From positions 1,302,907-1,366,906 of the forward strand of contig NZ_JAGSYF010000002.1 of assembly GCF_025685645.1 (NCBI RefSeq): a DNA stretch of 64,000 nucleotides. Direction: 5' to 3'. Source of the DNA: Edaphobacter bradus (lineage in GTDB: Bacteria; Acidobacteriota; Terriglobia; Terriglobales; Acidobacteriaceae). Within the stretch, counting starts at the first letter, position 1. Every line of letters starts with the position of its first letter. The notes beneath the pieces were generated by a model, which was not told where the DNA came from, did no database searches, and saw only the letters and a program-made list of their open reading frames with translations. A program made the translations under genes and the position numbers. Positions 1 to 64,000 of this stretch are shown one piece after another.

Positions 1-597
1 CTCACCAATCATCATGTGGCCGAGCCCTGGTGGCAGAACGACGATTTGAAGGAACTGCTAAGTCAAGGGCTTGAGCCAGCGATTGTTGAGATGACAGCAT
101 ATTTCCCCGGCGTTCCACACGGCATTGCCATCAACACGGAGAGGATTTCCTCTACCGCGGACGTTGCTGTCGTAAGGGGAAATGTCTCAGGACTGCGAAT
201 CAAACAGATAACTCTTGCCGAGGGCCGCGGCTCGGCCGTCAGTGGAGGGCCCGTCGTGCTGCTTGGATATCCGACTGCTCTTGATGCAATTCTGGCTCGG
301 GCAGGCGCTGAGACGCTCCAGTCCATTGCGACTGCATCCAAAGGTGATCCGAAGCAGGTGATGGAAGAGCTCGCCCGCCGCAACCTGATCAGGCCTACCA
401 CCACCCAGGGGCATATCGGCGACGTGCTGCCTGACAAGATTGTCTATGATGCCCAAACCACCTCGGGCGGCTCTGGCGGTCCTCTTTTTAGTAATGAGGG
501 CAAAGTTATAGGAATTAACTTCGCCATGGTGCGTGAGTTCGGCGGATCGAATTTCGCTATTCCTGTGGGCTACGGGAAGTCTCTTCTGAACCCATAG
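1..597 (+). CDS. Trypsin-like serine protease, 5'-truncated by window edge
   Basis: The reading frame is open to base 1, so the true start lies outside the window. The GTG at 16 is probably internal. The first codons read T-N-H-H-V, which matches the catalytic-His region of HtrA/trypsin-like proteases. An Asp follows in S-T-A-D-V-A-V-V, and the nucleophile motif G-G-S-G-G-P-L-F has its Ser codon at 472-474. The full catalytic triad is therefore visible. No PDZ domain follows, because the protein ends about 35 residues after the Ser. It probably degrades or processes proteins, but location cannot be judged without the N-terminus. The family call is firm and the specific substrate is unknown. 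Confidence 0.85.
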   Translation, partial: LTNHHVAEPWWQNDDLKELLSQGLEPAIVEMTAYFPGVPHGIAINTERISSTADVAVVRGNVSGLRIKQITLAEGRGSAVSGGPVVLLGYPTALDAILARAGAETLQSIATASKGDPKQVMEELARRNLIRPTTTQGHIGDVLPDKIVYDAQTTSGGSGGPLFSNEGKVIGINFAMVREFGGSNFAIPVGYGKSLLNP

Positions 598-637
598 GTG
601 CCGCCGCTGCAGAAAACCGTGAATGCGACAGTGGCCC

Positions 638-666
638 GATGAAGTTGCGGCTTTCGCAACTTCATC
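638..666. terminator. Perfect 12-bp hairpin after protease gene
   Basis: Arms 638-649 and 655-666 are perfectly complementary with a 5-nt loop (gcttt). The hairpin lies 41 nt after the protease stop and 35 nt before the hydrolase start. No T-tract follows, so it may be an intrinsic-terminator-like or mRNA-stabilising stem rather than a strong terminator. Confidence 0.5.
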
Positions 667-701
667 ATTAAACCCACTGGAACTCTCTTTACAATCACCG
701 C

Positions 702-1607
702 ATGCCCACTCGCAAACTCATCGCCATTGCCGCACTTCTCTGCGCCTCACTCGCTGCCGCAGCCCAGGCCCCCGCAGCCATCACCACCGATCCCGCCCCC
801 GACAAGGCCAACCCCGCCGCGATGCAATCCTTCCAGCTCCCCAGCCACGGAGCGCTCCTCAACGCCATCGTCTACGTCGCCTCCGGTCCCGGCCCGCACC
901 CCATCGTCATCCTTCTTCACGGCTTCCCCGGAAATGAGAAGAACCTCGACCTCGCCCAGGCGATCCGCCGCGCCGGATGGGACGTCCTCTACTTCAACTA
1001 CCGCGGAGCCTGGGGTTCGCCCGGATCTTTCTCCTTCACCCACGCCATCGAGGACACGCAATCCGCCATCGCTTACCTCCGCGATCCAGCCAACGCAGCC
1101 AAACTCCGCTCCGATCCGAAATACATCGTCCTCATCGGACACAGCATGGGAGGCATGGTCGCCGCCAACGTCGCCGCCGTCGACCCCGCCATCCGTGGCC
1201 TCGGCCTCATCTCTGCCGCCAACATGGCCGGCTTTGCCCTCCCCGTCGTCAAGGCCAACCAGCAGGAGGCCGCTCTCCCACGCATCGAGCAGGGCCTCGC
1301 CGCCGAGGGCATCGCTCCACTCGCCGGATGCACCCCCGAGTCCCTCGCCCGCGATCTCTTCGCCAACGCCGCCAAGTGGAACCTCCCCGACCTCGCGCCG
1401 AAGCTCTCCGCGCGCCCCGTCCTCGTCGTCACCTCAGATGACGGCCTCGCCGATGCCAGCGACGCCCTGGTCGCCAACCTCCGCAAGATCGGTGACCCCG
1501 AGGTCAATGAGGTCCACTACGCCACGGACCACTCCTACTCCGACCACCGCATCGCCCTCCAGCAGACCGTCCTCGAAGGTCTCGACTACCTCCAATCTCA
1601 TCGCTGA
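702..1607 (+). CDS. Exported alpha/beta hydrolase
   Basis: A 301-aa protein with an N-terminal signal peptide (about residues 1-22, ending A-A-A-Q-A). An H-G-F-P-G oxyanion-hole motif lies near residue 73, and the nucleophile elbow G-H-S-M-G-G has Ser148. A late Asp (S-D-D-G-L) and a C-terminal His (in T-D-H-S-Y-S-D-H) complete a plausible Ser/Asp/His triad. It likely hydrolyses an ester or peptide bond in the periplasm. The substrate cannot be assigned, and dienelactone hydrolase or prolyl-oligopeptidase-like esterases are the nearest types. It stands alone, 84 nt before the MscS gene on the same strand. Confidence 0.85.
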   Translation: MPTRKLIAIAALLCASLAAAAQAPAAITTDPAPDKANPAAMQSFQLPSHGALLNAIVYVASGPGPHPIVILLHGFPGNEKNLDLAQAIRRAGWDVLYFNYRGAWGSPGSFSFTHAIEDTQSAIAYLRDPANAAKLRSDPKYIVLIGHSMGGMVAANVAAVDPAIRGLGLISAANMAGFALPVVKANQQEAALPRIEQGLAAEGIAPLAGCTPESLARDLFANAAKWNLPDLAPKLSARPVLVVTSDDGLADASDALVANLRKIGDPEVNEVHYATDHSYSDHRIALQQTVLEGLDYLQSHR

Positions 1608-1691
1608 GCGGCGCGCCCACAAGCAACCGCTCCCTCGCTCGCATCATCCTCAACAAGTAGCTGTGCGAAACTGGCCGCAGCCCACTCTACT

Positions 1692-2822
1692 ATGCTCGCT
1701 CACATCAACTTCCGGCACCCCTGGTTCCTTGCCATCTTTGTCCTTTGCGCTGGCATTGTTGTCTCCAATCTGGGGCACTACATCCTGTTCCGCGTACTCC
1801 GCAAGCAAGAGGAGCAGCAGACGACCCGCTGGGGAATTCGGGAGCACCTTAGCCGCCCTGCGCGCTCCATCTTCTCCTTCACTTGTCTCGCCATTGTTCT
1901 TCCCCTCGTTCCCGGCGTGCCCGACTACCTTTACGCCATCCTCCGCCAAGGGATCGCCATGGCCATCGTCGTCGCGCTCGGCTGGTTCGCCGTCGGCAGC
2001 ATCTACGTCTTCGAGGCCATCATGCTCCGCCGCTACGACCTCACCGCGGAGAACAACATCCAGGCCCGGCGCGTCCACACCCAGTTCCAGCTCTTCCGCC
2101 GCATGCTCATCGCCCTCGTCGTCATCATCGACATCGGCGCGCTCCTCTGGACCTTCAACGACCCCCGCATCCTGCACTACGGCTCCGGCCTTCTCGCCTC
2201 CGCCGGAGTCGCCTCCGTCATCCTCGCCACCGCCGCCCGCTCCACCGCCGCCAACTTCTTCGCCGGTCTGCAGATCGCCTTCACCGAGCCCATCCGTATC
2301 CACGACGTCGTCGTCATCCAGGGCGAGTGGGGACGCATCGAAGAGATCAACTCTGCCTACGTCGTCGTCAAGATCTGGGACCTCCGCCGCCTCATCGTGC
2401 CCTTGTCCTACTTCATCGAAAACTCCTTCCAGAACTGGACACGCGAGGCCACCGACCTCCTCGGCACCGCCTTCCTCTACGTGGACTACTCCATCCCCGT
2501 CGAAGACCTCCGCCAGCAACTCAAGCGCATCGCAGAGTCCTCACCTCTCTGGGACAAGAATGTCTGCGGCCTCCAGGTCACCAATCTCACCGACCGCACC
2601 ATGGAGCTTCGCTGCCTCGTCAGCGCCCGCAACTCCAGCGACAGCTTCGACCTCCGCTGCCTTGTCCGCGAGCAGATGATCAACTACATCCAGCAGAACT
2701 ACCCCAACGCCTTCCCCACCACGCGCTTCGCCGCCACAGCCGAGATCCCCGTGCAGTCCTCCTCCGCGCCCGCGCAACCTCCGCTCGAGCCGGCCTCCTT
2801 CCAGAAATCCGCCCGTCAATAG
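1692..2822 (+). CDS. MscS-family mechanosensitive ion channel
   Basis: A 376-aa membrane protein with several N-terminal helices (about residues 8-28, 60-100 and 135-155). The characteristic MscS pore helix rich in Gly/Ala/Ser is at about residues 163-190, followed by the beta domain (I-H-D-V-V-V-I-Q-G-E-W-G-R-I-E-E-I), which matches the family. It would gate turgor-driven solute efflux in the inner membrane. The C-terminus has an Ala/Pro-rich tail. It converges with the anti-sigma gene, with 43 nt between the stops and no clear terminator. No obvious Shine-Dalgarno precedes the ATG. Confidence 0.88.
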   Translation: MLAHINFRHPWFLAIFVLCAGIVVSNLGHYILFRVLRKQEEQQTTRWGIREHLSRPARSIFSFTCLAIVLPLVPGVPDYLYAILRQGIAMAIVVALGWFAVGSIYVFEAIMLRRYDLTAENNIQARRVHTQFQLFRRMLIALVVIIDIGALLWTFNDPRILHYGSGLLASAGVASVILATAARSTAANFFAGLQIAFTEPIRIHDVVVIQGEWGRIEEINSAYVVVKIWDLRRLIVPLSYFIENSFQNWTREATDLLGTAFLYVDYSIPVEDLRQQLKRIAESSPLWDKNVCGLQVTNLTDRTMELRCLVSARNSSDSFDLRCLVREQMINYIQQNYPNAFPTTRFAATAEIPVQSSSAPAQPPLEPASFQKSARQ

Positions 2823-2865
2823 CTTCTCCTCCAAATCGACAAGGCCCGCTTGGAGACACTCTCCG

Positions 2866-3675
2866 CTACTGTCCCTTCATCTGCGCCTTCCCGATAGCAG
2901 CAACCAGACCGCGCAGCCTGCCCGGATCCACATCGCTTACCGCCACAAACTCCAGCTCCGGAGTGTCGACACGGACTATATGGAAGCCCGAGTGCTCCGT
3001 GACAAGCTCGCCGGGTACACTCGCCCCTCCTCGCTCCCGCACAAACACTGACACCCGATGCCTCCCGATGCTGTACAGCAGTTGCGCCACCGGCTGATTG
3101 TGCAGATAAGCCAGATTTGCCCCATCCAGCCTCGTATCCTCCGGCAACCCCTCCGGAAGATTGAAGGTGAAAGGGATCTTGCCCTGGAACCACGGCTTGA
3201 CGGTGTGACGATCCGAGGAGAGCACCTGCGGCTTCTGGTTCGCCGCCAGCGTACCAATATGCTGATCGAGCACCTCAGTCACCAGCGCCGCCTCATCGAC
3301 ACGTGCCACCGCACCCCGCTGCAAAGATACGATGCCCACCGAGACCAGCAGCAGCGCCACCGCCGCTGCCCAACCCAGCAGGCCAAACCTCATGGCTCTT
3401 CGAGCTTCCGTCACCCGCACACCGCGACTCTGCGTGCCTTCAACCTCTGAAGCCTTCTCCGAGGCCTGGGGCAACAACCGCTTCTGCAGATCTCCGGGAA
3501 TTACGTAACGACTCCCAGCCCGCGCCGCCGTAGACTTCAACACCATCTGCGACAGCGCACTCGCCGTGCACGCCTGGCACGCGGCAAGATGCTCATTCAC
3601 TCCGGCAACCTGATCAGAGGAGAGCTCGCCATCGGCAAACAGATTCAGCACGCTCGGCGTCAGATGCTCTGTCAT
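2866..3675 (-). CDS. Membrane anti-sigma factor with zinc-finger motif
   Basis: A 269-aa protein. The frame is open further upstream, but the ATG at 3675 is chosen because it overlaps the sigma-factor stop as ATGA (3672-3675), a sign of translational coupling. The N-terminal cytoplasmic part has the ZAS-type motif H29-x3-C33-x2-C36. A single transmembrane segment lies at about residues 97-118, and the rest is periplasmic. From family knowledge it would hold the upstream ECF sigma factor inactive until an envelope signal releases it. The periplasmic domain (about 150 aa) is not recognised. Confidence 0.88.
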   Translation of the reverse strand: MTEHLTPSVLNLFADGELSSDQVAGVNEHLAACQACTASALSQMVLKSTAARAGSRYVIPGDLQKRLLPQASEKASEVEGTQSRGVRVTEARRAMRFGLLGWAAAVALLLVSVGIVSLQRGAVARVDEAALVTEVLDQHIGTLAANQKPQVLSSDRHTVKPWFQGKIPFTFNLPEGLPEDTRLDGANLAYLHNQPVAQLLYSIGRHRVSVFVRERGGASVPGELVTEHSGFHIVRVDTPELEFVAVSDVDPGRLRGLVAAIGKAQMKGQ

Positions 3676-4259
3676 ACTCGCGTCTCCCTCCTTCGGCCAA
3701 GCTCCTGCCGAAGCGCCATCCGCGCACGCGCAATTCGCGACATCACCGTACCCATCGGAATCTCCAGCACCGTTGCAATCTCTCTGTACTTCATCTCTTC
3801 CACATCGCACAGCAGAATCACCTCGAGCAACCTCGGTGGCAACTGCTCCATCGCCTCTTCCACCGCTGCCCGGTCGCTCAGCCGGATCAGGTTGCTCTCC
3901 GGAGTCTCCCGCTCGATCGCGCCCTCAGGATAAAGCGGCGGCCCCGCGTCGCTACTCTCCAGCTCATCCTCCAGAGCCACCGTGCGCATCGCAGCTAATC
4001 CCGTCCGCGACGTCTGATACGTATTCCGCAGAATCCGAAAGATCCACGCCTTGAAGTTCGTCCCCGGCTCAAAGCTGCTGAACCCCCGCAGAGCCTTGAG
4101 AAACGTCTCCTGTACAAGGTCCTCTGCATCAGCCGGATTCCGCGCCAGCCAGTGGGCAAGGTTGTACAGAGCAGGCAGCAACGGAGCCGCGAGATCCTCA
4201 AACCCACTGGGTTGAGGACCGTTCTCACGCGCCGCGCGTTTCCATGGCAGTAGCGTCAT
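3672..4259 (-). CDS. ECF (sigma-70 family, RpoE-like) RNA polymerase sigma factor
   Basis: A 195-aa protein, normal for ECF sigmas. Region 2 is at about residues 29-80 (D-A-E-D-L-V-Q-E-T-F-L-K-A and N-F-K-A-W-I-F-R-I). Region 4 is at about 140-185 (Y-R-E-I-A-T-V-L-E-I-P-M-G-T-V-M-S-R). It is the first gene of a two-gene operon with its anti-sigma (4-bp overlap). The upstream region carries a GGAAT-N15-CAGTTT promoter-like sequence on this strand that would give a leader of about 28 nt, consistent with autoregulation. The identical sequence faces the divergent phosphoesterase gene. Confidence 0.93.
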   Translation of the reverse strand: MTLLPWKRAARENGPQPSGFEDLAAPLLPALYNLAHWLARNPADAEDLVQETFLKALRGFSSFEPGTNFKAWIFRILRNTYQTSRTGLAAMRTVALEDELESSDAGPPLYPEGAIERETPESNLIRLSDRAAVEEAMEQLPPRLLEVILLCDVEEMKYREIATVLEIPMGTVMSRIARARMALRQELGRRRETRV

Positions 4260-4294
4260 CGCTCAGCAGATATCTGCCCTCGCTCCAAAGATGA

Positions 4295-4320
4295 AAACTG
4301 CCAGCCCGCAAATTTATTCC
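4295..4320 (-). promoter_or_regulatory. Candidate ECF sigma promoter driving the sigma/anti-sigma operon
   Basis: On the minus strand GGAAT (4320-4316) is followed by a 15-nt spacer and CAGTTT (4300-4295). GGAAT resembles ECF -35 elements. The same two boxes with the same spacing occur on the plus strand at 4344-4369. The predicted transcript start is near 4288. Confidence 0.6.
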
Positions 4321-4351
4321 GTCCTCTTCCAAGAAATATCAACGGAATAAA
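4313..4351. repeat. 10-bp perfect inverted repeat in divergent promoter region
   Basis: Arms tttattccgt (4313-4322) and acggaataaa (4342-4351) are separated by 19 nt. Each arm contains the -35-like GGAAT pointing outward, so the palindrome is best explained as two back-to-back promoters. It could also be a dyad operator. Confidence 0.7.
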
Positions 4352-4369
4352 CCATGCACAGTCCAGTTT
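4344..4369 (+). promoter_or_regulatory. Candidate ECF sigma promoter driving phosphoesterase/cytochrome operon
   Basis: GGAAT (4344-4348), a 15-nt spacer and CAGTTT (4364-4369) match the minus-strand copy exactly in boxes and spacing. The -10-like box covers the possible TTG start at 4368, which supports translation from the ATG at 4392. Confidence 0.6.
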
Positions 4370-4391
4370 GCATGTGCGGAGGTTCTATCCG

Positions 4392-5447
4392 ATGAAGGAC
4401 AACGACAACGTTACACCCGTACGAACACGGCCTCAAATATCCGAACCCACATCCGAACTCACATCCGGGCCCATATCCGAACCCACGTCATCCCAACCCA
4501 TATCCGAGCCCCAGCCCGCAAGCGACGGAATCGACCGCCGCAACTTCCTCTCCTGCATGGCCTGGGCCGGTACCGGTCTGCTTTGGACGATGGCCGGCGG
4601 CGTTCCCACGTCAAGACTCTTTGCCGCAACCGCAGGCTCCGCATTCCAAGCCGCGGCCGGCTTCAGCTTCGTCCAGATCAGCGACAGCCACATCGGCTTC
4701 AACAAAGCCGCCAATCAGGACGTTACCGGAACCCTCAAGCTCGCCATCGATAAAATCAATGCACTTCACACTACGCCCGAACTTCTCCTGCACACCGGCG
4801 ACATAAGCCACGCCTCGCGCGCCACCGAGTTCGACACCGCAGAGCAGCTCGTCAAAGCCGCCCGCGTCGGCCAGATCTTCTACGTCCCCGGCGAGCACGA
4901 CACCGCGTCCGACGACGGCGCCCTCTATCGCGAGCGCTTCGGCAAAGGGACCCTCGGCAGCGGCTGGTACAGCTTCAACCACAAAGGCGTGCACTTCATC
5001 GGCCTCAACAACTGCCTCCAGATCGACGCCCTCGGCAAGCTCGGCCCCGAGCAGCTCACGTGGCTCAAACAGAATCTCGCCTCGCTCTCCGCCTCCACCC
5101 CCATCGTCATCTTCGCCCACCTCCCTCTGTGGATGGTCTATCCCGAGTGGGGCTGGGGCACTGCCGACGGCGCCGAGGCCCTCTCCTACCTCAAGCGCTT
5201 CGGCTCCGTCACCGTCCTCAACGGACACATCCACCAGGTCGTCCAGAAGGTGGAAGGCAACGTAGCCTTCCACACCGCCACTTCGACAGCGTTCCCACAA
5301 CCCGCACCCGGCAAGGCTCCAAGCGCCGGACCCATGGTCGTCCCTGCCGGCAAACTCCGCAGCGTCCTCGGCATCACCCAGGTCCGCTACATCGCCCGGC
5401 AAAGCCACCTCGCCCTCGTCGACTCCTCACTCGCGGAAACAGTATGA
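4392..5447 (+). CDS. Tat-exported calcineurin-like metallophosphoesterase
   Basis: A 351-aa protein. The ATG at 4392 is preferred over the upstream TTG at 4368 because GGAGG (4378-4382) lies 9 nt before it. A twin-arginine signal (D-R-R-N-F-L, Arg49-Arg50) follows an unusually long n-region that repeats I-S-E-P-T-S. Metal-ligand motifs are D-S-H (98-100), G-D-I-S-H (Asp137), G-E-H-D (168-170, usually G-N-H-D), F-A-H-L-P-L and G-H-I-H. It likely hydrolyses phosphoesters outside the cytoplasm, but the substrate is unknown. The stop overlaps the start of the cytochrome gene (ATGA), and a candidate promoter for the divergent ECF sigma lies upstream. Confidence 0.87.
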   Translation: MKDNDNVTPVRTRPQISEPTSELTSGPISEPTSSQPISEPQPASDGIDRRNFLSCMAWAGTGLLWTMAGGVPTSRLFAATAGSAFQAAAGFSFVQISDSHIGFNKAANQDVTGTLKLAIDKINALHTTPELLLHTGDISHASRATEFDTAEQLVKAARVGQIFYVPGEHDTASDDGALYRERFGKGTLGSGWYSFNHKGVHFIGLNNCLQIDALGKLGPEQLTWLKQNLASLSASTPIVIFAHLPLWMVYPEWGWGTADGAEALSYLKRFGSVTVLNGHIHQVVQKVEGNVAFHTATSTAFPQPAPGKAPSAGPMVVPAGKLRSVLGITQVRYIARQSHLALVDSSLAETV

Positions 5448-6256
5448 CCCGCCTCCGCATCTCCGCCGTCTGTGCCACTGCATTGCTGTCCTCGCTGTTA
5501 CTCGCCCGCGTTCACCCCTTCGGTGACGCGGGCCTTTATACCCCCAACCCCTCGCCCGCACCCATCATGGAACACTCCTCTGTACCGCCTCAGGTGCGCG
5601 ATCTTCTCACTGCCAAATGTGCCGACTGCCACTCCACTCAGACTCGAGCACCCCTCTACGGCCGCCTCGCGCCCATCTCGTGGTTCATGGAGCGTGACAT
5701 CCTCGAAGGCCGCAAACACATGGACCTCTCCGCGTGGGACACCTACACCTCAGACCAGCAGCAAACCCTCCAGGCGAAGATCATCCAGCAGACCCGAGCC
5801 GGCAAGATGCCTCTGCCCCAATACCGAAACATCCACCGCAACTCCGCCATCACCGCGGCCGACCTGCAGCTCCTCACCCAGTGGGCACATCAGTCGTCGC
5901 CGCTCGCAACAGACCCAAGCCAGCCGCTCCCCACCGAAGGCAGCGCAGTCCAGGGCAAGCTCGTCTTCGAGAAGCGCTGCACCGGATGCCATTCGCTTGC
6001 CCAGAACCGCGAAGGCCCCAATCTCAGTGGAGTCTTTGGACGAACCTCCGGACAAGCGCCCGGCTTTACATACTCCCCGGCCCTTCAAAATGCGCACATC
6101 GTCTGGAACGAGCTCACCCTCGACCGCTGGCTCACCGACCCCGACGCCTACCTCCCCGGAAACAACATGGACTTCCACGTAGCAAAGCCGCAGGAGCGCC
6201 GCGACCTCATCCGATTCCTGAAAGAAAGCGCCGCCCCGAACTCTTCTACTCCGTAA
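5444..6256 (+). CDS. Exported di-haem c-type cytochrome (haem-binding domain plus cytochrome c)
   Basis: A 270-aa protein whose ATG overlaps the phosphoesterase stop (5444-5447), indicating a coupled operon. The signal peptide is within about residues 1-27. The first haem site C59-x2-C62-H63 sits in a domain like the haem-binding domain PF14376. The second, C179-x2-C182-H183, sits in a class-I cytochrome c fold with a likely axial Met242 (G-N-N-M-D-F). It probably transfers electrons in the periplasm. Its pairing with a phosphoesterase under one promoter is unusual. The frame is open further upstream, but that part overlaps the phosphoesterase and is a shadow. Confidence 0.88.
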   Translation: MTRLRISAVCATALLSSLLLARVHPFGDAGLYTPNPSPAPIMEHSSVPPQVRDLLTAKCADCHSTQTRAPLYGRLAPISWFMERDILEGRKHMDLSAWDTYTSDQQQTLQAKIIQQTRAGKMPLPQYRNIHRNSAITAADLQLLTQWAHQSSPLATDPSQPLPTEGSAVQGKLVFEKRCTGCHSLAQNREGPNLSGVFGRTSGQAPGFTYSPALQNAHIVWNELTLDRWLTDPDAYLPGNNMDFHVAKPQERRDLIRFLKESAAPNSSTP

Positions 6257-6387
6257 TTGCGATGCGTGGATCGGAGCGAACTCCGACTCCGGTCATCCTT
6301 TCCGTCATCCCCGCAGTACCTGTGGACCAGCCTTTCTACTACCTTCCGGCTTCTGCGCATGGCGCGGCTTCAAAAAGTGACCTCGAT

Positions 6388-6415
6388 TAAAATCGTCTAA
6401 AATCGATGAGACGAT
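6388..6415 (+). promoter_or_regulatory. Inverted and direct repeat abutting the receptor start codon
   Basis: Atcgtct (6392-6398) and agacgat (6409-6415) form a 7-bp inverted repeat ending one base before the ATG at 6416. Taaaatcg also occurs twice, 10 bp apart (6388-6395 and 6398-6405). No Shine-Dalgarno is visible, so the structure may be an operator or may control translation. Confidence 0.4.
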
Positions 6416-9400
6416 ATGACTAGAATTATTACGACCAAAATTGTGCTGTCTTTGGTCGCTACCTGTGTGGTCGCCGCGCCCGTGAGCGCGCAGGTTCGAG
6501 GTGAGCTCAAGGGCCGGATCAGCGACCCATCCGGTGCGGCCATCTCCGGCGCGCAGGTCACGCTCACCCAGACCGCCACCGGCGTTCGTCAGAACGCCGC
6601 GACCACCGATGCGGGCGAATACGACTTCACCCAACTGAACTCCGGCACCTACAGCATCGCCGTCGATCGCCCCTCCTTTGCTCGCCTTCAGCGCAATGGC
6701 ATCACCGTCACCGTAGGCCAGACGGTGAACCTCGACCTCGCCCTGCAACCCGGCCCCGACAACCAGACCATCACCGTCAACGCCGACGCGCCCCTGCTCC
6801 AGACCGCCACCAGCGACATCGCCACCACCATAGCCGGAAGCACCGTCGTCGCGCTCCCCCTCAACTCGCGCAACTTCGTCCAGTTGAGCACCCTCGCACC
6901 AGGCGTCGCACTGCCACCCGGAACCCTCCTCCCGCGCATCAACGGCGGCCGTCCCCGCACCAACGAGTACCTCTACGACGGAATCTCCGCCCTGCAGCCC
7001 GAGCCCGGCCAGGTCGCCTTCTTCCCCATCATCGACGACATCGCCGAGTTCACCATCGAGGCCAACAACGTTCCCGCGGAGTTCGGCCGATTCAACGGCG
7101 GAGTCGTCAACGTCGCCACGCGCAGTGGCAACAACCAGTTCCACGGCAGCCTCTACGAGTTCTTCCGCAACGAAGCCCTCAACTCGCGCAACTACTTCGC
7201 AGGCAGCGCCGCACGCAAGCCCGAGTATCGCCGCAACCTCTACGGCGGCACCATCGGCGGCCCCATCCTGCACGACCGCCTCTTCTTCTTCGGCGACTAT
7301 CAGGGCATCAAGCAGCGCATCGGCGTCACCCGCATCTCGACCGTGCCAACGCTCGCCGAGCGCCGGGGAATCTTCACCGGCGTCGCAAAGATCTACGATC
7401 CAACCACCACGCAGGTCGTCAACGGCAAGGTCATCCGCACCGAGTTCCCCAACGACGTCATCGACAAGCCGCTCGATCCCGCCGCCGTCGCGCTTCTCGC
7501 GCGCTACCCACTCCCCACCAGCGGCGGAGCAGCCAACAACTTCACCCGCACCGCAAACGACGACGACCACCAGAACCAGTTCGACCTCCGCATCGACGCC
7601 GCGCACGGCAGCCGCGACCGCGGCTTCGCCCGCTACACCTACTACAACGAGGTCGAGCAGCCCGTGACCCCGCTCCCCGAGGGCTCCGGAGCCATCGGCG
7701 GCTCGGTCATTGGCACCGGAAACGTCGGCGGACTCTCCAACATCCTCGGCCAGCAGATCGTCCTCAGCGAGACCCACACCTTCTCCCCCAGCGTCGTCAA
7801 CGACGTCCGCCTCGGCTATACGCGCCGCGGCAACACGCAGTCCGGCCCCACTCTCAGCAGCACCGCATCGGACGCGCTCGGAATCCCCGGCATCCCCACC
7901 AACGCCTCCTTCAACAACGTGCTGCCCCTCTTCACACTCACCGGCTTCCAGCAGCTCGGAGCCAACGCCAGCACCTCCGCCCGCTACCAGACCTCCGTCT
8001 CCGAGCTCATCGACACCGTCCTCTTCACCCACGCCGCGCACTCCCTCAAGGCAGGCGCCGACATGCGCCGCTACGAGCTCAACGCCATCTCACCTCCCAA
8101 CCCCACCGGCTCCTTCTCCTTCACCAACACCGGCACCAATACCACCGGCGCCAAAGGTTCTACCGGCGGCAACGCACTCGCCGGCTTCCTCCTCGGCCAG
8201 GTCGACACCTTCTCCATCGACCTCCAGAACCGCACCATCCGCCCCCGCGACTACATCTACGAGTTCTTCGCCCAGGACGACTGGCGCATATCCCCGCGTC
8301 TTACCCTCAACATCGGCGCACGCTGGACGCTCCATCTCCCCTCCACCGAGACCCGCAACCAGGGAGCCGTCTTCAACCTCGCCACCCAGCAGCTCGACTA
8401 CCTCGGCGTCAACGGCTACCCTCGCACCGCCCGCGAGCTGCACTGGGCGAACGTGGCCCCGCGCCTCGGCTTCACCTTCGCCGTCGATCCCAAAACCGTC
8501 CTCCGCACCGGCTTCGGAATCGTCTTCATCGACCAGAGCGGAATCACCACGCCCTTCACCACGCCGCAGTATCCCTTCATCCAGAACGTCCAGCAGAAGA
8601 CCACCGACGGCTTCGTCCCGGCCTTCCAGCTTTCGAAGGGCCCCACCGTCACACCCATTCCCCTCACGCCCGACGCCGGTCTCGGCCAGAGCGTCTACAC
8701 CGCGAACCGCAAAGCCGGCTCTGGATACGTACAGCAGTGGAACCTCGCCGTGCAGCGTTCCATCACGAACAATCTCTCCGTCGAGATCGCCTACGTCGGC
8801 TCGCACATCGTCCACGTTGGCATCCCTGACGCGAACCTCAACCAACTCACCGCCGCGCAGCTCGCCACCGGCCTCACCAACCCCACCGCACTCACCGCGC
8901 AGGTCACAAACCCCTACTACGGCCTGATCCCCCCATCCAGCAGCATCGGAGGTCCTAAAGTGGCCGCGGCCCAGCTCCTCAAACCCTACCCGCGCTTTCA
9001 GAACGTCGCCATCTACCGCAACAACAGCGGCACCACCAACTACAACGCCATCGAAGCCAAGGCCGAGCAGCGCCTCAGCCACGGCCTATCCTTCCTCTTC
9101 AGCTACACCCACTCCAAGCTAATCGACGACGCATCCTCCGTCTTCTCCTCCACCGTGCTCTCGTCCCCCAACAGCTCGTCGCTCATCGCAGCCGACACCT
9201 ACCGTCCCTATCTCGAGCGCGACTCCTCAAACGGCGACATGCCCAACGTCTTCGCCATCAGCGGAGTCTACGAGCTCCCCCGCTATGCCGGCCACGGCCT
9301 CGCCACGAAAGCATTCGGTGGCTGGACCCTCAACGCCATCGTCAGCCTGCAGAGCGGCATGCCCGTCACAGTCACCCAGGCCACCAACCTCAACAGCTTC

Positions 9401-9763
9401 GCCGGAGTCGTCCTGCGGCGCCCTAACCTCACCGCCAACCCCGCTCTATCGCCCGGCCAGCGCACCCCGGCACACTTCTTCAACACCGCCGCCTTCGCCA
9501 CAGCGCCTGAGTTCACCTTCGGCAACGCATCGCGCAACCCCGTCCGCGGCCCCGCCTATCGCAACGCCGACTTCGCTCTGGTCAAGCACACCCGCATCGG
9601 CGAGCGCACCGACGTCGAGCTGCGCGCCGAGCTCTTCAACGTCACCAACACCCCCGCCTTCTCGCAGCCCAACGGCTCATTCGGAGCCGCAGCCTTCGGC
9701 AGCATCACCAGCACCACCACCGACCCGCGCGTCGCGCAGTTCGCCGTCAAGCTCAGCCGCTAA
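6416..9763 (+). CDS. Oar-like TonB-dependent receptor with carboxypeptidase-regulatory N-domain
   Basis: A 1115-aa outer-membrane protein. The signal peptide (about residues 1-25) ends in V-S-A-Q. A carboxypeptidase-regulatory-like beta domain follows at about residues 27-112, with the usual G-R-I-S-D-P-S-G-A start. A plug-like segment (L-P-L-N-S-R-N-F) and a long beta-barrel follow. These proteins are abundant in Acidobacteriota and are thought to take up large glycans or peptides with TonB energy. No linked SusD-like or transport gene fixes the ligand. It ends near R-V-A-Q-F-A-V-K-L-S-R, a typical barrel-terminal strand. Long antisense frames in this GC-rich gene are shadows. Confidence 0.9.
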   Translation: MTRIITTKIVLSLVATCVVAAPVSAQVRGELKGRISDPSGAAISGAQVTLTQTATGVRQNAATTDAGEYDFTQLNSGTYSIAVDRPSFARLQRNGITVTVGQTVNLDLALQPGPDNQTITVNADAPLLQTATSDIATTIAGSTVVALPLNSRNFVQLSTLAPGVALPPGTLLPRINGGRPRTNEYLYDGISALQPEPGQVAFFPIIDDIAEFTIEANNVPAEFGRFNGGVVNVATRSGNNQFHGSLYEFFRNEALNSRNYFAGSAARKPEYRRNLYGGTIGGPILHDRLFFFGDYQGIKQRIGVTRISTVPTLAERRGIFTGVAKIYDPTTTQVVNGKVIRTEFPNDVIDKPLDPAAVALLARYPLPTSGGAANNFTRTANDDDHQNQFDLRIDAAHGSRDRGFARYTYYNEVEQPVTPLPEGSGAIGGSVIGTGNVGGLSNILGQQIVLSETHTFSPSVVNDVRLGYTRRGNTQSGPTLSSTASDALGIPGIPTNASFNNVLPLFTLTGFQQLGANASTSARYQTSVSELIDTVLFTHAAHSLKAGADMRRYELNAISPPNPTGSFSFTNTGTNTTGAKGSTGGNALAGFLLGQVDTFSIDLQNRTIRPRDYIYEFFAQDDWRISPRLTLNIGARWTLHLPSTETRNQGAVFNLATQQLDYLGVNGYPRTARELHWANVAPRLGFTFAVDPKTVLRTGFGIVFIDQSGITTPFTTPQYPFIQNVQQKTTDGFVPAFQLSKGPTVTPIPLTPDAGLGQSVYTANRKAGSGYVQQWNLAVQRSITNNLSVEIAYVGSHIVHVGIPDANLNQLTAAQLATGLTNPTALTAQVTNPYYGLIPPSSSIGGPKVAAAQLLKPYPRFQNVAIYRNNSGTTNYNAIEAKAEQRLSHGLSFLFSYTHSKLIDDASSVFSSTVLSSPNSSSLIAADTYRPYLERDSSNGDMPNVFAISGVYELPRYAGHGLATKAFGGWTLNAIVSLQSGMPVTVTQATNLNSFAGVVLRRPNLTANPALSPGQRTPAHFFNTAAFATAPEFTFGNASRNPVRGPAYRNADFALVKHTRIGERTDVELRAELFNVTNTPAFSQPNGSFGAAAFGSITSTTTDPRVAQFAVKLSR

Positions 9764-9809
9764 CCCTCTACTGTTGTCACGTCCGTCATGCGGGCCTACA
9801 CTCCCACGC

Positions 9810-10304
9810 ATGACGGCACAAGAGCTGGAATCCCTCTGGGAAGAGCACACCCGCCACGAATTCGTCACCCGCGATCTCCAGTCCACCCTCGACACCATGG
9901 TCGACGACGCCTACGTCAACCACATCCCCACCATGACTGGCGGCTACGGCAAGGAGGCCCTCCGCGGCTTCTACGGCCACGACTTCATCCCCTGCATGCC
10001 GCCCGACACCACCCTCACCCCGGTCTCCCGCACCGTCGGTGCCGACCAGCTCGTCGACGAGATGATCTTCTCCTTCACCCACACCATCGAGATGCCTTGG
10101 ATGCTCCCCGGCATCGCTCCCACCGGCCGCCGTGTCGAGGTCCCGCTAGTCGCCATCGTCCACTTTCGCGATGGCAAACTCGCCCACGAACACATCTACT
10201 GGGATCAGGCCTCTGTCCTCAAACAACTAGGCGTGCTCAACGACCCAACCCTCCCCATCCAGGGAGCCGAAACCGCAAAGAAGGTCCTCGAAACGCTACG
10301 ATAG
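9810..10304 (+). CDS. SnoaL/NTF2-like protein
   Basis: A 164-aa protein starting at ATG 9810. The frame is open much further upstream, but that part overlaps the receptor gene and has shadow composition. The sequence has the cone-shaped NTF2-like pattern: an N-terminal helix (L-E-S-L-W-E-E-H), then F-Y-G-H-D-F-I, and late strands V-A-I-V-H-F-R-D-G-K-L-A-H-E-H-I-Y-W-D-Q. There is no signal peptide, so it is cytoplasmic. SnoaL-like proteins include polyketide cyclases, isomerases and ligand-binding proteins, and the function here is open. It follows the receptor by 46 nt. Confidence 0.78.
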   Translation: MTAQELESLWEEHTRHEFVTRDLQSTLDTMVDDAYVNHIPTMTGGYGKEALRGFYGHDFIPCMPPDTTLTPVSRTVGADQLVDEMIFSFTHTIEMPWMLPGIAPTGRRVEVPLVAIVHFRDGKLAHEHIYWDQASVLKQLGVLNDPTLPIQGAETAKKVLETLR

Positions 10305-10345
10305 ACGGTTCGAGCAGCGGATGTTGTGTACCGCCATATCTATAT

Positions 10346-11962
10346 CTATTGCACGGTAAGTGCGATGGAGGTCTGCTGCATGACTGACCCGGCGCTGGCG
10401 GTCATGACCACCGTCGATTGTCCTGCAGGGGTACCTGGCACAGTGTGTTTGTTGTCGGAGCAACCCGCGATGAGTCCTGCGACCGCAACGAACAGAAGCA
10501 TTACACCCAGCAGACGAATGGCATAAACTCCGTTGCCGCGTGACCGCCGGCGCCGAATCGCCAGGATAGACGCGAAAGGCAAAAGCAGTGCTGAAGTGAT
10601 CCCTGCGGCGTACGTGCTCCGAAGATGTCGCTGTAGCCGACTTGTAGTGGACATCGTGGTCTGGATGGTGACGGTGCCCGTCGCGGGGGCAGTAGGCGAC
10701 ACGGTGAGCGACGAGGGAGAAAAAGTGCAGGTGGCTTTTGCTGGCAAACCACTGCAGGCCAGGCTGACGGATCCGCTGAAACCATTCACGGGTGTGACAC
10801 TGACGTTGGCTTGGGTCGAGTTGCCTGCGGTGACTGTGGCCGCACCTTCGGAAGCGCTGAAGCCGAAGGTGGGTGTACCGCCGGCCGTTGTCGTGTTTGT
10901 GATCCCGGCGAAGAGACCGTGGGCCATGTTGGCAAGTCCGGCGGTGAAATACACCGTGCTGGTATCGCCGCCGCTGACGGAAGTCGTGCCGGTGACAGTC
11001 GTGCCGCCCGGAAGAAGCTCCCACAAGTCGCCGTAGGTGAGAGCCTTACCAGTAGCGTCCATCAGTTGCCCGAGGTAGGCAAACGTCTTAGGGTCGTAGA
11101 CGTTGATGATTCCATTACCGAAGTTCCCAACGAGCAGATCATTGCTGAAGATGCCGAAGTTGGCGGGGGCGAAGGCGATTCCCCAGGGCGCGTTGAGATT
11201 GCCGAAGGTAAGCACGCGGGAAACGAACTTCCCCGTCGTGTCGAATACGTTGACGACGCCATGGCCGGGACCCGCTCCGTAGTTGGCAATGTTACGCAAC
11301 GTATAGGTGACGAAGACCTGCGTGCCTAAAACGTGCACCGAGAAGGGAAAGTAGCCCGGGGGAAGACTCGGATCGGTAAAGCTGCCGGCGAGCTTCGTCG
11401 GCTTAAAGGTGTTGTCGTATACCTCGATCGCGTTACCCTCGAAGTTCGCCGCGAGGATATAGCTGTTGGTGGTGACTCCGCCGGTGGCGATGTTCAGGAT
11501 CGCCAGACCCGTGTAGGCAGAGGCGTGGTTGTTGATCACGATCTCGCAGATGGAGTTGGCAAAACCGAGCTTGCTGTTCCACCCCGAGATTGTGCCGTCG
11601 AGGGTCGAGAAGAGGAAATTGGCTTTGCTGCCGTTCGATAGAACCATCCCGGTGGCTCCAGCCGTCGTGACGGCGCCGGCAGGCATACCCGTCGCACCTA
11701 CCGCCCCGGACGCGGCCGGTACGATGACCTTGAAGGGAATGGCTCCAGCGGGCGTAACGATGTAGGCGAAGCCGGTGCCCTGGGCGCTAATCCACCACAC
11801 TGGGCTGGAGGTGACGGCCCACGGGTTGATGAAGTTGGCGTCCATCGTCGTGGCAGGCACGGAGCCGTCCGAAACAATGTTGGTCACTTTATACGATTGT
11901 CCCGCTGCCGGCAGGCATATGGCAGCGAAGGCTACGATGGAGAGAAGGCCTTCATTTCGCAT
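10346..11962 (-). CDS. TIGR03118-family exported protein with acidobacterial C-terminal tail
   Basis: A 538-aa protein with signal peptide (about residues 1-21, L-P-A-A-G-Q). The body (about 22-370) has the N-P-W-A-V and beta-propeller-like repeats of the TIGR03118 family, whose members include PEP-CTERM proteins. An Ig-like stretch follows (G-F-S-G-S-V-S-L-A-C-S-G-L-P). The C-terminus is distinctive: a hydrophobic segment, an Arg-rich patch (R-R-R-R-S-R), a second hydrophobic segment ending L-I-A-G-C, then a Ser/Thr-rich tail ending L-T-V-Q. It is probably a surface protein, but no enzymatic role can be given. It converges with the SnoaL-like gene (41 nt apart). Confidence 0.8.
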   Translation of the reverse strand: MRNEGLLSIVAFAAICLPAAGQSYKVTNIVSDGSVPATTMDANFINPWAVTSSPVWWISAQGTGFAYIVTPAGAIPFKVIVPAASGAVGATGMPAGAVTTAGATGMVLSNGSKANFLFSTLDGTISGWNSKLGFANSICEIVINNHASAYTGLAILNIATGGVTTNSYILAANFEGNAIEVYDNTFKPTKLAGSFTDPSLPPGYFPFSVHVLGTQVFVTYTLRNIANYGAGPGHGVVNVFDTTGKFVSRVLTFGNLNAPWGIAFAPANFGIFSNDLLVGNFGNGIINVYDPKTFAYLGQLMDATGKALTYGDLWELLPGGTTVTGTTSVSGGDTSTVYFTAGLANMAHGLFAGITNTTTAGGTPTFGFSASEGAATVTAGNSTQANVSVTPVNGFSGSVSLACSGLPAKATCTFSPSSLTVSPTAPATGTVTIQTTMSTTSRLQRHLRSTYAAGITSALLLPFASILAIRRRRSRGNGVYAIRLLGVMLLFVAVAGLIAGCSDNKHTVPGTPAGQSTVVMTASAGSVMQQTSIALTVQ

Positions 11963-12290
11963 CGCGACGCACTCGCTTTCTTCCGCAGACGCAAGGCTGC
12001 CCCTGCGGACTGGGATACCAAGTCAGGTCGAATATTAGCCAGTTGCATAGTAGCCAGTTGCACCGAACCAAATGTCTGGGAATTGTAAGGGAATTGTCAA
12101 TTCATCGCGACAATGCGGGGGGCAGTCGAACGCCTGGGTGCCCCATCCTTCGCAGTCTCATCGTGAATCGGGTCCCCAGAGAGCTTGCTCACTGGGGTGA
12201 GGAAGGGTTGGAAAGCAAGTCGCTAGGCCGCCCGATGCTTTGCTGTCTGTTGCTTTGAAGGGTTAGCCCGCCGAGTGCCAACCGCCGGAT
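11963..12290. other. Intergenic region with a degenerate REP-like motif
   Basis: No convincing gene. Short frames here have no family resemblance. Bases 12136-12155 hold the complement of gaaggatggggcaccc, the same core as the REP-like hairpins at 35767-35946, but the second stem arm is missing. The region leads into a transposase remnant. Confidence 0.5.
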
Positions 12291-12512
12291 GCCCCAAACT
12301 TCTGGTCGCTGATGAAGCGCAATCTGGCAGGAACCTATGTAGCTGTCGAACCATTCCACCTTGACCGCTATCTTGACGAGCAGATGTTCCGGTTCAACAA
12401 CCGCCAGAATAAGACGGACGAGCAGCGGTTCAACAAGGCTCTCTCACAGGTCGCAGGAAAGAGGCTCACATACAACGAGCTTACCGGCGCTGGCAGTGCT
12501 ACCTCACACTAA
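12291..12512 (+). pseudogene. IS1595/ISXO2-type transposase, C-terminal remnant
   Basis: The frame reads F-W-S-L-M-K-R-N-L-A-G-T-Y, then H-L-D-R-Y-L-D-E and F-R-F-N-N-R, and ends K-R-L-T-Y-N-E-L. This is the C-terminal signature of IS1595-family (ISXO2-like) transposases. Only about 70 residues remain. The N-terminal DNA-binding part and catalytic DDE/N core are absent upstream. No terminal inverted repeats were identified. It marks an old insertion at the edge of an accessory patch. Confidence 0.75.
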
Positions 12513-12565
12513 GTGGCGGCAAGGACGCGGAAAACTTCTCGAACCTCTCTTTCGCTTCCGGGCCT

Positions 12566-13396
12566 TCATGGTATTGGTGCTTCATGTTTGCATCCGAGTA
12601 GGTGAACTTCGTTCCGTTCTCTACGATTTATCCATACCACAATCATTTCCATCTGTTGCGCCATCCTGGGCAGCACATTCTCGGTTGGACTTATTTTTTC
12701 CGCTTGGTCTGATGTCCACCACAGTGGAAGGTCATCGTATCGCTCTCCCAACCGATGCATTAGAGAAGTTATTCTCTTCCCAAAATCTTTATCCGTATAT
12801 GCATAGAGGAGTTTCTGTTGCCACTTGATCTTCTTCAGCGAGCGAGCAGCCATGGCTTCCGCCGCCTTCGCGGGATCTGTTTCGTTAGGATCAAGAATGT
12901 CATTGGGATATGGCCCCAAACTGGCGTAGAGGTCACGCAGTTCTTTGGCTAGCTGAAGGGATTCAAGCTGGAACGGAGAAACTACCGCCTTCACCTCTTC
13001 CAGCTGCCCTATAGCTTCGCGCCTCTCTTCGTCACATAGTCTTCGGCTCTCCTGCGCTCGCCACAAGTCGGCCTTGTGCCCGGCTTCCACCCTCCGCATT
13101 TGATCGGCGTCGGCGTGGTCAGGGGGAGATGCCAAAGCTGCCGTAGAAGAAACTGGGAGATGCTCTTGCTTCTGCTCTCCCTTACGGTAAAGAGAAAAGA
13201 CAATTAGCAGCACTCCGAGTATGAGCAGACATGCAAACAGCACCCAGTCCACCGGGATCCGGTGAGCAGCTTGCGATATGGCCTTGAAGATCGCCCCTAT
13301 CACCGTAGAGCCTCCAATCCACTTCGCCAATTCAACGGCAAGGTTTCCGCGAATTTCCTTCCAGCCTTGCGCGACTCTCTCTTTGAAACTAGCCAT
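12566..13396 (-). CDS. Hypothetical membrane-anchored protein
   Basis: A 276-aa protein not assigned to a family. An amphipathic N-terminus (residues 1-25) is followed by a weakly hydrophobic stretch (about 26-45) and one strong transmembrane segment at about 49-70 (W-V-L-F-A-C-L-L-I-L-G-V-L-L-I-V-F-S-L). The remainder is charged, helical and probably cytoplasmic, with possible coiled coil at about 100-150. The gene is less GC-rich than the flanking metabolic genes and lies beside a transposase remnant, so recent acquisition is possible. Confidence 0.65.
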   Translation of the reverse strand: MASFKERVAQGWKEIRGNLAVELAKWIGGSTVIGAIFKAISQAAHRIPVDWVLFACLLILGVLLIVFSLYRKGEQKQEHLPVSSTAALASPPDHADADQMRRVEAGHKADLWRAQESRRLCDEERREAIGQLEEVKAVVSPFQLESLQLAKELRDLYASLGPYPNDILDPNETDPAKAAEAMAARSLKKIKWQQKLLYAYTDKDFGKRITSLMHRLGERYDDLPLWWTSDQAEKISPTENVLPRMAQQMEMIVVWINRRERNEVHLLGCKHEAPIP

Positions 13397-13557
13397 GCGT
13401 CATTGTCCATCCCTTCTGGGGGACGGTAAAGCCATGAAGTTAAAGGCCAAAGCCGACCTTCCCCCAGACTAGCCACGAGGTAACGCCCTGACGCCTGTGC
13501 GTCAAGTGATTTATTACCCCTACAAGAAGTAAATCAGCCAAAACCTCAGAAAAAATG
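13397..13557. other. Intergenic, no gene seen
   Basis: AT-richer leader of the hypothetical membrane gene. Contains a 7-bp inverted repeat tgattta/taaatca (13507-13513 and 13530-13536) and nothing else recognisable. The long intergenic repeat begins at 13558. Confidence 0.5.
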
Positions 13558-13820
13558 CTTGTCAAGCCCCAAAGCCATCTAAACCCATAAAAATAAACCA
13601 CTTCCAAGTGGCAGAGTAGTTCTCCTCAAGCCGCTAAAATAAAACCAGCACGTAAAGAAAGAAGCCCTGGCCAAGCCGGGGCTCTCTTTTCCGCCACTAA
13701 GTCATTTGAATTCAATATCTTGATCTATAACTTGTTTATTATGAATATCTTGCACGGGGAGTCCAAAGCTAAACCAAATAAAATGAATATTTTACGCAAA
13801 AACAGGGGGGAGGGGGGTAC
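13558..13820 (-). repeat. Long intergenic element, copy 3 (minus orientation)
   Basis: Reads on the minus strand in the same order as the copies at 33417 and 34992. A gtacccccc/ctcccccc tract (13820-13805) comes first. Three AT-rich boxes of the form gcAAgaTATTcATT follow (13795-13781, 13753-13739, 13723-13708), then a GC hairpin (13683-13663, agccccggc/gccagggct), actactctgccac, and finally ggctttggggcttgacaag. It starts 16 nt after the stop of the molybdopterin oxidoreductase gene and in the same orientation, so it would be that gene's 3' untranslated region and terminator. Confidence 0.75.
13663..13683. terminator. GC hairpin inside intergenic element copy 3
   Basis: Stem agccctggc (13663-13671) and gccggggct (13675-13683) with a 3-nt loop and one G-U-type pair. 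A T-run (ctctctttt) follows on the plus strand and an A/T-rich tract (complement of aaagaaag) on the minus strand. It probably terminates the molybdopterin oxidoreductase transcript. Confidence 0.6.
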
Positions 13821-13836
13821 CCTCAAAGCTGACTCG

Positions 13837-15972
13837 CTACCCAGCCTTCCGGACCTCGACCAGCGTCGAGTAGAACGTAGGGCCGCCGCCGATATCGGCC
13901 AGCCGCTCGCTCGTCAGCGCATTCACATTTGCGCCATCGCGCGAGAGCTTGTTCCAGTCCAGCCGCGCCGCCACAACGCCCGCACCTACGCGGCCATCGA
14001 CAACCGCGCGCAGCAGAATGCGTCCGCGCCCGTTGAAGACCTCGACCTCGTCGCCCGTCGCAATACCGCGAGGAGCAGCGTCCGTCGCATGCATCTCGAG
14101 CACGCCCGCTGTACGCGACTCCATCTTCTGATGGACACCGAGGTTAGCGAAGGTCGAGTTCATATAGTTGTCCGCCTTGCGCGGCAGAAACTCCAGCGGA
14201 TACTCCTTCGCGTTCGCCCGCGACTCCGCCGGAGCCACAAACACCGGAACCGGAACCAGTTCGCCGCGCCCGCTCGGCGTGTGGAACCACGCAGCCGTGG
14301 AGAAGGGAAGCACTTCACCGGACTCGTTCGCCGGAAGCGGCAGCCGGACGTGACCTTCGCGCTCAAGCCGCTCGCGCGTGATGCCCGCAAACCAGGGGTC
14401 TTGCGAGCCGAGCGCCTGGTCAATCAGCTCGTCCTCGCGATCGTCGAAGCAAGCCTCAGAAAAGCCCATCCTGCGGCCCAGCTCGCCGAAGAGCGTGACG
14501 TTGTTTCGCGCCTCGCCCAGCGGAGCGATCGCCCGCTCGCTGACCTGCGCGTAGAGATGACCGTAAGCGCCCTGCACGTCCTTCGTCTCCAGGAACGTCG
14601 GAGCAGGCAGCAGAATGTCCGCGTAGTCCGCCGTGTCAGTAAAGAACTGCTCATGGACCACCATGAACAGATCGTCGCGCCGCATCCCGCGCAGCACATC
14701 GTTCTGGTTCGGAGCGATCGCCGCCGGATTCGAGTTGTAAACAAAGATCGCCTTCACCGGAGGCCCGCCAACGCCTGCGTCCGCCGAAGTCAGCGCCTCG
14801 CCCAGCCGGCTCATGTTCACCACGCGGGCCACGCGTCCCAGCGGACTCGCGTTCATCAGCTCGGGCATCTGCAGTGCTTTTGAGTTGAACGGAAACGAGC
14901 CCGACGTCGAGAGCTGCAATCCGCCGCCGCGATGCTGCCATGCGCCGGTCAGCAGCGGAAGCATCGCAACCGCGCGCGCGGCCGTCCCGCCGTTCTCGCT
15001 GCGCTGGATGCCATAGTTTAGCCGGATCGCCGCAGGCTTGCCGGTCGCGCGCAGGCAGTTGGCATAAGCAAGCGCCAGCCGTTCGATCGCTTCGGCTGCA
15101 ATGCCCGTCACGCGAGCAACTGCTTCAGGCGCGTGCTCAGGCTTCAGCGCATGCGCGCGCAGCTCCTCGAAGCCGTGCGTGCAACTTGCGATGTACTCGC
15201 GGTCCTCAAGACCGTCGCGCAGAATCACGTGCGTCAGCCCCAGCGCGAGCGCCGCGTCCGTTCCGGGATTGATCGCCAGGTGCTCATCGGCGAGCGCCGC
15301 CGTGCGCGTCTTGTACGGGTCGATCACGACCAGCTTCGCGCCGTGCCGCCGCGCCTCTTCGATGAAGGGCCACAGATGAATATTGTTGCCGTGAATGTTC
15401 GCGCCCCACGCGATGATCAACCCGGCGTGTGCAAAGTCTTCGGGCGGCGTTCCCAGCTTCACGCCGTAAACGCTCGACAGCGCCGTGCCTCCCGTGGTCG
15501 AGCAGATCGTCCGGTCGAGCTGCGAGGCTCCCAGCCGGTGAAAGAACCTGCGGTCCATCGATCCGTAGCCAAGCTGCCCGATGGTTCCGGCATAGCTGTA
15601 AGGAAGGATGCTCTCCGGACCATGTTCTGCTGCAATCGACGTCAACCGCGCAGCAATCTCATCAAGTGCCTCGTCCCACGAGATGCGCTCAAACGCTTCA
15701 GCCTCGCGGCCCTTTTCGAGCGGCCCCTTCGCAACACCCTTTTTGCGACGCATCGGATAGAGCAGTCTGTCGGGCGAGTAGACGCGATCCAGATATTTCG
15801 CAACCTTGCCGCACAGAAAGCCGCGCGTCACCGGATGCGAAGGATCGCCCTGCACCTTCACCGCGCGGCCGGTCAGTTCGTCCACAGTCACCAGAACGCC
15901 GCACGAGTCCGGGCAGTCATGCGAGCAGACCGCATGAACCACGCGCGTCGCGACAGTGGGATTCGTGCTCAT
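13837..15972 (-). CDS. Molybdopterin-dependent oxidoreductase (formate dehydrogenase/BisC-like)
   Basis: A 711-aa protein of the DMSO-reductase superfamily. The N-terminal Cys motif C-S-H-D-C-P-D-S-C-G with a later G-F-L-C-G-K would bind a [4Fe-4S] cluster. The molybdopterin domains follow (S-Y-A-G-T-I-G-Q-L, W-G-A-N-I-H-G-N-N, V-I-D-P-Y-K-T-R), and the C-terminal dinucleotide-binding domain is present (N-G-R-G-R-I-L-L-R-A-V-V). There is no Tat signal, so it is probably cytoplasmic. Substrate is not determinable; formate and various oxo-transfer substrates are options. It stands alone, and an intergenic element follows its stop. Confidence 0.88.
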   Translation of the reverse strand: MSTNPTVATRVVHAVCSHDCPDSCGVLVTVDELTGRAVKVQGDPSHPVTRGFLCGKVAKYLDRVYSPDRLLYPMRRKKGVAKGPLEKGREAEAFERISWDEALDEIAARLTSIAAEHGPESILPYSYAGTIGQLGYGSMDRRFFHRLGASQLDRTICSTTGGTALSSVYGVKLGTPPEDFAHAGLIIAWGANIHGNNIHLWPFIEEARRHGAKLVVIDPYKTRTAALADEHLAINPGTDAALALGLTHVILRDGLEDREYIASCTHGFEELRAHALKPEHAPEAVARVTGIAAEAIERLALAYANCLRATGKPAAIRLNYGIQRSENGGTAARAVAMLPLLTGAWQHRGGGLQLSTSGSFPFNSKALQMPELMNASPLGRVARVVNMSRLGEALTSADAGVGGPPVKAIFVYNSNPAAIAPNQNDVLRGMRRDDLFMVVHEQFFTDTADYADILLPAPTFLETKDVQGAYGHLYAQVSERAIAPLGEARNNVTLFGELGRRMGFSEACFDDREDELIDQALGSQDPWFAGITRERLEREGHVRLPLPANESGEVLPFSTAAWFHTPSGRGELVPVPVFVAPAESRANAKEYPLEFLPRKADNYMNSTFANLGVHQKMESRTAGVLEMHATDAAPRGIATGDEVEVFNGRGRILLRAVVDGRVGAGVVAARLDWNKLSRDGANVNALTSERLADIGGGPTFYSTLVEVRKAG

Positions 15973-16101
15973 CCCTCTATTTTAGTCCAATGGTGCGCGT
16001 AACCCCGCGCCAAACCAGCGCCTGAAAGGTCCCTGAGGGATTCTCAACGACGGACAGCACATTTGCTACAGTGGTCGGTAATCCTCCGAGGTGATTCCGT
16101 G

Positions 16102-16569
16102 ATGCTTCGCCGTTGCCTCTTTGCCGCAGTTCTTGCAGTCATCTTCGCCCCCTGTTGTCTGCACGCGCAGGACATGCAACAGTTGACGACCGTGAGCCAT
16201 GAGCAGCTCGACGTGGTCAAGGTGCTGCTTGCGCAGGAGGCGGCCTGGAACCGCGGCGATCTCGAGGCCTTCTCTCAGGCGTACAAGGACTCGCCCGACA
16301 CGCTCTTCATCACCAACATCGTCAACCGCGGCTTTGCCGGCATGGTCGATGCCTATCGCCGCGACTATCCCACCAAGGCTGCGATGGGAACGCTGGGCTT
16401 CTCGGACCTTGAGGTGCACCCGCTCGATGAGCGGTTCGCCGTCGCCATTGGAAAGTATCATCTCGAGCGCGGCAAGAAGGACGGCGGCAACGCCGAGGGC
16501 ATCTTCTCGCTCGTCTTCGAGAAGACTGACAAGGGCTGGAAGATCATCGTGGACCACACGACCGGCTAA
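16102..16569 (+). CDS. Exported SnoaL/DUF4440-like protein
   Basis: A 155-aa protein. ATG 16102 is chosen over an upstream in-frame start because GAGG (16088-16091) precedes it by 10 nt and it gives a clean signal peptide (about residues 1-23, ending L-H-A-Q). The mature part has the NTF2-like pattern A-W-N-R-G-D-L-E-A-F, Y-R-R-D-Y-P, F-A-V-A-I-G-K-Y-H and W-K-I-I-V-D-H-T, as in DUF4440 proteins. A periplasmic ligand-binding or enzymatic role is possible but unproven. It is divergent from the molybdopterin gene and 51 nt ahead of the MBL-fold gene. Confidence 0.8.
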   Translation: MLRRCLFAAVLAVIFAPCCLHAQDMQQLTTVSHEQLDVVKVLLAQEAAWNRGDLEAFSQAYKDSPDTLFITNIVNRGFAGMVDAYRRDYPTKAAMGTLGFSDLEVHPLDERFAVAIGKYHLERGKKDGGNAEGIFSLVFEKTDKGWKIIVDHTTG

Positions 16570-16620
16570 GGGCCCTGAAGACCGCTCCTGGGGAACAGGG
16601 AACGACGTACACTTGAAGCC

Positions 16621-17568
16621 ATGATCACCCGCCGCCGCTTCCTCGCCACCTCAGCCACCGCCGCTACAGCAGCGTGGCTCGCTCCGCGCAATCTCTTCGC
16701 GCAGCAGGACGTGCAGGAGCCCGAGATGGTTGTTCATGGGCGAGCTGCCGCAGCCACGGCGAAGATTACAACACAGAAGCTGCAAGGCAACGTCAGCGTG
16801 TTGCTTGGCTCTGGCGGAAACATCGCTGTGCTGCCTGGGCCTGAGGGCAAGCTGCTGGTTGACGCGGGCATCTCGACCTCTAAGCCGCAGATCACCGAGG
16901 CCCTCGCCGCCATCAGCCCCGACCCCATTCAGCACCTGGTCAACACGCACTGGCACTGGGACCACACCGACGGCAACCTGTGGATGCACGCGGCCGGGGC
17001 GACCATCATTGCGCACGAGAGGACGCGCCGACGCCTTAGCAGCCCGCAGGTCATCGCTGCCTTCAACGCAACCTTTCCCGCGCTGCCCGCGGACGCTCTT
17101 CCGACCAAGATCTTTACCGATACCGATACGCTGACGACCAACGGAGCCACGCTGCTGCTGAGTCACTACGACCCGGCCCACACCGACACCGACATCTCCG
17201 TCCTCTTTACCGACGCCGACGTGCTGCACACCGGCGACACCTGGTTCAACGGCGTCTATCCTTTCATCGACTACTCCACCGGCGGCCACATCGACGGCAT
17301 GATCCGCGCCACGCAGCGCAACCTCGCCACCGGAACCGGATCGACGATAGTCATCCCCGGCCACGGCCCTGTGGGCGACAAGGACCAGCTCTCGCAGTCG
17401 CTCGACATGCTCACCGCCATCCGCGACAAGGTTGCTGCCCTCAAGAAGCAGGGTAAGACGGTAGACGAGGCGGTCGCAGCCAAGCCTACTGCGCAGTTCG
17501 ACGAAAAGTGGGGCAAGGGTTTCGTGCAGCCGGAGATGTTCGTGAAGCTGGTCTATCAGGGCGTGTAA
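16621..17568 (+). CDS. Tat-exported metallo-beta-lactamase-fold hydrolase
   Basis: A 315-aa protein with a twin-arginine signal (T-R-R-R-F-L, residues 3-8) followed by an Ala-rich segment. The zinc site is clear: H110-W-H112-W-D114-H115, a later H in L-L-S-H-Y-D-P-A-H-T, T-G-D-T-W-F and the C-terminal G-H-G-P. This is the MBL superfamily, which includes glyoxalase II and lactonases as well as beta-lactamases. Substrate is unknown, and the loop pattern does not prove beta-lactamase activity. It ends with a strong hairpin terminator. Confidence 0.87.
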   Translation: MITRRRFLATSATAATAAWLAPRNLFAQQDVQEPEMVVHGRAAAATAKITTQKLQGNVSVLLGSGGNIAVLPGPEGKLLVDAGISTSKPQITEALAAISPDPIQHLVNTHWHWDHTDGNLWMHAAGATIIAHERTRRRLSSPQVIAAFNATFPALPADALPTKIFTDTDTLTTNGATLLLSHYDPAHTDTDISVLFTDADVLHTGDTWFNGVYPFIDYSTGGHIDGMIRATQRNLATGTGSTIVIPGHGPVGDKDQLSQSLDMLTAIRDKVAALKKQGKTVDEAVAAKPTAQFDEKWGKGFVQPEMFVKLVYQGV

Positions 17569-17587
17569 GCCGCACTCTCTTCCAGCA

Positions 17588-17624
17588 AAAGAGGCCGGGC
17601 ATCTCGCCCGGCCTCTTTGTTTTG
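17588..17624. terminator. Bidirectional intrinsic terminator
   Basis: A 13-bp perfect stem (17588-17600 / 17606-17618) with loop atctc, flanked by A-run on the left and T-rich tract on the right. It serves the MBL-fold gene on the plus strand and frr on the minus strand. Confidence 0.9.
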
Positions 17625-17641
17625 GTGATCACTGAATCTCT

Positions 17642-18226
17642 TCAGACGGTCATGATCTCTTTTTCCTTCGCCTTGAAGAGGTCTTCGATTCGCCTGATCT
17701 CAGCATCGGTCAGTTGCTGAACCTCTTCGTTGGCGCGCTTCTCGTCGTCGGCGGAGATGAGCTTGTCCTTGGCGGCCTTCTTGATCAGGTCGTTGCCGTC
17801 GCGGCGAATGTTGCGGATCGCGGTCTTGTGGTCTTCGAGCGTCTTGTTGAGCTGCTTGACGACCTCCTTGCGCCGCTCCTCGGTCATCGGAGGGACGGGA
17901 ACGCGGATCACCTTGCCGTCGGACATCGGGTTGAGTCCCACGGGCGAGGTGCGGATCGCCTTTTCGATCGCGCCGATCATGCTCATGTCGAAGGGCTGCA
18001 CTAGGATCAGGGTCGGCTCTGGCGTGCTGAGCTGCCCCATCTGTGCGACCGGGGTGTCCGTGCCGTAGTAGTCCACCTTGACCTGGTCGAGCATGTGGAC
18101 GTTCGCGCGTCCCGTGCGCGCCGCGAGCAGGTGCGCCCGGAAGTCGTCCACCGACCTCTCCATCCGCTTCTTCAACTCCAGGTGGGTTCCTTTCAACGCT
18201 TCGATACTCGCCATCGCTGATGCCAT
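17642..18226 (-). CDS. frr: Ribosome recycling factor
   Basis: A 194-aa protein matching RRF along its length, including the conserved R-T-G-R-A-N, Y-Y-G-T-D-T-P-V-A-Q and I-R-V-P-V-P-P-M-T-E-E-R-R-K. RRF splits post-termination ribosomes together with EF-G. ATG 18226 is chosen because gagg lies 9 nt upstream. A second ATG at 18214 would give 190 aa and is also possible, and the frame extends upstream to 18256 without support. It follows the aminotransferase gene on the same strand (81 nt). The common neighbours pyrH and tsf are absent here. Confidence 0.96.
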   Translation of the reverse strand: MASAMASIEALKGTHLELKKRMERSVDDFRAHLLAARTGRANVHMLDQVKVDYYGTDTPVAQMGQLSTPEPTLILVQPFDMSMIGAIEKAIRTSPVGLNPMSDGKVIRVPVPPMTEERRKEVVKQLNKTLEDHKTAIRNIRRDGNDLIKKAAKDKLISADDEKRANEEVQQLTDAEIRRIEDLFKAKEKEIMTV

Positions 18227-18307
18227 AACTCGTTTCCTCGTGCGCTGTTGCGCCAACGCAAATTCTACTGGAAATCGTTCCCGAAGAGAGGAGCGCTGTA
18301 CCGTCTG

Positions 18308-19486
18308 TTACTTCGTCAGCCTGCGGCAGGCCTCGCGCAGGTCCTCGTCTTTCTTGGCGAAGCAGAAGCGCAGCAGGTCTTCGCCCTTGCCCGCGCGGAA
18401 GAATGCAGAGCCGGCCACGGCTGCCACGCCGGTCTTCGCCAGCAGCGCGCGGGCCTTCTGGGCCGCGGTGGCGCCGGGCAGCCCCCTCGCGTCGGCCAGA
18501 ATATAGTAGGCGCCGTCGGGGACGTGCGGAGTCATTCCGGCGGCACGCAGCGCGTCCACCAGCATCGCGCGCTTCTCTTCGTGCTCGAGCGCCAGCTTCG
18601 CGTAGAAGCCATGCCCGAGCTGCTCCAGCCCCGCGGCCACGCCGTGCTGGAAGGGCGATGGCGCGCACACGTACAGCAGATCGTGGAAGTACCCGATCGC
18701 CCCGATCCACTTCGCGTCGGCGATGATGTAGCCGATTCGCCAACCGGTCACTGAGAAGGTCTTCGAGAAGCCGGACATCACAATCGTCCGCTCGCGCATG
18801 CCTTCAATTGTGGCCGGGCTCACATGGACCGCATCGCCATAGAGGAAGTGCTCGTAGATCTCGTCGGTGAAGACGAACAGGTCGAACTCGTGCGCGATAC
18901 CGGCCAGCCCTTCGAGTTCAGCCCGGGTGAAGACCTTGCCTGCGGGGTTCGACGGCGTGTTGACCACCACGGCCCGCGTCCGCGGCGTAATGGCCGCCCG
19001 CACCTGCGCGAGGTCCAGCCGCCAGTCTCTACCCTCCAGCGGCACGATGACCGGGGAGACGCGCAGCGACTTCAGGGTTCCCACGTGATAGCCGTAGAAC
19101 GGCTCGAAGAGCAGGACCTCGTCGCCGGGATTGAGCAGCGCCATGGCCACGGCGTGGAAGGCTCCGGTTGCGCCGCTGGTCACCAGCACCTCGCGCTCCG
19201 GGTCGGCGACCAGCCCCAGCGTTCGCTCCACCTTGTCGGAGATGGCACGGCGCAGGCGGGGAATTCCATCGAGCCGGGTGTATATATTGTGGCCCTCGCG
19301 GATTGCCGCAATCGCGGCCTCGGCGACTACGGGAGGAACCTCGGTGTCGCAGACGCCCTGGGCGAGGTTGACGCCGCCCACGAGGTCGCTCTCGACGCTC
19401 ATGGCGCGGATCTCCGACTGCACCATGCGCGGGGCGAGCTCGCTCAATCCCAGTCCGCGGTTTACGGCAATCTCTGCCTGCGCCAT
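18308..19486 (-). CDS. PLP-dependent class I/II aminotransferase
   Basis: A 392-aa fold-type I enzyme. The PLP-binding lysine is in S-G-F-S-K-T-F-S-V-T-G-W-R-I-G-Y. N-T-P-S-N-P-A-G-K and D-E-I-Y-E are the conserved Asn and Asp contacts, and the C-terminal R-F-C-F contains the substrate carboxylate Arg. It resembles the aspartate/methionine/kynurenine aminotransferase group, but the amino-acid substrate is not decidable. ATG 19486 has GGAG 9 nt upstream, while a GTG at 19504 is a weaker start. It heads an apparent operon with frr. Confidence 0.9.
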   Translation of the reverse strand: MAQAEIAVNRGLGLSELAPRMVQSEIRAMSVESDLVGGVNLAQGVCDTEVPPVVAEAAIAAIREGHNIYTRLDGIPRLRRAISDKVERTLGLVADPEREVLVTSGATGAFHAVAMALLNPGDEVLLFEPFYGYHVGTLKSLRVSPVIVPLEGRDWRLDLAQVRAAITPRTRAVVVNTPSNPAGKVFTRAELEGLAGIAHEFDLFVFTDEIYEHFLYGDAVHVSPATIEGMRERTIVMSGFSKTFSVTGWRIGYIIADAKWIGAIGYFHDLLYVCAPSPFQHGVAAGLEQLGHGFYAKLALEHEEKRAMLVDALRAAGMTPHVPDGAYYILADARGLPGATAAQKARALLAKTGVAAVAGSAFFRAGKGEDLLRFCFAKKDEDLREACRRLTK

Positions 19487-19766
19487 TGCGTTGCGCTCCT
19501 GCACTAGTGTTCGTATGTCCTACTATCTTACGTCCGCGCTGCGTTGCACGCGGGCCTGGGAGCATTTTGCCTGTCTTCGCCCTTCCGGGACGGCTATGGG
19601 CCAAAAGAATCAGTAGATGAATCGGCGGGTGAACTCGCTAACCCAATGGCTGCTCCCATATAATCGGAATCTCCCCACAAGGAATTCGCGGGGTGCGATT
19701 TTTTCAAGCAGTGAGGGTGTGCGTATCTTTACCGTAGATCGAGAGAGCGGAAGCTCCCTGAATTGC

Positions 19767-22667
19767 ATGACCAAGCCCGTGCGCCCGCGCTCCAGCCGCT
19801 TCCGCATCGCTAAGGCCCTGTTTCTTACGACGCTTCTGGCTGCCGCGGTACCGGCGCTCCGTGCGCAGGACCAGGCTGCGCAGACACTGTGCCAGCCCCA
19901 GGTGATCGGTAACCGCAGAATTCCCAAGGAGTCGGTTCTGGCACGGATTTTCTCGCACCAGGGCGACGTCTATGACCCCGCGGTGGTCGAACGCGACTTC
20001 AACTCGCTGTGGAACAGCAACTACTTCGAGGATGTTCGCATCGAGCGCAGCCCGGGCACCACAGGCAAGTGCCTCCAGCTTACGATCTTCGTTCTCGAGA
20101 AGCCGACCATTCGCGAGATCAACTACAAGGGCCTCAGCGCCGTCTCGCAATCCGACGTTCTGGATGCCTTCAAGAAGGCGAAGGTCGGCCTCTCCGTTGA
20201 GAGCCAGTACGACCCCACCAAGATCAAGCGGGCCGAGGTCGTTATTAAGGAGTTGCTGTCCGCGCATGGACACCAGTTCGCCACGGTCCGGACCGAGATC
20301 AAGAAAATCCCTCCGGCGGCCGTCGCACTTACCTTCAGCGTGAAGGAAGGCCCGACCGTGAAGGTGGGTAAGATTGCCTTCGATGGCAATCACAACCTGA
20401 ACAACCGCACACTTCGTGCCGCAATGAAGAACCTGAAACCCATCGGGATTCCGCACTCCATCATTCTTGAGAACCTCTTTGCCCGCACCTTTGACGCCAG
20501 CAAGCTCGACGAGGACACCGAGCGCGTGCGCGCGGCCTATCGTGATCGCGGCTACTTCAAGGCGCTGACCAGCGAACCCACGACGAAAGTTCGCGACGCC
20601 GGCGGACTGAATCCCTTCACGCTGCGGCCCTCCAAGGGAAAGCGCATCGATATCCTCATGCCGGTGGAGGAGGGCGAGCGGTATCGCCTTGGCGGAATCA
20701 CCTTCAGCGGAAACAAGGCTGTGACCAACACCAAGGTCCTCCGCGCCCAGTTCGCCCAGAAGGACGGCGAATGGTTTGACGCTTCCAAGTTCGGCAAGGG
20801 CATCGAGCAGCTCCGCAAGGCCTACGGCCAGCTCGGCTATATCAACTTTGTCGGCAATCCGATTCCGGCGATCGACGACGCGAAGAAGACGATCAGCCTG
20901 AACATCGACATTGACGAGGGCAAGCCCTTCTACGTCTCGCGCATCGAGTTCAGCGGCAATACCATCACGCGTGACAAGGTAATCCGCCGCGAGTTGCTGC
21001 TAGAAGAGGGGCAGGTCTATAACAACCAGCTCTGGGAGCTCTCGATTCTGCGCCTGAACCAGCTCAACTACTTCGAGCCGCTCAAGGCCGATCAGGACTC
21101 CGAGAGCCGCCAGAACGCCGACAGCCAGACCGTCGACCTGCTGCTCAAGCTGAAGGAGAAGGGCAAGAACTCGATCGGTTTGAACGGCGGCATCAGCGGA
21201 TTGTCGGGAACCTTCATCGGCCTCAACTACGAGACCAACAACTTCCTCGGCCTGGGCGAGACGCTCTCGGTGCAGGCCAACGTAGGCGATCTGTCGCGTA
21301 ACCTCAGCTTCGGCTTCACGGAGCCGTACTTCCGCAACAAGCCGATCTCGCTGGGAATTCAGGTCTTCACCAGTAAGTACGACTTCAATCCGGCCAAGGC
21401 CTACTCGATCTCCAGCAATCAGAGCCAGAACCTGACGACGGCGCAGCAGTCGCTGCTGACCAACTACAACCAGTCTTCGACGGGCCTGACTCTCTCGGCC
21501 GGCGAGCCGCTGCGTCACCTCTGGGCGCATAGCGGCGTCGCGCGCATCGGCCTGTCGTATGCTCTGTCGCGGTCGTCGGTGTCGGTGTTCAACGACAACA
21601 CGCGCAATGTTTTCCAGGCGCTCGCCTTCCGCTCCGGCGTGCAGGGACCGAACCAGCTCACCGGCATCATTACCTCGACTCTCACGCCGAGCTTCACTTA
21701 CTCGAGCCTCGACCGCGCGGTTGGGCCACACTCTGGCCGCGACCTGAACGTCGCCGTGCAGGTCGCCGGCGTGGGCGGCAACGTCAAGTACGTCCAGCCG
21801 GTGGCGACGTACCGGCAGTTCTATCCCATCAAGGGGCTGAAGATAAATCGCGAGGGCCACAACGTTCTGGCTTATCGCGTGCAGATTGCGCACATCTCCG
21901 GCTTCGGCGGCGAGGTGGCTCCTCCCACGAACCGTATCTACGGTGGTGGCGAGTCCGACGTCCGCGGCTTCGACATCCGTTCGGCCTCGCCGTACACCCT
22001 CATCCCCACGAAGGTCATGTTCAACCTGACGAACCCGGATGGGACCACGGTTCCGCGCGATCCCACCAATCCGTTGCTCGGCAACGTCCAGATTCCTCTG
22101 CCGATCTATCGTCTGGTCTCGGTCGGAGGCGACACCAGCCTTACGAGCAACCTTGAGTACCGCATCCCGATCATCAACCAGGTGACGTTTGCATTCTTCA
22201 CGGACTTCAACCTGACCTTCGACGCGCGGGCCGACCAGCTTCGCCAGAGCGTCGCTGGCCAGGCTACGATCACAAGCCCGCTCTACGGATGCCCGCAGTT
22301 CGTCAACGGCGCCTGCTTCGGCGGCCAGCAGGTCTCTTTCCCGAATCCTCTGAAGGTTTTGCCTGGCACCAACTACGTGCCGCGCATGTCGAACGGCGCC
22401 GAGCTGCAGGTCATCCTGCCGATCGTCAACGCGCCGTTCCGGATCTACTATGCGTACAACCCGCTGCGTCTCTACAAGACCGTTCCTCAGCAGCTCGCGT
22501 TGCCCAACACCTGCCCGCCGGGATCGACGGCCTGCTTCAAGAACCTCTTCCCGGATTCAGGCGCTGGCCAGTTCACCTATCAGGAGGCGTTGCAGTTGTA
22601 TGGAGCGGATTACCACCTTCGCGAACCGCGCAAGACCTTCCGCCTGACGGTCAGCACGACCTTCTAA
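19767..22667 (+). CDS. bamA: Outer-membrane assembly protein BamA (Omp85)
   Basis: A 966-aa protein. The ATG at 19767 is chosen because it gives a proper signal peptide (residues 1-34, ending A-L-R-A-Q). About 50 further open codons upstream lack one. Five POTRA-like repeats span about residues 45-420 (for example I-R-E-I-N-Y-K-G, V-G-K-I-A-F-D-G-N, L-G-G-I-T-F-S-G-N, V-S-R-I-E-F-S-G-N). The 16-strand barrel follows and includes the family motif G-G-E-S-D-V-R-G-F-D. BamA inserts beta-barrels, including LptD and the TonB-dependent receptors, into the outer membrane. It is longer than the usual 800 aa, partly through extended barrel loops. Confidence 0.95.
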   Translation: MTKPVRPRSSRFRIAKALFLTTLLAAAVPALRAQDQAAQTLCQPQVIGNRRIPKESVLARIFSHQGDVYDPAVVERDFNSLWNSNYFEDVRIERSPGTTGKCLQLTIFVLEKPTIREINYKGLSAVSQSDVLDAFKKAKVGLSVESQYDPTKIKRAEVVIKELLSAHGHQFATVRTEIKKIPPAAVALTFSVKEGPTVKVGKIAFDGNHNLNNRTLRAAMKNLKPIGIPHSIILENLFARTFDASKLDEDTERVRAAYRDRGYFKALTSEPTTKVRDAGGLNPFTLRPSKGKRIDILMPVEEGERYRLGGITFSGNKAVTNTKVLRAQFAQKDGEWFDASKFGKGIEQLRKAYGQLGYINFVGNPIPAIDDAKKTISLNIDIDEGKPFYVSRIEFSGNTITRDKVIRRELLLEEGQVYNNQLWELSILRLNQLNYFEPLKADQDSESRQNADSQTVDLLLKLKEKGKNSIGLNGGISGLSGTFIGLNYETNNFLGLGETLSVQANVGDLSRNLSFGFTEPYFRNKPISLGIQVFTSKYDFNPAKAYSISSNQSQNLTTAQQSLLTNYNQSSTGLTLSAGEPLRHLWAHSGVARIGLSYALSRSSVSVFNDNTRNVFQALAFRSGVQGPNQLTGIITSTLTPSFTYSSLDRAVGPHSGRDLNVAVQVAGVGGNVKYVQPVATYRQFYPIKGLKINREGHNVLAYRVQIAHISGFGGEVAPPTNRIYGGGESDVRGFDIRSASPYTLIPTKVMFNLTNPDGTTVPRDPTNPLLGNVQIPLPIYRLVSVGGDTSLTSNLEYRIPIINQVTFAFFTDFNLTFDARADQLRQSVAGQATITSPLYGCPQFVNGACFGGQQVSFPNPLKVLPGTNYVPRMSNGAELQVILPIVNAPFRIYYAYNPLRLYKTVPQQLALPNTCPPGSTACFKNLFPDSGAGQFTYQEALQLYGADYHLREPRKTFRLTVSTTF

Positions 22668-22679
22668 CCAAAGCGTCAC

Positions 22680-22726
22680 AACCAAAAACAGCAGAGGCCC
22701 CATCGGGCCTCTGCTGTTTTTGGTTT
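22680..22726. terminator. Bidirectional intrinsic terminator after bamA
   Basis: A perfect 21-bp stem (22680-22700 / 22705-22725) with loop catc. Its arms carry A5 and T5 runs, so it can stop both bamA and the convergent RDD gene. Confidence 0.92.
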
Positions 22727-22746
22727 GATAGAAGTGAGTCGTTGGC

Positions 22747-24102
22747 CTAATAGCTGCGCTGGTACATGCGCGTGGCGCGGTCGTGCCAGCCGAGCCGGTC
22801 ATCGTCGAGCAAAGCCCACAGGTATCCCATTCCAAGCGGGCAGGCCGAGAGCAGGTGCACAAAGATGCGGCGGCGCATTGCCGCACGAGTCGGGTTGTCG
22901 TCCGAGAAAGTGCACAGCCCGATGCGGGCGTAGCGCATTCCCGGCGTCGCCTCCGAGAAGGTGAAGAACAGGAGCTGATAGAGCAGACCGAGGATCGCCA
23001 GCGTCCCCATGGCCGCGATGGCTGCCGCCTGTGGGGTAAGTTGCAGCGTTCCCGGCTGGCTGAAGTGATTCGCGGTCAATGCAAAGACTGCGATAAAGAT
23101 GAGTTCGGTCGCCGTCACGAGGACGCCGTCGACGATCCCTGCCATCAGGCGCAGGCTGAGGGGCGCCGTCTGCGGGACCATCGCCGGGTTGTACTGCTCT
23201 TCCAGCGCTGCCTGGACCATCACTGGCTCCGGTTGCGCGCTCAGCAGGATCGAAGACCACTCCGGCGCGGCGGACTCGACCACAGGCGCGGTCGAGATCT
23301 GCGTCGCTTCCACCTCGAAGATGCGGAGTTGCGAGGCATCCGGCGCGTGGTCTGCCTCGTCGCGCAGAGGCCCTTCGGCAAGGCGAGGCCGCGCTCGCCG
23401 CGCTGCGACCAGTTGCCGGGGAAACTCGATCAGGTTGGCCGGAATCTCGACCGGAGGGACCGTCTCCTCGAAGACAGGAGACTGCCGGAAGGCGATCTCC
23501 TCATCAAGCGCCATCCGCTCGTCGTCGTCGATGAAAGGAGCCTGCCCGGCACGCGCTGCGACCACTGGCTGCGGCGAGCTCAGCGAGACATCCTCGAAGA
23601 GCTGCACCCTCAATCCAACGGAAGGGACCGCAGCCTCTGGAGCAGGGGCCTTCGGAGCGACGGGCGCTGCTCCCGCGCTAGCGGGTGTCTTCACCGGATC
23701 GTGAACAAATGTCGGAGCAGCCGGCTCTGCGGTGTTCTGGTCGAGCTCGGCCAGCAGCTCATACTGCGCGGCCACAACGGCCTCAGCGCTGCGCCGGGCT
23801 ACTTCGGCCGCGGCCTCCGCCTGCCGGATCGCCTTCTCGGCTTCTTCAGCCAGAAAAGCGCGGTAGCTCTGCGACTGCGCGTAGCGCTCCGCGACCGCCG
23901 CGGCGATGCGCGCCGAGCGGGCCTTAGCGGCCGAACCGGAAGCCGCCGCCGTCGTTAGCTGCGGCCCGGTCGATTGCGTTCTGCGGGCGCGGTGCGCGGC
24001 GACTTTTTCGGCGATCTGCTGCTTCAGCGCAAACGGCTCATAAGCTTCCGTTTCAACACTGGCTTCGTCAACTGGCTGTATCTCTCGCTGTGCTGAGCTC
24101 AT
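22747..24102 (-). CDS. RDD-family membrane protein with long disordered N-terminus
   Basis: A 451-aa protein. ATG 24102 is chosen because the frame further upstream overlaps lptD antisense and is a shadow. Residues 1-300 are Ala/Glu/Pro-rich and low in hydrophobic content, with a probable helix or coiled coil at about 60-120. The RDD domain is at about 305-450, with A-P-L-S-L-R-L-M-A-G-I-V-D-G, two transmembrane helices, the E-A-T-P-G-M-R-Y-A-R motif and a final D-D-D-R-L-G-W-H-D-R. RDD proteins are poorly understood; some act in transport. It is divergent from lptD. Confidence 0.85.
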   Translation of the reverse strand: MSSAQREIQPVDEASVETEAYEPFALKQQIAEKVAAHRARRTQSTGPQLTTAAASGSAAKARSARIAAAVAERYAQSQSYRAFLAEEAEKAIRQAEAAAEVARRSAEAVVAAQYELLAELDQNTAEPAAPTFVHDPVKTPASAGAAPVAPKAPAPEAAVPSVGLRVQLFEDVSLSSPQPVVAARAGQAPFIDDDERMALDEEIAFRQSPVFEETVPPVEIPANLIEFPRQLVAARRARPRLAEGPLRDEADHAPDASQLRIFEVEATQISTAPVVESAAPEWSSILLSAQPEPVMVQAALEEQYNPAMVPQTAPLSLRLMAGIVDGVLVTATELIFIAVFALTANHFSQPGTLQLTPQAAAIAAMGTLAILGLLYQLLFFTFSEATPGMRYARIGLCTFSDDNPTRAAMRRRIFVHLLSACPLGMGYLWALLDDDRLGWHDRATRMYQRSY

Positions 24103-24150
24103 GGCGCTCAAAACCAAACCTGCTTCCTTGAAATCGTTTAGCCTCAGAGA

Positions 24151-26772
24151 GTGGTGCGTTTCACAACCTTCGAACCCGAACCGAACCGAGGCTCTTTTCT
24201 GCTGCCGCAAGGCCTCATCAGCCGCAAGGCCCGAACCCGCACATCTCTGTCCTTCAGGGCCGTTTACTTCCTGATAACTATCACGCTGGTTCAGGCAAGT
24301 CATCCACAGTCGCGGCTGATTGCGCAGGAGGTGCCGAGTCAGGCAACTCAGGCCTCTCCGGCGCCGACCGCGCTGCCCGATGTCCCTGACCCTGCGGCGT
24401 CTTTGGAACGCTACCCTGAGGCTGTCGTCCTCCCGGACACCGAAGGCACTACGCTGGTCAGCATCGTGTCCGACCGGCAGTCGAAGACCGGCAACCGCTA
24501 TGCCCTCGACGGCAACGCTGTCATCACCTACAAGGACCGCCGCATCGAGGCCGACCACATCGACTACGACAGCTCCACCGAGGAACTGAACGCCGCGGGC
24601 CACCTCAAAGCCACTGGCGGCGAGAACCACGAGATCATCCGCGCCAGCCATGGCACTATGAATCTCAAGCAGCAGACCGGACGCTTCTATGACGTCACTG
24701 GCTCTGTCGGACTCAAGGACTCCGAACACCGCGTCATCTATTCGAACGGCAATCCATTCCTCTTCGCCGGCCGCCTGGTCGTCAAGACCGGCCCGCAGCA
24801 GTATGAGATCTACGACGGTTCGGTGACCTCCTGCCAGCTTCCGAACCCGGACTGGCAGCTCTTCGCCGGCCGCTTCTCGGTCGATGGCGACAAGGCCACG
24901 GCGCGCAACAGCGTCTTCCGCGTGATCAATATGCCGGTGCTCTATCTGCCCTACGTGTCGCATCCGGTTGACACCACCGAGCGTCAGAGTGGTTTTCTGA
25001 TTCCGGTCATCGGAGATACTTCGACGAAGGGCATTGTCCTTGGCGAGCAGATCTACTGGGCGATCAATCGCAGCACCGACCTCACCGTGGGAGCCGAGTA
25101 CTTCTCGCGCCGCGGATGGCAGCAGTCGGCGACCTTCCGCTATCGCGGCCTGGGTAACAACTTCGCCACGGCCCACTACAACGGCCTGCTCGATCGCGGC
25201 TACTACACCGGCGGCAAGTACGTGAACCAGGGCGGCGAGGATGTTGTCTTCTCCGGCCGCTACGACTTCTCCGATCAGACGCGCGTCGCCGCCGATCTCG
25301 AGTACCTCAGCTCCTTCGCCTATCGCGAGGCTTTCAGTGAGAACTTCAACCAGGCAGTCTCCAGCGACATCCTCTCGATCGGCTACGCCACCCACGAGGC
25401 CGACGGCTACTCGGTCTCACTGCGCGCCGATCGCTACCAGGGGCTGAAACAGGTCGCGACGGCCACGCTCCCTGAGGGCGAGATCCACATCTTCCACGCT
25501 CCCTCACTCGATCTTGCGACCACAGACCACCCCATCGGAGGATCGCATCTTCTCTGGAGCGCCGACGGCTCCCTCGCCGGGCTCAAGCGTGTCCAGCCCA
25601 ACTTCTCGACGACGGGCCTCACCGGGCGCTTCGACCTGCACCCGCAGCTCGCGCTTCCTCTCGGCGCCGATGGCTGGCGCTTCATGCCCTCGATCGGCGT
25701 GCGCGAGACCATCTACACCCGTGGCCGGCACACTCCCTACACCTCGCCGATACCCGTCGAGACGGTCAGCGCCGTCAACCGCGCCGATCTGGAACTGCAG
25801 ATGGATGTGCGTGCGCCCGTCCTCGAGCGCACCTTCAGCTCGCCCCTCGTGCACAGGCTCTTTGGCTCTGACGTGAAGCACACCATTCAGCCCGAGGTCA
25901 CCTACCGTTATGTCACAGGCGTGGACAACTTCCCCAACATCCTTCGCTTTGACGACTCCGATATCGTCAGCAACACCAACGAAGTGCAGTACGGAGTGGT
26001 GCAGCGGATCTTTGTGCGCCAGCGCAAGAAGGCCGGCGCCTGCGCGGCCAGCGAGGGAAACGCGCTCGCCATGCCCGCCGCACCCGGCTACGACACCAGC
26101 TATGAAGCACCCTCCGCTCCCTGCCGCAACCGCGAGCTTATCAGCTGGAAGGTCACCCAGAAGTACTTCTTCGACCCGACCTTCGGGGGGGCGGTCGTAG
26201 CCAAACGGCGTAACATCTTCCAGACGACGCTCGATCTCTCGGGAATCGCCTTTCTCACCGAGCCGCGCAACATCTCTCCTCTGATCTCGCGGCTCCGCCT
26301 TCAGCCCTCGGACAAGTTCGACCTCGAGTGGGACTTCGATGTCGATACCGGAGCGAGGAAGTTCACCTCCAACAACGTCCTGATCGACTTCCACGAGGGC
26401 AACGTCTTCTCCGGCTTCAGCTATGCGCGGCTCAACGCTCCCGGCCGCTTCTACACGCAGCCCTTCGGCTCGAGCCAGGGGACCTCGTCGCCGGTCTCGG
26501 ACTTCAATCAGGTCAGGCTCCTGCTCGGCTACGGAGCCCCTACACGGAAGGGCCTTGGCGTTGCTGCCAATGTTGGGCTCGATCTCCGTCTCTCCACCGT
26601 GCAGTACGGCGCACTGCAGACCTCGTGGAACTGGGACTGCTGCGGCTTCAGCGTGGAGTATCGCAAGTACGAGCTGGGCTCGGTCCGTAACGAGAACGCC
26701 TACCGGTTCAACCTCACGCTGGCCAACATCGGCTCAGCCGGCAATCTTCGCCGGGCCGAGCGGCTCTTCTGA
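24151..26772 (+). CDS. lptD: LPS-assembly outer-membrane protein LptD (OstA)
   Basis: An 873-aa protein starting at GTG 24151. A GTG follows immediately, so the exact start is uncertain. A signal-like hydrophobic segment is at about residues 35-50. The OstA/LptA-like beta-jellyroll is at about 100-210 (A-L-D-G-N-A-V-I-T-Y, I-E-A-D-H-I-D-Y-D, L-N-A-A-G-H-L). The LptD barrel follows and ends with the N-W-D-C-C-G-F-S-V-E-Y signature and paired cysteines. It translocates LPS to the outer leaflet with LptE, which is not seen here. It heads an envelope-biogenesis run of three genes. Confidence 0.93.
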   Translation: MVRFTTFEPEPNRGSFLLPQGLISRKARTRTSLSFRAVYFLITITLVQASHPQSRLIAQEVPSQATQASPAPTALPDVPDPAASLERYPEAVVLPDTEGTTLVSIVSDRQSKTGNRYALDGNAVITYKDRRIEADHIDYDSSTEELNAAGHLKATGGENHEIIRASHGTMNLKQQTGRFYDVTGSVGLKDSEHRVIYSNGNPFLFAGRLVVKTGPQQYEIYDGSVTSCQLPNPDWQLFAGRFSVDGDKATARNSVFRVINMPVLYLPYVSHPVDTTERQSGFLIPVIGDTSTKGIVLGEQIYWAINRSTDLTVGAEYFSRRGWQQSATFRYRGLGNNFATAHYNGLLDRGYYTGGKYVNQGGEDVVFSGRYDFSDQTRVAADLEYLSSFAYREAFSENFNQAVSSDILSIGYATHEADGYSVSLRADRYQGLKQVATATLPEGEIHIFHAPSLDLATTDHPIGGSHLLWSADGSLAGLKRVQPNFSTTGLTGRFDLHPQLALPLGADGWRFMPSIGVRETIYTRGRHTPYTSPIPVETVSAVNRADLELQMDVRAPVLERTFSSPLVHRLFGSDVKHTIQPEVTYRYVTGVDNFPNILRFDDSDIVSNTNEVQYGVVQRIFVRQRKKAGACAASEGNALAMPAAPGYDTSYEAPSAPCRNRELISWKVTQKYFFDPTFGGAVVAKRRNIFQTTLDLSGIAFLTEPRNISPLISRLRLQPSDKFDLEWDFDVDTGARKFTSNNVLIDFHEGNVFSGFSYARLNAPGRFYTQPFGSSQGTSSPVSDFNQVRLLLGYGAPTRKGLGVAANVGLDLRLSTVQYGALQTSWNWDCCGFSVEYRKYELGSVRNENAYRFNLTLANIGSAGNLRRAERLF

Positions 26773-26841
26773 GTCTCGAGATCGCTGGCTGGGTTCCGAA
26801 CATTCCGCCAGCCTCCGCGTGAGATAATCGGGCGAGGTTCT

Positions 26842-27885
26842 GTGTTGACCGGTTTGAAGCAACTCTCTCCACTGCTCTTTGCCTTTACCCTGGCCGCTGC
26901 CGGATGTCACGCCCAGGTGCCTCTCCATCTGCAGGGGGCCGCAAACGGTCAGTCTTCTGCCAGTTCCGCCGGCAGACAGCCTGCCTCCGCGAGCGGCGAC
27001 AGGCTGCCTCCCGATCTTGCCCGCCGCGTCGAGGTGCTCATTCGTTCGCGCGCCAGCCTGCCTCCGGACTACGACGTTCTCATCGGCCCTCGCAATCCAA
27101 GCAGCGTTCCCGGCTATGACGAGATCACCGTCACCTTCTTCTCCGCTGGCAAGACCTCCAAGCCCATGACCTTCCTTCTCTCGAAGGACAACAAGTCGCT
27201 GGCCCAGTTCAACAAATTCGACATCAGCAAAGACCCCAGGACGCTGGTCAGCGGCGAGGGACGTCCCTCGCGCGGCGGTCCTTCCAATGCGCCGGTCCTG
27301 ATCGTCGGCTTTGACGACCTCGAGTGTCCGTTTTGCGCGAAGATGCATGCGCAGCTCTTTCCGGCTTTGCTGGATAGGTACGGAAACAAGGTCCGCATCG
27401 TCTACCGCGACTTTCCACTCGATCAACATCCCTGGGCAATGCGTGCAGCCATCGACACCAACTGCCTCGCTGCGCAAAACCCCGCCGGTTACTGGGACCT
27501 CGTGGATTACATCCACGCCCACGCAGCCGAGATGGGCGGAGAACAGAAGAGCCTCGCCAAGGCCCACGAGACCCTCGACACGCTCACCCGCGACGAGGGC
27601 AAACGCCTGAAGGCCGACTCCGTCGCGCTTGACGCCTGCATCGCCAAGCAGGACGATTCCGCGGTGAAGGCCTCCATCGAAGAGGCCACGCAGCTTGGGG
27701 TAGACTCGACTCCCGCGCTGTTCATCAACGGAGAAAAGCTCGAGGGCGCCGTGCCCCTTGAGTATGTCTACAAGATGATTGACAATGCTCTGGTTGCATC
27801 CGGTCAGACACCGCCGCCGCCCCCTCCTCCGGCTGCGCCCGTCCCATCGCCGCAGGTACCCCCTGCTGGCAAGCCCGGAAACTAG
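26842..27885 (+). CDS. DsbA-like thioredoxin-fold lipoprotein
   Basis: A 347-aa protein with GTG start (TTG at 26845 possible; gagg at 26834-26837 suits both). The lipobox L-A-A-A-G-C22 indicates a lipoprotein. The thioredoxin-like domain is at about residues 140-320, with the active-site C162-P-F-C165 and the DsbA-like helical insert. The C-terminus is a Pro-rich linker. It is likely a thiol oxidoreductase or disulfide-handling protein of the periplasm. Placement directly after lptD, whose product has disulfide-prone cysteines, is suggestive. The N-terminal 140 residues are unassigned. Confidence 0.87.
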   Translation: MLTGLKQLSPLLFAFTLAAAGCHAQVPLHLQGAANGQSSASSAGRQPASASGDRLPPDLARRVEVLIRSRASLPPDYDVLIGPRNPSSVPGYDEITVTFFSAGKTSKPMTFLLSKDNKSLAQFNKFDISKDPRTLVSGEGRPSRGGPSNAPVLIVGFDDLECPFCAKMHAQLFPALLDRYGNKVRIVYRDFPLDQHPWAMRAAIDTNCLAAQNPAGYWDLVDYIHAHAAEMGGEQKSLAKAHETLDTLTRDEGKRLKADSVALDACIAKQDDSAVKASIEEATQLGVDSTPALFINGEKLEGAVPLEYVYKMIDNALVASGQTPPPPPPPAAPVPSPQVPPAGKPGN

Positions 27886-27913
27886 CATTTAATGAATGCA
27901 GGAGAGTTTTTAC

Positions 27914-29014
27914 GTGACGAACTGGTTGACTGAAGCAAAGGCTAATTCTCCCTCACGGTTTTCGGCCCGCACACTGCATTCTGTTGCGCTGCTCACCGCG
28001 GCAGCGGCCCTGTTGCCCATCGCCGGCTGCAATCGCGGCCACAGTGCTGACGTTGTCGCGACGGTCAACGGCAAGGCGATTATGCACACCGAGATGGACA
28101 AGGCCTATCAGGGCCAGCTCGGCGAATCTCAGCAGCAGCCCTCGCCCGAACAGGCCGACGCGCTCCGCCTCAGCGTCCTCCGCAATCTCATCGACGAGGA
28201 GATCGTCGAGCAGCGCGCCGCCAAAATGAACCTCACGGCCACCAACGAAGAGGTTGACGCCAAGCTCGCTGAGATGAAGGCGCCCTATACCGAGGAGCAG
28301 TTCCAGGAGAAGCTGAAGGCCTCCAATCACGCCCTCGACGATGTCAAGCACGATATCCGCCGCAGCCTCACAATTAACAAGCTGCTCACCAAGGAGATCG
28401 ACTCCAAGATCACGGTCACCGACATCGACGTCACCAGCTACTACAACAAGCACAAGGCCGAGTTCAACCTCATCGAGACGCAGTACCACCTCGCTCAGAT
28501 TCAGGTCACCGCTGTGCCGTCGCAGCAGCCCGTCAACTTGCAGGGCAGCAAGGCGACCAATGACGTTGAGGCGAAGAAGAAGATTCAGGCGCTGAAGAGC
28601 CGTCTCGACAGCGGCGAAGACTTTGGTTCGCTGGCTGCGAACTTCTCGGAAGACCCTGAGGCGGCGTCAAGTGGCGGCGACCTTGGCTTCGTGCCCGAAT
28701 CCAGGCTGCACGCGGACCATCCCGCGATCTTTACCGAGATCTCGAAGCTGAAGGCCGGCCAGGTCACCGAGATACTTCCTCTGATCGATGGGCAGACGAA
28801 GAAGCCGATCGGCTATGCCATCTACAAGCTCATCTCACGCGAGCCGGCGGGCCAGCGCGACCTCAACGACCCTCGCGTCCAGCAGGCCATCCGCCAGCAG
28901 CTCCGCGACGGCCGCTCGCAGTTGCTGAAGGCCGCTTACTTCGAGATGCTTCGCGACCAGTCCAAGGTCGAGAACTTCTTCGCCGAGCAGATCTTCAAGA
29001 ACGCCGCCCACTAG
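27914..29014 (+). CDS. PpiC-type peptidyl-prolyl isomerase lipoprotein (SurA/PrsA-like)
   Basis: A 366-aa protein if started at GTG 27914, which has ggagag 7 nt upstream. An ATG at 27896 would add six residues and lacks a good ribosome site. A lipobox (L-P-I-A-G-C) follows a hydrophobic helix. The N-terminal SurA-like chaperone helices (about 40-190) come before the parvulin domain at about 195-300 (L-A-Q-I-Q-V, G-E-D-F-G-S-L-A, G-G-D-L-G-F-V). It likely helps fold outer-membrane proteins in the periplasm. It follows the DsbA-like gene at 28 nt in the lptD run. Confidence 0.9.
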   Translation: MTNWLTEAKANSPSRFSARTLHSVALLTAAAALLPIAGCNRGHSADVVATVNGKAIMHTEMDKAYQGQLGESQQQPSPEQADALRLSVLRNLIDEEIVEQRAAKMNLTATNEEVDAKLAEMKAPYTEEQFQEKLKASNHALDDVKHDIRRSLTINKLLTKEIDSKITVTDIDVTSYYNKHKAEFNLIETQYHLAQIQVTAVPSQQPVNLQGSKATNDVEAKKKIQALKSRLDSGEDFGSLAANFSEDPEAASSGGDLGFVPESRLHADHPAIFTEISKLKAGQVTEILPLIDGQTKKPIGYAIYKLISREPAGQRDLNDPRVQQAIRQQLRDGRSQLLKAAYFEMLRDQSKVENFFAEQIFKNAAH

Positions 29015-29319
29015 CGGCTTGTACCAATGCCAGGTATGCTGTCTCGCACTCCGGGCAGAGCCACCGCTTCGATCCTGTCCAGCGAGTCGTCGGAGAGAAG
29101 CTGGTACGTCTTACGCCTCGAAGAGAACGGACACGATTGCCGCGCCCATGATCGCACGAACTTGCGGCAGGAGGGCCAGAGAAGGCGAAGGACGGCACCA
29201 CCGACGGCGGCTCCAAAGCCCTTGGTCTGCATGACGCACACCGTGGTCAGTAGAAATGCGGCCAAACGCATGCCGTGATAGGGCAGGCAGAATCCGAAGT
29301 GTGATGAATGGTTCGACAT
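29011..29319 (-). CDS. Small hypothetical protein
   Basis: A possible 102-aa protein. The ATG at 29319 is supported by a strong ggaggag Shine-Dalgarno 3-4 nt upstream. The N-terminal 50 residues contain a hydrophobic segment (M-R-L-A-A-F-L-L-T-T-V-C-V). The C-terminal half is Arg/Ser/Cys-rich and looks less like coding sequence, so a frameshift near 29160 is possible. The stop overlaps the end of the PpiC gene by 4 nt. No family is recognised. Confidence 0.4.
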   Translation of the reverse strand: MSNHSSHFGFCLPYHGMRLAAFLLTTVCVMQTKGFGAAVGGAVLRLLWPSCRKFVRSWARQSCPFSSRRKTYQLLSDDSLDRIEAVALPGVRDSIPGIGTSR

Positions 29320-29642
29320 ATTCTCCTCCCCCCTTCCTAACCTCTTAAGCGGAAAAACAGGGCAAAGGATGCCGGTAGACGACCGGACCAACAAAATGTT
29401 CTTTGCATGGCCAAGCGCTGCCCCCCACAAGAGCCCGGAAGCAACGCCCGGGGGCGGGTCCTACACCGGCAGCTTTCCGCTAGGGACACGCGCATAGCTG
29501 CCTTGGCCTCCATTAATGGCCTGTGACAGTTCCTTCACTGTCACAACTGCGGCAGCTCATTTCTTCGTGTTCTCACTCAAGGAAACGCAAGATATGACAA
29601 GATGAATCAAGCACCCTCCCAGGTGGAGAGAGAACAACTTCA
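29320..29642. other. Structured intergenic region
   Basis: No gene seen. Short inverted repeats include ccggt/accgg (29372-29376 / 29382-29386), a Gly/Pro-codon-like GC stretch at 29430-29460, and a perfect 9-bp stem tgtgacagt/actgtcaca (29522-29530 / 29537-29545, 6-nt loop) about 100 nt ahead of the oxidoreductase gene. It could be a regulatory leader. No known riboswitch consensus was recognised. Confidence 0.4.
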
Positions 29643-30689
29643 ATGCCATCGCCACGCGTTCGTTTCGCGATCCTGGGCTTCGGTCATCATGCCGTTCGCC
29701 GTCTCCTTCCCGCCTTCCCGACCTGTCGCTACGCCTCGCTCACGGGGATGTGGCGCCGCGACCAGGCAGCCGCCACGCTGAACAGCGCCGAGTACCGCAT
29801 CCCGCACAACTTCCCAACGCGTGAGGCGCTTTGCACCTCGCCGGAGGTGGATGTCGTCCTCATCACCTCGCCCGACGCCATGCACAAGGACGACGTTCTG
29901 CTCGCTGTTCGAAGCGGCAAGGCCGTGCTCTGCGAGAAGCCACTCTCTATGAATGCTGCCGAGGCCCGCGAGATGAACACCGCGGCAGAGAAGGCCGGCG
30001 TTCTCTTCGGAGTCGCCCAGAACTTCCGCTATAACCGCTCGCTCGAGTGGATGCGCGACAGGATCAAGGCCGGTCACATCGGCAGACCCCAGCTTGCTCA
30101 CGCCGAGTTCGCTTATCCAGCCGATCGCTCTCAGCGCAAGTGGATCATGGACCCCACGCTCGCGACCGGCGGCCCCATCGCCGACGTCGGAGTGCACTGC
30201 ATCGACGCGCTTCGCTTCGTCCTTGGCGAGGATGTACGAAGCATCAGCACACTGGCCAGTAGATTCCACGTGCGGGAAAAAGTCGAAGCTATCGCCTCGC
30301 TTCAGCTTGAGATGACGGGCGGCGTCTTCGCCAATATCACTTGCAGCGCACGCGCGCCGTACCGCACTTTGGTCGAGATCACCGGCTCCGACGGCGTGCT
30401 CATCGCAGAAAACGGCCTCACCGTCGATCGCCCGGTCGACCTCGTCATGCGTCGCGCCGGAGAGGTCATCGAGACGGCTACGGTTGACAACGGCGACGGC
30501 TACACCCGCATGCTCGATAGCTTTGCCCAGGCCCTCAAAGGCAAAGGAAGCTTCGCAGCCCCAGGCTCCGACGGTATTCGGAACATGCAGGCCCTCGACG
30601 CTGCCTTCCTGAGCTGGCAGACCGGCCAGCGCGAGCCGGCCGGCGCGCATAAAGCAAATGCTGCCGCAAAAAAGAGAGAACCGCGCTGA
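29643..30689 (+). CDS. Gfo/Idh/MocA-family oxidoreductase
   Basis: A 348-aa NAD(P)-dependent dehydrogenase. The Rossmann start is I-L-G-F-G-H-H-A (residues 10-17). The conserved C-E-K-P-L-S has the catalytic Lys99, and the substrate-domain motif G-G-P-I-A-D-V-G-V-H-C-I-D-A-L contains the His/Asp pair. Such enzymes oxidise or reduce sugars, inositols and related polyols, but the substrate is unknown. There is no signal peptide, unlike many Tat-exported acidobacterial homologues. The gene stands alone. Confidence 0.9.
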   Translation: MPSPRVRFAILGFGHHAVRRLLPAFPTCRYASLTGMWRRDQAAATLNSAEYRIPHNFPTREALCTSPEVDVVLITSPDAMHKDDVLLAVRSGKAVLCEKPLSMNAAEAREMNTAAEKAGVLFGVAQNFRYNRSLEWMRDRIKAGHIGRPQLAHAEFAYPADRSQRKWIMDPTLATGGPIADVGVHCIDALRFVLGEDVRSISTLASRFHVREKVEAIASLQLEMTGGVFANITCSARAPYRTLVEITGSDGVLIAENGLTVDRPVDLVMRRAGEVIETATVDNGDGYTRMLDSFAQALKGKGSFAAPGSDGIRNMQALDAAFLSWQTGQREPAGAHKANAAAKKREPR

Positions 30690-30703
30690 ATGCGCGGCTC
30701 TCT
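30672..30703. terminator. Hairpin terminator between convergent genes
   Basis: Gagagaaccgcgc / gcgcggctctctt stem with one mismatch and a 5-nt loop, preceded by an A-run. It overlaps the stop of the oxidoreductase and lies ahead of the convergent DUF5715 stop at 30726. Confidence 0.7.
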
Positions 30704-30725
30704 TCACTCACCTGCAGAAAATTGG

Positions 30726-31970
30726 CTAACGAATAGCAGCCGCCAAAGCTGTTGTTGTCCCTCCGTGCCGCGTCGTGGCCACGTCACGCCGGGGAGTCTT
30801 TGCTGCGGGCGACGGCAGATACCGCTTGTACACGCTGATGTGGAAGCAGCTCTGCTGGAACTCTTCCTCGACGTCGATCTTTCCCTGCTGCACGAGCGGA
30901 CGCAGATATCCGCGCATCCAGGCGATCTCCGTCATCGACAGGCCATGCTTCGCCAGGTCGACTGCCTGCCCGGTGAGGTGCGGCGATGCCGTCTCGCCCT
31001 CTGCGGGCGCGGCGTTTCCATTCACGTGCTGCAGCCGCTGCTGAAACTCCACCGTGCGAACTGCCGAGTTCACCTGCAGCGGCGTGTGGAAGCGCGCATA
31101 GTGCGCCTGCGCCAGCGAAGCGAGAAACCGAGCCGTCCACGGCCTGCAATAGCGGCGGTTTGCGGGAAGGCGATCATCCACCTGCAGGGTGTTGCTGACG
31201 GGCAACGAGACCAGCAGCCGCTGCGCGCGCATGTCGTTCAGGTCGTCGTCATCCTTGATGCGACTGAGACCCTCACTGTCTGCGACCACGTTCTGCCGGA
31301 CAAGGATCTCATGCGAGCCCTTGAGAGGCGGAGGGACGATGAGACGGCCACGCCGGTTATAGAGCGTCGGCTGAACGATTGGGGCTGACGCGTCGTCCTG
31401 ATTGGCCTCTTGCGCTGGCTTCACTGCCTGACGGCGAACACTCGCCTCCGAAGCGGAGGGCTCGGCAGCGGGCGGCGTTGTGCCGGTCGCAGGCGTGCGC
31501 GGGGCCGCCTCGTTGTCCTCCTGCGGACGCGAGACTCCCGTGGCGGACTTTCCGGTGTTGTCAGGCTCGGCCGGAAGACCGGAGGCTGCGCGGACAAAGT
31601 CCTCAGAGGTCGCCTTGCGCGGAGCTGTGTCGGCGGCGCTCAAGGGAGCGGCGTCGTCTTCGGTCGAGGCGAGGTGAGTTGCGTCTCCGGCAGCTTGCGC
31701 GTGTGAGCGGGCACGCACGCGGCTAATGTTGACTGGTTCTAGTGTGTCCTGCTGGCGGCGCCGGCTCTTCTTGCGCCGTCTATGAGGCTTGGCTGCGGCG
31801 TCGTCGGCCGCTCTCTCGTGGGTGCGCTTTCTCGCGGCCGTCGGCGCAGCGGCAGAGTGATGCGCGGCGTGACGCGCAACGTGGTGCGCTGGCTTGGCGA
31901 GCAGCGTCGCGGGCATCAGTAAGAGCCCTGCGAAGACCAAAGCGGCAGATTGGAAGACGTTCAGGCGCAT
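30726..31970 (-). CDS. DUF5715-like exported protein with M15-type peptidase motifs
   Basis: A 414-aa protein starting at ATG 31970, chosen for its signal peptide (residues 1-25, ending L-L-A-K-P). An upstream start at 32003 has no signal. Residues 30-190 are basic and Ala/Pro-rich, probably disordered. The C-terminal domain (about 215-390) contains N-S-A-V-R-T, S-P-H-L-T-G-Q-A-V-D-L and C-F-H-I-S-V. The H-x6-D plus late His pattern recalls zinc ligands of D-Ala-D-Ala carboxypeptidases (M15/VanY, DUF882). A cell-wall peptidase role is inferred. Confidence 0.75.
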   Translation of the reverse strand: MRLNVFQSAALVFAGLLLMPATLLAKPAHHVARHAAHHSAAAPTAARKRTHERAADDAAAKPHRRRKKSRRRQQDTLEPVNISRVRARSHAQAAGDATHLASTEDDAAPLSAADTAPRKATSEDFVRAASGLPAEPDNTGKSATGVSRPQEDNEAAPRTPATGTTPPAAEPSASEASVRRQAVKPAQEANQDDASAPIVQPTLYNRRGRLIVPPPLKGSHEILVRQNVVADSEGLSRIKDDDDLNDMRAQRLLVSLPVSNTLQVDDRLPANRRYCRPWTARFLASLAQAHYARFHTPLQVNSAVRTVEFQQRLQHVNGNAAPAEGETASPHLTGQAVDLAKHGLSMTEIAWMRGYLRPLVQQGKIDVEEEFQQSCFHISVYKRYLPSPAAKTPRRDVATTRHGGTTTALAAAIR

Positions 31971-32089
31971 CAGTGTTTCTGGAGGCGCGGAACGCCAGAG
32001 CATCTTTTATGCTAGAGAGAGCTCGCCTCCAGCGTAAGTAATCAAGGCGATTCTGTGTACTTTTCTATAACGGGCGGGTTGGAGGATTG

Positions 32090-32506
32090 ATGAAGGCAGT
32101 TCGGGTTTTTTCTCTGGTGGCTCTTGCCGTGACGGCATTCACCCTGCGTCCTGGCAGGACGCGTGCCGCGGCGGACGAAGAGGCCGCAAAGCAGGAGTTC
32201 TACACCGCGAAGGTGCAGCCAATCCTTGAGTCGAACTGCTACCGCTGCCACGGCGGGATGAACCATCGTGGCGGCTTGAGCCTCGCAACGAGGGCCGGAA
32301 TCCTCAAAGGCGGCCATGACGGCGCTGTGATCGTGCCGGGCGATCCGGCGAAGAGCCTGCTGGTGCGGCTGATCCGGCATGAGGGGCCACAGGACGACCC
32401 GATGCCGATGCCGCCGAGGTCGAAGTTATCGGATGCTGACATTGCTACGGTCGAGCGCTGGGTTCGAGCCGGAGCGATCATTCCGCAGGATGCCGCCAAA
32501 CCCTGA
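32090..32506 (+). CDS. Exported planctomycete-type cytochrome c domain protein
   Basis: A 138-aa protein. ATG 32090 has GGAGG 4 nt upstream, and the overlapping TTG at 32087 is not needed. The signal peptide covers about residues 1-26. One haem site C-Y-R-C-H is followed by G-G-L-S-L-A-T-R-A-G-I-L-K-G-G and P-M-P-P, the pattern of the planctomycete cytochrome c domain (PF07635). In larger proteins this domain precedes DUF1549/DUF1553. Here it stands alone, so it may be a soluble electron carrier or haem-bearing subunit. Confidence 0.85.
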   Translation: MKAVRVFSLVALAVTAFTLRPGRTRAAADEEAAKQEFYTAKVQPILESNCYRCHGGMNHRGGLSLATRAGILKGGHDGAVIVPGDPAKSLLVRLIRHEGPQDDPMPMPPRSKLSDADIATVERWVRAGAIIPQDAAKP

Positions 32507-32656
32507 ATCGCCGGAGAAGAGGCGGGTGTCAGCCCTCGGGGTTGGAGTTGGAGTGGGACGGGGAGGCGGTGTGGGTACCGGCCTGGGCGGGGGCGTGCAG
32601 CCGGTGAGAAGCAACGTTGCCGCGAGGGCGAGAGAGCTGAGTCGCAGGGGCTTCAT
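32426..32656 (-). CDS. Small proline-rich lipoprotein
   Basis: A 76-aa protein from ATG 32656 (gaaggga 8 nt upstream; ATG 32677 is an alternative). A signal with lipobox L-L-T-G-C is followed by a Pro/Thr-rich spacer (P-V-P-T-P-P-P-R-P-T-P-T) and a short tail with N-R-D-R-S. The last 81 nt overlap the cytochrome gene on the opposite strand. It resembles small outer-membrane spacer lipoproteins, and no function is assigned. Confidence 0.55.
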   Translation of the reverse strand: MKPLRLSSLALAATLLLTGCTPPPRPVPTPPPRPTPTPTPRADTRLFSGDSGFGGILRNDRSGSNPALDRSNVSIR

Positions 32657-32765
32657 TGGAGGGCTCCCTTCTCTCATATCTGTTGGATGCCGACGGGATG
32701 GCTGAATTCTGCATCGAAAGGATGTGGGATGTGGTCTATCGTTGAGGTTCGGGAAGGGAAGGCTG

Positions 32766-33416
32766 ATGACGGGGTTTGGTCTCTTTAGGATTTTCGTGGC
32801 GGGTGCGGTTCTTGCCGGGGTTTCGGCTTCGGGACAGACGGCGAGTCATAAGCCGCGGAGTTCGACGACGACGACGACGAAGAACGTGGCGGTGTGGACT
32901 CCAGCGGTGCAGCAGGCGCTGGGAGTTGCGGCGAGCGACTTCAACGCTGTCGGGCTGAACCGGCTGACGAAGGCCCAACTGGATGCGCTGGTGAGTGCGG
33001 CGCAGGTCTCGAAAAAAGGTGTGTTGACGTGCTCGCCGGCAGGCACGGTGGTGGTGGGCAGGGTGCGGGTGCTGGTGACCGTTGCGGGCGACGATCCGAC
33101 CGGGCAGCGCGCAGTGGAGATTCGTCAGGCGGTGCATTCGCTGGCAGGCGTGGACCTGGTGGAGACGGCGGCGAGCGCCGACCGGGCGTTGCATGTGGTG
33201 ATCCAGGAGCAGACGCTGGGGAAGCGAACGATTGGTTTCACGGCGTCGTATATGACGTCGACTCCGTGCGTGGAGGATCTTGGGAGCACGAAGAAGGACG
33301 TCGAGCTGAAGGGCGAGCTTGGGACGTACACCGAGCCGAAGGGGTCTGACCTGGCGCGTGATCTGGCCGGGATGATGGACCAGGACTTGCAGCCGCTTCG
33401 GGGTGGAGCGCGATAG
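32766..33416 (+). CDS. Exported hypothetical protein
   Basis: A 216-aa protein from ATG 32766 with an upstream gggaaggga tract. The signal peptide spans residues 1-23 (V-S-A-S-G-Q). A Thr-rich spacer follows, then a mixed alpha/beta domain without recognised family. It includes L-T-K-A-Q-L-D-A-L-V and V-E-T-A-A-S-A-D-R-A-L-H-V-V-I-Q-E, which may be strand-helix units. Two Cys occur in the mature part. The stop codon is immediately followed by copy 1 of the long intergenic element. Confidence 0.7.
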   Translation: MTGFGLFRIFVAGAVLAGVSASGQTASHKPRSSTTTTTKNVAVWTPAVQQALGVAASDFNAVGLNRLTKAQLDALVSAAQVSKKGVLTCSPAGTVVVGRVRVLVTVAGDDPTGQRAVEIRQAVHSLAGVDLVETAASADRALHVVIQEQTLGKRTIGFTASYMTSTPCVEDLGSTKKDVELKGELGTYTEPKGSDLARDLAGMMDQDLQPLRGGAR

Positions 33417-33688
33417 GTACCCCCCTCCCGGCAATTTGTGCAAAATATTCATTCGATTTGGGTTAGGTTCGGACTTCGGGTTTGGCTGATCGTCAAAGTA
33501 TTGATTCTCCTGGGTTTTTGTTTGCGGTTCGCTCGCAAAGTCTTCATTCCAAAAGGAAAAAGCCCCGGTGTTGGCCGGGGCGTTCTGGTTTTGTGGCTAT
33601 GTTTCTATTGTATAGGATTGAGGGAACTACTCTGCCACTCGTATGTTGTTGATGGGGAACGGGTTGAGTGGTTTGGGGGCTTGACAGG
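33417..33688 (+). repeat. Long intergenic element, copy 1
   Basis: Begins directly after the TAG stop with gtacccccctccc. Three AT-rich boxes follow: gcaaaatattcattc (33440-33454), tcaaagtattgattc (33493-33507) and gcaaagtcttcattc (33535-33549). Then come a GC hairpin (33562-33581), ggaactactctgccactc and a terminal ggtttgggggcttgacagg (33670-33688). Copies 2 and 3 share this order and length (263-275 bp). It fills the whole space to the next convergent gene. Confidence 0.8.
33562..33590 (+). terminator. Hairpin within intergenic element copy 1
   Basis: Gccccgg (33562-33568) / ccggggc (33575-33581) with loop tgttgg, then gttctggtttt. It probably terminates the exported hypothetical gene. Confidence 0.7.
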
Positions 33689-33725
33689 GTTTTCTGTGGG
33701 ACACCCGAGTCATCCGACCTAAGGG

Positions 33726-34256
33726 TCAGTTGGCGGAGAGGCCCGGATTGTCCGCGCGTTTGACAAACAGCGCGTAGAACTCCTCCTCGCCCATCACGCG
33801 GCGAAGTTCCATGAAGGCGAAGAGAGGGATGAACGTGCTGAATATGATGATCGACCGGGCGATTAATTGGTCGGGGTTGAGATGGTGCCAGACAGTTCCG
33901 TAAGGCTCGCCGCGAATGACGCGTTTGACGAACTCCTCGACGAAGTGGAAGGCGAGGACCAGCAGGCTAAAGATGACTGCCTTGATGAGAACAGACTGAT
34001 ACACCGGTCTGGCTTCGGCATGCTTGGCAACGTTCACCATTTCTCCAACGCAGATGACTTTGCCGATGACGAGAGCATTGAAGATCCCGAAGGTGTAGTT
34101 CAGAGGGGTGACGTCATACTTACTCATCAGCAGGTTGGTGTAGGCCACGAGGGCACAGAAGAAAAAGGCCAGATACAAGGAAATGATGAGATAGTCCTTG
34201 AACTCCTGTACGGCTCTCTCCTTCAAACCAGGTGCTGCTGGATCTTTGGTGCTCAT
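33726..34256 (-). CDS. Hypothetical four-helix membrane protein
   Basis: A 176-aa protein with four clear transmembrane segments at about residues 22-44, 53-75, 88-110 and 132-152. Charged residues E and K/R lie at the membrane edges, including F-H-F-V-E-E-F-V-K-R. No catalytic motif is visible and the family is not recognised. A role in the inner membrane is likely. It is about 70 nt downstream of the PEBP gene on the same strand and may be co-transcribed with it. Confidence 0.75.
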   Translation of the reverse strand: MSTKDPAAPGLKERAVQEFKDYLIISLYLAFFFCALVAYTNLLMSKYDVTPLNYTFGIFNALVIGKVICVGEMVNVAKHAEARPVYQSVLIKAVIFSLLVLAFHFVEEFVKRVIRGEPYGTVWHHLNPDQLIARSIIIFSTFIPLFAFMELRRVMGEEEFYALFVKRADNPGLSAN

Positions 34257-34326
34257 TTTGAGGCCTCCTGTTCTTCGGTGGTTTCCGGGTTCGATTGGAT
34301 GGTGGGCCGCCCGTCCTTGCCCCGAA

Positions 34327-34908
34327 TCAGCGTTGGAAGCGGCCGGTGAGTTGGCCGCGTGCGAGGATGTGGCCGTTCATTGCGGCTATGACCTGCTTCT
34401 TCGATGCTCCTGCGGGGAGGTTCAGTTTGGTGTCGAGGGCGTAGAGATCGAAGACGTAACGGTGGGCGGAGGGGTCGGGTGGGCATGGTCCGTCGTAGCC
34501 GATCTCGCCGAAGTCGTTGACGCCCTGACGGGAGCCGTTGGGGAGTTGTTCCTTTTTCAGGATTGCCTGGGGGAGTTCGCGCGTGTCCGGGGGGAGGTCG
34601 TAGAGGACCCAGTGGGTGAAGTTTCCGATGGGGGCGTCGGGGTCGGTGACGATGAGGGCGAGGCTTTGGGTGCGGGCGGGCGGCGACTGCCAGGTGAGTA
34701 CGGGAGAGTCGTTTGCCTCGCCGCCGCAGGAAGAGTATTGGTTCGGGATGGTGTCGCCGGAGAAGCTGGCGCTTTTCAACTCGAAGGTAGGGAGTCCTTG
34801 CGGGATTTTGCCGCGGTTGCACGCGAGCTGGGTTGCGGTGAGGGCCCCGGTCAGGAGCAGACAGAGTCCGGCTTGGAATGAGAGATGTAAGGCGCTGCGC
34901 GATGTCAT
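34327..34908 (-). CDS. YbhB/YbcL-type PEBP-family lipoprotein
   Basis: A 193-aa protein with a signal peptide and lipobox-like T-Q-L-A-C30. The phosphatidylethanolamine-binding-protein fold is evident from D-P-D-A-P, T-H-W-V-L-Y-D-L-P-P, G-Y-D-G-P-C-P-P and H-R-Y-V-F-D-L-Y-A-L-D. These form the anion pocket of YbhB/YbcL (Raf-kinase-inhibitor-like) proteins. Function in bacteria is generally unresolved, and membrane anchoring is the less common form. It probably shares a transcript with the four-helix membrane protein. Confidence 0.9.
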   Translation of the reverse strand: MTSRSALHLSFQAGLCLLLTGALTATQLACNRGKIPQGLPTFELKSASFSGDTIPNQYSSCGGEANDSPVLTWQSPPARTQSLALIVTDPDAPIGNFTHWVLYDLPPDTRELPQAILKKEQLPNGSRQGVNDFGEIGYDGPCPPDPSAHRYVFDLYALDTKLNLPAGASKKQVIAAMNGHILARGQLTGRFQR

Positions 34909-34991
34909 ACCGGCACCTCTCGATGCGAGATGAAGGTATCTGATGTGAGGAGCTTGCGCAATTTGACGTGTCGTTTCAGGAGCGATGGAGA
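34909..34991. other. Leader of PEBP gene
   Basis: Contains the promoter space for the minus-strand PEBP gene. No clear boxes recognised. Copy 2 of the long intergenic element starts at 34992. Confidence 0.4.
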
Positions 34992-35266
34992 TACCCCCCC
35001 CTCCTACCTTAATGTGTGCAAAGTCTTCAATCGAAATGCTTTAGGTCCGGACTTCGTTTTTCCAGTTGATGCAAAGTATTGGTTTTGTTGAGTTTTTGAG
35101 GATGATGTGTGGCAAAGTATTCATTCCTAATGGGTAAAGCCCCGGCTTGGCCGGGGCTTTTGGTTTTTCTGGTCAACTGATTTAAGTATAGCGGATTTGG
35201 ATAACTGGTCTGCCACGGGGAAGTCGTTTGGTTTGATGGGGTTGGGTGGTTTGGGGGCTTGACAGG
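34992..35266 (+). repeat. Long intergenic element, copy 2
   Basis: Same order as copy 1: taccccccccctcc, boxes gcaaagtcttcaatc (35018-35032), gcaaagtattggttt (35071-35085) and gcaaagtattcattc (35112-35126), a perfect hairpin (35136-35160), ggtctgccac, and terminal ggtttgggggcttgacagg. Ttaggtccggacttcg is nearly identical to the corresponding stretch of copy 1. Unlike copies 1 and 3 it does not directly follow a same-strand gene. Confidence 0.8.
35136..35168 (+). terminator. Hairpin within intergenic element copy 2
   Basis: Perfect 10-bp stem aaagccccgg / ccggggcttt (35136-35145 / 35151-35160), loop cttgg, then tggttttt. A textbook intrinsic terminator although no same-strand gene lies just upstream. 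The minus strand would also read an A-run/hairpin/T-run after the cupin gene leader. Confidence 0.85.
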
Positions 35267-35285
35267 AATTTTTGGGGATTTTTTT

Positions 35286-35744
35286 TCACATTGAAGCGCG
35301 CGGTTGGCTTACTGCGGGGGTGAGGCCGTGGCGGCGCATGACTTCGCCGATGGCTGCGGGATTGGGTGGGGTTCCGGCTGCTGCGGCCGCTCGGGCGACG
35401 GCGGCGATCTCGCGGAAGTAGTCCGGGGACAGGATGCCGGGAGTGATGACGGCGAGTGTTTTGGAAGTGGTGGAGTGGAAGTTGTCGAAGCGGTGGACGA
35501 CTCCGCGGGGGATGCAGAGGACGTCTCCGGGGCCGAGCTCGGTGGGGCGGCCGTCGACGGTCATGGTGAGGACGCCTTCGAGTCCGTAGAGGGTCTCTTC
35601 GTAGGCGTCGTGGCTGTGGGCGATTGGGACCTTGGCTCCGGCGGGGACGTCGAGCTCAAACATCGCGATCGAGTTGTTGGAGGCGGGACCGTCGAGCAGG
35701 AATCGGACGACTAACTGGCCGAGACGGATCTCTTCTTTTGGCAT
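35286..35744 (-). CDS. Cupin-domain protein
   Basis: A 152-aa protein with one conserved cupin barrel. Motif 1 is H-S-H-D-A-Y-E-E-T-L-Y-G-L-E-G, motif 2 is G-D-V-L-C-I-P-R-G-V-V-H-R-F. The two His, the Glu and the later His would bind a metal. It lacks a signal peptide. A helical Ala-rich C-terminal tail (about 105-152) follows. Cupins range from isomerases and dioxygenases to sensory proteins, and the role is not determined. Confidence 0.85.
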   Translation of the reverse strand: MPKEEIRLGQLVVRFLLDGPASNNSIAMFELDVPAGAKVPIAHSHDAYEETLYGLEGVLTMTVDGRPTELGPGDVLCIPRGVVHRFDNFHSTTSKTLAVITPGILSPDYFREIAAVARAAAAAGTPPNPAAIGEVMRRHGLTPAVSQPRASM

Positions 35745-35766
35745 GGTGGCGATTGTACATTCTCAC

Positions 35767-35800
35767 CCTTCGCAAAATGCGCGAAGGATGGGGCACGCGG
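35767..35800 (+). repeat. REP-like hairpin 1
   Basis: Ccttcgc (35767-35773) / gcgaagg (35781-35787), 7-nt loop, followed by atggggcacgcgg. The stem-loop-tail layout recurs at 35913 and 36891. Confidence 0.65.
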
Positions 35801-35912
35801 CATCCGCTCGGATTTGAAGTGTGGGTCTGGGGAGAGAAAGGCGATTCAGTCGTTCCGGCTACGCCTCCACTCCCGCCCATTCGACTGCGCTCAGGGCAGA
35901 GCGGAACCCACC

Positions 35913-35946
35913 CATCGCGATGAGGCCGCGATGAATGGGGCACCCG
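35913..35946 (+). repeat. REP-like hairpin 2
   Basis: Catcgcg (35913-35919) / cgcgatg (35927-35933), 7-nt loop, followed by aatggggcacccg. Stem and loop lengths equal those of hairpin 1. Confidence 0.65.
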
Positions 35947-36080
35947 ATTTGTTGGCTGGGTTTGATGGGTGGGCCACCCGCTCGCCTAATCTATTGAATG
36001 TAAGGATTTTGTGGTTGTGCAATTTCTTTTTTGCAATTAGGTTTAACTGGCCCCAACAATAGAGAAAGGGTCAGCTAGAA

Positions 36081-36821
36081 ATGAACCGCCTTTTTGTGCT
36101 TGCTGCAGTACTTTTCTTTAGTAATTCTGCCTTCACTCAACAACCAACTGCTTCACCATCCGACGCCGATAAGCCGCGAGTGTTCATCACCGATAGCAAC
36201 TCCTGGTCGGCCGGCGGGAGCGCTGGCGGCTCAAATGGGTCTTTCGGAGGTTCCTCCTACGGTGGAGCACGTCCTCAGACCGCTGAGATCATCAAGACTT
36301 TCGGACAGAAATGCCCACAGGTACTGGTTAACAATCGCGTCGACGCGAGCAATTATGTTGTTGAGCTGGACCACGAAGGCGGCAAGAGCGTGTTCGCTCA
36401 CAAGGATAAGATTGCCGTGTTTGCTCAGAAGACCGGTGATTCAATCTTTAGCAAGTCGACTCTTTCGGTTGGTGGTGCTGTAGAGGATGCATGTTCCGCG
36501 ATCCAGACACACTGGAGTGCGCACGCTAGCGAACTGAAGCCGGCCTCTGGAGGCTATGGCGCGGGCGGGTACGGTCAGGGTGGATATGGTGGGGTACAAA
36601 CGGCGTCCGCGGCTCAGTCTGCTGTAACCGTCGACGCAAATGCCGCAAACTGTGACATCGAGGTTGACGGGAATTTTGTCGGAAATACACCATCCACGAT
36701 CAATCTGACACCTGGCAAACACCAGATCGTTGTTAAGAAAACAGGATACCAAGACTGGACGCGGAACATGGTTGTTGCCAGCGGTTCCATTCACCTCAGC
36801 GCAGAAATGATTGCGAAGTAA
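36081..36821 (+). CDS. Exported PEGA-domain protein
   Basis: A 246-aa protein with a signal peptide (about residues 1-20, ending F-T-Q-Q). A middle domain (about 70-150) is unassigned. A Gly/Tyr-rich linker (G-G-Y-G-A-G-G-Y-G-Q-G-G-Y) leads to a C-terminal PEGA domain (about 178-246) with C-D-I-E-V-D-G-N-F-V-G-N-T-P-S and H-Q-I-V-V-K-K-T-G-Y. PEGA domains are typical of surface-associated proteins. The gene is AT-richer than the chromosome around it. Confidence 0.78.
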   Translation: MNRLFVLAAVLFFSNSAFTQQPTASPSDADKPRVFITDSNSWSAGGSAGGSNGSFGGSSYGGARPQTAEIIKTFGQKCPQVLVNNRVDASNYVVELDHEGGKSVFAHKDKIAVFAQKTGDSIFSKSTLSVGGAVEDACSAIQTHWSAHASELKPASGGYGAGGYGQGGYGGVQTASAAQSAVTVDANAANCDIEVDGNFVGNTPSTINLTPGKHQIVVKKTGYQDWTRNMVVASGSIHLSAEMIAK

Positions 36822-36890
36822 TGTTTAATCCGAGCACGATGGCCGAGTGTCAGCGTAGTATCCGGATTTTCGTTGCCGCGAAAATTGCCT

Positions 36891-36927
36891 CATCTTAGCG
36901 CTTTCGGTGCGAAGATGGGGCACCCGG
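36891..36927 (+). repeat. REP-like hairpin 3
   Basis: Catctt (36891-36896) / aagatg (36912-36917) with an inner partly paired loop, followed by gggcacccgg. It lies between the PEGA and TIR-like genes. Confidence 0.55.
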
Positions 36928-36958
36928 CTGTGAATATTTACGGACGAAGGGACTGCCC

Positions 36959-38122
36959 ATGGTTGAAGAACAATCTAATGAGACGGAAGCTGTTTCTGAG
37001 TTAGATAACCCGAAATCCAAAGCTAAGCCTCGAACTCTCCAAAAGCGCGAAAAAAGGGTAGTGGCGAGAAAGCGTACTTCTAAGCCCTCTAAGAAAAGGG
37101 ATTCTGACAATGGAGCGGGGCTCAAGCGCGGAGCACTCGCCTTTCCGAAGCATACGATCCTTAACTGCCTGAGAATTCCAGCTGGAATTCTTGACCAGAA
37201 CGCCGGCGGTGAATGTGTGGATCGCGACGCAGCAAAATTTGCGAAGTTGGGCTGGAGTGGCGAAATTGCGGTTGAGATAAGCTCTGCGCTCAAATACGGT
37301 CTGCTTGAAAGGCCATCCCCAGGTAAGGTTAGGCCCACCGAATTAGCGAGACGGATTCTTCGTCCACAAGCGGCAAATGACCGAATAGACGGACTGCGCC
37401 AAGCTATCTTGAATGCTCCTGTCATTTCCGACTTTTACAAACGTTACAGAGGTGAAAACCTTCCGGAAGAACAGTTCCTGCTAAATACGGCAATTGATTC
37501 TTTTTCGGTGCCAAAAGAAAGAGCGATCGATTTCATAGAAGTATTCGTGAAATCTCTGAAGGAAGCGGAGTTGCTCGAAGATGTTGCTGGAGGTAAGCAA
37601 AGGGTTCTCGATATAACCGAATCACCTTCAACGTCATCTTCAGTCGTCACAGAGGAGATAAAAAAGCTTTCGAAGGGTCTAAGTATCAGTGCTTCTGATA
37701 CGTGCTTCGTCATGATGCCCTTTGCCGATCCACTCGGCGGCTATTATGCAAGCATATATAAGCCAGCTATAGAAAAAGCCCAACTTAGAGCGATACGGGC
37801 GGACGCTGAAATATATGGGACGGGAAAAATAATAGATCAGATTTGGAACGGTATTCATACGGCAAGAATACTTGTGGCCGAGTTAACAGGCAGAAATCCG
37901 AATGTATTGTATGAACTCGGGATTGCTCATGCATTAGAAAAACCGGTTGTCCTTGTGTCCTCCAACGAGGAGGATGTTCCATTCGATATTCGTCACGTTA
38001 GGGTGATTTATTACGATATGACTGATCCGTTTTGGGGCAACAAGTTAATCGAAAAGATCGCTGAGAATATTTTGTCTGCTCTGAAAAATCCGGCCGAGGC
38101 TATTCTCTTTCGAGCAAGATAA
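36959..38122 (+). CDS. Predicted wHTH - TIR/nucleoside-deoxyribosyltransferase-like protein
   Basis: A 387-aa cytoplasmic protein, AT-richer than its surroundings. Residues 1-55 are basic and low-complexity. About 58-140 looks like a winged-helix domain (G-Y/L-pattern A-L-K-Y-G-L-L-E-R-P, P-T-E-L-A-R-R-I-L). A second helical region is at about 145-235. The C-terminal domain (about 247-370) reads C-F-V-M-M-P-F, A-D-A-E-I-Y-G-T, A-E-L-T-G-R-N-P-N-V-L-Y-E319-L-G and A-H-A-L-E-K-P-V-V-L-V, the TIR-related/nucleoside-2-deoxyribosyltransferase-like fold with the conserved Glu. Such domains hydrolyse NAD or nucleosides in anti-phage systems, so an immune effector is inferred, not shown. ATG 36959 has aaggga upstream. 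Confidence 0.65.
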   Translation: MVEEQSNETEAVSELDNPKSKAKPRTLQKREKRVVARKRTSKPSKKRDSDNGAGLKRGALAFPKHTILNCLRIPAGILDQNAGGECVDRDAAKFAKLGWSGEIAVEISSALKYGLLERPSPGKVRPTELARRILRPQAANDRIDGLRQAILNAPVISDFYKRYRGENLPEEQFLLNTAIDSFSVPKERAIDFIEVFVKSLKEAELLEDVAGGKQRVLDITESPSTSSSVVTEEIKKLSKGLSISASDTCFVMMPFADPLGGYYASIYKPAIEKAQLRAIRADAEIYGTGKIIDQIWNGIHTARILVAELTGRNPNVLYELGIAHALEKPVVLVSSNEEDVPFDIRHVRVIYYDMTDPFWGNKLIEKIAENILSALKNPAEAILFRAR

Positions 38123-38139
38123 TCTGTAGAAGCCTCTAA

Positions 38140-38484
38140 TTAATAAGAGGCGGTCTCCACATCTTTCGCTACGATTGTCATCCTGTTTGGGTCGACCTGC
38201 GTTCCTGTCGCTTCAGATACCGTCACCGTTATATTGGAGTTCCATGCTTCCACCATGCTGGGGTCATCTCCGAGTAAATTGATGTCCAACTGAGCGATGG
38301 TCTTCCATCCCGGTGGGATTGAAAGAACAGCCGGAATGCGATTCAAATTTGTGAACAAGCGGGCAGAGGCGGCAAGAAGGATGTGAACAGAGACAGGTGA
38401 TTTAAGTGGATTTTCGGCAGAAATAAAGAATTTTTCCTGATTTCTCCACACACGAATCTGGAACCTCGGTTTTTCTTTTGACAT
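38140..38484 (-). CDS. Hypothetical small protein downstream of gyrA
   Basis: A 114-aa protein with no signal or membrane segment. Strand-rich sequence (F-Q-I-R-V-W, V-S-V-H-I-L-L-A, I-T-V-T-V-S-E) suggests a small beta-sandwich. The family is not recognised. The start lies 4 nt after the gyrA stop on the same strand, so it may be the last cistron of the gyrA transcript. However, its AT-richer composition fits the neighbouring accessory island better. Confidence 0.55.
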   Translation of the reverse strand: MSKEKPRFQIRVWRNQEKFFISAENPLKSPVSVHILLAASARLFTNLNRIPAVLSIPPGWKTIAQLDINLLGDDPSMVEAWNSNITVTVSEATGTQVDPNRMTIVAKDVETASY

Positions 38485-38488
38485 GCTT

Positions 38489-41398
<2,910 letters not shown>

Positions 41399-41855
41399 GT
41401 ACGTCTATCTATTATAGAGGGTCTTTGCGGTGGGGGCGTTCAGCTCGGCGAGGGAATCCTCGTGTGTACTGGGGAGGGAGATTCCGGTAAGTATTCTGTT
41501 TTCTGTAGATTGCTGAAAAAACGATATGAATTGACGTTCATTGGGCTGGAGGGTGCTTCGCGGGAGTCTTTAGTGAGGTAATTCGAAAGTATTTTGCTCC
41601 TACGACCTTTGTGGCGCAACTAGCCGCGAGAGTTTGGGTCTAAAGGAAATTTTCAGTTCGTCCCTGGTTTTGGGCGGTTCGTCCCTTGCATATGACTGCT
41701 GGTCACAAGTTACAGCTTGGTTGCTCTGTGTTTGTTTGTAGATTAATTCCTGAGCCCATGCCTGTTTTATATGTATAAGTTTATGTAAATAGGTGCTTTA
41801 TGGTTAGTATCCGGTATTAGATGATTTTGGAGGCTGAATTGCCTTTAGGCTCTTC
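41399..41855. other. Intergenic region upstream of Oar-like receptor
   Basis: No gene seen. It becomes AT-rich towards the receptor. It holds a palindrome at 41526-41541 related to one upstream of the next receptor. A direct repeat gttcgtccct occurs at 41656-41665 and 41677-41686 (21-bp period, two helical turns). No sure promoter boxes were found. Confidence 0.5.
41526..41541. promoter_or_regulatory. Palindrome A upstream of receptor gene
   Basis: Atgaattgacgttcat, a dyad with 5-bp arms, 314 nt before the receptor start. The palindrome at 45584-45599 differs at two positions and lies upstream of the next receptor. Confidence 0.45.
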
Positions 41856-44800
41856 ATGAATCTGAGGTCCTGGAAGCTTCCGCTCTATATCCTTAGTGTC
41901 TGCATTTTATTCGCATCCACATTCCTGTTTGGTCAGGAAACAACCGCGGGTCTGCAAGGCACCGTGAAGGATGCCACAGGCGCAGTCGTTCCCAATGCCG
42001 AGATTTCAGTAGCCAGCCCATCGCTAGTGGGCGGCAAGGCGACGACGAGCGACAACAAGGGCTACTACCATTTCTCAAACCTTCCGCCCGGACCGTACAC
42101 CATTACGGTCTCCTCTGCGGGCTTCACGACGCTTAAGCGTGAGGGACTGATTCTGGAGGTGGGCCACCTCCCCTCGGTCGATCTGACGCTGACGGTCGGC
42201 GCGGAGAAGACGGTGGTCGAGGTGAACACTGACTCTCCCGCGATCGACGTTACAACGACGACGACCCTGACGAACATCACGCAGGACGTTGTGCAGGAGG
42301 TTCCGCACGGGCGTTCGTACCAGTCGGTGATTCAGTTTGCTCCGGCGGCGCGCAATGAGCCGCTGATGGGCAACACGACGACGAACGGGAGCGGCAGCGT
42401 CTCTCCTGGCAACGGCAGCAACGGAAACTCATTTGGCTACTCGGTGGCGGGCGGTTCCGACTCGGAGAACTCGTACCTTGTGGAAGGCCAGGAGACGGCC
42501 AACCTTATCGGCGGCTACTCTCACACCAACGTTCCCTTCGACTTCATTCAGGAAGTCCAGATCAAGAGTTCGGGCGTTGAGGCTGAGCACGGCGGTTCGC
42601 TCGGCGGCGTCGTCAACGTCATCATGAAGAAGGGCGAGACGCACTATCACGGGTCCGTGTTTACGCAGTTTGAGACCCAGGCGATGGACGCGGGTCCGAG
42701 CCCGACGTCAGAGTTAGATCCTTCGGCCTCGCAGACCCCGACCAGCTGGGGTAAGCTTGACCCGAACTTTGTGAGCTACAAGAACAAGCAGGACAAGTTC
42801 AGCGACGTCTTCCCTGGCTTTACCGTCGGTGGGCCGCTGCTTCCGTTCTCCTCGCGCATGCGGGATCGCCTGTTCTTCTTCGCCGGCTTCAACCCCGAGT
42901 TGAACAGGGTGGCGCGCAAGGTTGATTACAGTTCGCAGGGTCTTGGAATCCTTCCCTTCAGCCAGAACACGAACACCTACTATACGACGGCTCGCATTGA
43001 CGCCAAGGTTTCGGAGCGGATTCGCGTCTTCGGTTCGTGGCTCTATCAGCTGCAGCGCCAGAATGGCGAGAACCTTCCTCTTCGCGACTCCTCAAACGGC
43101 ATCGTGAATACCTCGGCGGGCAACGATCCTTCGGTCTATGCTCACTCGCTGGGCTTTGTCGCTCCTAATCTGACGGTGAACACCGGCGCGGACATCACGC
43201 TGACGCATAACATTGTGTCGACGTCGCGCTTCGGCTACTACTTTGAGAACTACCACGACTTCGGATATCCGCGGACGGGTGTTGCCTACATCTATCAGAC
43301 AAGCGGTTTGTCGAGCGACGGCGCGACCGACGCCTACGGCAAGCCGTTGCCGGCATCCTTGCAGCAGGGTCTCAATGCACAGAACATCGCGTTGAATCCG
43401 AACTACACGGGCTACAACGCGAGCAAGGGAGTCCAGTTCGACCAGGACGTGGCTTTCTTCAAGAGCGGATGGGCTGGGACGCATAACTTCAAGTTCGGCT
43501 ATCAGTTGAACCGACTCTCGAACATCATCAGCCAGACCAACAACGTGCCTTACTTCCAGGTGTTCGCTGGAAACCAGTCCTACTCCGCCGGAAGTCCCCA
43601 AGGAGATGCGGTCTGCGTCACGCTCGAAGCGAAGTACAACGGCAACTGCGGTGGCCAGTACGGTTACATCATTGCATACGACTTCGGTACGGGCGGCCAC
43701 GCGGTCAGCTACAACCATGGCTTGTTCGCCCAGGACTCCTGGACTGTTGGTCACGGCCTGACGCTTGATCTCGGCATCCGGTTCGACAAGGAGTACCTGC
43801 CGGGTGAGGCTGTTGGCGCCGGAGCTCCGGCGAAGCCGATCAACTTCAGTTGGACGGACAAGATCGCTCCCCGTCTTGGCGCAGCCTGGGACGTCTTCCG
43901 GAACGGCAAGATGAAGGTCTTCGGCGACTATGGCGTGTTCTATGACCAGATGAAGCTCAACCTCGCGATCAGCTCGTTCGGTGGCCAGTACTGGCAGAAT
44001 TGCGCTTATGCCCTGAATACCTCCGATCTGGGCTCGATCAACCTTGCGTTCGACAGCAACCATCGTTATTGCAGTGGTGCGGACGCCACGAACGAGGCGA
44101 ACTTCGGTGGCGGCAAGACGCCTGCCGGTCTGACGTTTATCGAAAACCTGAACAATCGCGCGTTTCCGACGACCTGCTCGACCTGCAGCGCCTTGCAGGA
44201 AGGTGTTGCTCCCAACCTGAAGCCCTACCGTCAGCATGAGTCGGTCTTCGGCGTGGACTATCAGGTTTCGCGGAACATTGCGTTCGAGGCCCGCTATGAC
44301 CGGCGCCGTCTCGATCACGTGATTGAAGACGCCGCGATCTATAACCCGATTGTGGGCGAGACCTTCGTTGTGGTGAACCCCGGTCAGGACGTTGCCTCGA
44401 ACTATACGGGATTCTGCAACTTCCTGTATGGCTCGGACCCCTCGGGCTGCGCCTCCTCGAACGGGCAGACGCCTCCCAACCAGCTGGTTCCGGCTGCTCG
44501 CAGCTATGACGGCATGGAGCTCCGCGTCACCAAGGCGATGAGCGACCACTGGTACGGCCTTGTCTCGTATACGTACAGCCACCTCCGTGGCAACTACACC
44601 GGCCTGACGAGCTCGGATATCTCGGATGGCGGAGTTGGTGGCCGTAACTCTCCGAACAACAGCCGCGCCTTCGACGAGCCGTACTTCCAGTACAACTCGA
44701 TGGGAGGCTCGTCCAGCGGCCTGCTGCCGACGGACCGTCCGAACACGTTCAAGGGCTACGCTTATTACGAGCTTGGCTTCCTGAGGAAGTTCACGACAGA

Positions 44801-45344
44801 CCTCGGTATCTTCCAGACGCTCTACGAGGGTTCGCCGAACACGACCTACATGGACATCGGTCTGCCTTATAACGCGTTCCCGGTGCAGGTCTTCAACCGT
44901 GGCAAGTGGGCGAACATCACCCAGGACGCGAGCACTGGAGTTGTCACGGTTGGAAATCCGACTACGTTCCGGATGCCCTGGTACAACCAGACGGACTTCA
45001 ACTTCCAGCAGGCCTACAAGATCAGCGAGGCGAAGGCGCTGTCGTTCACGGCGACGTTTGCCAACCTCTTGAACGAGCACTCGGTCACCGCGCTGAACGA
45101 GCAGGTTGATTCGACCTACGGCGGAGGCACGCAGTACGGTAAGCCTGGTGGACTGAACCTCACCAAAGGCACGGCGTTCTACGCGGCTGCGGAGCATCCG
45201 TACAGTGTGAGCGATGCCTTGAACGGCCTAAACGGCCAAAACAACCAGCACGGCAAGCCAATTACGATCAACAGCTTGTATGGCAAGCCGCTGTCGTATC
45301 AGCTGCCACGCACGCTTCGTCTGGCGGTGAAGTTCACCTTCTGA
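41856..45344 (+). CDS. Oar-like TonB-dependent receptor
   Basis: A 1162-aa outer-membrane protein. The signal peptide (about residues 1-27) ends L-F-G-Q-E. The carboxypeptidase-regulatory-like domain is at about 30-120 (G-L-Q-G-T-V-K-D-A-T-G-A-V-V). A plug segment carries many Gly/Asn/Ser codons (G-S-G-S-V-S-P-G-N-G-S-N-G-N-S-F), and the barrel ends R-L-A-V-K-F-T-F. The fold class is secure. The ligand is unknown, and large polymeric substrates are typical for the family. An intrinsic terminator follows the stop. Confidence 0.92.
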   Translation: MNLRSWKLPLYILSVCILFASTFLFGQETTAGLQGTVKDATGAVVPNAEISVASPSLVGGKATTSDNKGYYHFSNLPPGPYTITVSSAGFTTLKREGLILEVGHLPSVDLTLTVGAEKTVVEVNTDSPAIDVTTTTTLTNITQDVVQEVPHGRSYQSVIQFAPAARNEPLMGNTTTNGSGSVSPGNGSNGNSFGYSVAGGSDSENSYLVEGQETANLIGGYSHTNVPFDFIQEVQIKSSGVEAEHGGSLGGVVNVIMKKGETHYHGSVFTQFETQAMDAGPSPTSELDPSASQTPTSWGKLDPNFVSYKNKQDKFSDVFPGFTVGGPLLPFSSRMRDRLFFFAGFNPELNRVARKVDYSSQGLGILPFSQNTNTYYTTARIDAKVSERIRVFGSWLYQLQRQNGENLPLRDSSNGIVNTSAGNDPSVYAHSLGFVAPNLTVNTGADITLTHNIVSTSRFGYYFENYHDFGYPRTGVAYIYQTSGLSSDGATDAYGKPLPASLQQGLNAQNIALNPNYTGYNASKGVQFDQDVAFFKSGWAGTHNFKFGYQLNRLSNIISQTNNVPYFQVFAGNQSYSAGSPQGDAVCVTLEAKYNGNCGGQYGYIIAYDFGTGGHAVSYNHGLFAQDSWTVGHGLTLDLGIRFDKEYLPGEAVGAGAPAKPINFSWTDKIAPRLGAAWDVFRNGKMKVFGDYGVFYDQMKLNLAISSFGGQYWQNCAYALNTSDLGSINLAFDSNHRYCSGADATNEANFGGGKTPAGLTFIENLNNRAFPTTCSTCSALQEGVAPNLKPYRQHESVFGVDYQVSRNIAFEARYDRRRLDHVIEDAAIYNPIVGETFVVVNPGQDVASNYTGFCNFLYGSDPSGCASSNGQTPPNQLVPAARSYDGMELRVTKAMSDHWYGLVSYTYSHLRGNYTGLTSSDISDGGVGGRNSPNNSRAFDEPYFQYNSMGGSSSGLLPTDRPNTFKGYAYYELGFLRKFTTDLGIFQTLYEGSPNTTYMDIGLPYNAFPVQVFNRGKWANITQDASTGVVTVGNPTTFRMPWYNQTDFNFQQAYKISEAKALSFTATFANLLNEHSVTALNEQVDSTYGGGTQYGKPGGLNLTKGTAFYAAAEHPYSVSDALNGLNGQNNQHGKPITINSLYGKPLSYQLPRTLRLAVKFTF

Positions 45345-45372
45345 GAAGAAAAACAGCAGTGTCCCAGAACTC

Positions 45373-45405
45373 ATGGGGAGGTCGTTATGACCTCCCCATT
45401 CTTTT
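45373..45405 (+). terminator. Intrinsic terminator of receptor gene
   Basis: Perfect 11-bp stem atggggaggtc / gacctccccat (45373-45383 / 45389-45399), loop gttat, then tcttttt. Confidence 0.93.
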
Positions 45406-45583
45406 TGCGTTTGGCAGGCCAACAAGGTCCGTGAGCGCGGTGGAAAGTGATGGCGGTCGCGTAGAAGCCGAGAACCGAGAGGGTGAGGAGTGCGGCTTTA
45501 GCTTTGAGTCTGCTCCGGTAACTGACGCTCTAGCCAGAGATGCGTCGTAGTTATGAAATTCGGGATTGTTCTATAAAAATAAT

Positions 45584-45599
45584 ATGAATTGCCATTCAT
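45584..45599. promoter_or_regulatory. Palindrome B upstream of receptor gene
   Basis: Atgaattgccattcat, a perfect 6-bp dyad, 137 nt before the receptor start. Related to the palindrome at 41526-41541, and in both cases preceded by at(a)at on the left. Confidence 0.5.
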
Positions 45600-45736
45600 C
45601 CCTGGAAATAAGCCCTTTGTCACCAATGGGCCTGTTTGGCCACTGAGTTGCTTGATCGTTACCATCTTGTAACTTTTCGTTGAAATCTTTCAGCGGAGTG
45701 ATTTTTTTGTAATAACCCAGGACTGGAGAACTCCCC

Positions 45737-48700
45737 TTGTTACGTATCAACCGAACAATGTTCGGCGGGCTCTTTGAAAAAAAAGCATCGCTTCTCTTGA
45801 GTGTGGTTCTGACGATCATTTTGGGTTTGGTTCCTGTGGCACGAGCGCAGGAGACTGGCCAGATCGCCGGAGCGGTAACCGACCCCCTTGGCGCTATGAT
45901 TCCCGGCGCCCAGGTCGTGGTCAAGAACCTTGGCACGAATGCTACTCGCAGCGTGACGACGAACGCGGCTGGAGACTATGTCATCACCGGTCTTTCCCCA
46001 GCATTGTATGAGTTGTCCGCGACAGGGGCCGGGTTCAACCGGTTTGTATCCAAGGTCGAGGTCACGGTAGGCGGAAAGCTGACCGTTGACGTGAGGCTGA
46101 CGGTGGGTGAGGCGACGACCACTGTGGAGGTTGCTGCCGATGGTATCGCTCAGGTGAATACGACGACCCAGGAGCTTTCGCAGGTCGTCAGCCATGACCA
46201 GATCTCACAGCTTCCCAGCCTTACCCGCAATCCGTACGACTTCGTTGCACTTTCCGGAAACGTCTCCAGTGGAGATAGTTCCTCGCCGGACAGCAATGGA
46301 AGAGGCGGTGGGTCCCAGAATTCCACCAATCGCGGCGTCGGGTTCAGCCTGAACGGCCAGCGCTCCAGCGGAACCGAGATTCTTCTGGATGGAGCGGAGA
46401 ATATGAGCGTCTTTGGCGATTCGGTTGGAATTCAGGTTCCTGTCGACGCTGTGCAGGAATACCGGGTGGTCACCAGCAACTTCGGTCCTGAGTACGGCCG
46501 CGCCTCTGGCGGAGTCGTCAACGTCACGACGAGAACAGGCACCAACGCATTCCATGGCACGGTATGGGAGTTCAACCGGCTCTCGGCTTACACGGCCAAT
46601 ACGGTCACGAATGCGCAGACTGGCCTCCCCAAGGGAACGTACACACGCAACCAGTTTGGTTTCGCGGTGGGCGGCCCGGTCCTGAAGGACAAGCTCTTCT
46701 TCTTCGGAAGCGGAGAATGGACCCGCGTTCGCAGCTCTGCGAGCCTGAAGGGTGCAATTCCGACGCCGCAGTTCCTGGCGCTCAGCGCACCGAATGTCCA
46801 GGATTATTTCAGCAAGTACGGCACGAATGCTCCTTCCAAGTACATCAGCACGGTCTCGGCAGGCGCAGCAGGCATCAGCGGAGTACCGGCATCGACGCCG
46901 GCGTTCGGTATCGTCGGCTACAACGCTCCTGCGGACGCGGGTGGTGGTGTTCCGCAGAACACCTACAACCTGGTGGGCCGTGTGGACTACAACTTCAGCA
47001 ACAAGACGCAGATGTTCTTCCGCTGGGTTGACTACAACGAGATCGATCAGTCGGGTTCCGTGTTCAATTCTCCCTACGCTCAGTACAACGTCGGAGAGAG
47101 CTTGAAGAACTCGGCCTATCTTCTGAATGTGGCGCACGAGTTCAGTCCGTCCCTCTCGAGCATTACGAAGGCGAGCTTCAGCCGTTTCAACACCTCCAAC
47201 TCCTACAACACTGCTCTGCAGAATGTGCCGACGCTCATCGTGTCGTCGAACGCACAGATCCCGGGAACGAGCACCAACATTACGCTTCCCGGTTTCTATG
47301 ACACGAATCCTGGAAACGGCGGCCTTCCGTACGGCGGTCCGCAGAACACGGTCCAGATCAACGAGGATCTCTCGTTTGTGAAAGGGAAGCACGCCACGCA
47401 GTATGGTGCGCAGATCCTTTACATCCAGGACAACAACGCGTACGGCGCTTACGCACAGGCCAGCGAGACGCTTGGAAAGAATCTGCCCCAGGGACTTCAG
47501 GCGCTGCAGAACGGAAACCTGTATCAGTTCCAGGCGGCAGTCAATCCGAACGGCGCACTGCCCTGCGTGAAGGACCCGTACTCGGGCGCCCTGACGCAGA
47601 CTCCGGGTTGCTCCATCAATCTGCCGGCGTCAGCCCCAAGCTTCGCCCGCAGCGACCGCTTCCACGACTGGGCAGCTTACGCACAGGACACCTGGAAAGC
47701 GACTCCGAAGCTCTCGGTCAACTACGGTGTGCGGTACGAGTACTTCGGCGTGCAGCACAACAACAACCGCAGTCTGGACTCAAACTTCTTCTTTGGTCAG
47801 GGTTCGAGCCTTGCAGCGCAGATCCGTTCGGGTCAGGTTTACACCAGCCCGAAGAGCCCAATCGGCGGCGGCCTGTGGAAGCCGCAGTATGGCACGGTCT
47901 CTCCTCGCGTGGGCTTCGCTTACGATGTCTTCGGCAACGGAAAGACTTCGTTCCGCGCCGGCTACGGCATCAGTTACGAGCGTAACTTTGGCAACGTCAC
48001 CTTCAACATCATCCAGAACCCCCCGAACTATGCGGTTGTGGTTGTGAACAACACGACCGTGACGAGCAACAACGCGGGTCCGCTTGGGGGCGCTTCGGGG
48101 AACGTTCCTCTGCCTCCAACCAGCCTCCGGAACGTCGACCAGAACATCCGCACCGCGCAGACGCAGTTCTGGAGCGCAGCGATCGAACAGCAGCTTGCTC
48201 CTAACACGGTCGTGTCTCTCCAGTACACCGGCTCGCGTGGCCTTCACCTGTACGACATCAAGAACTACAACGGGCTGGGCAGCGGCAACGCGATGCTTGG
48301 CGATCCGGTCACCGATCCGAAGGGACGCATCGATCCTTCGACAGGGTCCGTGTATCAGAAGCTCACGCGGCTGAACCCGCAGTACTCCAACATCAACAAT
48401 CGTGGATCGAACGGCGACTCGTACTACCAGGGCATGAACGTTCAGTTCCAGAGCACGAACCTGCACCACACAGGCCTCAGCGTTGTGGCGAACTACACCT
48501 ACTCGCACACGCTGGACGACCTGAGCTCGACTTTCTCTGAGACATCAGCCAACAGCAACGCATTCAACCTTGGCTACACGAACCCCTTCAACCCGGCGCT
48601 CGATCGCGGCAACAGCGACCTCGATGTCCGGAACCGCCTCGTCCTCGCACCTATGTACCGTACTCCGTACTTTGGGGGCAGCAAGCGCAGCTTGAGGAAT

Positions 48701-49249
48701 GAGGCGTTCGGCGGCTGGCAGGTGACGGGGATCTATACGGTGCGCACAGGCACACCGTTCACCTACTACGACAGCACCAACAACGACTCCGGCTATAACT
48801 ATGTCCGTTACACTCCCAAGGGTGTGGTTTCGCAAAGGACGTTCAAGAACCCACTGAGTGGGACTGCGGGCAATCTTGGCGGCAACACCTACGTGCTTGG
48901 AAACCTGCCGGACGCGAACTCCTGGGGAAATCCGGCTCTTCTTGGATACTCCGACTGGGGTCCGTACCCGGCGACGATGACTGCACGCAACGCCTTCCGC
49001 GGGCCTGGCGCGTGGAAGTTCGATGCGTCGGTCAGCAAGGCCTTCCAGCTTACGGAGCGGTTCAACATGGAGTTCCGCGCCGAGGGCTTCAACATTCTCA
49101 ACCATCACAACCTGTACCTCCAGGAGAGCCAGTTTGACGTTGCCAACGGCGGCAACGCGATTCTTGCTTCCAAGGGCGGTATCGGGGCAAACAATGGCGC
49201 GAACGACGAACGTCGCTTCGGGCAGTTTGCTCTGAAGCTGAACTTCTAA
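45737..49249 (+). CDS. Oar-like TonB-dependent receptor
   Basis: A 1170-aa outer-membrane protein. The TTG at 45737 has GGAG 8 nt upstream, while ATG 45758 gives the same signal peptide and is a fair alternative. The signal peptide ends V-A-R-A-Q-E, followed by the carboxypeptidase-regulatory-like domain (G-A-V-T-D-P-L-G-A-M-I-P-G), a plug with N-G-Q-R-S-S-G-T-E-I-L-L-D-G, and a barrel ending F-G-Q-F-A-L-K-L-N-F. It is related to the receptor just upstream but not a recent duplicate at the sequence level. The ligand is unknown. Confidence 0.92.
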   Translation: MLRINRTMFGGLFEKKASLLLSVVLTIILGLVPVARAQETGQIAGAVTDPLGAMIPGAQVVVKNLGTNATRSVTTNAAGDYVITGLSPALYELSATGAGFNRFVSKVEVTVGGKLTVDVRLTVGEATTTVEVAADGIAQVNTTTQELSQVVSHDQISQLPSLTRNPYDFVALSGNVSSGDSSSPDSNGRGGGSQNSTNRGVGFSLNGQRSSGTEILLDGAENMSVFGDSVGIQVPVDAVQEYRVVTSNFGPEYGRASGGVVNVTTRTGTNAFHGTVWEFNRLSAYTANTVTNAQTGLPKGTYTRNQFGFAVGGPVLKDKLFFFGSGEWTRVRSSASLKGAIPTPQFLALSAPNVQDYFSKYGTNAPSKYISTVSAGAAGISGVPASTPAFGIVGYNAPADAGGGVPQNTYNLVGRVDYNFSNKTQMFFRWVDYNEIDQSGSVFNSPYAQYNVGESLKNSAYLLNVAHEFSPSLSSITKASFSRFNTSNSYNTALQNVPTLIVSSNAQIPGTSTNITLPGFYDTNPGNGGLPYGGPQNTVQINEDLSFVKGKHATQYGAQILYIQDNNAYGAYAQASETLGKNLPQGLQALQNGNLYQFQAAVNPNGALPCVKDPYSGALTQTPGCSINLPASAPSFARSDRFHDWAAYAQDTWKATPKLSVNYGVRYEYFGVQHNNNRSLDSNFFFGQGSSLAAQIRSGQVYTSPKSPIGGGLWKPQYGTVSPRVGFAYDVFGNGKTSFRAGYGISYERNFGNVTFNIIQNPPNYAVVVVNNTTVTSNNAGPLGGASGNVPLPPTSLRNVDQNIRTAQTQFWSAAIEQQLAPNTVVSLQYTGSRGLHLYDIKNYNGLGSGNAMLGDPVTDPKGRIDPSTGSVYQKLTRLNPQYSNINNRGSNGDSYYQGMNVQFQSTNLHHTGLSVVANYTYSHTLDDLSSTFSETSANSNAFNLGYTNPFNPALDRGNSDLDVRNRLVLAPMYRTPYFGGSKRSLRNEAFGGWQVTGIYTVRTGTPFTYYDSTNNDSGYNYVRYTPKGVVSQRTFKNPLSGTAGNLGGNTYVLGNLPDANSWGNPALLGYSDWGPYPATMTARNAFRGPGAWKFDASVSKAFQLTERFNMEFRAEGFNILNHHNLYLQESQFDVANGGNAILASKGGIGANNGANDERRFGQFALKLNF

Positions 49250-49272
49250 CCCTTTCCTCTGTCTTAGAGGAG

Positions 49273-49308
49273 CGGCGGAGAGCCTATGCTCTCCGCCGTT
49301 TTATTTTT
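49273..49308 (+). terminator. Intrinsic terminator of receptor gene
   Basis: Perfect 11-bp stem cggcggagagc / gctctccgccg (49273-49283 / 49288-49298), loop ctat, then ttttattttt. Confidence 0.94.
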
Positions 49309-49407
49309 ATTGATTGAACGCGTAGCGGGACCGGCCTTGTTTCGTTGATCGGGGCTAATCAAACATGCGCCGCGACACTGGACGGAGATGGCCTAAATCG
49401 TTTTATT

Positions 49408-51453
49408 ATGGCGCGTATGAGATTGTGGTCGCGTCGTGGTTTTGTAGTGGGTGGGGTGGCGCTTCTGCTGCTGGTGTTTGCGCTGCAGTTTGTCACTGTG
49501 GTGAAGCAGGAGTCGCTGACGTGGGATGAGGGCGACCACATCTTTGCCGGGTACATGTCGTGGAAGACGCATGACTATGGGCTGAATCCGGAGCATCCTC
49601 CGCTGATGAAGATGCTGGCGACCGTGCCTCTGCTGGGGCTTCCACTACATGTGCCTGCCGACCAGCATCGCTTCTTCAAGGATGAGGCGTATCTGGATGG
49701 GCGCGACATGCTCTTTGGCAGCGGGCCTGCGTATAGTGCGGAGACGCTGACGTTTCGCGCGCGGATGGCGACGGGAATCGTCGCGATGCTGTTAGGATTG
49801 CTGGTCTTTCTTGCGGCGCAGGAGATGTTCGGCGCTGGAGCGGGTTTTCTCGCGTTGACGCTGCTGGTGTTTGAGCCGAATGTGCTGGCCCATTGTGCGC
49901 TGGTGACGACCGACGTCGGCGTGTCGTGCTTCTTTCTGGCGACGGTGTATGCGTTCTATCGGTACTGCAAATCGCCGTCTGTCGGGCGGATGGTGGTTGC
50001 GGGGCTGGCCGCAGGATTGGCGCTGGCGACGAAGCACTCGGCCGTGTTGTTGCTGCCGATGGTGGGGCTGCTGGCAGCGGCGGAGGTGGCTTTCCGGTTT
50101 CCGGAGAGTGGAGTCGCTGTGGATGAGACTCGGGCGAGACGCGCTGTGCGGTTGTGCCGTGCGCTTGCCGCGATGGCCGGGATCGCGGTTGTGGTGTTGT
50201 GGGGTTTCTACGGCTTCCGCTACGACGCGCGGCCGGGTGCGCTGCGGCTCGATCCTTCGCTGGCAGAGTATGTCCATCCGCTGAAGGCTGTGGAAGCGAA
50301 GGGGATATTGTTTCTTTCCAAGTTACATATTCTGCCGGAGTCGTATCTGTACGGGTTGGCTGATGTGCGGGCGATGGCGAACGGCATGCCAAGCTTTATC
50401 TTCGGCAGAGTGTATGACCACGGAGTGTGGTTCTACTTTCCGGCTGTGCTGGTGATCAAATCAACGCTTGGGTTCCTAGCGCTGGCGCTGCTGGCGTTTG
50501 CGGCCCTAGCTGCGGGAAAGCTACGCCGCTGGCGCGAGATTCTGTTCGTGCTGGTTCCTGCGGGTGTGTATCTGTGGGTGGCGATGGGCTCGAGCCTGAA
50601 CATCGGCGCGCGGCATATTTTGCCGGTTTACGCGTTTCTGTGCGTCTTTGCTGCGGGAGGCTGCTGGGCGTGGATTGAGCGTGGCAGCGGAGCAGAGACA
50701 CACGGATGGAGCAGAGGATGGGCCGCGGTTGTGGGTGTGCTGCTGATGGCGCATGTCGTCTCGACGGCGCGGGCTTATCCGAACTACATGGCCTACTCGA
50801 ACGAGTTGTGGGGAGGGCCTTCGCAGACTCACAAAGTGCTGACGGACTCGAATACGGACTGGGCGCAGCAGTTGCTTGCCGTGAAGAAGTACACAGATGA
50901 AAAGGGAATCAAGGAGTGCTGGTTCGCTTATTTTGCCGATCCGTTTTTGCGGCCGCGGGACTATGGGATTCCGTGCAGGCCGCTGCCTACGCCGGACGCG
51001 ATCTGGTCGAAGATGCAGTATCCGGTGCCGCCGGTAATCCAGGGGCCTGTGTTTCTCAGTGCAGGCGATCTGACGTGGTTCGAGGCGGGGTCGAATGTCA
51101 TGAATCCGTATCGCGAGTTTCAGGGATTGAAGCCGTCGGCGATGATCCAGGATGGCGTGCTTGTCTTTGAGGGTGGGTTTCATGTTCCGCTGGCTTCCGC
51201 GATGAGTCATGTGCTGCGCTCGGCTGAGTTGCTGAAGCAGCAGAAGAAAGACGAGGCTCTGGCTGAGGCACAGCAGGCGGTTGCAATTGCTCCCGATGCG
51301 TTGCAGACACAAATGGCGCTGGGCGATGCGCTCGCAGCGGCCCGGCGCGGACCGGAGGCACACGCGGCTTATGCCAGAGCGCTCAGGGTGGCTCAGACGA
51401 TGGAGCCGGGTGCGCGAGAGACGTGGAGCGAGGCGATCAGGAAGAAGATGTGA
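49408..51453 (+). CDS. Membrane glycosyltransferase family 39-like protein with TPR tail
   Basis: A 681-aa protein. ATG 49408 is preferred because it gives a normal first membrane helix, and codons before it lack a clear start. The catalytic-site motif W-D40-E-G-D-H follows the first helix, and N-P-E-H-P-P-L-M-K is typical of GT39/ArnT/PMT enzymes using lipid-linked sugars. About ten transmembrane segments reach residue 460. A periplasmic part precedes a TPR-like C-terminus (about 575-665). It may add sugars to lipids, polymers or proteins. It is convergent with the exosortase-side genes and may belong to surface glycan assembly. Confidence 0.83.
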   Translation: MARMRLWSRRGFVVGGVALLLLVFALQFVTVVKQESLTWDEGDHIFAGYMSWKTHDYGLNPEHPPLMKMLATVPLLGLPLHVPADQHRFFKDEAYLDGRDMLFGSGPAYSAETLTFRARMATGIVAMLLGLLVFLAAQEMFGAGAGFLALTLLVFEPNVLAHCALVTTDVGVSCFFLATVYAFYRYCKSPSVGRMVVAGLAAGLALATKHSAVLLLPMVGLLAAAEVAFRFPESGVAVDETRARRAVRLCRALAAMAGIAVVVLWGFYGFRYDARPGALRLDPSLAEYVHPLKAVEAKGILFLSKLHILPESYLYGLADVRAMANGMPSFIFGRVYDHGVWFYFPAVLVIKSTLGFLALALLAFAALAAGKLRRWREILFVLVPAGVYLWVAMGSSLNIGARHILPVYAFLCVFAAGGCWAWIERGSGAETHGWSRGWAAVVGVLLMAHVVSTARAYPNYMAYSNELWGGPSQTHKVLTDSNTDWAQQLLAVKKYTDEKGIKECWFAYFADPFLRPRDYGIPCRPLPTPDAIWSKMQYPVPPVIQGPVFLSAGDLTWFEAGSNVMNPYREFQGLKPSAMIQDGVLVFEGGFHVPLASAMSHVLRSAELLKQQKKDEALAEAQQAVAIAPDALQTQMALGDALAAARRGPEAHAAYARALRVAQTMEPGARETWSEAIRKKM

Positions 51454-51535
51454 GTGCGACGCCTCCGCTTCGCTCCGGCCGGAACGACAAGGTCATGGCG
51501 ACCGGAGCGGCGGAAGTCGAGCCGTGACTCACGGA
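51454..51535. other. Short convergent intergenic with GC dyad
   Basis: Cgctccgg (51471-51478) and ccggagcg (51502-51509) form an 8-bp dyad with a 23-nt loop. There is no T-tract. It may act as a weak bidirectional stop between the glycosyltransferase and TPR lipoprotein genes. Confidence 0.35.
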
Positions 51536-53830
51536 TTAGCTGAGTGAGCCGAGTTCCTTTTGGGCGTCCTTTGCGGTTTGGCTGTTGGGGGCGAGTTCCG
51601 CTGCCTTCTTCAGGTGAAGCGTTGCGTCGGCTTTGTCGGAGAGTTTGCTGTACACCATTCCCAGGTGGTAGTGCATCGCGGCGTTGTTGGGTTCAGTCTT
51701 GATTGCGTCTTCGAGCAGGTCGCGCGCCGAGGAGTAGGTCCCCTTGTGGTAGTAAGCCCAGGCCAGAGTGTCCGCCGTGCTGGGTGAGTTCGGCATGATG
51801 CGGCGCGCGGTCTGAGCGAGTGTGAGGGCTACGTCGACGTTCTCGCCGTTGTCGAGCATCAGGTAGGCGAGGTTGTTGGCAGCGACTCCCTGCTCTGGCT
51901 GGATCTCGAGAGACTTCTTGTAGGCGGCGACGGCTTTGTCGCGGTTGCCCTGCGCCTCTTCCAGAAAGCCGAGGATGGCGTAGGCTCGCGCATCGTTGGG
52001 GTGTGTCTTGATCCAGTTCTGCCAGGAATCGACGGCGACGCCGGTATTGCCTAGTGTCAGCTGTGCGCGGGTGTAGGCCACGACGGCTGCATCGTCGGAG
52101 GGGTTGAGTTTCATCGCTGTTTCGGCGCTGGCGAGCGCGCCCTTTCCGTCTCCGGTGATTCGCTGGAGGTCGGAGAGTTCGTCGTAGTAATCGCTGTTGT
52201 TGGGAGCCTTGGCGATCTGGGCCTGCGTTCTGCTGATTGCCTTTGCGGGTTGCTTGTCATAGAGATCAAGCACGACGAGCAGGCGCAGGGAACGGGAGGA
52301 TTCCGGATTGATATCGAGTGACTGCTGCAGCAGGGTTCGGGCCTCGGGGACCTTCTTCTCGGCGAGGCGGATCTGAGCTAGCTCGTAGTAGGCGATCGAG
52401 TTCTTCGGGTCCATCTTGATCGCCTCCTGGAAGTCGGCTCCGGCCTTGTCGTTCTGCTTCTGGCTGGCCTCGGAGAGTCCCCGCCATACGTAGGGCATGG
52501 AGGACTGAGGAGCAACGGCGAGGGTGGCTTCGGCAACCTGGGTGAGGAGTGTAAAGTCCTGTCGATTGAGAGCGACCTGAGCGAGGCCGTTCTGGGCTTC
52601 GAGGCTCCGGGGGTTCAGGCGGGTGGCGTCACGGTAGCTCTGTTCGGCGGTTGCAATGTCACCTTTGGCCACGGCAGTGCTGCCAAGCAGCAGCCTGAGC
52701 TGGAGATTCTCGGGGTTGTTCTTCGATGCCTTCTGGATGACGTTGAAGGCTTCGTTGGTCTTGCCGTCGTTGAGCAGGAGGATGCCGTTGAGAAAGGCGA
52801 CGTCGGCGTCACCGGGGTCTGCCTTGACGAGCTCGGCAACCGTGTTCTTTGCTTTGGAGATATTCTTCTGGGCGATGAGGAGCTTTGCGTAGTTCACCTT
52901 AAGAGCCGTGCTCTTGGGGTGCTCTGCGACGAGCTTGGAGTAGACGTCGACTCCGTGATCGACCTGATGGGTTGCGAGGTAGTAGCTCTGGAGGAGCTGC
53001 GCGCCGCTCTTTGTATCGCCGAGATCTTCGGCCGTCTGATGAAGAGCCTCCTCCGCCTTTGCGGTGTCTCCTGCGCGTGTGTAGAGGTCGGCGAGGGTAG
53101 AACGCGCCATCAGGTTTTTGGGATCGGCTGCAACCGCGGCCCTTGCCTGTTCGGCCGCGCCGGCGGTGTCGCCCTTCTTCAGAAGGAGACCGGCGAGCAC
53201 CATGTGAGGTCCTGCGCTCTTCGGATCGAGATCGACAGCCTTTTTGAGCTGGTCCAGAGCGGAGGCCTCTGTAGAAGGATCGGAGCTTTGCAGGAGCCCG
53301 AGCGAGGCATGGAACGAGCTCTTGCCCGGGTCGAGCGAGATGGCCTTCTGAATCTGCTCGATTGCGGTGGCGCGATCGCCCCCGGCCGTAGCGACTCCAG
53401 CGAGGAGAGCATAGGCGTCAGCGTTGTTGGGCTGGAGCGCCAGAACCGCGTCGGCCTGCTCCTTGGCCCGCGCCGGCTGTCGTCCGCTAAGCAGGACATT
53501 TCCGAGATCAATGCGGGCCTGGACGTTGCTTGGCTGAAGGTCCACAGTGCGGCTCAGTTCGACATATGCCTGCGCGCCAGACCCGGTCTTGAGGAAGGTT
53601 TTGGCAAGCTGGTAATGGGCTTCGGCGAAGTTGTGATCGATCTTGAGGGCATTGGCGAACTGAATCGTCGCTTCCTTGTACTTCCCATCGTTCGCGTAAC
53701 GCTTGCCGCTCTCGAGATACTTCTGCTTCACGACGTTAGGATCGCGATGGCAGCCGAGAGAAGCGCCGAGCAGAAGCGTTGCAGCCAGTGAAGCAGTGAT
53801 CGGAAGACTCAGGATCGGTAGCTTTCTCAT
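51536..53830 (-). CDS. TPR-repeat lipoprotein of exosortase/EPS system (PrsT-like)
   Basis: A 764-aa protein with lipobox L-G-A-S-L-G-C27 and about 18 to 20 tetratricopeptide repeats along the rest (for example Y-A-N-D-G-K-Y-K-E-A-T-I-Q-F, A-Y-A-L-L-A-G-V, A-Y-A-I-L-G-F-L-E-E-A-Q-G). Its length and position match the PEP-CTERM-associated TPR lipoproteins found beside exosortases. It is likely a periplasmic scaffold for exopolysaccharide assembly. It is 70 nt downstream of epsI-like on the same strand. Confidence 0.88.
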   Translation of the reverse strand: MRKLPILSLPITASLAATLLLGASLGCHRDPNVVKQKYLESGKRYANDGKYKEATIQFANALKIDHNFAEAHYQLAKTFLKTGSGAQAYVELSRTVDLQPSNVQARIDLGNVLLSGRQPARAKEQADAVLALQPNNADAYALLAGVATAGGDRATAIEQIQKAISLDPGKSSFHASLGLLQSSDPSTEASALDQLKKAVDLDPKSAGPHMVLAGLLLKKGDTAGAAEQARAAVAADPKNLMARSTLADLYTRAGDTAKAEEALHQTAEDLGDTKSGAQLLQSYYLATHQVDHGVDVYSKLVAEHPKSTALKVNYAKLLIAQKNISKAKNTVAELVKADPGDADVAFLNGILLLNDGKTNEAFNVIQKASKNNPENLQLRLLLGSTAVAKGDIATAEQSYRDATRLNPRSLEAQNGLAQVALNRQDFTLLTQVAEATLAVAPQSSMPYVWRGLSEASQKQNDKAGADFQEAIKMDPKNSIAYYELAQIRLAEKKVPEARTLLQQSLDINPESSRSLRLLVVLDLYDKQPAKAISRTQAQIAKAPNNSDYYDELSDLQRITGDGKGALASAETAMKLNPSDDAAVVAYTRAQLTLGNTGVAVDSWQNWIKTHPNDARAYAILGFLEEAQGNRDKAVAAYKKSLEIQPEQGVAANNLAYLMLDNGENVDVALTLAQTARRIMPNSPSTADTLAWAYYHKGTYSSARDLLEDAIKTEPNNAAMHYHLGMVYSKLSDKADATLHLKKAAELAPNSQTAKDAQKELGSLS

Positions 53831-53871
53831 TGCAGTGTCCTTTAGTTACAAATTCCTTGCGAATTTCGAAG

Positions 53872-53890
53872 CCTGGCGTCAGTCGCCAGG
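53872..53890. other. Intercistronic hairpin
   Basis: Cctggcg / cgccagg (53872-53878 / 53884-53890), loop tcagt, between the EpsI-like and TPR genes. It may attenuate or protect the mRNA. No T-tract follows on the minus strand. Confidence 0.4.
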
Positions 53891-53900
53891 GTGGATGCGG

Positions 53901-54581
53901 CTAGTCTGGAATGAATCTTGGCAGGATGGGAGCCAACTGACTGGTGAAGGCGACGACCCGGTCGCGGGCAGCGTTGACCGGCTCAGTCGGCAGGATAGGT
54001 GAGATGACCCGCACAAGAGCGCCGTCGGTGCGGTTGAGCCGAATGGCATCGGCGATCATGTAGGCCCTGGCGACGTACTCATTGGGGATGCTGCGGCCGT
54101 GGGCTTGATACCAGTAGAGGACAAACTGCCGGCTGTTGCCGTCGCTGATAACGTACTCTCCAACGCGGTAGGGTTTTCCGTTCTGGGCGGTGAGTTCGAC
54201 GTACTTCTGCGATTCGAAGGTCCAGCCGGATCCGGGAAGACAGTTCTGAGGAGAATGGATGGACTGGCCTGTGCGCTGGGTGGGGAAGTAGCCGATGAAC
54301 AGGCTGATTGGAGCTGTGCTATTGACCGGTTCTGCAGGAGCAACGGTTGAGCCGCCGGAGCGGCTGGCGTAGACGCGGTTGAGGAAGTCGCCTTTGCCGA
54401 GAATGGCGAGAACCTCGTCGTCGAGCGGGATATCGCGAGTGTTCGTCCATGCCCCAATGGTCTGGGGCATCTTGCTCAGGGGCTCACTGGCGGGAACCTG
54501 ATCGACGTCGCCGCGGCTGTGCAGCATGATCGCTGTCGCCAGGAGGAGCAGAACAACTGTCCAGTAACGGGGAGATGTCAT
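53901..54581 (-). CDS. EpsI-family exosortase-associated protein
   Basis: A 226-aa protein with an N-terminal membrane helix (about residues 6-20). The family core P-Q-N-C-L-P-G-S-G-W is followed by F-V-L-Y-W-Y-Q-A-H-G-R, both typical of EpsI/XrtA-associated proteins that are found fused or linked to exosortases. The start overlaps the exosortase stop by 4 nt (54578-54581), so the pair is translationally coupled. Its exact job in EPS processing is unknown in the family. Confidence 0.92.
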   Translation of the reverse strand: MTSPRYWTVVLLLLATAIMLHSRGDVDQVPASEPLSKMPQTIGAWTNTRDIPLDDEVLAILGKGDFLNRVYASRSGGSTVAPAEPVNSTAPISLFIGYFPTQRTGQSIHSPQNCLPGSGWTFESQKYVELTAQNGKPYRVGEYVISDGNSRQFVLYWYQAHGRSIPNEYVARAYMIADAIRLNRTDGALVRVISPILPTEPVNAARDRVVAFTSQLAPILPRFIPD

Positions 54582-55549
54582 AAGGAAGTCACCTTCGCCT
54601 CAGATTTGCGAGGGGAGAAGAGACGCATGATGCGGTGGAAGAGAAAGAGGCACACGAGAGAGACGACGAAGATAACCCACCCGGAGAACTCATGGAAGAA
54701 GCCCATAGCCTTGTTGGGGTCCCAGTACTGGACGCAAAGGCCGGTCCCGGTAATGCGGGCGGCGTTGGCGACGACCGCGATCGGAATGCTTGCCAGAGCA
54801 AGGATCACGCGGCGGGCGGTTGCCTTCTCGATGAAGTAGCCGTAGAAGACTGCGAGGGTGAAGAGGCTCATGAGCGAGCGGATTCCACTGCAGGCCTCGA
54901 CGACCTCAAGCTTCATGGCCGGGAGCTCGATGACGTTGCCTTCGTGGAGGACCGGCACTCCGAACAATGGGAGGACAGCACTGGCAACCTTCGAAGCCAG
55001 GAGCTGCAAGGGGAAGGTGATCTGATTGAAGACGATCTGGGGGAAGGGAATCGCGAGCAACAGGACAAGGAGTGGAAACCTTACCGCCTTGAGCATCGGG
55101 CGACCCAGCAGCTTCCAGATGAGACCGGCCAGGACGAAGAGGAATGAGACGCGGGAGAGGAAGAGCTCAGCGCCGTAGACGCCGAGGATCAGGACTAGTA
55201 TCCCGAATAGAATGAGCCAAATACCTCCCCATGAAGGCTTGAGGGGGGTATTGCGGATGGCTGCCCGGTTTTCCCAGAGGAGAAAGAGGGAAAACAAGGG
55301 AACGAGGAAGCCATGGGAGTAGTCCGGGAGATCGTACCAGTCGAAGATGAGCTTGCCGGCGATCCGGTAGTAGATCGCGACGAGCAGAAGCATGATGACG
55401 AGGGTGGGGAGCCGGCCGCGCTGGAAGAGCGTCAGCGAATCCCCTGTATTTTCAGCGGGTTCAAGCGGCCGTGTCTCCACGGAACCCGTTGTGGCGAATG
55501 CGTCTAGTGGAGCTCCAGGAGTTCCAGACGATTGAAGGGTATACTTCAC
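54578..55549 (-). CDS. Exosortase (EpsH-type)
   Basis: A 323-aa polytopic protein starting at GTG 55549 with an aaaggtga Shine-Dalgarno. About eight transmembrane segments surround the transpeptidase-like triad: C220 in E-A-C-S-G-I-R-S-L, R265 in N-A-A-R-I-T-G-T-G and H286 in F-F-H-E-F-S-G-W. Exosortases are thought to cleave and attach PEP-CTERM proteins at the membrane. No obvious PEP-CTERM protein was seen in this window. The cytosolic N-terminus is about 48 residues longer than the first helix needs. Confidence 0.93.
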   Translation of the reverse strand: MKYTLQSSGTPGAPLDAFATTGSVETRPLEPAENTGDSLTLFQRGRLPTLVIMLLLVAIYYRIAGKLIFDWYDLPDYSHGFLVPLFSLFLLWENRAAIRNTPLKPSWGGIWLILFGILVLILGVYGAELFLSRVSFLFVLAGLIWKLLGRPMLKAVRFPLLVLLLAIPFPQIVFNQITFPLQLLASKVASAVLPLFGVPVLHEGNVIELPAMKLEVVEACSGIRSLMSLFTLAVFYGYFIEKATARRVILALASIPIAVVANAARITGTGLCVQYWDPNKAMGFFHEFSGWVIFVVSLVCLFLFHRIMRLFSPRKSEAKVTSL

Positions 55550-55999
55550 GATTCACCTTTAAGCAATTCTTATTCCACCCGAGAGATTACCCTTTTATCC
55601 GCGGTAGCATCCTGATTCAGTACCAAGTAGCAGTAAAACAGTCCACAAAAATAGGAAAAACATTTCACAGTTGCTGGTAGGCTGCCGCATAAGAAGTAAA
55701 GTTTTAGACACATTGGAGCGTGGCAACACCATGCCTAGGCTACGTTCTTTAGAAAATGCGTCTTTTGGGTCCTCGTTGTTCCTCGGGAATACGAGTTTGG
55801 AACCTGTCGTGCTTACTGGTTCAATATGTCTTCTGCGGGCTCCCCAAAACGTACTTCTCGATACCCCACAGTACTGACTTCATTAACGCAAAGTCGTTCG
55901 ACTGGCCACTTCTCAGTGTCAGCAAGTCTACAACGAATGTTCAAATTGCAGGGATGGATTTTCTTGAAGATAGAAGCAATGGATAAACGGAGTTACCTG
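55550..55999. other. Divergent promoter region of the exosortase and EPS operons
   Basis: AT-rich for this genome and without a gene. Two sigma-54-like sequences were found. The one at 55798-55813 faces the EPS operon and is placed well. The one at 55562-55577 on the minus strand would start transcription almost at the exosortase start codon and overlaps its ribosome site, so it is doubtful. Confidence 0.6.
55798..55813 (+). promoter_or_regulatory. Candidate sigma-54 promoter of EPS export operon
   Basis: TGGaacctgtcgTGCT: the GG and GC are 10 nt apart as in -24/-12 promoters (consensus TGGCAC-N5-TTGC). Transcription would begin near 55825, about 175 nt before the first gene. A sigma-54 activator is encoded at the end of the same locus. 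Confidence 0.45.
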
Positions 56000-56647
56000 A
56001 TGAATCGGCTCTATGTCTATGCGGTCTATGCGGCCTTGTTTCTGTTGATCGTGACGATAAAGAGTAATGCGCAACCGCAGACGCCGGCTGGGTCGGTTTC
56101 GCCCGCTGCCGCTGCGCCGGCGCCACCGGCTGCAAACAAGCCAGTCCAGTCGGCGCTTGCTGATCCGTCGACCTATGTCATTGGCTCCGAAGACGTTCTG
56201 CAGGTGACGGTGTGGAGAGAACCGACGCTGTCCGGGACGATTCCGGTGCGGCCGGACGGAATGATCTCGCTTGTGCTGGTTGGGGACATGCCCGCAGCTG
56301 GCAGGACGCCGATGCAGCTGGCGGGAGACATCTCTGTGCGTCTCAAGAAGTACGTTCAGGACCCGAGCGTCTCCGTGGTGGTGACGGCGGTGAACAGCCA
56401 GCGCATCTTTCTGATTGGCGAAGTGGGCCACGTCGGCCCGGTTCCTTTGACGGCGGGTATGTCTCCGCTGCAGGCGATCTCGGCGGCGGGAGGTTTGACC
56501 CCGTTCGCGAATTCGAAGCATATCTATATTCTTCGCGGCGCGCAGGGCAAGCAGCAGAAGATCCCCTTCAACTATAAAGCGGCACTGAAGGGCGACAGTC
56601 ACCAGGACATTACGCTGCTTCCCGGTGACACGATCGTTGTTCCATGA
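56000..56647 (+). CDS. Polysaccharide export outer-membrane protein (Wza/SLBB type)
   Basis: A 215-aa protein. ATG 56000 is preferred because GGAG lies 8 nt upstream, and ATG 55979 would add seven residues. The signal peptide (about residues 1-24) ends S-N-A-Q-P, then an Ala/Pro linker. The poly_export domain (about 55-130, Y-V-I-G-S-E-D-V-L-Q-V-T-V-W) and an SLBB domain (about 140-200, F-L-I-G-E-V-G-H-V-G-P-V) follow. It forms the exit channel or periplasmic part for exopolysaccharide. The stop overlaps the next start by 4 nt. Confidence 0.9.
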   Translation: MNRLYVYAVYAALFLLIVTIKSNAQPQTPAGSVSPAAAAPAPPAANKPVQSALADPSTYVIGSEDVLQVTVWREPTLSGTIPVRPDGMISLVLVGDMPAAGRTPMQLAGDISVRLKKYVQDPSVSVVVTAVNSQRIFLIGEVGHVGPVPLTAGMSPLQAISAAGGLTPFANSKHIYILRGAQGKQQKIPFNYKAALKGDSHQDITLLPGDTIVVP

Positions 56648-57990
56648 GGACTCGAATGAAGACAGGGATTGCGATACTTACGGCGATGATGTCCATGAGC
56701 GCGGCCTCGTACGGGCAGGCGACGCCGACGGCTGTGGCTTCGGGAGGCTCCGCTCTCTCGCCGTCGCAGGGCGCATCGGTGACAGACGGTGCCGTGCACT
56801 ATTCACTGAGCGCTTCGGAGATTATCCAGCATGGGTTGTACACGAGCTCAACGACGGATTACACGACGAGTTTTTCGGGAAGCGCAGGTTATATATCGTC
56901 GAGCCAGAACCGGCCGTTCAGCCTTCTGTACACCGGCGGTCTTCTGGTGACGAGCTACAGCGGGCAAAGGATTCAGACATTCCAGAACGCTGCGCTTACG
57001 CAGCAGCTCGTGACCCGGCACTGGATCTTCGGAGTCTCGGACTCGGTCAGCTATCTTCCCCAGTCGCCGACGACAGGCTATTCGGGAATTGCGGGTGTTG
57101 GCGATCTGGGAACACTGGTGGGGCCCGCGACGGGACCGGCGGGAGGAATTCTCACCGGCTACGGCAAGCGCTTGAGCAACGGGCTGTCGGGAACCATCGA
57201 GCGCAAGCTCGGAGCGTCTACCTCGGTGAGCGGAACGGGCAACTGGGATATTCTGCGCTTTCTCGATGGCGTCGGTCTGGACACGACTTCGGTTGGAGGC
57301 ACTGCGGCACTCAATCGACGCCTGGATGCGCGCAATACAGTGAGCGTCAATGCGAGCTACTCGATCTTCACGTACGGTACGTACTATGGCGACGTGAGTA
57401 ATGCGTATGGCCTCAACGGCCTCTCCTTCCAGTCTCGTGGGATCAATCTTTCCTATCAGCGACTGTTGACGCGGTCGCTCAGCATGAACCTGTCGGCCGG
57501 GCCGCAATCGATCACCTCATCCAACAAGGCGGTGGCGCCATCGAGGCTGACGGTAAGCTCCACGGCCAGCCTTTTCTACACCCGCAAAGTGACGTCGGCG
57601 GCGCTGAGTTTTATCCGCGGGGCTAACGGCGGTTCCGGAGTCCAGCAGGGCACGATTGCCAACGTCGTCGGGGCGTCGCTCATGCGAGAGTTCGGCTCGT
57701 TGTGGCAGGCCACAGCCACTTTAGGCTATTCCCACAGCGAGGGACTGATTCAGAGCCCCACCATCAATGCTGCTTTGGGAATCAGGGGGACCTACAACAG
57801 CGTTTACGGGGGAGTTCAGGTGACACGCGCGCTTGGCAGGCACGCATCCTGCTATGCGAGTTACACGATTGAGAATCAATCGAACTCTCTCACCTCGGCC
57901 GCAGTGCCGAATGTATTCAATGGAACTGCCAACATCATCGGCATCGGCATCACCTATGCCCCTCGCTCAACCCGGCTCGGGCAGTTTTAA
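56644..57990 (+). CDS. Outer-membrane beta-barrel protein of EPS locus
   Basis: A 448-aa protein overlapping the export gene (ATGA at 56644-56647). A second ATG at 56656 gives a tidier signal peptide, which ends S-Y-G-Q. The body is rich in alternating Ser/Thr/Tyr strands (L-S-Y-Q-R-L-L-T, A-S-Y-S-I-F-T-Y) and ends in a barrel-like strand, so a beta-barrel is inferred. Exosortase-linked EPS loci often carry such an uncharacterised outer-membrane protein. It may help polymer secretion. Confidence 0.75.
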   Translation: MRTRMKTGIAILTAMMSMSAASYGQATPTAVASGGSALSPSQGASVTDGAVHYSLSASEIIQHGLYTSSTTDYTTSFSGSAGYISSSQNRPFSLLYTGGLLVTSYSGQRIQTFQNAALTQQLVTRHWIFGVSDSVSYLPQSPTTGYSGIAGVGDLGTLVGPATGPAGGILTGYGKRLSNGLSGTIERKLGASTSVSGTGNWDILRFLDGVGLDTTSVGGTAALNRRLDARNTVSVNASYSIFTYGTYYGDVSNAYGLNGLSFQSRGINLSYQRLLTRSLSMNLSAGPQSITSSNKAVAPSRLTVSSTASLFYTRKVTSAALSFIRGANGGSGVQQGTIANVVGASLMREFGSLWQATATLGYSHSEGLIQSPTINAALGIRGTYNSVYGGVQVTRALGRHASCYASYTIENQSNSLTSAAVPNVFNGTANIIGIGITYAPRSTRLGQF

Positions 57991-58001
57991 GGAGTAAGGC
58001 A

Positions 58002-59525
58002 ATGCTTGGTCATCGTGTTTTGACGTTGCAGGACTACACAGCGATTCTGAAGCGTAGATGGTGGGTGATTGTGGTCCCCATGCTGTTGTTGGCTCTGGTG
58101 GGGTTTACGATTACGTTTTTTGTGCAGCCGGTGTACGTCTCACAGACTCTGGTTCTGATCGAGCAGCAGAAGGTTCCGGATGACTACGTGAAGCCGGTGG
58201 TCTCGGAGGACCTTAACGCCCGCCTGTCGTCGATGCAGGAGCAGATTCTGAGCCGCTCCAGACTGCAGCCGATCATTGAACGCTTCAATCTCTATGGCGC
58301 AAACAAGCTTGGGATGGATGAGCGCATTGAGAAGGTCCGCAAGGACATTGACATCAAGCCCATCCAGTCGCAGATTGCGAGAGCGAATGGCCTGCCTGGA
58401 TTCTTCATCTCCTTCAAGGCGGGCGATCCGCACACGGCGCAATCGGTGTGCAGCGAGATTACTTCGCTCTTCCTGAGCCAGAACCTGCGAGACCGCGAGC
58501 AGTCGGCTATGGGGACAACGGACTTTCTGAAGGGGCAACTGGAGGATGCCAAGCGGAACCTGGACGACCAGGACGCCAAACTGGCTGACTTTCAGCGGAC
58601 CTACATGGGGAAGTTGCCTGGAGACGAGAGCACCAGCATGAATATGCTGATGACTTTGAACACGCAGCTTGATGCGACGACCCAGGCCTTGTCCCGCATG
58701 GAGCAGGACAAGAGCTACGGCGAGACGATTCTAGCGCAGCAGGTTCGCGAGTTGCAGGCTCCACAGACGAAAGTGCAGCCTCAGGTCCAGCAGGCGGAGT
58801 TGCAACAGCTGCAGACCCAGGAGGCAGATCTGACGGCCCGTTATACAGATGACTATCCGGATGTTGTCGCGGTGCGCCGGAAGATCAAAGATCTGCGGGC
58901 GGAGATGGAAAAGGCCCCTGCAACGCAGTCGGCGGCTCCCACCGTCAGCGGCCCAGAGCCGGCAAGCATCCAGCAGCTCCGAGCGCAGCTCCATTCGCTT
59001 GATATGGGAATTGCGCAGAAGAAGCGCGATCAGGCGAAGCTCCAGGACCAGATTGCCATGTACCAGAACCGCATTCAGGCCAGCCCGATGGTTCAGGAGC
59101 AATACAAGAACCTGACCCGCGACTATCAGACAGCTCAGACGTTCTACGACGATCTCTTGAAGAAGATGAATCAATCCAAGATGGCGACGGACCTGGAACG
59201 ACGGCAGCAGGGCGAGCAGTTCAAGGTGATGGATGCGCCGAATCTTCCGGAAGCGCCGACGTCTCCCAATCGCGCCATCTTTCTGGGCGGTGGGCTCCTT
59301 GCAGGCGCTTTGCTCGGCCTGCTGGTCAGCGCGCTGCTGGAGTACCGCAACACCGAAGTGCGGAGCGAACGCGATATCTGGGCCTTTACCAAGCTTCCTA
59401 CGCTCGCCGTGATTGCGTTCACGGAGCAGGAGGATATGGCCGGACCGAAGCGGCGATTTGGCTTTGGCCGTCGAAAACCAACGCTTACTGCCGGCAGTAA
59501 GCCAGCGATGTCTTCAGGTTCATAA
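58002..59525 (+). CDS. Wzz/GumC-type polysaccharide chain-length determinant
   Basis: A 507-aa inner-membrane protein with aaggag ahead of the ATG. TM1 is at about residues 20-40 after the Wzz motif (L-Q-D-Y-T-A-I-L-K-R-R-W-W). A long periplasmic coiled coil covers about 70-420, and TM2 is at about 425-445, where G-G-L-L-A-G-A-L-L-G gives the Wzz Gly-rich helix. The short cytosolic tail lacks an ATPase domain, which is instead supplied by the separate BY-kinase-like gene two places downstream. It sets polymer length. Confidence 0.92.
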   Translation: MLGHRVLTLQDYTAILKRRWWVIVVPMLLLALVGFTITFFVQPVYVSQTLVLIEQQKVPDDYVKPVVSEDLNARLSSMQEQILSRSRLQPIIERFNLYGANKLGMDERIEKVRKDIDIKPIQSQIARANGLPGFFISFKAGDPHTAQSVCSEITSLFLSQNLRDREQSAMGTTDFLKGQLEDAKRNLDDQDAKLADFQRTYMGKLPGDESTSMNMLMTLNTQLDATTQALSRMEQDKSYGETILAQQVRELQAPQTKVQPQVQQAELQQLQTQEADLTARYTDDYPDVVAVRRKIKDLRAEMEKAPATQSAAPTVSGPEPASIQQLRAQLHSLDMGIAQKKRDQAKLQDQIAMYQNRIQASPMVQEQYKNLTRDYQTAQTFYDDLLKKMNQSKMATDLERRQQGEQFKVMDAPNLPEAPTSPNRAIFLGGGLLAGALLGLLVSALLEYRNTEVRSERDIWAFTKLPTLAVIAFTEQEDMAGPKRRFGFGRRKPTLTAGSKPAMSSGS

Positions 59526-59527
59526 CG

Positions 59528-60460
59528 ATGTATAAGACCTTCTTCAGGCTGCAGAGCAATCCGTTTGGAACGAGTCCCGACCCGCGGTTCCTCTACATGA
59601 TGCCGCATACACGGGAGGTCCTCGCGTGCCTGGAGTATGGCATCTCCGCGAGGAAGGGCTTTACGGTTCTGACGGGCGAGGTAGGCACGGGCAAGACGAC
59701 GTTGCTGCGCCGCGCGCTCAGTTCCTTCCAGGACAGAAGGATCTCGACGTCGTTCGTCTTCAACCCGCGGCTCGACGTTCTGGACTTTCTCGACTTCGTC
59801 CTGACGGACTTCGGCGTTGTTCCGACGACGCGGACCAAGTCCGGGATGCTGCTGCAGCTCAATCGCTGGCTGATTGAACGGTTCCGGATGGAGGAGACCT
59901 GTGTTGTGGTGGTCGACGAGGCGCAGAACCTGTCATGGGACCTGCTGGAAGAGATTCGCCTGCTGACCAACCTCGAGACGTCTTCGGAGAAGCTGCTGCA
60001 GATTGTGCTCTCCGGGCAGCCCGAGCTTGAGGAGAAGCTGAAGCATCCGAGCGTACGACAGCTACGGCAGCGCGTTTCGCTGTGGTGCAGGACGCAGTCT
60101 CTGACGGAGACGCAGACGTTTGCCTACGTCGGCGAGCGGCTGCGGATTGCCGGCGCGTCGTGGATGATCTTCTCGCAGGAGGCGCTGGAGCGCGTTCACC
60201 GTTATTCGCGCGGGATTCCCCGTGTCATCAATCTGGTTTGTGAACACTCGTTGGTTGTGGCTTTTGTGGAGCAGGTGAAGCAGGTAACTCCTGCGATCGT
60301 CGAAGGAGTTGCACTGGAGCTTGAATTGGAAACACAGCCATTTTTGATCTCTCCAGCAGCATTGAACGGGAGAGATCCTCTGATGCGAACTGCGGCCGGA
60401 GAGGGATCGGGAGCAGTCGCAACTTTCAATCGTGACTTTAACGGAAGGCAAGATCGATGA
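59528..60460 (+). CDS. AAA ATPase of exosortase/EPS system (ExeA-like)
   Basis: A 310-aa protein. Walker A G-E-V-G-T-G-K-T is at residues 50-57 and Walker B V-V-V-V-D-E-A-Q at 126-133, followed by a sensor-like R-G-I-P-R-V-I-N. The N-terminus M-Y-K-T-F-F-R-L-Q-S-N-P-F matches XrtA-associated ATPases and ExeA-type AAA proteins. It begins 2 nt after the chain-length gene and overlaps the next start (ATGA). A role in driving or localising the export complex is inferred. Confidence 0.9.
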   Translation: MYKTFFRLQSNPFGTSPDPRFLYMMPHTREVLACLEYGISARKGFTVLTGEVGTGKTTLLRRALSSFQDRRISTSFVFNPRLDVLDFLDFVLTDFGVVPTTRTKSGMLLQLNRWLIERFRMEETCVVVVDEAQNLSWDLLEEIRLLTNLETSSEKLLQIVLSGQPELEEKLKHPSVRQLRQRVSLWCRTQSLTETQTFAYVGERLRIAGASWMIFSQEALERVHRYSRGIPRVINLVCEHSLVVAFVEQVKQVTPAIVEGVALELELETQPFLISPAALNGRDPLMRTAAGEGSGAVATFNRDFNGRQDR

Positions 60461-61398
60461 GCCGGATATACGAAGCACTGCAAAAGGCAGAATCAGAGCG
60501 GAAGACAGAGCGTGGCGTTCAGCAGCAATCTCCTGCATCGCCTGCGCCCCTGCAGGACGAAGTTGCGCAGGAGCCTCATCGCTGGCAGACCGCAGTGGCG
60601 GACCGCATGGAGCCGGAGACCATGCTGGAGGACGCGCCCGTGGTCACGTCAGCTGCTCTGACGCGCGATCTGGAGGGAGTTCGCGAGCTTCCGTGGGCTC
60701 CGCTCGTCAACCGGCTCCCGGCTCTGATGGAACGCGGCTCTGCGGTGGAGCAGTTTCGCAGCCTGCGGTCGAGGCTCTTTGAGCTTCGCGATATCAAGCC
60801 GCTGAAGTCAATTCTGATTACGAGTGGACTCCCGCAGGAGGGCAAGAGCTTCGTCGCTTCGAATCTGGCGATCAGCCTTGCGCGACACAAGAGCAGCAAA
60901 GTGCTGTTGATTGATGGGGACATGCGCCGCTATTCGCTCCACGAGGTGTTTGGGACTACGTCCAGTCCGGGACTGGCGGACTACCTGGCGGGCAGAGCGG
61001 AGATATCAGACGTGATGCAGCGGGCCCAGGTCCAGGATAAGGACCGCGCGTCCGCGCTGCCAAATCTCACGTTCATTCCGGGAGGAAACGGAGGCGACAA
61101 AGCCGCGGACCTCTCAGGAAATCCTCGCTTTGCGGAACTGATTCAAAGCGTCTCGCCTTACTTTGACTGGATTGTGGTTGACTCGTCCCCCGTGCTTCCT
61201 GTCTCGGATGCCGTGAACCTGGCGCGCGCCTGCGATGGCGCTCTTCTGGTAGCGCGTCATGGAGTCACGAAGTTTGCTGTTGCACAGCGGGCGCAGAGTG
61301 AGATGAAGGCCGCAAACGTTCTCGGTTTCGTCCTCAATGCGTCCGACAATCCTCCGGACCTGAACAGCTATTACGGATATGGCCACAGCAGCAGCTAG
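60457..61398 (+). CDS. BY-kinase/CpsD-like polysaccharide biosynthesis ATPase
   Basis: A 313-aa protein. Walker A G-L-P-Q-E-G-K-S is at residues 124-131, Walker A' L-L-I-D-G-D-M-R-R at 150-158, and Walker B W-I-V-V-D-S-S-P-V-L later. The C-terminus has a short tyrosine group (S-Y-Y-G-Y-G-H-S-S-S). This is the bacterial tyrosine-kinase family that cycles with Wzz proteins to control EPS export. Here the cytosolic ATPase is separate from its membrane partner. It overlaps the preceding gene by 4 nt. Confidence 0.92.
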   Translation: MSRIYEALQKAESERKTERGVQQQSPASPAPLQDEVAQEPHRWQTAVADRMEPETMLEDAPVVTSAALTRDLEGVRELPWAPLVNRLPALMERGSAVEQFRSLRSRLFELRDIKPLKSILITSGLPQEGKSFVASNLAISLARHKSSKVLLIDGDMRRYSLHEVFGTTSSPGLADYLAGRAEISDVMQRAQVQDKDRASALPNLTFIPGGNGGDKAADLSGNPRFAELIQSVSPYFDWIVVDSSPVLPVSDAVNLARACDGALLVARHGVTKFAVAQRAQSEMKAANVLGFVLNASDNPPDLNSYYGYGHSSS

Positions 61399-61417
61399 CA
61401 GGGAGTCAGTTGCCTAA

Positions 61418-62794
61418 ATGATTCGGCTCTTCAATGTGTATTACTCCACTCGCACGTTTGTGTTGCTCTTGTGCGAGGCTCTCCTGGCTGGCGGCTCCTT
61501 TCTGTTGGCCACCGCGATCTGCCTGGGACCGGATACTTACCTCGTCCTGAACTACGAGTACGGGGCGCTGAAGATTCTTGCCCTTACGGTCCTCACTCTG
61601 CTTTGCTCCTATTACTTCGACCTGTACGAGCCGCAGCGGATCTCGGCCCGATGGGAGATCTACTTCCGGCTGTTGCTGGTGCTTGGATTTATCTCCTTTC
61701 TCCTTGCAGCGGTCCTCTACCTGTTTCCGGCCGTTGATATCGGACATTACGTTCTTGTGCTGGGCCTTGTCTTCCTTACGGTGGCGCTGTTCATGTGGCG
61801 CAGCGCGTATGAGTGGATCATCGGGCATGAGATCTTTCGCGAGCGGGTGTATGTGCTGGGTGGCGGGGAGCGCGCCCGCGCCGTCGTTGAGACTTTGCGG
61901 GCGCGCAAGGACGTCGGCATGGAGGTCGTCGGCTGGGGAGAGACGGCTTTGGGAAAGAGTGAACGCAAGCAGGCGTTCACCTCTGCGCTGGCTCCCTTCC
62001 TGGCTCCGAAGCCTGTGGTCGATCGAGTGATTGTCGCGCTGGAAGACCGGCGCGGAGAGCTGCCGATCAATGAGTTGCTGAAGCTGCGCTTCCACGGGGT
62101 CGTCATTGAGGAGGCGGCCACGCTGCTCGAAAGACTCACAGGCAAGCTGCACCTGGATAGCCTGCGGCCGAGCAGCTTCATCTACGCGGAGGGGTTTCGC
62201 ATCAAGCCTTCGCAGCAGATCGCCCGGCGCATCGTCTCTACACTGGCGGCGGCGACCGGGCTGCTTCTGTTTCTTCCCTTTTTCCCGTTCGTGGTGCTGA
62301 TGGTCCGGTTATCTTCGCCGGGGCCGATCTTCTTCCGCCAGGTTCGAGTGGGGCTGGGCGGGAAGAACTTTTCGGTCTACAAATTTCGCACCATGCGTAC
62401 GGATGCCGAGGCGGCCGGCGCCAAGTGGGCTACCAAGGATGATCCGCGCGTGACGCGAATCGGCCGGTTCATGCGAAAGGTACGGCTGGACGAGGTTCCG
62501 CAGTTGTGGAACGTGTTGCGGGGAGACATGGGGTTTGTCGGCCCGCGGCCGGAGCGCCCCGAGTTTGTTCCTCTGCTTGTGGAGAAGATCCCCTACTTTG
62601 AACTCCGGCATATGATCCGCCCCGGGCTGACGGGCTGGGCGCAGGTGCGCTTCGGCTACGGCTCGACGCTGGAACAGAACCGGGAGAAGCTGGAGTTTGA
62701 TCTCTACTACATCAAACACATGACTCTCGGACTGGATCTGCTGATCATGTTCGAGACGATCAAGACGATCATCCGGCGTCAGGGCTCGCAGTAG
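61418..62794 (+). CDS. EPS initiating sugar transferase (TIGR03013-like polyprenyl glycosylphosphotransferase)
   Basis: A 458-aa protein with about four N-terminal membrane helices and a nucleotide-binding-like middle (V-Y-V-L-G-G-G-E-R-A-R-A). The C-terminal bacterial sugar-transferase domain starts after another helix (about 275-300), with S-S-P-G-P-I-F-F-R-Q, Y-K-F-R-T-M-R and R-L-D-E-V-P-Q-L-W-N-V-L-R-G. It transfers a sugar-phosphate to undecaprenyl phosphate, the first step of repeat-unit assembly. The architecture matches the PEP-CTERM-associated TIGR03013 group. It is the last gene of the operon. Confidence 0.92.
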   Translation: MIRLFNVYYSTRTFVLLLCEALLAGGSFLLATAICLGPDTYLVLNYEYGALKILALTVLTLLCSYYFDLYEPQRISARWEIYFRLLLVLGFISFLLAAVLYLFPAVDIGHYVLVLGLVFLTVALFMWRSAYEWIIGHEIFRERVYVLGGGERARAVVETLRARKDVGMEVVGWGETALGKSERKQAFTSALAPFLAPKPVVDRVIVALEDRRGELPINELLKLRFHGVVIEEAATLLERLTGKLHLDSLRPSSFIYAEGFRIKPSQQIARRIVSTLAAATGLLLFLPFFPFVVLMVRLSSPGPIFFRQVRVGLGGKNFSVYKFRTMRTDAEAAGAKWATKDDPRVTRIGRFMRKVRLDEVPQLWNVLRGDMGFVGPRPERPEFVPLLVEKIPYFELRHMIRPGLTGWAQVRFGYGSTLEQNREKLEFDLYYIKHMTLGLDLLIMFETIKTIIRRQGSQ

Positions 62795-62807
62795 GCGGCA
62801 AAGAGTA

Positions 62808-62834
62808 GAGGCCCAGGCTTGATGCCTGAGCCTC
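62808..62834. terminator. Hairpin between EPS operon and activator gene
   Basis: Gaggcccaggc / gcctgagcctc (62808-62818 / 62824-62834) with one mismatch and loop ttgat. The T-run is weak, so termination strength is uncertain. Confidence 0.6.
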
Positions 62835-62851
62835 TTCGCCCTCCTGCTGTT

Positions 62852-63946
62852 TCAAAAGACCCGGCTTCGCGAAGCTGCGGTCTTGACGGAGCGGGGCTCG
62901 CTCTTCTTGACGAGGGTGGGAATGCGGAGGGGACGTGGCGGAACCTCCGGCATGCCGATCTCGCTCAATTTATAGAGAAGCGAACGGTAGCTGATCTGGA
63001 GCCATTTGGCGGTCTTCTGGCGGTTCCAGCTATTGGCCTGCAGGACCTTGAGGATGATCTGGCGCTCGAGGTCGTGCGTGGCCTTCCGCGTGATGTTCTT
63101 CAGGGAGACGGGCTCGCTTAGATCGAGCTCCGTGGTGATGCCGTCGCGTGGCGTCTCTGGCATCATCTCGGCGACGAGCGCCTCCTCGCTGCCGATCAGG
63201 ACGTAACCGCGGATCAGGTTTTCGAGCTGCCGAATGTTTCCGGGCCAGTGATAGCTCTGCATCATGCGGACGGCGCTCTTGGAGAGCAGCTCGGGAGTAT
63301 GGTGGAAGACCTTGGCGTAGTGCTCGATGAAGTAGTCGATCAGGATCGGCAGATCGGCGATGCGCTGCCGCAGCGGGGGAAGATTGATTGTCACCGCATT
63401 GATGCGGAAGAGGAAGTCCAGGCGGAAGGTGCCGTCTTCGACCTGGTTGCGGAGATCGCTGTTAGCGGCGGAGACCAGCCGGGTGGTGATGCTCCGAGGC
63501 TCATGCCCTCCTACGCGGACGAAGGTTCCGTCCTGAAGGACCTGCAGGAGCTTGGACTGGACCCCGAGGTCGAGGCTGCCGACCTCGTCCAGGAAAAGAG
63601 TTCCCATGTGCGCCTGCTCGACGCGGCCGAGCTTGGTGGCCATGGCTCCGGTGAAGGCTCCTTTTTCGTAGCCGAAGAGCTCGGTTTCGATCAGGGAGTG
63701 CGGGATGGCCGGGCAGCTCACCTTAACCAGGGAGCCTCGCGCACGGAGTGAAAGGGCATGAAGAAGCCGGACGCAGAGCTCCTTTCCAGTGCCGCTTTCC
63801 CCTTGAATTAGAACGGGTACGTCGGTTTCTGCTACCTTCTCCAGCTTATTTCGGACCGCCTGCATAGCTGGCGTCTTGCCGAAGATGATATCGAGCGGGG
63901 GGAGGCTGAAAGAGACGGCGGATTCGGCATTGGAGACCAAGGTCAT
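62852..63946 (-). CDS. Sigma-54-dependent Fis-family transcriptional activator without receiver domain
   Basis: A 364-aa protein. The AAA+ central domain starts at about residue 20: Walker A G-E-S-G-T-G-K-E at 49-56, the sigma-54 contact loop G-A-F-T-G-A at 96-101, Walker B T-L-F-L-D-E at 116-121. The Fis-type HTH is at about 288-330 (A-K-W-L-Q-I-S-Y-R-S-L-L-Y-K-L). There is no N-terminal receiver domain, unlike the PrsR regulators linked to exosortase loci. It faces the EPS operon convergently and is its probable regulator. Confidence 0.9.
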   Translation of the reverse strand: MTLVSNAESAVSFSLPPLDIIFGKTPAMQAVRNKLEKVAETDVPVLIQGESGTGKELCVRLLHALSLRARGSLVKVSCPAIPHSLIETELFGYEKGAFTGAMATKLGRVEQAHMGTLFLDEVGSLDLGVQSKLLQVLQDGTFVRVGGHEPRSITTRLVSAANSDLRNQVEDGTFRLDFLFRINAVTINLPPLRQRIADLPILIDYFIEHYAKVFHHTPELLSKSAVRMMQSYHWPGNIRQLENLIRGYVLIGSEEALVAEMMPETPRDGITTELDLSEPVSLKNITRKATHDLERQIILKVLQANSWNRQKTAKWLQISYRSLLYKLSEIGMPEVPPRPLRIPTLVKKSEPRSVKTAASRSRVF

Positions 63947-64000
63947 GTTTTCCTGTCGATGAAGGTGCAGTACCGCAACACTGCAATACTCTTCACATGT

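What the first reader, a model, noticed from the sequence alone, without database searches (positions are those of the whole stretch)
33417..35266. A ~270-bp intergenic element present at least three times in this window
Copies at 33417-33688, 34992-35266 and 13558-13820 (inverted) share order, not just fragments. All have a leading TACCCCCC/CTCC tract, three gcAAa(a/g)TATTcATTc boxes, a GCCCCGG-CCGGGGC hairpin with T-tract, then CTGCCAC and ggcttgacagg. Length (263-275 bp) is constant while sequence drifts, as expected for a family of related elements. Copies 1 and 3 begin 0 and 16 nt after a stop codon, in the same orientation, so they form 3' untranslated regions that end in a terminator. 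No coding capacity is seen. This could be an RNA element, a miniature mobile element or a regulatory 3' UTR. Similar sequence blocks seem familiar in acidobacterial genomes, but that is memory and not checked.
Basis: partly seen in the sequence, partly recalled or inferred. Interest (0 to 1): 0.85.

Follow-up and report, generated by a model that had tools for sequence, protein, structure and literature searches.

The report
Strand-locked intergenic repeat family
A stretch of about 270 letters of non-coding DNA is repeated roughly 85 times between the genes of this bacterium and recurs in its relatives; nearly all copies examined point the same way relative to the strand bias that chromosome copying leaves, whatever the direction of the neighbouring genes, and the reason is not known.

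Summary
The three window copies belong to a family with 85 strong matches in this genome and matches in 48 of 52 genomes of the genus. In a phylum sample 27 of 396 genomes match, all in one family-level group. No Rfam family passes its cut-off.

The "3' UTR" reading fails as a rule: of 81 copies examined, the left gene is same-strand in 44, opposite in 37. Orientation follows strand composition instead: 77 of 81 own copies lie on the G-richer strand, the other four within 0.03 of zero; 57 of 59 in relatives. Nearby genes show no such bias.

A copy holds a C tract, three boxes, a covarying terminator-type hairpin, a -10-like hexamer facing back into it, and a GGGGCTTGACA box. Some positions are shared between species, yet copies group by genome (two genomes tested).

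Best reading: old, replication-oriented interspersed elements, now intergenic terminator/promoter spacers kept alike by a shared, unidentified DNA-binding factor. Promoter activity, the factor and the spreading process are inferred.

The parts
33417..33699 (+). Element copy 1: starts directly after the stop codon of the gene at 32766-33416, before the convergent gene at 33726-34256
34992..35280 (+). Element copy 2: between two minus-strand genes (34327-34908, phosphatidylethanolamine-binding-protein family, and 35286-35744, cupin)
13546..13820 (-). Element copy 3: starts 16 nt after the stop of the molybdopterin oxidoreductase gene at 13837-15972
33420..33429 (+). Copy 1: C tract (left end)
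33440..33467 (+). Copy 1: box 1 (GCAAAATATTCATTC...GGGTTAGG)
33492..33519 (+). Copy 1: box 2
33535..33556 (+). Copy 1: box 3
33558..33585 (+). Copy 1: GC-rich hairpin, A residues on the left, T-rich stretch on the right (terminator type)
33607..33612 (-). Copy 1: -10-like hexamer TACAAT facing left
33625..33638 (-). Copy 1: species-specific site (AACTACTCTGCCAC; on the minus strand GTGGC-N5-AGTT) at the -35 distance
33675..33687 (+). Copy 1: GGGGCTTGACA box
35018..35045 (+). Copy 2: box 1
35071..35097 (+). Copy 2: box 2
35112..35134 (+). Copy 2: box 3
35136..35161 (+). Copy 2: hairpin AAAGCCCCGGC TTG GCCGGGGCTTT
35185..35190 (-). Copy 2: -10-like hexamer TATACT facing left
35203..35216 (-). 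Copy 2: -35-distance site (AACTGGTCTGCCAC)
35253..35266 (+). Copy 2: GGGGCTTGACA box
13769..13797 (-). Copy 3: box 1
13727..13753 (-). Copy 3: box 2 (degenerate)
13697..13723 (-). Copy 3: box 3 (degenerate)
13660..13686 (-). Copy 3: hairpin
13635..13640 (+). Copy 3: -10-like hexamer TAAAAT facing back into the element (plus strand)
13608..13621 (+). Copy 3: -35-distance site (AACTACTCTGCCAC read on the minus strand)
13560..13570 (-). Copy 3: GGGGCTTGACA box

Best explanation
The copies belong to an old, vertically persisting family of interspersed intergenic elements. Shown: about 85 copies in this genome; a fixed modular order; orientation tied to the G-richer strand (normally the replicative leading strand) and not to genes; genome-specific motif versions; at least one loss by deletion. 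Inferred: the family spread in the past by a process that inserts in one orientation relative to the replication fork, for example into single-stranded lagging-strand template. It was then kept as an intergenic spacer: the hairpin ends transcription arriving from the left, and the -10 hexamer with the site 21-22 bp away forms a promoter firing back towards the left gene through the hairpin and the three boxes. A lineage-specific DNA-binding factor reading the boxes and the -35-distance site keeps the copies in a genome alike. Promoter activity, termination, the factor and the insertion process were not tested.
For: Copy number: 85 own matches at E<=2.4e-6. Orientation: flank GC skew on the element strand is positive in 77 of 81 own copies, lowest -0.023, with no relation to match score (rho -0.01); positive in 57 of 59 copies in relatives, a set that includes near-duplicate G208/G275 loci. 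Gene DNA at the own loci is 107 kb co-oriented, 103 kb opposed. In 20 regions of 20 kb the mean skew on the element strand stays positive out to 9 kb (0.07-0.17 per kb bin). On the dnaA contig 20 of 25 copies point away from dnaA (positions, dnaA); in G634 47 of 67 point from dnaA to the opposite point, p=0.0013. Constraint: hairpin stem, 31 double-changed paired cells against 9.6 in shuffles; a -10-type hexamer with GCC at 21 or 22 bp in 76 of 81 own copies, at 22 bp in 10 of 10 each of G208 and G275. Age: own copies at most 74% alike; G208 and G275 share 38 of 39 copies by score and order, paired by hand, with matching flanking proteins for 8 pairs fetched. Grouping by genome: the 10 G208 and the 10 G091 copies each form one clade among 101 sequences (support 0.85 and 0.97); for 2 of 3 own/G208 counterparts all other G208 copies are closer to the G208 one. 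Locus conservation: beside an mnmA-type gene 16 of 30 fetched genomes, own included, hold a copy, all 16 in the same orientation to the gene.
Against: No transposition event was seen; the one G208/G275 difference looked into is a deletion of the 3' half. No target duplication or terminal repeat was seen by eye; no formal search was made. A Y1/REP-type transposase is not the general partner: G033, G014 and G002 have at least 60 matches each and no Y1 match, while G012, G013, G295 and G665 have Y1 genes and no element match. Polarity against dnaA is weak in two genomes: G208 26 of 39, p=0.053; G155 27 of 44, p=0.17. In one search the 8 regions chosen as exceptions have skew near zero on the left side (-0.02 to 0.07), and one of three neighbouring opposite pairs (C1 223029-/232479+) shows no clear skew change. 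The -10 plus GCC pattern was found in only 18 of 29 other relatives' copies. The third counterpart (L009/L146) does not show the genome-wise pattern, and own copies did not form a separate clade there. No transcript data were available.
Confidence: 0.5

Rival explanations
1. A functional polar chromosome element: the copies are signposts read by a replication, segregation or nucleoid protein, and selection, not insertion mechanics, keeps them on the leading strand.
For: The strand lock is nearly complete, gene direction is irrelevant, motif versions are genome-specific, and copies persist at shared positions. At the mnmA-type locus the three genomes where the gene's third-position skew is near zero or reversed (G033, G010, G094) lack the element, against 16 of 27 that hold it (too few to be significant).
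Against: Match counts run from 0 (G012, G013, G295, G665) to at least 60 within one genus, so it is dispensable. Spacing is only slightly more even than random (CV 0.82-0.88 in three genomes). Known leading-strand signposts are 8-bp sequences (AIMS, PMC5993296, abstract seen).
Confidence: 0.25
2. A dispersed non-coding RNA gene: the leftward promoter makes a short RNA starting just before the hairpin, and the boxes are RNA-level binding sites.
For: A -10-type hexamer with tight spacing to a second site lies 21-26 nt from the hairpin in the three window copies. Many hairpins have A residues on the left, so they could also end leftward transcripts. In G012, without an element match, DNA upstream of the mnmA-type gene shows TATACT followed by a hairpin (by eye).
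Against: No conserved structure beyond the hairpin; no sigma-70 type -35 hexamer; about 85 genes for one small RNA would be odd.
Confidence: 0.12
3. An ordinary regulatory 3' UTR or terminator of the left-hand gene.
For: Where the left gene is co-oriented, the hairpin model starts 110-149 nt after its stop in 31 of 44 copies, so the roughly 130-nt left half then begins at or near the stop; the hairpin is of terminator type.
Against: 37 of 81 copies follow an opposite-strand gene, and a terminator has no reason to follow strand composition.
Confidence: 0.08

Closest known systems
REP sequences / BIMEs / REPINs with RAYT (TnpA_REP) transposases
   Same: Intergenic, high copy, species-specific versions, long persistence; Y1 enzymes act on single-stranded DNA, for IS608 and ISDra2 the lagging-strand template (PMC6006769, abstract and passages seen). 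Y1 transposases tied to REPs are reported from Acidobacteria (PMC3733652, abstract and passages seen).
   Different: REPs are 20-40 bp palindromes, mostly downstream of genes (PMC3733652). This unit is about 270 bp and asymmetric, shows no GTAG foot in the consensus, is indifferent to gene direction, and its presence does not follow Y1 genes.
BOX, ERIC and similar mosaic bacterial repeats (recalled)
   Same: Modular, about 100-300 bp, scattered between genes, imperfectly conserved.
   Different: Orientation tied to strand composition, genome-specific motif versions at positions shared between species; from memory these are not known features of BOX or ERIC.
AIMS / KOPS-type leading-strand sequences
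   Same: Strand bias relative to replication.
   Different: AIMS are 8-bp sequences whose abundance and strand bias rise towards the terminus (PMC5993296, abstract seen); here there are about 85 long modules, and a rise towards the terminus was not tested.

Membership tests
REP/BIME with RAYT | 20-40 bp palindromic unit with a GTAG or CGTC foot | tested here: not met
   Unit is about 270 bp; the consensus of 49 copies shows no such foot at the hairpin (by eye)
REP/BIME with RAYT | Associated Y1 transposase gene | tested here: inconclusive
   Element within about 1.5 kb of 4 of 24 and, at E<1e-5, 4 of 25 Y1 loci; two of the first four (L186, L191) are the same mnmA-side locus; no matched control; presence of Y1 does not follow presence of elements
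MITE | Terminal inverted repeats and target duplication | tested here: inconclusive
   None seen by eye, left end C-rich, right end GTGGAAA type; no empty site found, only a deletion
MITE | Recent near-identical copies | tested here: inconclusive
   Own genome: not met, maximum 74% among 81 copies. G091: 10 copies 63-86% identical with flanks, so younger there
Intrinsic terminator | GC-rich hairpin followed by a T-rich tract, stem kept by compensatory change | tested here: met
   mean fold energy of the hairpin stretch -23.5 kcal/mol, range -40.0 to -7.3, in 81 copies. Termination itself not tested
Sigma-70 promoter | -10 TANAAT/TATACT-type hexamer | tested here: met
   77 of 81 own copies, 10 of 10 in each of G208, G275 and G091, 18 of 29 in other relatives, with a fixed list of allowed hexamers
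Sigma-70 promoter | -35 TTGACA-type hexamer at about 17 bp | tested here: not met
   That position holds genome-specific sequence inside TGGC-N5-AGTT (by eye)
Riboswitch or cis-regulatory RNA | Conserved structure beyond a terminator and fixed orientation to the regulated gene | tested here: not met
Any Rfam family | Match above the curated score | tested here: not met
   0 matches in the window at gathering scores; in 33300-35400 the best sub-threshold match has E 0.054, 27.5 against 55 bits
Replication-polar sequences (AIMS, KOPS) | Preferential location on the leading strand | tested here: met
   the leading strand being inferred from GC skew and dnaA; two of three genomes not significant
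Replication-polar sequences (AIMS, KOPS) | Short sequence of about 8 bp | tested here: not met
   Module of about 270 bp
Replication-polar sequences (AIMS, KOPS) | Strand bias rising towards the terminus | not tested
   No call made for it

The most novel reading that the evidence does not exclude
A new kind of chromosome signpost: a long, multi-part DNA module placed between genes on the leading strand only, combining a transcription terminator with a promoter that fires against the replication fork, and read genome-wide by a lineage-specific protein with which all copies co-evolve.
Probability: 0.2. Interest if true: 0.88.

Novelty: new variant of a known kind. Interest (0 to 1): 0.62.

Why it matters
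Bacterial interspersed repeats are usually described by their relation to genes. A family that ignores gene direction but follows strand composition in nearly every copy examined, and whose motif versions are genome-wide, is a natural experiment on how replication polarity shapes non-coding DNA. If selection is behind it, it points to an unknown polar chromosome function. If insertion mechanics are behind it, it is an unusually clean fossil record of fork-coupled insertion and of later inversions, since a copy and the local skew would turn together.

Tried and rejected
Alternative pairing between the hairpin's 5' arm (AAGCCCC) and the 3' GGGGCTT box, suggested by RNAalifold: rejected, because copies with a different stem (L034, L035, L037) keep GGGGCTT unchanged. 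A forward promoter at TTGACA: rejected by eye, no -10 at the right distance in the tails. A fixed relation to gene direction: rejected. RAYT as the general partner: not supported. Mobility shown by an empty site: the only candidate looked into was a deletion. Detection bias as cause of the strand lock: no relation between match score and skew. Pattern scan of named genomes: six hits in unrelated groups, taken as chance and not examined; near relatives may be left out of that collection, so it says nothing on them. Plasmid collection: no match for two element queries. Literature searches in which I saw no earlier description: (listings; passages of PMC6006769 and PMC3733652; abstract of PMC5993296). 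The organism's name was not determined.

Rows dropped before counts: of 85 own matches with E<=2.4e-6 the four weakest (43.5-49.3 bits) were not taken into. BLAST places of a 5' half with another 3' half (such as L029, L030) were not counted as copies. The strand of relatives' copies and later was set by a script. Multi-genome searches scored only a capped number of candidates per genome (7, 12, 50 or 60), so their counts are lower bounds. G208 counts use model R1 (39 matches); model R2 found 54. In one search, 67 of the 68 G634 matches were used (one partial match left out), with rounded genome sizes and the point opposite dnaA as terminus. G208 and G091 sets are the best-scoring ten of each. 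In one search I chose the regions, 8 as exceptions and 12 as regular. Of 47 genomes with the mnmA-type gene, the 30 with fetched loci were examined; two of these also have element matches elsewhere in the locus (L272 partial, L276). The gene finder is my own script trained on the window.

Full report
Observation. A BLAST search with copy 2 found 43 places in the genome, itself included. A profile of the hairpin and 3' half from 29 copies (essentially a sequence model) found 88 matches at E<=0.1, 85 of them at E<=2.4e-6. Rfam gives nothing above cut-off in the window; the best sub-threshold match in 33300-35400 reaches half of its cut-off.

Anatomy, read left to right (consensus of 81 copies). 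A C tract (in many copies GGGGTACCCCCTCCCC); box 1 (GTGCAAAATATTCATT...GGTTTAGG), a GGACTT block, box 2 (GTAAAATATTCCATCTAAAGGGGTTA) and box 3 (TCAAAGTATTCAAAATAAATGGGTTA). Then a GC-rich hairpin with A residues on its left and T residues on its right; CTATTTTAGCG; AACTACTCTGCCAC; TTTGTTTTG; and TTTGGGGGCTTGACAGG with a tail. On 49 copies, 39 from relatives and 10 from this genome, the hairpin stem covaries: 31 cells changed on both sides and still paired against 9.6 in shuffles, 8 of 10 pairs with such a change. On the other strand CTATTTTAG reads as a -10 hexamer with a free third position: TAAAAT 48, TACAAT 11, TAGAAT 8, TATAAT 5, TAAACT 3, TATACT 2, in 77 of 81 copies, with GCC at 21 or 22 bp in 76. 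The same pattern is in 10 of 10 copies each of G208, G275 and G091 but in only 18 of 29 copies from other relatives. No sigma-70 -35 hexamer is seen; that position lies inside TGGC-N5-AGTT. Variants exist: a longer 3' half, a second tail type, and copies with a GTTGTTAGTTG tract before the hairpin.

Gene context. With my own gene finder, 78 of 81 copies overlap no predicted gene and the three overlapping frames score low (8-17). The left neighbour is on the same strand in 44 and on the opposite strand in 37; neighbour pairs are convergent 24, both opposite 21, both same 18, divergent 16, and 2 lack a right neighbour in the fetched DNA. When the left gene is co-oriented, the hairpin model starts 110-149 nt after its stop in 31 of 44, so the left half then begins at or near the stop codon. 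The element is therefore not a 3' UTR as a rule.

Strand lock. GC skew of the flanking DNA (element excluded), read on the element strand, is positive in 77 of 81 copies, mean 0.129; the four others lie between -0.023 and 0. Skew is unrelated to match score, so detection bias is unlikely. Genes near the copies are split 107 kb to 103 kb, and third-position skew is positive on the element strand for genes of either direction (0.17 and 0.42). In relatives 57 of 59 copies are positive, a set that includes near-identical loci of G208 and G275. In twenty 20-kb regions the mean stays positive out to 9 kb. In the 8 regions chosen because the copy runs against its neighbours the left side averages about zero and the right side is positive. 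Two of three neighbouring pairs of opposite orientation (C3 358979-/365437+ and C2 1080570-/1087796+) sit in stretches of opposite skew; the third (C1 223029-/232479+) shows no clear change. In the window, copy 3 lies in a negative stretch and copies 1 and 2 in a positive one. dnaA lies at 854 kb of contig C2; on that contig 20 of 25 copies point away from it. In three relatives the share pointing from dnaA to the opposite point is 47 of 67 (p=0.0013), 26 of 39 (p=0.053) and 27 of 44 (p=0.17). The weaker fit to dnaA than to local skew is what inversions carrying both copy and skew would give; that is an inference.

Age and grouping by genome. Own copies are at most 74% identical, median 55% with flanks. 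G208 and G275 share 38 of 39 copies by score and order, paired by hand; 8 fetched pairs have matching flanking proteins; the odd one has lost its 3' half in G275. Several copies sit beside the same gene, on the same side and in the same orientation, in different species, but some counterparts have another arrangement (L017 against L159, L013 against L161). Beside a tRNA-methyltransferase-family gene (mnmA type), 16 of 30 fetched genomes, own included, hold a copy, all in the same orientation to the gene; of the others some keep parts of it and some none (by eye). Yet copies group by genome: the 10 G208 copies form one clade and the 10 G091 copies another among 101 sequences, while the 81 own copies do not form a separate clade. 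Two of three own/G208 counterparts are no closer than unrelated pairs; the third is. Motif versions differ: CTCTGCC in 47 of 77 own copies, ATACGCC in 8 of 10 G208 copies, ACCTGCC or CCATGCC in 8 of 10 G091 copies. The box core is mostly TATTC, TATTG or TCTTC in the window's genome, TCGTC in 18 of 24 boxes counted in G091, and mostly ACGT/ATGT types in G208. G091 copies are younger, 76-86% identical except L148, and continue into other repeats.

Distribution. R1: 33 of 61 genomes, own included, all in the genus, 0 of 24 outside the family; 41 of 250 genomes of the family, in 12 of 79 genera. So in these searches the family is lineage-specific, and it is dispensable.

Mechanism. What is shown is the anatomy, the strand lock, the indifference to genes, persistence and genome-specific motif versions. 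The best single account is an old replication-oriented interspersed family, retained as intergenic terminator/promoter modules and kept alike by a shared factor. Fork-coupled insertion has precedent in IS608 and ISDra2, which use the lagging-strand template (PMC6006769, abstract and passages seen). Against a REP/RAYT identity stand the size and asymmetry of the unit and the lack of a match between Y1 genes and element counts. Y1 loci do lie near elements more often than my rough estimate from element density (4 of 24 and 4 of 25), but two of these are one locus and no matched control was run. Selection for polarity is the main rival and would be the more interesting answer.

Limits. No transcript or binding data. 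Terminal repeats and target duplications were judged by eye only. No other class of intergenic sequence was run as a control for the strand lock; the control used is gene orientation.

Noticed in passing
window 0-30000 against 32000-64000: GC skew changes sign near 31-32 kb for genes on both strands, which looks like the edge of an inverted or rearranged block.
   Followed up: partly
L249-L278, upstream of the mnmA-type gene: A second -10-like sequence (TGMGAAAATAG) lies close before the start codon in many relatives, with or without the element, so the gene may have its own promoter; G012, G002 and G658 show a TATACT hexamer plus hairpin without a full element (by eye).
   Followed up: partly
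L186 (G208), L191 (G032), L196 (G091), L187 (G634); L235, L238, L243, L245: Y1/REP-type transposase genes with an element within about 1.5 kb; L186 and L191 are the same locus.
   Followed up: partly
G091 loci L150, L152, L155, L158, L161, L164, L167, L170, L173: After the element come further shared repeats (GGCACGGCTGAAGCCGTGCC hairpin; in several GGATCGCTCCTTTGGAGCGA and CGTTCAGGATGACGGTC), a mosaic of intergenic repeats.
   Followed up: no
L007, L012, L017, L025, L131: Copies with a GGTTGTTAGTTGCTGGTTGTTAGTTG-type tract before the hairpin.
   Followed up: no
L029, L030: Elements with a similar 5' half but another 3' half ending in GTCAAGG...TGTGGAAA, a possible second subfamily not counted here.
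   Followed up: no
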